Source: Labilithrix luteola (GTDB lineage: Bacteria > Myxococcota_A > Polyangia > Polyangiales > Polyangiaceae). Taken from it: a stretch of DNA of 16,211 nucleotides. The stretch's first letter is position 1; each line of letters starts with the position of its first letter. The translations under genes were made by a program, and so were the position numbers. Positions 1-16,211 of the stretch are shown here, in pieces. The notes under the pieces are model-generated. The model was not told the DNA's origin, made no database searches, and saw only the letters and a list, made by a program, of their open reading frames with translations. The stretch lies in assembly GCA_026225435.1 (NCBI GenBank), contig JAMFST010000873.1, positions 1-16,211 of the forward strand. Reading direction: 5' to 3'.

Positions 1-336
1 AAGACCCCCGACCGGGTCGCGATCGCCTTCCCCGGCGAGCGGCTGACGTACCAGCAGCTGCTGACTGGCTCCCTCGAGGTCGCGCGCGCGCTCCATGCGC
101 TCGGTGTGCGGCCGCGGCTGGACGAGGTGCCGGTCGCCTTCGTGGAGCTTGCCCCCGACGCCACGCTGACGGCGGAGGAGCTGATCGAGTTCTGCAAGGG
201 CAAGATCGCGAGCTTCAAGGTGCCGCGGGCGGTGTTCTTCAAGACCTCCAATGCGTGGCCGATGTCCGCCACCAAGGTCAACAAGGTCGCCTTGCGCAAG
301 GAGGTCGTCGAGCTGATGGCCCTGCGGAAAAACTGA
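1..336 (+). pseudogene. Acyl-CoA synthetase (AMP-binding family) with in-frame loss of the catalytic core; 5' end outside the window
   Basis: Reading frame 1 is open from base 1 to the TGA at 334-336. Its first 36 or so residues resemble the beginning of an AMP-binding acyl-CoA synthetase (PDRVAIAFPGERLTYQQL, then an ALGV segment). From about residue 39 it reads as the extreme C-terminal domain: EVPVAFVEL, the FCKGKIASFKVPR segment, and the MSATKVNK segment that normally carries the catalytic lysine. In the intact family these two parts are separated by several hundred residues holding the P-loop (SGTTGxPKG), YGxTE and GD motifs, and none of these is present. The join lies near bases 103-120 and keeps the frame. 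The product could not form adenylate. The 38-base gap to the next + gene suggests it was first in a CoA-ester catabolic operon. An assembly collapse is the main alternative to a real deletion. Confidence 0.8.
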
Positions 337-374
337 CTCTCCACCATCCCCACTCAAATCGAGGACCAAGAAAC

Positions 375-866
375 ATGACTGTCACTGCCGACAATCTCCT
401 GAAGACCGTCCAGCGTCTCGTCGACGAGTCAGACATCCAGCGCGTGCTGTTCGACTACGCCTTCAATCTCGACGCCAACCGCCCCGAGGACCTGATCAAG
501 AACTTCGTGGAAGACCTCCACGTGTCCTACGGCGGGGAGCACGGCGCCACGGGCAAGGCCGCGTACCTCGAGACGCTGGCCAACGGCAAGACGGGCATCG
601 GCGCGTTCTTCGCCGGTACCAGCCACCACGTGTCCAACGTCGTGATCGACTTCACCGACGAGAACACCGCCGACGTGCGCTCGGTGCTCTACGCGTGGCA
701 CAAGTACACGCGCGAGCGGCCGGACGGCATCGTGATGGGGCAGTACCACGACATCTTCGTGCGCACCGCCGACGGCTGGAAGATCAAGCGCCGCGAGCTG
801 AAACACGCCGGCACGGAGAGCTACCACGCCAAGGCCGCCGCGCTGAACCCGATCCCCCGCCCCTGA
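375..866 (+). CDS. NTF2/SnoaL-like fold protein (SnoaL_4 type)
   Basis: This 163-residue protein has the outline of the SnoaL-like subfamily of the NTF2 cone fold: an N-terminal helix (DIQRVLFDYAFNLD), the strand segment SHHVSNVVIDF near residues 79-89, and the closing strands (YHDIFVRTADGWKIKRREL, residues 123-141). Members act as small dehydratases, isomerases or hydrolases, or as binding proteins, and the substrate cannot be read from sequence. The ATG at 375 was chosen because GAGGA lies nine bases upstream; an in-frame extension back to 255 would overlap the preceding coding sequence and has no family similarity. It sits between an acyl-CoA synthetase remnant and an enoyl-CoA hydratase on the same strand, so it probably belongs to a CoA-linked degradation operon. 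The family call is firm; the function is not. Confidence 0.85.
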   Translation: MTVTADNLLKTVQRLVDESDIQRVLFDYAFNLDANRPEDLIKNFVEDLHVSYGGEHGATGKAAYLETLANGKTGIGAFFAGTSHHVSNVVIDFTDENTADVRSVLYAWHKYTRERPDGIVMGQYHDIFVRTADGWKIKRRELKHAGTESYHAKAAALNPIPRP

Positions 867-889
867 TGTCGCGACGAAAGTGAACCTGC

Positions 890-1666
890 ATGTCTGACGA
901 TCTGATCATCGAAGTGAGCGAGCACGTTGCGCGGCTCACGCTCAATCGCCCGAAGGCGCTCAACTCCATCTCTCACTCGCTCGACGTCGAGCTGGCCGCC
1001 GCCTGGGACCGCATCGACGGCGATCCGGACATCTGGGTAGCGGTGCTCGGCGCCTCCGGTGAGCGCGCCTTCTGCGCCGGCGCCGACATCAGCGGCGGCA
1101 CCGAGGCCCACCCCGATCGCCTCGCGCTCGGCGGTGGTCTCACCGGCATCGGCGGCCCGCTGCGTATCCTGAAGAAGCCGCTCATCGCGGCCGTCCAGGG
1201 CTACGCGCTCGGTGGTGGCTTCGAGCTGGCGATGTGCGCCGACATCATCGTGGCGGCGGACACCACGCAGTTCGGGCTACCCGAGGTCAAGGCCGGCATC
1301 ATCGGCGAGTCGGGCGTCATGCATCGCGCCATCCGCCAGCTGCCGCACCACATCGCGCTGGGGCTGATCCTCACGGGCGACCGCATGCCCGCCGCCGACG
1401 CCTTCAAGTACGGGCTGGTGAACGAGGTCGTCCCCTACGCCGAGCTCACCGCCGCCACCGACCGCTGGGCGAAGAAGCTGACCGCGGCCTCCCCGCTCGC
1501 GCAGCAGGCGGCCAAGCACGCGGTCCTGTCGAAGCTGGGCGGCCCGCTCGATATCGCGCTCGGCACCAAGTACGAGCCGATCGAGGCGTATGCCAATTCC
1601 GAGGACGTGAAGGAGGGCCGCAAGGCGTTCCAGGAGAAGCGCCCGGCGAAGTGGACGGGGCGTTGA
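890..1666 (+). CDS. Enoyl-CoA hydratase/isomerase (crotonase family)
   Basis: The 258-residue length is typical for a stand-alone crotonase. The oxyanion-hole segments are present: FCAGADI at residues 61-67 and GYALGGG at 104-110. Both glutamates corresponding to the two catalytic acids of classical enoyl-CoA hydratase are in place: E112 in GGGFELAMCAD and E132 in FGLPEVKAG. The usual PGAGG stretch after the second glutamate is replaced by GESGV (residues 139-143), as in some carnitinyl-CoA dehydratase-like relatives, so the substrate may be a branched or cyclic acyl-CoA rather than a simple fatty acid. It lies 23 bases after the SnoaL-like gene on the same strand and probably shares its transcript. 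The ATG at 890 is preceded only by a weak GAAAG. It converges on the monooxygenase gene with a 10-base gap and no visible terminator hairpin. Confidence 0.92.
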   Translation: MSDDLIIEVSEHVARLTLNRPKALNSISHSLDVELAAAWDRIDGDPDIWVAVLGASGERAFCAGADISGGTEAHPDRLALGGGLTGIGGPLRILKKPLIAAVQGYALGGGFELAMCADIIVAADTTQFGLPEVKAGIIGESGVMHRAIRQLPHHIALGLILTGDRMPAADAFKYGLVNEVVPYAELTAATDRWAKKLTAASPLAQQAAKHAVLSKLGGPLDIALGTKYEPIEAYANSEDVKEGRKAFQEKRPAKWTGR

Positions 1667-1676
1667 CGTCCTAGCC

Positions 1677-3635
1677 TCACGGCGTCGTCGCCCTTGCGGC
1701 GGCGCCGGCCTTCACCGTGCCGTCCGCGTAGTGGAACGTGTAGTTCTCGAAGTCGGGACGACAGGTGAGCTCCCAGTATTCCAGGTTGAGGAAGGGCATC
1801 ACGAAGATGACTCGCCCCTTGGAGTTCCGGTAGTACGTCCCGAATCCGGGGTGCGTCCACACGGTGCGCGCGTGCACCTCGTCCACCATCTCGTTGTACT
1901 TCTCGGTCACGTCCTCGCGCGCATCGAGCGCGGTGACGTTCATCTCGAGCATCCCGGAGATGAGGTCGCGCAGGTACCGCATCTGCACTTCCATGAAGTA
2001 CATGAAGCTCCCGCTACCGGGGAACGAGTGCGGGCCGCCGAGCATGAAGAAGTTGGGAAAGTGGGGAATCGACACGCCCAGGTAGGCCTTTGGGTCGTCC
2101 TCGTTCCACACCTCGCGCAGGTGCGTGTGGCCGACGCCGTACACGTCGAGCGAGTCGAGGAAGTACGAGGCGTTGAACCCCGTCGCCCAGATGATGACGT
2201 CGACCGGATACTCCTGGCCCGACGCGCTCACCGGCCCCGTCGGCTTCACCGCGGTGACGGCCTCGGTCACCAGGTCCGCGTTGTCGCGCTTGAGCATCGC
2301 GAACCAACCGTTGTCCATCAGGATCCGCTTGCCGAACGGCGGATAGTCCGGCAGCGACTTGGCGAGCAGGTCCGGCCGGCCTTCGAGCTGCGACTCGAGG
2401 TACCGCGTGTAGAAGGCGCGGTGGCCGTCGTTGCGGGCATTCACGGAGCGCTCGGGGTGCTCCCACTCCGGGTCGACACGCAGCGCCTCGATGACCTTGT
2501 CACCGAACTGCCAGAACATCCGGAGCCAGTACCATGCGTGATACAGGCGCACGCTGCTGAACAGCGCCCGCTGCTCCGGGGAGATCTCCTTGCGGAACAG
2601 ATCGAAGGGGGCGATCCACTGCGGCGAGCGCTGGAAGATCGTCAGCTGCGCCACGTCCTTGGCGATGAGCGGCGAGATCTGCTGCGAGCTCGCGCCGGCG
2701 CCGATGACCGCGACCCGCTTCCCCTTCAGGTCCAGACCCTTCGGCCAGCGCGAGGAGTGGAACTGGGTGCCGGCGAAGCTGTCGATGCCGGGGAGATCGG
2801 GGAGCTTCGGCTTGTTGAGCGAGCCCACCGCGCTGATGACGATATTGGCCTTCTGGTCCTCCTCCGCGCCGTCGGCCCGGCGAATGCGCACCGTCCACAG
2901 CTGCGTCGCCTCGTCGAGCGTGGCGCTGAGCACCTCGGTCTCGAACTGCACGTGCTGCTTGATGCCCAGCTCGTTGACCGCGTCGGTGAAGTACTCGTGC
3001 AGCTCGTCGCGCAGCTCGAAGTGGCGGCGCCACTCGCGGTCGAAGAACGAGAACGAGTAGAGGTGGCTCGGAGTGTCGACGCCGGCGCCGGGATACGAGC
3101 TCTCGAACCACACCCCGCCGGCGGCCGTCTGGCGCTCGTAGATGGTGAAGTCGAGCCCCATCTGCCGCAGGTAATACGCGCCGGCGATCCCGGCGATGCC
3201 GAGCCCGATGACGATGACCTTGTAGCCAGCGGGCGCCTTCACCGGCACCGTCTCGCGCGCATCGTCGCCGGTCACCGAGCGCCGCCGGATCTCCTGCGCG
3301 AGCAGGGGGCCGTAGCGGTCATCGATCTTCTCGCCGAGGAAGATGCTCACCAGCTCCACGGTCTTCGCGGGCGTCAGCGTCGGGATGGCCGGCGGCTCGC
3401 CGCGCTGCAGGCGCATGAGCACGGGCACGCTCGCCTCGCGAATCTCCTCCTGGACGTCGGCGGGCAACCCGCCCGAGTCGTGCGCGTTCAAGCCCTTGCC
3501 GCGCGTCGGCCGGTAGCGCCCCTGGAGCCATTTCTCGTCGGCCGTGGCCTGGTAGAGGGTCATCAGCAGCGCCGGGACGTTCGCGTCCCGCATGGCGGCG
3601 CGCACCTCGGCCTCGCTCTTCACGTCTTCGGTCAT
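1677..3635 (-). CDS. Flavin-containing type I Baeyer-Villiger monooxygenase, HAPMO-like
   Basis: This 652-residue FAD- and NADPH-dependent enzyme would insert oxygen next to a ketone carbonyl, giving an ester or lactone. The FAD Rossmann motif GLGIAG is at residues 144-149. The Baeyer-Villiger fingerprint FxGxxxHxxxWP is exact at 287-298 (FAGTQFHSSRWP). The NADPH Rossmann motif GAGASS is at 312-317. About 135 residues precede the FAD domain, including RAAMRDANVPALLMTLYQAT. An extension of this size and character is known from 4-hydroxyacetophenone monooxygenase, so I place it in that branch. The natural ketone is unknown; aryl, cyclic and steroid ketones are all possible. The ATG at 3635 matches where the extension should begin, with GAGGA directly in front, an unusually tight spacing. 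The reading frame stays open far upstream, but that part is antisense to the aminotransferase gene and is not coding. Confidence 0.93.
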   Translation of the reverse strand: MTEDVKSEAEVRAAMRDANVPALLMTLYQATADEKWLQGRYRPTRGKGLNAHDSGGLPADVQEEIREASVPVLMRLQRGEPPAIPTLTPAKTVELVSIFLGEKIDDRYGPLLAQEIRRRSVTGDDARETVPVKAPAGYKVIVIGLGIAGIAGAYYLRQMGLDFTIYERQTAAGGVWFESSYPGAGVDTPSHLYSFSFFDREWRRHFELRDELHEYFTDAVNELGIKQHVQFETEVLSATLDEATQLWTVRIRRADGAEEDQKANIVISAVGSLNKPKLPDLPGIDSFAGTQFHSSRWPKGLDLKGKRVAVIGAGASSQQISPLIAKDVAQLTIFQRSPQWIAPFDLFRKEISPEQRALFSSVRLYHAWYWLRMFWQFGDKVIEALRVDPEWEHPERSVNARNDGHRAFYTRYLESQLEGRPDLLAKSLPDYPPFGKRILMDNGWFAMLKRDNADLVTEAVTAVKPTGPVSASGQEYPVDVIIWATGFNASYFLDSLDVYGVGHTHLREVWNEDDPKAYLGVSIPHFPNFFMLGGPHSFPGSGSFMYFMEVQMRYLRDLISGMLEMNVTALDAREDVTEKYNEMVDEVHARTVWTHPGFGTYYRNSKGRVIFVMPFLNLEYWELTCRPDFENYTFHYADGTVKAGAAARATTP

Positions 3636-3652
3636 TCCTCGGCTCACTGGTC

Positions 3653-3688
3653 GAATCTTGACAGTGCGTGGATATGCTGTCAACTCTC
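3653..3688 (-). promoter_or_regulatory. Candidate promoter with dyad operator for the monooxygenase gene
   Basis: A perfect 7-base inverted repeat, TTGACAG (3658-3664) and CTGTCAA (3677-3683), is separated by 12 bases. On the minus strand the TTGACA of the distal arm is a consensus -35. It is followed 17 bases later by CAAGAT, a weak -10, and the monooxygenase ATG lies shortly downstream. A third half-site-like TTGACTG occurs just beyond, at 3692-3698. The dyad would let a dimeric regulator cover the promoter. The regulator is not identifiable here. Confidence 0.4.
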
Positions 3689-3770
3689 GCGTTGACTGAT
3701 ACGGTGGGGCCGGAGACGCCGTGAACGCCTCCGTGGTGCGCCGCGTCAGCTGATCGACTAAGACGCCGCC

Positions 3771-4976
3771 ATGCCCGCCCTCTCCCCCGCTGCCGCGCGC
3801 ATCCGTCCCGGCGTCTTCTCGGTCCTCGAAGGGCGCGTGGCCGCGTACCTGCGCGGTGGCGGAGACCTGGTTCCGCTGCACATCGGCGACACGTACCTGC
3901 CGCCGCCGGAGAGAGCGAAGCTCACGACCGTGCTCGCCGAGCGCGATCCGGCGAACGAGGCCTCGCTCTACCGCTACGGCCCGACGGCGGGCGAGCCGGC
4001 GCTGAAGGAGGCGCTGGCGGCCGAGGGGCGCGACATCGGGTGGGCCGACTGCGAAGGCGGCAGGCACGTGCACGTCGGCGTCGGCGGCACCCATGCCCTC
4101 TTCTGCGCGGCGCGCGCGCTGCTCGACAACGGCGACGAGGTCGTCACGCTGGCGCCGTACTGGCCGCTCGCTCCCGGCATCTTCGGCGCGTGCGGCGCAA
4201 CGTCGGTCGAGGTGGTCACGCGGCCGCAGGGGGTCCCGGATGCGCGCGGTCTCGCCGCCCGCCTCGCCGCAGCCATCACGCCGCGCACGCGCGCCATCTA
4301 CTTCGTCTCGCCGAACAACCCCGACGGCAGCGTGCTCCGTCGCGACGAGCTCGAAGCGATCGCGGAGATCGCCGAGGCGCGGGACCTCTGGGTCTTCGCC
4401 GACGAGGTGTACCGCGGCTTCGTCTTCGATGGCCGTGAGCACCTCTCGATCGCGAGCTTCCCCGGCTTCACCGCGCGCACCGTGGTCGTCGGCTCGTTCT
4501 CCAAGAGCCACGCTCTCGCCGGCGCACGCGTCGGCTACGTGTTCGCTCCCGAGGACGTGGTCCTGGCGATGCGCCGCATCTCGACCCACAGCGCCTTCAA
4601 CGTGCCGCTCCTCTCCCAGGAGGCCGCGCGCGCGGCGCTGCTGCACGGCAAGACCTGGGGCAAGGAGGCCTGCGCGCGGTACGCCGAGGCGCGCGATGCG
4701 GCGACCAATGCGCTCGACGGATCGGGGATCGAGGCGCGCCCGGCCGAGGGGGCGACGTATCTCTTCTTGAACCTCGCTCCCGTCCTCGCCGGCCGCACCA
4801 CCGAGGACCTCCTCGGCCAGGCCATCGAGCGCGGCGTCTTCCTCACGCCGGGCGCCGCCTTCGGACCGAGCTTCGCCAGCTACGCGCGGCTCTGCTTCAC
4901 GGCCGCGCCGGTGGAGCGGGTGCTGCTCGGGATCGAACGTCTTCGGGCTGCCGCATCCAGCACGGCCGAGGACTGA
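3771..4976 (+). CDS. PLP-dependent aminotransferase, class I/II (aspartate aminotransferase fold)
   Basis: This 401-residue fold type I PLP enzyme has all main landmarks. SPNNPDGS at residues 180-187 holds the asparagine that contacts PLP. FADEVYRG at 209-216 has D211 for the pyridine nitrogen and Y214. SFSKSHALAGARVGY at 242-256 has the Schiff-base lysine K245 and phosphate-binding R253. An arginine in SYARLCF near the C-terminus probably binds the substrate carboxylate. The N-terminal GDTYLPPP replaces the more usual G-xP-F segment. Such enzymes transfer amino groups between amino acids and 2-oxo acids; the donor is not predictable. The ATG at 3771 has an in-frame TAA 12 bases upstream, which fixes it as the earliest start, but no clear ribosome-binding site. 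It is divergent from the monooxygenase and ends stop-to-stop against the acyltransferase gene. Confidence 0.92.
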   Translation: MPALSPAAARIRPGVFSVLEGRVAAYLRGGGDLVPLHIGDTYLPPPERAKLTTVLAERDPANEASLYRYGPTAGEPALKEALAAEGRDIGWADCEGGRHVHVGVGGTHALFCAARALLDNGDEVVTLAPYWPLAPGIFGACGATSVEVVTRPQGVPDARGLAARLAAAITPRTRAIYFVSPNNPDGSVLRRDELEAIAEIAEARDLWVFADEVYRGFVFDGREHLSIASFPGFTARTVVVGSFSKSHALAGARVGYVFAPEDVVLAMRRISTHSAFNVPLLSQEAARAALLHGKTWGKEACARYAEARDAATNALDGSGIEARPAEGATYLFLNLAPVLAGRTTEDLLGQAIERGVFLTPGAAFGPSFASYARLCFTAAPVERVLLGIERLRAAASSTAED

Positions 4977-6068
4977 TCACGACGCTCCGTGGCCGCCGTC
5001 GCCGCCTCGCAAGCGCGCGCGCAGGCCGAGGAGCGGGACCTCGACGGCCTTGTGCAGCGCCCAGGCGAGCGGAATCGCCAGCACCAGCCCGACCGCGAAG
5101 ACGAAGGGCGCGTCGGAGGCGTGGCCGGGGACGACGCGCTTCACCGCGGTGATGGCGGCGACGTGCACGAGGTACAGGCCGTAGCTGAGCGCGCCCATCC
5201 AGCGCACCGGTCGCGCATCGACGAGCCACGCGAGCCCGTGGTCGGGCCGGATGCAGCAAGCCGCGACCAGCAGCGCCATCGCCGCTTCGATCGCGAGGAG
5301 CGGCGCGCTCAGGTCGGCCAGCAGGAAGACGAGGAGCGCGGCCGCCGCCGGTGCGGCGAGGCGTCGCCCAAGAACGGCGTTCGCTGGACCGAATCCCTTG
5401 CTCACGTCGAGCAGGCACGCGACGAGAGCGCCGAGGCAGATCGGCGTGGCGATGCTGGCGGCGATGCGCTGCGCGAGCGGAGACCAGCCCGCCCCCACGA
5501 GGCCTCGTTCCACGCTCTGGTCGAGGGCCAGGAGCGCGAGCGCGGCCACCGGCAGCAACCAGCGCGGACCGCGGGTGAACCAGGGCCAGGCGGTATAGAA
5601 CTGCTCCTCGACGGCCAGCGACCAGCCGAAGGCGAAGACGACCGGATAGAGGACGGAGAAGTCCACGAACCAGTTTGCCGTGTACGTCGCCCAGTAGGAC
5701 ACGTTGTGGAGGAAGTGGTCGCGCGTCGGGCTGGGCGCCATGAAGAGGAGCGCGCGCGCGAGGTACAGGCCGAGCACCAGGTAGTACGCCGGGAAGATGC
5801 GCAACGCGCGCCGCGCGTAGAAGCGGCCGATGGCGACCGACCCGTGCTCGCGCCGCTCGCGCAGGAGCAGCGCGGTGATGAGAAAGCCGCTGATGACGAA
5901 GAAGAGGTCGACCCCGAGCGGACCGCGACCGAGAACACCCGCGGGCGGCGCCGGGGTGCTGTGGTGCCAGATCACGGGCAGCACGGCGAGGCAGCGCAGG
6001 CCGTCGAGAGACGCAAAGCGGCGCACGCGGCGATAGCCGACAAACGCCACCGACGTCGCTTCGGGCAT
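4977..6068 (-). CDS. Acyltransferase 3 family integral membrane protein (OafA/YrhL type)
   Basis: This 363-residue polytopic membrane protein of the acyltransferase-3 family O-acylates sugars or other extracytoplasmic polymers using a cytoplasmic acyl donor. Family signatures run in order: SLDGLRCLAVLPVIWHH at residues 20-36 with the conserved histidine pair H35-H36, GVDLFFVISGFLI at 52-64, RFYARRALRIFPAYY at 82-96, and SLAVEEQFY in the middle. Roughly ten hydrophobic segments follow, ending with KAVEVPLL. No periplasmic SGNH hydrolase domain is fused. I chose the ATG at 6068 over the GTG two codons earlier because GAGG lies five bases upstream of the ATG. It follows the GspC-like gene by about 40 bases on the same strand and is probably co-transcribed. 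The acceptor could be lipopolysaccharide, exopolysaccharide or a glycolipid. Confidence 0.9.
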   Translation of the reverse strand: MPEATSVAFVGYRRVRRFASLDGLRCLAVLPVIWHHSTPAPPAGVLGRGPLGVDLFFVISGFLITALLLRERREHGSVAIGRFYARRALRIFPAYYLVLGLYLARALLFMAPSPTRDHFLHNVSYWATYTANWFVDFSVLYPVVFAFGWSLAVEEQFYTAWPWFTRGPRWLLPVAALALLALDQSVERGLVGAGWSPLAQRIAASIATPICLGALVACLLDVSKGFGPANAVLGRRLAAPAAAALLVFLLADLSAPLLAIEAAMALLVAACCIRPDHGLAWLVDARPVRWMGALSYGLYLVHVAAITAVKRVVPGHASDAPFVFAVGLVLAIPLAWALHKAVEVPLLGLRARLRGGDGGHGAS

Positions 6069-6109
6069 GCGCACCTCGGCTGATTACACCATTGGAGAAC
6101 GGCTCCGCG

Positions 6110-7048
6110 TCACTTGATGGTGTAGTCGAGGTTCTGGTTCGTGCCGCGGCGATTCACCTGCAGCGTGAGGTGCTCGGCTCCGCGAAGGCGGGCGTAGGCC
6201 TCGAGCATCTTCTCCGGGCTCGACATGTCGAAGCCGTTGATCTGCTGCAGGCGATCTCCGTTCTGGAGGCCCAGGATGCCGAGCAGGCTCCCCTCCTTCA
6301 CTCCGAACATGCGGATGCCGACCGTACGGCCGTTCTCCTGCTCGGGGACGATGCGCACCGCGCGCACCAGCTCCCCCTGGTTGTCGATGATCTTGTCGAC
6401 GACGGCGCGATCGAGGTCGTACTCGTTCGGCCCCGTCTTCTTGATCCCCCGGGCGATGACGGGGTCGAGCGTCGACGCGGCCACGGCCTTGGCGGCGGGC
6501 TTCACCGGCTCGGCGGGGTTGAACAGCTTCGCCTGGCAGCGCGCGTTCGCCGTCTTCAGCCACACGCGGTCGCGGCCGACGAACTCGATCGTCTTGTCGC
6601 CGACGTCTCCGTTGCGGCGGCGCAGGATCGTCCTCTCGGCCCCGTCCGAACCATCGCCGAAGGCGGCGAACGACCAGTCGGGGTTCTCCGCCTCGGTGAT
6701 GATGAGCACCTTCACGCCGTCGCACACCGGCGCGTTCATCGGATCGCCGAGGTCCACCGGCGCGCGGACCAGGTTGGTCCCCTCGAGCCGCTCCGCGTCG
6801 AGCGGCCCCGTCTGCGAGTCGAAGGGATTGCGCGACAGGAGCGCCCTGGCGCTGGTCTCGTGCGACGCAGCGGCGCGGGCGGGCTCCTGCTGGCTGGCCA
6901 GCGAGGCCAGAGCAAGCTGCGTGGGCTCGGGTGCCAGCACGATGCCCACCAGGTGACCGACGGCCTGCGCGTCGAGAAATGCCGCCGCCACGACGAACAC
7001 GAGCAGGATTGCCCAGAAGCCTTTTCGCAGGATCCGATCGACACCCAT
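6110..7048 (-). CDS. gspC: GspC-like type II secretion protein with HR and PDZ-like domains
   Basis: The 312-residue layout matches the inner-membrane GspC subunit, which links the type II secretion platform to the outer-membrane secretin. A short cytoplasmic start and one membrane span lie at about residues 11-38. A proline/alanine linker is followed by NPFD (74-77), the usual lead into the homology region. The homology-region-like beta domain is about 93-175, and a PDZ-like domain about 227-311 contains GLQNGDRLQQINGFDMSSPEKML. Two cysteines, C109 and C171, bracket the homology region and could form a disulfide in the periplasm. The ATG at 7048 has GAGG about nine bases upstream. No other secretion gene is adjacent: an acyltransferase follows and an unrelated double-CxxC protein precedes. 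It is either an orphan subunit or a paralogue with its own role. Confidence 0.8.
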   Translation of the reverse strand: MGVDRILRKGFWAILLVFVVAAAFLDAQAVGHLVGIVLAPEPTQLALASLASQQEPARAAASHETSARALLSRNPFDSQTGPLDAERLEGTNLVRAPVDLGDPMNAPVCDGVKVLIITEAENPDWSFAAFGDGSDGAERTILRRRNGDVGDKTIEFVGRDRVWLKTANARCQAKLFNPAEPVKPAAKAVAASTLDPVIARGIKKTGPNEYDLDRAVVDKIIDNQGELVRAVRIVPEQENGRTVGIRMFGVKEGSLLGILGLQNGDRLQQINGFDMSSPEKMLEAYARLRGAEHLTLQVNRRGTNQNLDYTIK

Positions 7049-7175
7049 GGTTGCAACCTCGCGCGCGTTTGCAGAGCGAGAGCTGTGCCATCAGCGTCAA
7101 CGAAGGAAACGACCGCGCCGGTGCGGTTCGCGTGGACAGGTTGGCGAAACCGGGGTCGTGCGGTGGGCTCGTGGA

Positions 7176-7188
7176 TGACAGACTGTCA
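7176..7188. repeat. Perfect 13-base palindrome TGACAGACTGTCA
   Basis: Two six-base arms flank a single A. The palindrome overlaps the stop codon of the double-CxxC gene and lies about 130 bases upstream of the GspC-like start. It is too short and lacks the T tract for an intrinsic terminator, so an operator is more likely than a hairpin. The half-site TGACAG recurs in the dyad in front of the monooxygenase gene (3658-3683), with different spacing. Confidence 0.4.
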
Positions 7189-8049
7189 GCTCCCCCGGAG
7201 CAAGGCCGCGAGCTCGTCCTCGTCCGCGTAGACCTCGGCGACGTACGGAAGGTCGGTGAGGCGATCGAGAAGGTCGAATCCGGGAGATCCTACGCGCGCC
7301 GTGGCGAGCAAAGCGCTGCGGGCAGCACGTGCGGCGACGGCGGCGCGAGTGCTGGCGGCGGCTTCGGCGATGGCCGCGGCGCGCGCCGCGGGAGCCAGCG
7401 ACGACAGCGGGACCGTGCGGACGGGAGGAGCCGGTGCGTCGTCTCGACGCGCGACCTTCGGCGCACGCACGTCCGACCTGGCCGGGTCACCCGACGCAGC
7501 GGCGGGATCCACGGGCTCACGACAACGAGGATGCTGATGAAGGAACTCGGCGATGTCGCGGACGAGCGCCTTGCGCGAGCTCATCGAGACCAGCTCGAGC
7601 CATTCGTTCTCGAGCAGGGTGTCCACCAGCGCCTCGGCGACCGACTCCTTCGTCTCGGGCTTCTTCGCTTCGGCGACAGGCTCGTCCCGCATCGCTTCTC
7701 CGCAGGCGGGACAGGGCTCGTCCTTCTGCCAGGCGAAGCGCTCGATGCTGCAAGCCGGGCAGTCGTTCGTGGGCTGAAAGCCGTCTTCGAGCGGGCCGAA
7801 GACGTACCAGCCGGTGGCGACCTGCAAGACCTGGAGAGCACGAACGGCCGCCGCGTTCGCCGCGTCCATTTGATCATCGTCGGCCCGGGCGAGCACGCGA
7901 ATCTCCTCCGGAGTGATCTCCACGGCGATCGCATCGTCCGCGGGCTCGAGCAGGCTCGCGAGCGCAGCGGGAGGCGGCGGGATGCGTTCCCGGTACGCGC
8001 GGGACCATTCGTCGCGAGTCGGAGGGCGGAGCGTCGCGAGGAGCTTCAT
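7186..8049 (-). CDS. Unrecognised protein with a double-CxxC zinc-ribbon-like motif
   Basis: I do not recognise this 287-residue protein. Residues 1-95 are a compact N-terminal region (WYVFGPLEDGF at 81-91). This leads directly into CPAC (97-100) and CPACGEAM (113-120), a spacing that suits one structural zinc site. A mixed helical region (about 135-175) is followed by a proline/alanine-rich stretch (about 183-252, many Ala and Arg) that looks disordered or extended. The last 35 residues are ordered again (GFDLLDRLTDLPYVAEVYADEDEL). No signal peptide or membrane span is seen, so it is probably cytoplasmic. The ATG at 8049 has no strong ribosome-binding site; a GTG six codons upstream is the alternative. 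It is divergent from the FHA gene across 107 bases, so the two may share control. Confidence 0.7.
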   Translation of the reverse strand: MKLLATLRPPTRDEWSRAYRERIPPPPAALASLLEPADDAIAVEITPEEIRVLARADDDQMDAANAAAVRALQVLQVATGWYVFGPLEDGFQPTNDCPACSIERFAWQKDEPCPACGEAMRDEPVAEAKKPETKESVAEALVDTLLENEWLELVSMSSRKALVRDIAEFLHQHPRCREPVDPAAASGDPARSDVRAPKVARRDDAPAPPVRTVPLSSLAPAARAAAIAEAAASTRAAVAARAARSALLATARVGSPGFDLLDRLTDLPYVAEVYADEDELAALLRGS

Positions 8050-8156
8050 CGCGGCGCAGGGTAGCACCTCACCATCGGCCCGGCGGCTCGCCTTGCACGA
8101 ATGTACGTCACCCTCGACCCCGCTTCGGTTAAGGTGCCCCCCGAGGAACGAGAACG

Positions 8157-8474
8157 ATGGCGACGACGCGCGTTGATGTGACCCTGAGCCGCAAAGGCGT
8201 GAGCGGAGACGAGCCAACCACGCTCACCTTCGATCAATTTCCCCTGATGATCGGCAGCGCGGAGACCAACGATCTGGTCGTCGTCGACGAGATGATCAGT
8301 CGCCGTCACGCCATCGTCGAAGTCCGCGACGGCGGCCTCTGGCTGGTCGACGTGGGGAGCGTATCGGGCACCATCGTCAACGGACGCCTCGGCTGGGGGA
8401 CGTGGCCAATCGCACCAACACTTGCCATCACGCTGGGCGCGTTCAACCTCGTGTTCACCAGGATCTCGACGTAG
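8157..8474 (+). CDS. Small FHA-domain protein lacking the usual phosphothreonine-binding arginine
   Basis: This 105-residue protein is essentially a single forkhead-associated domain. Residues 32-41 (IGSAETNDLV), 48-54 (SRRHAIV) and 66-76 (VGSVSGTIVNG) align with the three FHA loops. The canonical serine and histidine of the SxxH motif are present (S48, H51), as is the NG asparagine (N75). The arginine that normally follows the first glycine (GR) is replaced by serine (G33-S34). That arginine contacts the phosphate in characterised FHA domains, so phosphothreonine recognition may be weak or lost. The ATG at 8157 follows GAGGA at a spacing of about ten bases. It stands 81 bases upstream of the sigma-synthetase fusion gene on the same strand, which makes a common transcript and a regulatory partnership plausible but unproven. 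Confidence 0.85.
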   Translation: MATTRVDVTLSRKGVSGDEPTTLTFDQFPLMIGSAETNDLVVVDEMISRRHAIVEVRDGGLWLVDVGSVSGTIVNGRLGWGTWPIAPTLAITLGAFNLVFTRIST

Positions 8475-8555
8475 CCGAAGCAACCCGGTCGAGCGCGGCG
8501 AAAGTCGGTCACGCTCCTGTCGCTCGCGTGTCCTTGAATCAGGAGCACCGAGCGA

Positions 8556-9824
8556 ATGCCCGCCAGTCTTGACCTGATCGACGCCGTACGGGCGGCACGC
8601 GAGGGCGATGCGCCGGCGCTGCGCTCGCTGGTCGAAGCGACGCAGGAGATGGCCTACGCCGTCGCGTGGCGGATCCTCGGCAACGAAGCTGACGCGCGCG
8701 ACGTCGTGCAGGAGGCGTATCTCCTCGCCTTTCGCCGCTTGAGCGATCTGGCCGAGCCGCGCGCCTTCGCCGGCTGGTTGCGACGGATCGTGGTCGCCAC
8801 CGCGCTCAACCACCGGCGCCGATCGCGCGCGGTGTGGGTGCCGCTCGACGCCGACGTTCATCCGCCCGTGCTCGACGCCGAGGAGCAAACCTGGAGCGAG
8901 GAACAGCAGCGTCTCGTGGCGCGCGCGCTCCTCACGCTCTCGCGAGACGAGCGCCATCTCGCCGAGAGCTTCTACCACGGAGGAATGACGGCCGACCGCC
9001 TCGCCCAGGCCGCCGGCGTCGACCCCGCGGTGATGCGAAAGCGGCTCCAGCGTGTGCGGGACAAGTTGCGAAAGGAAGTCGAGATGGACGAGAAGAGCGC
9101 CCTGCGCGGCACCGAGATTCCGAAGGACCTTCCGGACAGCATCGCCCTCTTGCTGGCGAGGCCACGCCTGGTCGACCTGCCGGAGAATCCGGTGGGGCTC
9201 ACCCTCGCGGCGCTGCGCGGCGCATTCACCGGCTTCTCCGAGATCGAATTGCCCGAGGAGATCGATCTCGCCGAGGCGGAGCGGCGCCTCGGCGGCGACG
9301 CCGTGTACATCGATCGCGCGAGCTTGCAGCGCATCGCGGGAGAGCGGGTGTTGCGCTACGACCTGTCGCTCCCGCTGCTCATGAGCGTCCGCTGGGAAGG
9401 GACCGGGCTGCGGATGTCGGCAGCGGGCAAGGCGTATCGCCGTGAGCGCGAGAGCGCGACGCACCTGGAGGCGTTTCACCAGCTCGAGGTGTTCGCGATG
9501 GATGACCGGAACAGCATCGACACGTGGGCCTTCTCCGGACGCATCCTCGAGTCGGTCGAACGCGCCTTGCCGCGCTCGGAGCTGCGCGTGACGCCCACCG
9601 ACTATCCCATGTGCGCCCGCGCCTGGAGCCTCGACGTGCGGCACGGCGGAGAGTGGACCGAGCTCCTGGCGTGGGGTGGATACGCCGACTGGGTCGTCCG
9701 CGCCATCGGCGGCGAGCCGGGGCAGACGACGGCGCTCTGCGCGGGCTTCGGGCTCGAGCGCATCGCCGCGCTTCGTTACGGCGTCGACGACTTGCGCAAG
9801 ATGGGCGCCACGCGCGTGCCTTGA
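8556..9824 (+). CDS. ECF-like sigma factor fused to a phenylalanyl-tRNA synthetase alpha-like catalytic domain
   Basis: This 422-residue protein has two parts. Residues 10-90 are sigma region 2 (DARDVVQEAYLLAFRRLSDL at 46-65, then AFAGWLRRIVVATALNHRRR at 70-89). Residues 116-175 are sigma region 4 with a helix-turn-helix (MTADRLAQAAGVDPAVMRKR at 144-163). Residues 211-415 follow the class II core of PheRS alpha. NPVGLTLAALRGAF (211-224) matches the entry helix. AYRRERESATHLEAFHQLE (293-311) is motif 2 and its loop. WTELLAWG (367-374) matches the WLEVLGCG strand. GFGLERIAALRYGVDDLR (397-414) is motif 3 with R402. The tRNA-binding N-terminal coiled coil of PheRS is absent. I infer a transcription factor with a ligand- or ATP-sensing domain rather than a charging enzyme. 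The ATG at 8556 has AGGAG ten bases upstream. The last 49 bases overlap the convergent MFS gene. Confidence 0.85.
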   Translation: MPASLDLIDAVRAAREGDAPALRSLVEATQEMAYAVAWRILGNEADARDVVQEAYLLAFRRLSDLAEPRAFAGWLRRIVVATALNHRRRSRAVWVPLDADVHPPVLDAEEQTWSEEQQRLVARALLTLSRDERHLAESFYHGGMTADRLAQAAGVDPAVMRKRLQRVRDKLRKEVEMDEKSALRGTEIPKDLPDSIALLLARPRLVDLPENPVGLTLAALRGAFTGFSEIELPEEIDLAEAERRLGGDAVYIDRASLQRIAGERVLRYDLSLPLLMSVRWEGTGLRMSAAGKAYRRERESATHLEAFHQLEVFAMDDRNSIDTWAFSGRILESVERALPRSELRVTPTDYPMCARAWSLDVRHGGEWTELLAWGGYADWVVRAIGGEPGQTTALCAGFGLERIAALRYGVDDLRKMGATRVP

Positions 9825-11086
9825 GGCGTCTCGAGCACCTTGAGCGTGAGCACGATGACGATACCGACCACCAGCAGCGCAGCCAGCACGTAGATGGCGG
9901 CGTCCGTCGAGTGGGTCACGTCCTTGACGACGCCGATCATGTAAGGCGCGGTGAAGCCCGAGAGGTTCCCGAACGAGTTGATCAGCGCGATCCCGACCGC
10001 CGCTGCGGCGCCCCCCAGGATCGACGGCGGGATGGACCAGAACACCGCGACGTTGGCCATGATCCCCATCGTGCCGAGCGTCAGGCCGAACATCGACCAG
10101 ACCGGCTGCGCGCGGAAGGTGACGCTGAGGACGAGACCGATCGCGCCCACGATCGCGGCGATGACGGTGTGCCAGCGGCGCTCGCCGGTGCGGTCGGCGC
10201 TGCGGGCGGTGAGGTACATGGCGACGACGCCGAAGAACCAGGGGATGGTGCTGATCAGGCCGACGTCCAGCGGATCGGCGACGCCGAGCGCCTTGATGAG
10301 GCTCGGCAGCCAGAAGCTGATGCCGTAGAGACCGGAGACGAAGCAGAAGTCCGCCAGCGCGAGCAACCAGAGCCACGGCTCGCGCAGCACCCGGAGGTGC
10401 GCCCCTTCCTCGTGCGGAACGCTCTCGGCCGCCAGGTCGCGCGCGATGTGCTCGCGTTCGCTCTCCGTCAGCCAGTGCGCCTGGTCGACGCGATCGTCGA
10501 GCCAGATCCACACGACGACCCCGAGGACGATCGCGGGGAGCCCCTCGATGAGGAAGAGCCACTGCCAGCCCGCCCAGCCGTTGACTCCGTCCATGCCGCG
10601 GAGGATGGCGCCGGACACCGGCCCGCCGAGGATGCCCGAGGCGGGGATGGCCGAGAGGAACAGCGAGGTGGCCCGCCCGCGCCGCGCGTTCGGGTACCAG
10701 TACGTCATGTACAGGATGATACCGGGATAGAACCCGGCCTCTGCGGCGCCGAGGAAGAAGCGGATCGCGTAGAAGGAGGCCGGCGATCGCGTGAACATCA
10801 TCGCGACCGACAGCACCCCCCAGCTGATCATGATGCGCGCGATCCACTTGCGCGCACCGAAGCGGTGCAGCGCCAGGTTGCTCGGCACCTCCAGCAGGAA
10901 GTAGCCGATGAAGAAGACGCCGGCGCCCAGCCCGTAGACCGACTCGCTGAAGCCGAGCGCGCTCTGCATCTGCAGCTTGGCGAAGCCGATGTTGACCCGA
11001 TCGAGATAGGCCGCGAAATAGCAGAGGATGAGCAACGGCATGAGTCGCCAGCCGACCTTGCGGTAAAGACGATCGGAGTCGGTCAT
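9776..11086 (-). CDS. MFS transporter, anion:cation symporter (ACS) family
   Basis: This 436-residue protein has twelve predicted membrane spans in two blocks around a charged central loop (about residues 195-235). The first span ends in CYFAAYLDRVNIGFAKLQM (residues 22-40), the pattern of the ACS family, which carries organic anions such as tartrate, glucarate, phthalate and hydroxyphenylacetate with protons. A loop motif (RFGARKW, 75-81) and FFLGAAEAGFYPGIILYMTYW (110-130) also fit. The probable substrate is a small carboxylate; which one cannot be told. The ATG at 11086 has GAGG three bases upstream on the minus strand. Its 3' end overlaps the sigma-synthetase gene tail-to-tail by 49 bases. 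The reductase gene just upstream on the same strand stops 71 bases before this start, so the two could be co-transcribed. Confidence 0.9.
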   Translation of the reverse strand: MTDSDRLYRKVGWRLMPLLILCYFAAYLDRVNIGFAKLQMQSALGFSESVYGLGAGVFFIGYFLLEVPSNLALHRFGARKWIARIMISWGVLSVAMMFTRSPASFYAIRFFLGAAEAGFYPGIILYMTYWYPNARRGRATSLFLSAIPASGILGGPVSGAILRGMDGVNGWAGWQWLFLIEGLPAIVLGVVVWIWLDDRVDQAHWLTESEREHIARDLAAESVPHEEGAHLRVLREPWLWLLALADFCFVSGLYGISFWLPSLIKALGVADPLDVGLISTIPWFFGVVAMYLTARSADRTGERRWHTVIAAIVGAIGLVLSVTFRAQPVWSMFGLTLGTMGIMANVAVFWSIPPSILGGAAAAVGIALINSFGNLSGFTAPYMIGVVKDVTHSTDAAIYVLAALLVVGIVIVLTLKVLETPQGTRVAPILRKSSTP

Positions 11087-11157
11087 GACCTCGGGAGTCT
11101 ACGGGCGACGCTCGAGCGCGGTGTCGCAATCACCTGACGCACAGCGCCAGACGACAC

Positions 11158-12036
11158 TCACGGCTGAACGTTCTCGAGGTCCGCCAGGAGGCTCGGGTGC
11201 GTCGGCTTCCACCCGAGGGCGACGCGCGTGTGCGCGCTCGACGCCGGCTGGTCCATCGCGAAGATGGGGCCGAAGGGGCCGAAGCTCTCCTGCGGGATCG
11301 GCTCGACGGGCAGACCGAGCCGCCGGCCGACGACGGCCGCGATGTCGCGCACGGCGTCCCCTTCGTCGTCGACGGCGTGCCACGCCGTACCGGCCGGTGC
11401 CGACTCGAGGACCAAGCGGAAGAGCACCGCGGCGTCGCGCGCGTGAACCGCCGGCCAGCGCTGCGCTCCATCGCCCGGATATCCCGCCACCTTGCTCTTG
11501 CGCGCGATATCGGTGAGCAGTCCGGCGAATCCCCCCTTTCCCTCGTTGTGGACGGTGCGTGGCAGGCGAACCGCGAGCGCGCGCAGCGCCGGCGCCTGCG
11601 CCAGCAGCGTGGTCACGGTTCGGCCTCGACCTCCGACCGGCCCCTCGGTCGGCAGCGGATCCGACTCGGTCGACGCGCGGCCGGGCACCCAGGGCGTGCC
11701 CGAGACGACGACGAGCGGGCGCTCGCTCCCGCGGAGCACGTCGGCCAGCGTGTTGATGGCGGCAGTCTCCTCGGCGATGGAGGCGGCGAGCGCGCCGGGG
11801 GCGCTGTAGTCGCGACCGAACGCCAGGTTGATCACGCCGCCCGACTGCCTGGCGCCGGCGCGCAGGACGTCGAGATCCGCCAGCCCCCCGCGCAGCACGT
11901 CGGCCCCCGCGCTCTTGAGCGCCTGCTCCGAGCTGTCCGAGCGGGCGAGGGCGAGGACGCAATGGCCGTTGGCGAGCAGCTCGGCGATGACCGCGGAGCC
12001 AATGGTGCCGGTGCCGCCGGTGACGAAGACGTTCAT
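11158..12036 (-). CDS. NAD(P)-binding epimerase/atypical SDR reductase
   Basis: This 292-residue Rossmann protein begins MNVFVTGGTGTIGSAV, with the nucleotide-binding TGGTGTIG at residues 6-13. SGGVINLAF and VVVSGTPW follow the extended-SDR strand pattern, and RTVHNEGKGGF continues it. The catalytic YxxxK pair of ordinary SDRs is not visible; the position after SGTPWVPGR reads ASTESDPLPTEG. This is common in the NAD(P)-binding/NmrA-like relatives, so activity as a reductase is likely but not certain. The ATG at 12036 was chosen because AGGGAGAA lies about eight bases upstream; the 24 extra residues of the longer open frame run through the operator region. It is divergent from the TetR gene across a 101-base region with two operator copies, which makes it a probable target of that regulator. 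Confidence 0.88.
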   Translation of the reverse strand: MNVFVTGGTGTIGSAVIAELLANGHCVLALARSDSSEQALKSAGADVLRGGLADLDVLRAGARQSGGVINLAFGRDYSAPGALAASIAEETAAINTLADVLRGSERPLVVVSGTPWVPGRASTESDPLPTEGPVGGRGRTVTTLLAQAPALRALAVRLPRTVHNEGKGGFAGLLTDIARKSKVAGYPGDGAQRWPAVHARDAAVLFRLVLESAPAGTAWHAVDDEGDAVRDIAAVVGRRLGLPVEPIPQESFGPFGPIFAMDQPASSAHTRVALGWKPTHPSLLADLENVQP

Positions 12037-12070
12037 GAGGATTCTCCCTGCTGCGACGAGGTTGCGACCG

Positions 12071-12087
12071 ATGTCACTCAGTGACAT
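12071..12087. promoter_or_regulatory. TetR operator candidate 1 (perfect 17-base palindrome)
   Basis: ATGTCACTCAGTGACAT has two perfect eight-base arms around a single C. It sits between the divergent reductase and TetR genes, 35 bases ahead of the reductase start. A TetR dimer bound here would block transcription of the reductase. The size and one-base centre suit TetR-family operators. Confidence 0.7.
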
Positions 12088-12101
12088 GGACGTACCATCT
12101 G

Positions 12102-12118
12102 ATGTCACTCAGTGCAAT
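12102..12118. promoter_or_regulatory. TetR operator candidate 2 (imperfect copy of the palindrome)
   Basis: ATGTCACTCAGTGCAAT matches operator 1 in the first 13 bases and diverges in the right arm, leaving CACT-C-AGTG as its dyad. The two copies start 31 bases apart, about three helical turns, so dimers would lie on the same DNA face. On the minus strand it overlaps a possible -35 TTGCAC, followed 17 bases later by a poor -10 candidate. It ends 20 bases before the TetR start, so autoregulation is likely. Confidence 0.65.
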
Positions 12119-12137
12119 CAGGTAGCGTGAGATCGCC

Positions 12138-12734
12138 ATGGCCCGCTGGGAACCCGATGCCGTTGGACGGCTCCGACAAGCTGCGATGGAGCTCTATCGC
12201 GAGCCCGGCTACGACAAGGTCACCGTGGCCGAGATCGCCGCGCACGCGGGCCTCACGCCGCGCACCTTCTTCCGCCACTTTGCCGACAAGCGCGAGGTGC
12301 TCTTCTTCGGCACCGACGAGGTCGAGGCGCTCGTCGTGGAGGGCATCATGACCGCCGCCGAGGGGACGCCCGCGCTCGAGGTGGTGGCCACCGCTCTCAC
12401 CCCGATCGCGAAGCTCAACGACGAGGATCCCGTGCACGCCGACTACGCGCGCCAGCGCCACCTGGTGATCCAGGCGTACGGCGAGCTGCGCGAGCGGGAG
12501 CTCGGCAAGCACGCGTCGCTCGCCTCCGCCATCTCGACGGCGCTCCGCTCGCGCGGCGTTGCCGGTCCCGCCGCGAAGCTCGCCGCAGAGACCGGCCTGG
12601 CGGCGTTCACGGTCGGCTTCGAGCGGTGGATCGACGATCCCAAGCGGCGCGGGATGAGAGCTCACGTGCGCGAGGCGATGCGCGAGCTCGGCTCCGTCGT
12701 GCGCGGGTCCGTGGTGCTCGGACACGCGCGCTAG
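12138..12734 (+). CDS. TetR/AcrR family transcriptional regulator
   Basis: This 198-residue protein has the TetR N-terminal DNA-binding domain. AAMELYREPGYDKVTVAEIAAHAGLTPRTFFRHFADKREVL spans about residues 15-55, with the helix-turn-helix at about 29-48. The remaining 140 residues are helical and ligand-binding, variable as usual, and end in a region rich in arginine. The short wing sequence FFRHFADK is the family hallmark. The ATG at 12138 has only a weak GTGAG in front. The divergent reductase and the two palindromic operators between them argue for local repression of that gene and of itself, released by an unknown small molecule, probably the reductase substrate. No resistance efflux gene is adjacent. 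Confidence 0.92.
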   Translation: MARWEPDAVGRLRQAAMELYREPGYDKVTVAEIAAHAGLTPRTFFRHFADKREVLFFGTDEVEALVVEGIMTAAEGTPALEVVATALTPIAKLNDEDPVHADYARQRHLVIQAYGELRERELGKHASLASAISTALRSRGVAGPAAKLAAETGLAAFTVGFERWIDDPKRRGMRAHVREAMRELGSVVRGSVVLGHAR

Positions 12735-12752
12735 GACTCACCAACGGTTCGC

Positions 12753-12950
12753 TCAGGGCTCGTCGCGCACGTCGAAGCGCGCCACCTTGCCGTCGTGCAG
12801 GTGGAAGACGTGAAGCACCGTCTTGTCGTGCAGGCCGTGCGTCTGCCCCTGCAGCGGCCTGCCCTCGAGATCCGTCACCGACTGGCGGACCTCGACCATG
12901 GTCGATCCATCCGCCCCCTCGACGAAGCCGACGGGGCAGACGAAGCGCGC
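12753..12950 (-). pseudogene. SnoaL/NTF2-like gene remnant, C-terminal part only
   Basis: The last 65 or so codons before the stop at 12753 read as the C-terminal strands of a SnoaL-like protein: CPVGFVEGADGSTMVEVRQS, then LHDKTVLHVFHLHDGKVARFDVRDE. The frame continues upstream to 13049, but that part is antisense to a MarR-like segment and carries no SnoaL similarity, so the normal N-terminal half of about 60-70 residues is missing. The break lies near base 12950. The product would not fold as a complete cone. The interpretation rests on recognising the family pattern, not on an alignment search. Confidence 0.65.
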
Positions 12951-13080
12951 CGATACCCAGCGCGACCTCGCCCTCTTCGCCCGCACCCAGCAGCCGCCCA
13001 TGGCACAGATGCTCACGCGCATGGAGCGGGACGGGCTCATCCGCCGCACGCCCGATCCGGCCGACGGACGCAGCGGGAAC
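12951..13080 (+). pseudogene. MarR family regulator remnant (winged-helix core only)
   Basis: In the + frame starting at 12955 the segment TQRDLALFARTQQPPMAQML, followed by TRMERDGLIRRTPDPADGRS, is the recognition helix and wing of a MarR-type regulator, including the R-x-DPxDGRS wing signature. The N-terminal dimerisation helices before it and the C-terminal helices after it are absent. The surrounding open frame is antisense to the SnoaL-like remnant on one side and the end of the LysR gene on the other. There is no start codon in a sensible place. It abuts the SnoaL-like remnant head to head. Confidence 0.65.
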
Positions 13081-13088
13081 GTGACGTG

Positions 13089-13991
13089 TCAGTGCGCGCC
13101 CATCGTCGCCAGTAGGCCGCGTCGCATGTGGTCGATCACCGCCTTCACCCGGACGGCGCCACGCTGGTCGCGACGGTGGATGGCGTTGGCCGCCACCTCC
13201 GACTGATGCCACGCCGGCAACACCAGCCGCAGCTTCCCCGCGGCGACCGGGTCGGCCACGAACCACTCGGGCAAGAGGGCGATGCCGGCGCCCTCGATCG
13301 CCAGCTCGCGGAGCGCGTGCAGGGCATTGCAGCGAAAGGCGACGCGCGGTCGCACGCGGACCTCGGCCTCCTCGCGCGTGCGCTGGAGGGTCCACGTGTC
13401 CGTCTGCCCCATGAAGTGCATCAGCGTGTCGTGACGGACCAGCGCCTCCGGCCTCTTCGGCTCACCGCGGCGCTTCAGGTACTGCGGGGAGGCGACGAGC
13501 ACGCGGCGGTAGGTGACGAGCTTGGTCGCCACCAGCTCGGTGCTCGCCGGCGGCGAGCTGCCGACGCGAATGGCGATGTCGAAGCCCTCCGGCGTGAGAT
13601 CCGCCAGCCGATCTTCGAGCAGCAGCTCGACCACCAGCCCGGGATACTTCTGCATCAAGGTCCCCATCTGCGGCGCGACGCAGGCCAGGCCGAAGGTGAC
13701 CGGCGCGGTCATCCGCAACAGACCCCCGAGGTCATCCGCGCGACCGACCTGCTGCGCGTCGTCCACCTCTCGCAGGATGCGTACGCAGCGCTCGTAGTAG
13801 CGGCGGCCCTCGGCGGTGATGGCCATGCGGCGCGTCGAGCGGGTGAGGAGCGGCGCGCGCAGCTCGACCTCGAGAGCGGCGATCTGCCGGCTCACCGCGG
13901 CCGACGAGACACGCAGCTGCTTGGCCGCCGCCGCGAAGCTGCCGCTGTCGATGACGCGCACGTAGGTCGCCATCTTGTTCAGGAGGTCCAT
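13089..13991 (-). CDS. LysR family transcriptional regulator
   Basis: This 300-residue protein has standard LysR architecture. A winged helix-turn-helix occupies residues 1-60 (FAAAAKQLRVSSAAVSRQIAALE at 19-41, then LLTRSTRRMAITAEG). After a linker helix comes an effector domain at about 90-295, with GFDIAIRVG and GIALLPEWFV as typical landmarks. LysR proteins bind a co-inducer in this domain and control a divergent gene. Here the divergent gene is an SDR oxidoreductase 96 bases away, the probable target. The ATG at 13991, beginning MDLLNKMATYVRVIDSGSF, fits the family start and has GGTGG directly upstream. The downstream end lies nine bases from the MarR remnant, so that truncation stopped just short of this gene. 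Confidence 0.93.
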   Translation of the reverse strand: MDLLNKMATYVRVIDSGSFAAAAKQLRVSSAAVSRQIAALEVELRAPLLTRSTRRMAITAEGRRYYERCVRILREVDDAQQVGRADDLGGLLRMTAPVTFGLACVAPQMGTLMQKYPGLVVELLLEDRLADLTPEGFDIAIRVGSSPPASTELVATKLVTYRRVLVASPQYLKRRGEPKRPEALVRHDTLMHFMGQTDTWTLQRTREEAEVRVRPRVAFRCNALHALRELAIEGAGIALLPEWFVADPVAAGKLRLVLPAWHQSEVAANAIHRRDQRGAVRVKAVIDHMRRGLLATMGAH

Positions 13992-14087
13992 CCACCGAAC
14001 GCTGTCTCGATTCGTACGCTCGTCGCAAGAGTGTTCTTCCGTGGCCACGACTACCGCGCCCCCCGACCCGCTCGCATAGTGGCGCGC
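13992..14087. promoter_or_regulatory. Divergent LysR-SDR control region
   Basis: The 96 bases between the two divergent starts should hold both promoters and the LysR site. GTGGCCAC at 14041-14048 is a perfect eight-base palindrome near the middle. No convincing -35/-10 pair or T-N11-A box stands out, so the function is inferred from gene arrangement only. Confidence 0.35.
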
Positions 14088-14840
14088 ATGAGCAATTCGT
14101 TCGCAGGAAAGGTCGTCCTCGTCACTGGCGCCAACTCGGGAATCGGCGAGACCGCCGCGGCCCTCTTCGCCGAGGCGGGGGCCACCGTCATCGGCACCGC
14201 GCGACGCAAGGAGGCGCTCGAGGCGTCGCGCGCGCGTCACCCCAAGGTGAAGTGGGTGCTGGTCGACGTCACCAACGCGGCGGCGGTCAAGGACGCGGTC
14301 GAAGGGGTCGTCCGCACTCACGGCCGGCTCGACGTGCTGGTGAACAACGCGGCCACGTTCACCTTCGCGCCGCTCGATCAATCCGGCGAGGCGATGATCC
14401 GCGGTCAGTTCGAGGCCAACGTCTACGGCACCATCTTCGTCACCCAGGCGGCCCTCCCGGCCCTCAGGGAGAGCAAGGGGAGCATCCTCAACATCGGGAG
14501 TGCCGCCGGGCACAAGCCGGTGCCGAACGGATCGATCTACGGCGCGACCAAGGCCGCCATCGAGTCGCTCACCCGCTCGTGGGCCCTCGAGCTCGCGCCG
14601 CTGGGCATCCGCGTGAACACCATCGCCCCGGGTCCGACCAAGACGCCGGGCTTCGCCGCGATGGGCGGTTCACCGGCCGAGAAGGAGGCCATCACGGCCG
14701 CCATGGTCGGCCAGGTGCCGCTCGGGCGCATGGCCAGCACCGAGGAGGTGGGCCGCTGGATCGTGCAGCTGAGCGATCCGTCGGTGACGTGGATCACCGG
14801 GCAGATCTTCGGGGTCGACGGAGGAATGAGCCTGACCTGA
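14088..14840 (+). CDS. Classical SDR family NAD(P)-dependent oxidoreductase
   Basis: This 250-residue classical short-chain dehydrogenase/reductase has every landmark in place: TGANSGIG at residues 13-20 for the cofactor, D60 in the VDV segment, NNAA at 86-89, and the catalytic set N111, S138, Y151 and K155 (YGATK). PGPTKTPG follows at 181-188 and GVDGG sits near the C-terminus. It should interconvert an alcohol and a ketone. R39-R40 after the second strand (TARRKE) hints at NADP(H). The ATG at 14088 gives the usual short N-terminus. It is divergent from the LysR gene, its likely activator, and converges on a SnoaL-like gene with nine bases between the stops. Confidence 0.94.
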   Translation: MSNSFAGKVVLVTGANSGIGETAAALFAEAGATVIGTARRKEALEASRARHPKVKWVLVDVTNAAAVKDAVEGVVRTHGRLDVLVNNAATFTFAPLDQSGEAMIRGQFEANVYGTIFVTQAALPALRESKGSILNIGSAAGHKPVPNGSIYGATKAAIESLTRSWALELAPLGIRVNTIAPGPTKTPGFAAMGGSPAEKEAITAAMVGQVPLGRMASTEEVGRWIVQLSDPSVTWITGQIFGVDGGMSLT

Positions 14841-14849
14841 GCGGCACGC

Positions 14850-15230
14850 CTACTCGGTCTTCTCCACCAGACCCGCCCGCCACGCCGGCGGGTCGAACGG
14901 ATCTCCGAAGTACTGCGTCTCCCGCTGCACCTTGCCGTCGCGGAGCTCCATGAGGCTGACGGTGTACGTCGGCTTGCCGTCGTAGGTGATCACGTACTCG
15001 GTGATCCACAGATCACCCACGCCGTGGATTCGCTTGATGATGAAATGCCGCTCGGCCGGGTGACCGGCGCGCCCCTTCTGGATGTTCTGTCGCCCCCGGA
15101 ATCGCTCGCCCGACTGCGGATACTCGAGCACGGCATCCTCGGCGTAGATGTCGTGCTCGGCCTCGTAGTCACCCGCCTCGGACGCGGCCCAGTGCCGGTC
15201 GAGCGCGCTCCTGCTGTCTGCGTCCCCCAT
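14850..15230 (-). CDS. SnoaL-like/NTF2 family protein
   Basis: This 126-residue single-domain protein is typical of small SnoaL-like members: the first helix (DRHWAASEAGDYEAEHDIYA), DAVLEYPQSGERFRGRQNIQ, and the closing strands (YTVSLMELRDGKVQRETQYF, then DPFDPPAW). Members are dehydratases, isomerases or binding proteins; catalytic residues differ among subfamilies and I cannot assign one. The ATG at 15230 gives the expected N-terminus. The lipoprotein gene on the same strand stops ten bases upstream, so the two are probably one transcript. It is the second intact SnoaL-like gene here, besides the remnant at 12753-12950. Confidence 0.85.
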   Translation of the reverse strand: MGDADSRSALDRHWAASEAGDYEAEHDIYAEDAVLEYPQSGERFRGRQNIQKGRAGHPAERHFIIKRIHGVGDLWITEYVITYDGKPTYTVSLMELRDGKVQRETQYFGDPFDPPAWRAGLVEKTE

Positions 15231-15240
15231 GGCGGTTCCG

Positions 15241-15741
15241 TCAGCGCTTCGCGTCCGGGTGCATGGCGTTGTCGAGCCCCTGGATGATCTGCGTGTACAT
15301 GTTCTCGACGGCGTCCTCGACGTGACGCTCGCCCGTCTCCGTCGGGTTCGTCGGCTGGGCGGTGCCACCGACCTCGGAGAGCAGCTTCCCGTCCGCACCC
15401 AGCCACTTGGCGTGGAAGCGGATCAGGAGGAACACGCCCACGTCACCGATGTTGGAGAACTCCATCGAGATCTCGGTGAAGACGAGACGCGCGGCGGTGG
15501 GGTCCGCGCCGCTGACGAAGCGATCGCCGACCGCCGCGTGCAGACCGTTCGCCAGCGTCTGACGGAACTGGTGGATGTGCACCAGCCGCCCCGGCTCGTA
15601 ATCATCCGGAACCGCCGAAGCGTCGATGGCGAACTTCCCCACGTCGCCCGAGACCGACACGCTCGGACGCGGGTGCAACGCGTTGACGGTCAGCGAACAA
15701 CCACTCAAGGCGAGCGCAGCGACGAGCGCGAGAAATCTCAT
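15241..15741 (-). CDS. Putative outer-membrane lipoprotein of unknown function
   Basis: This 166-residue protein starts with a lipoprotein signal: MRFL, a hydrophobic run, then LSGC with the lipidation cysteine at residue 15 and serine after it, which favours outer-membrane sorting. The start at 15741 puts the signal peptide at normal length; the upstream in-frame start at 15771 would add ten charged residues ahead of it. The mature part has alternating beta-type segments (RLVFTEISMEFSNIGDVGVF, then FLLIRFHAKWLGADGKLL). A helical C-terminus follows (HVEDAVENMYTQIIQGLDNA). This layout is loosely reminiscent of small periplasm-facing lipoproteins such as DUF4410/YajG-type proteins, but I do not recognise the family. 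It is probably co-transcribed with the SnoaL-like gene downstream. Confidence 0.8.
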   Translation of the reverse strand: MRFLALVAALALSGCSLTVNALHPRPSVSVSGDVGKFAIDASAVPDDYEPGRLVHIHQFRQTLANGLHAAVGDRFVSGADPTAARLVFTEISMEFSNIGDVGVFLLIRFHAKWLGADGKLLSEVGGTAQPTNPTETGERHVEDAVENMYTQIIQGLDNAMHPDAKR

Positions 15742-15796
15742 CCGCGACGCTTTAAGGGAGCGGGTCGCCACCGCGCAAGCGCAAACCTCCGCACGC

Positions 15797-16211
15797 TCAG
15801 CGCGCGGCCATTCCGCCGTCGACGCGGATGTTCCCGCCGGTCAGCCAGCTGCCGCGGTCGGACGCGAGCAGCGCGACGACCTCCGCCACGTCGTCCACGC
15901 TCCCGTAGCGGCCGAGCGGAACGGACTGCGCGAAGACGTCGCCGGGGGCGCCCATCGCCTCGGCGAACGTCTTGCGCGTCTCCTCGCCGCCGGGTGTCAC
16001 CACCGGGCCCGGGGAGACGACGCTCACGCGGATGCCGATGGGTCCGAGCTCGACGGCGAGCGCGCGCGAATAGCTGTCGAGGGCTGCCTTCGCTGCGCAG
16101 TAATGGGCAAAGGGGGGAACTGCCATCGTCGAGACGTTCGACGAGATGTTCACGATGGCGCCCGCCTTCGACTCGCGCAGCGCCGGCAAGACGGCGTTCG
16201 TCAGGCGCACA
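15797..16211 (-). CDS. SDR family oxidoreductase, C-terminal part (5' end beyond the window)
   Basis: The frame is open to the window edge, so only about the last 138 residues are visible. They include the catalytic serine in NISSN, the YCAAK pair (Tyr and Lys four apart), SPGPVVTPGG, and the C-terminal GGNIRVDGGM of classical SDRs. The Rossmann N-terminus with TGxxxGIG should lie outside. A GTG near 16210 is an internal valine, not a start. The partner and substrate are unknown. It ends 55 bases before the lipoprotein start on the same strand. Confidence 0.92.
   Translation of the reverse strand, partial: VRLTNAVLPALRESKAGAIVNISSNVSTMAVPPFAHYCAAKAALDSYSRALAVELGPIGIRVSVVSPGPVVTPGGEETRKTFAEAMGAPGDVFAQSVPLGRYGSVDDVAEVVALLASDRGSWLTGGNIRVDGGMAAR

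Follow-up and report, generated by a model that had tools for sequence, protein, structure and literature searches.

A conserved fusion of an ECF sigma factor to a PheS-like class II synthetase core

The fusion gene and its surroundings

The window analysed here, a stretch of 16,211 nucleotides from Labilithrix luteola (contig JAMFST010000873.1), contains a gene in which an ECF sigma factor is joined to a class II aminoacyl-tRNA-synthetase-like core of the PheS type (Table 1). The original prediction had placed sigma regions 2 and 4 in the N-terminal part, and this was upheld by PF04542, TIGR02937, a fold match and modelled helices; the PheRS-alpha-like core with motifs 1 to 3 that it had aligned by eye was likewise borne out by a PF01409 match, an alignment with PheS, conserved active-site residues and the fold. 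With sigma2 and sigma4 present and neither sigma1.1 nor sigma3 (PF04542, TIGR02937 and fold), the layout is that of an ECF (group IV) factor. PF08281, the family for sigma region 4, is precomputed for some homologues and was not returned by the Pfam scan of the window's fusion. In the extension, Pfam matched PF01409 and no further domain. Both domains are intact, and the architecture is confirmed as real.

Table 1. Features of the fusion gene and its upstream region in the window
Feature	Position	Strand	Details
Predicted autoregulatory ECF promoter	8508..8534	+	-35 GTCACG 8508-8513, 16-base spacer, -10 GTCCT 8530-8534
Shine-Dalgarno-like AGGAG	8541..8545	+	10 bases before ATG; direct reading
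ECF sigma factor-PheS-like fusion gene	8556..9824	+	422 aa
Sigma region 2, residues 25-91	8628..8828	+	PF04542 E 2.2e-11; fold match to sigmaE region 2
Sigma region 4 with helix-turn-helix, residues about 117-175	8904..9080	+	TIGR02937 spanning 21-174; helices in models
Class II aminoacyl-tRNA-synthetase-like core, PheS type, residues 206-419	9171..9812	+	
Class II motif 1, residues 228-237, P233	9237..9266	+	PheS alignment; P233 109/122
Class II motif 2, residues 285-317: R295, F307, Q309, E311	9408..9506	+	each 122/122
Class II motif 3, residues 391-408: R402, pocket residue 395	9726..9779	+	R402 121/122

The neighbours of the gene in the window include an FHA protein and an MFS transporter, neither of which is found beside other fusions. 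The small FHA-domain protein is encoded upstream (8157-8474, plus strand; PF00498, E 9.1e-12), and its gene overlaps a divergent 343-amino-acid ORF (7186-8217, minus strand) that has no Pfam family above the cut-off and is also not beside other fusions. The MFS transporter ORF (9776-11086, minus strand) converges on the fusion gene and shares 49 bases with its 3' end. Further away, a SnoaL_4 protein, an enoyl-CoA hydratase and a flavin monooxygenase (255-4646) perhaps form a catabolic cluster unrelated to the fusion.

Within 10 kb, as judged from rough gene calls, no gene family is common to all fusion loci, and a conserved operon partner was therefore rejected. Pfam scans of 33 neighbours, of which 20 flank other fusions and 13 lie in the window, detected no anti-sigma family. 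Shared neighbours are confined to Acidobacteriota, for example among the near-identical loci L011, L012 and L016, and three genes lying 4-9 kb upstream are common to L011/L016 and L021 at 40-56% identity (rough calls, 10 kb). MacB/FtsX-type ABC permease genes, with 24-38% identity between lineages, are found downstream of the fusion at five Acidobacteriota loci (L011, L012, L013, L016 and L018). This family is abundant in Acidobacteriota, and the promoter motif described below was not found at these genes within the scanned loci; their position may reflect chance, or they may be targets in trans.

Spread and inheritance of the family

Of 7,993 candidates scored in a protein search, 1,116 matched at E<=0.001; 120 of these matches were listed, the window's protein included. 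Both domains are present in 118 of the 120 (P0098 and P0105 are without sigma region 2), and 110 have a length of 400-445 amino acids. Scanning of named genome contigs added 15 loci, namely, a sigma-only locus (L022) and 14 fusion relatives, 3 from Myxococcota and 11 from Acidobacteriota, with 37-65% identity (the match at L021 covers residues 2-246 only). The same architecture is thus found in other genomes, in two phyla. At one locus in an Acidobacteria MAG (L017, 2384-3664), the fusion gene appears as two ORFs, for which a frameshift or an assembly error is possible. Two core matches carry a Steroidobacteraceae name, P0198 and the partial P0233.

Within groups the fusion is rare, occurring in at least 2 of 107, 3 of 250, 2 of 289 and 1 of 377 genomes; these are lower bounds, since few candidates were scored per genome. 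The counts include the centres of the sweeps and known carriers, and the sweep of 377 missed or did not draw the known carrier G085. Among 30 relatives, 20 matched at E 1e-10, and among the matches listed only that of the window's own genome (G000) extended over the full length.

That genome and all eight carrier genomes tested also have, apart from the fusion, a PheS-like gene whose product matches PF01409 far more strongly; in G566 this gene is in two abutting pieces. The carrier genome G568 has a third, weak PF01409 match in a 429-amino-acid frame (L053, contig C144; 21.4 bits). In a tree of 34 fusion cores, 20 PheS sequences and one SrmL, the fusions fall on one side of a branch with a support of 100/100, and a local or recent origin from the PheS of the same genome is ruled out by this tree and the breadth of the family. 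Across 122 fusions, the distances of the sigma parts correlate with those of the cores (r 0.85; 7,381 pairs, which are not independent of one another). In six pairs, of which three are among near-identical genomes, dN/dS was 0.11-0.31 for the sigma part and 0.11-0.19 for the core. Both halves are under purifying selection in these pairs and have long been inherited together. Their occurrence as separate genes, which the original prediction had named as the sign of a local artefact, is in general not what is seen, given the 118 of 120 proteins with both domains, the single clade and the purifying selection, although core-only and sigma-only entries do exist. Many of these are core only; several are on short contigs and some on long ones, so genuinely split versions may exist. 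Fragments of the fusion family (P0121, P0123 and P0124, for example) are publicly named "phenylalanyl-tRNA synthetase alpha," which is likely a misannotation. A misbinned contig was also excluded: the tetranucleotide profile of the window agrees with that of its genome (r 0.88 against the pool, compared with 0.68-0.83 for single contigs against the rest; 8 of 14 stretches were usable and 6 consisted of N).

Active site, pocket and relation to known synthetases

The active site was assessed in 122 aligned fusions, comprising 110 database proteins and 12 locus translations in 35 clusters at 70% identity; 121 are distinct, because L008 is identical to P0041. Correspondence with the synthetase active site was taken from an alignment to solved PheRS. 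The four motif 2 residues are invariant, and R402 is replaced in a single protein. We take R295 and R402 to be the ATP-binding arginines, F307 to be the adenine-stacking phenylalanine and Q309 and E311 to be the amino-group-binding HQxE pair.

The positions that presumably line the phenylalanine pocket are conserved as well, with residues that differ from those of 20 genuine PheS sequences (one misincluded row was removed from this set). The fusions have D269 (121 of 122), Y350 (117), M352 (118), C353 (120), W373 (113) and G395 (114), where PheS has H, F, F/Y, V/T, C/S/A and A, respectively; the F-P-F of PheS with its A294-equivalent alanine thus corresponds to Y-P-M with G, S or C in the fusion. 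At residue 395, glycine is accompanied by serine in 7 proteins and by cysteine in 1, the window's protein. This residue aligns with A294 of E. coli, where an exchange for glycine shifts substrate choice towards p-Cl-Phe, as stated in the available excerpt of PMC5499019. A pocket that differs from that of PheS and yet is conserved suggests that the core has a specific ligand, which is probably not phenylalanine. Some members may not adenylate, because R402 is lost in one of them and position 297, which is D or E in the 20 PheS proteins, is C or G in 29 of the 122 fusions. The protein without R402 (L020/L004, Myxococcota MAG MO_167.B37) has a serine in its place (GLES) and may be a natural variant that binds its ligand but does not adenylate it.

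In fold, motifs 1 to 3 and the HQxE site, the core resembles PheS. However, it scores 69.2 bits against the PheS equivalog TIGR00468, for which the cut-off is 237.45 bits, and the N-terminal arm of PheS is absent because the core directly follows sigma4. The scores against the NCBIfam models for PylRS and SepRS are 15.9 and 12.8 bits, with cut-offs of 178.15 and 380.65 bits, and some members also match the HisRS profile TIGR00442 weakly (L010 at E 2.4e-5 and L020 at 8.8e-6). SrmL, the "PheS-related mystery ligase" (NF051887), similarly has a PheS-like core outside PheRS, and the fusion scores 67.1 bits against it; this is below the cut-off of 300 bits, and SrmL has no sigma domains and falls on the same side of the tree as PheS, where its branch is long. 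Among 116 genomes searched, one had an SrmL above the cut-off (L023, G072:C424; 488.7 bits).

Synthetase-like domains are used elsewhere in regulation. BirA, the biotin ligase/repressor, combines a DNA-binding domain with a class II-like catalytic domain, and its adenylate is the signal; unlike the fusion, it is a helix-turn-helix repressor with biotin as its ligand and not a sigma factor. BirA was absent among the 50 matches listed, which is no argument against a shared fold. HisZ, a paralogue of HisRS, uses the synthetase fold as an amino-acid-responsive regulator without adenylation and acts on an enzyme, transcription not being its target (PMC9437257, in the part available).

The predicted self-promoter and possible roles of the core

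The sequence GTCAC[AG]-N16-GTC[CT]T lies no more than 120 bases upstream of the fusion start at all 15 loci compared (the window and L008-L021, with L011, L012 and L016 being near-identical), and the spacing is always 16. When spacings of 10-21 were compared with a short form of the motif, 16 was matched at 15 of 15 loci, 13 at two, 11 at one and the rest at none, and none of 19,110 random 120-base windows drawn from these loci contained the full form. A looser form had 16 matches over 197,420 bases, 15 at the fusion and one inside the fusion gene of L012, with 2 matches in the reversed control. The window's promoter is located 21 bases ahead of the ATG and is the sole match to the strict pattern in its genome. 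This conserved self-promoter, which the original prediction had overlooked, is the best evidence for a working sigma half and indirect evidence that it would direct RNA polymerase to an ECF promoter. Autoregulation of the fusion is well supported by these sequence patterns: the motif would be recognized by the fusion's own sigma, and the gene is probably switched on by its own product.

Scans of ten carrier genomes found the strict motif 14 times (9 at the fusion and 5 elsewhere) compared with 12 in the reversed control, and the relaxed motif 45 times (8 and 37, respectively) compared with 43; all five zero-mismatch matches of the relaxed form are located at the fusion. The fusion promoter of G570 escaped both forms, and that of G563 escaped the relaxed one. 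Neither form showed an excess over the control beyond the self-promoter in these genomes at this stringency. A wider regulon defined by this motif was therefore ruled against, and targets with other spacings or weaker elements would escape such scans.

Among the closest known arrangements is that of the ECF41 factors (SigJ and Ecf41Bli), ECF sigmas that likewise lack an anti-sigma factor and carry a regulatory extension at the C terminus. The ECF41 promoter, given in the excerpts of PMC3426412 as TGTCACA-n16-CGTC and supported there by a reporter test, is closely matched by the fusion motif, in which the initial T, the final A and the first -10 base vary (GGTCACG...TGTC in the window). The ECF41 extension, however, is of the SnoaL type, whereas that of the fusion is a class II synthetase core in which Pfam detected no SnoaL family. 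No gene for a COE enzyme (carboxymuconolactone decarboxylase/oxidoreductase/epimerase) is directly beside the window's fusion, and no carboxymuconolactone decarboxylase was present among 20 neighbours scanned at other loci; an adjacent COE gene is also missing in >30% of ECF41 factors, according to the same excerpts. Since ECF41 and PheS each have a tested defining feature that the fusion does not share, it is neither of the two. In the available sections of PMC8999054, C-terminal extensions that replace anti-sigma factors are an established theme: ECFs without anti-sigma genes often carry one, in at least 26 groups (SnoaL, TPR, WD40 and cysteine-rich). The words "synthetase" and "tRNA" have no occurrence in the main texts of PMC8999054 and PMC8103513.

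We propose, giving this reading roughly an even chance, that the fusion works as an orphan ECF sigma factor that is autoregulated and that its activity is controlled by the class II synthetase-like C-terminal domain in place of an anti-sigma partner. In a pocket that has diverged from the phenylalanine form, the core would bind ATP together with a specific ligand resembling an amino acid, and it might join the two into an adenylate. The ligand state would alter the packing of the core, likely a class II dimer, against sigma2 and sigma4, and this would free or block the sigma for RNA polymerase. By analogy with ECF factors that carry regulatory extensions, the core would keep the sigma in one state until ATP and the ligand, or the adenylate, are bound, and the active form would transcribe its own gene from the GTCAC-N16-GTC promoter. 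Ligand binding, adenylation, dimerization, gating and recognition of the motif by this sigma are all inferred, as is the reading of amino-acid or ATP state put forward in the original prediction. A gated sensor would be expected to have effector genes, yet no excess of the motif is seen outside the self-promoter, and the possible MacB/FtsX target near five Acidobacteriota fusions is without it.

Because no trans targets are detectable, the core may instead be the effector itself. A synthetase-like enzyme with its own sigma would then sense a non-phenylalanine amino acid or analogue via the adenylate and switch on only its own gene, the core, a working ligase, being the effector and the sigma mainly inducing the gene when substrate or adenylate is present. 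The control-level motif counts, the location of every zero-mismatch match at the fusion and the conserved active-site residues are consistent with such a one-gene regulon, and ECF41 factors are likewise reported with a single target gene or operon in the excerpts of PMC3426412. On the other hand, the scans miss other spacings and weaker elements, the motif 3 arginine is gone in L020, no acceptor is known and the nearby MacB/FtsX genes could be trans targets. We regard this as an unlikely alternative.

Less likely again is a catalytically silent core that acts as a scaffold, for dimerization or for inhibition, much as an internal anti-sigma factor would. Class II cores dimerize, and L020 has lost its motif 3 arginine; the ECF41 extension inhibits by touching the linker, as described in the available part of PMC8999054. 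Against this, the four residues invariant in all 122 proteins and the retained specific pocket argue for a bound ligand. Sensing of uncharged tRNA, for which the synthetase-like domain of GCN2 is a precedent, would fit the synthetase-like fold but is improbable, as the core lacks the N-terminal arm of PheS and no further domain was detected by Pfam. An assembly or gene-call artefact or a decaying fusion, to which the core-only and sigma-only entries and the split L017 gene might point, is hardly credible in view of the uniform lengths, the two phyla, the purifying selection, the conserved promoter motif and the matching composition.

The interpretation given in the original prediction is supported in part. 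That prediction knew of no characterized sigma factor with such a domain, and no precedent or description of the fusion was found by title and abstract among the matches listed in the literature searched, the scope of which did not include the 2021 ECF classification (10.1093/nar/gkaa1229). The fusion is a real, conserved architecture, undescribed in the texts searched, and a variant on the theme of ECF factors with extensions. This pairing of a sigma factor with a synthetase-like core in some soil bacteria is real and old, and it hints at a new way in which bacteria could detect an amino-acid-like molecule. Should the core gate the sigma, translation chemistry would have been recruited as a direct switch of RNA polymerase.
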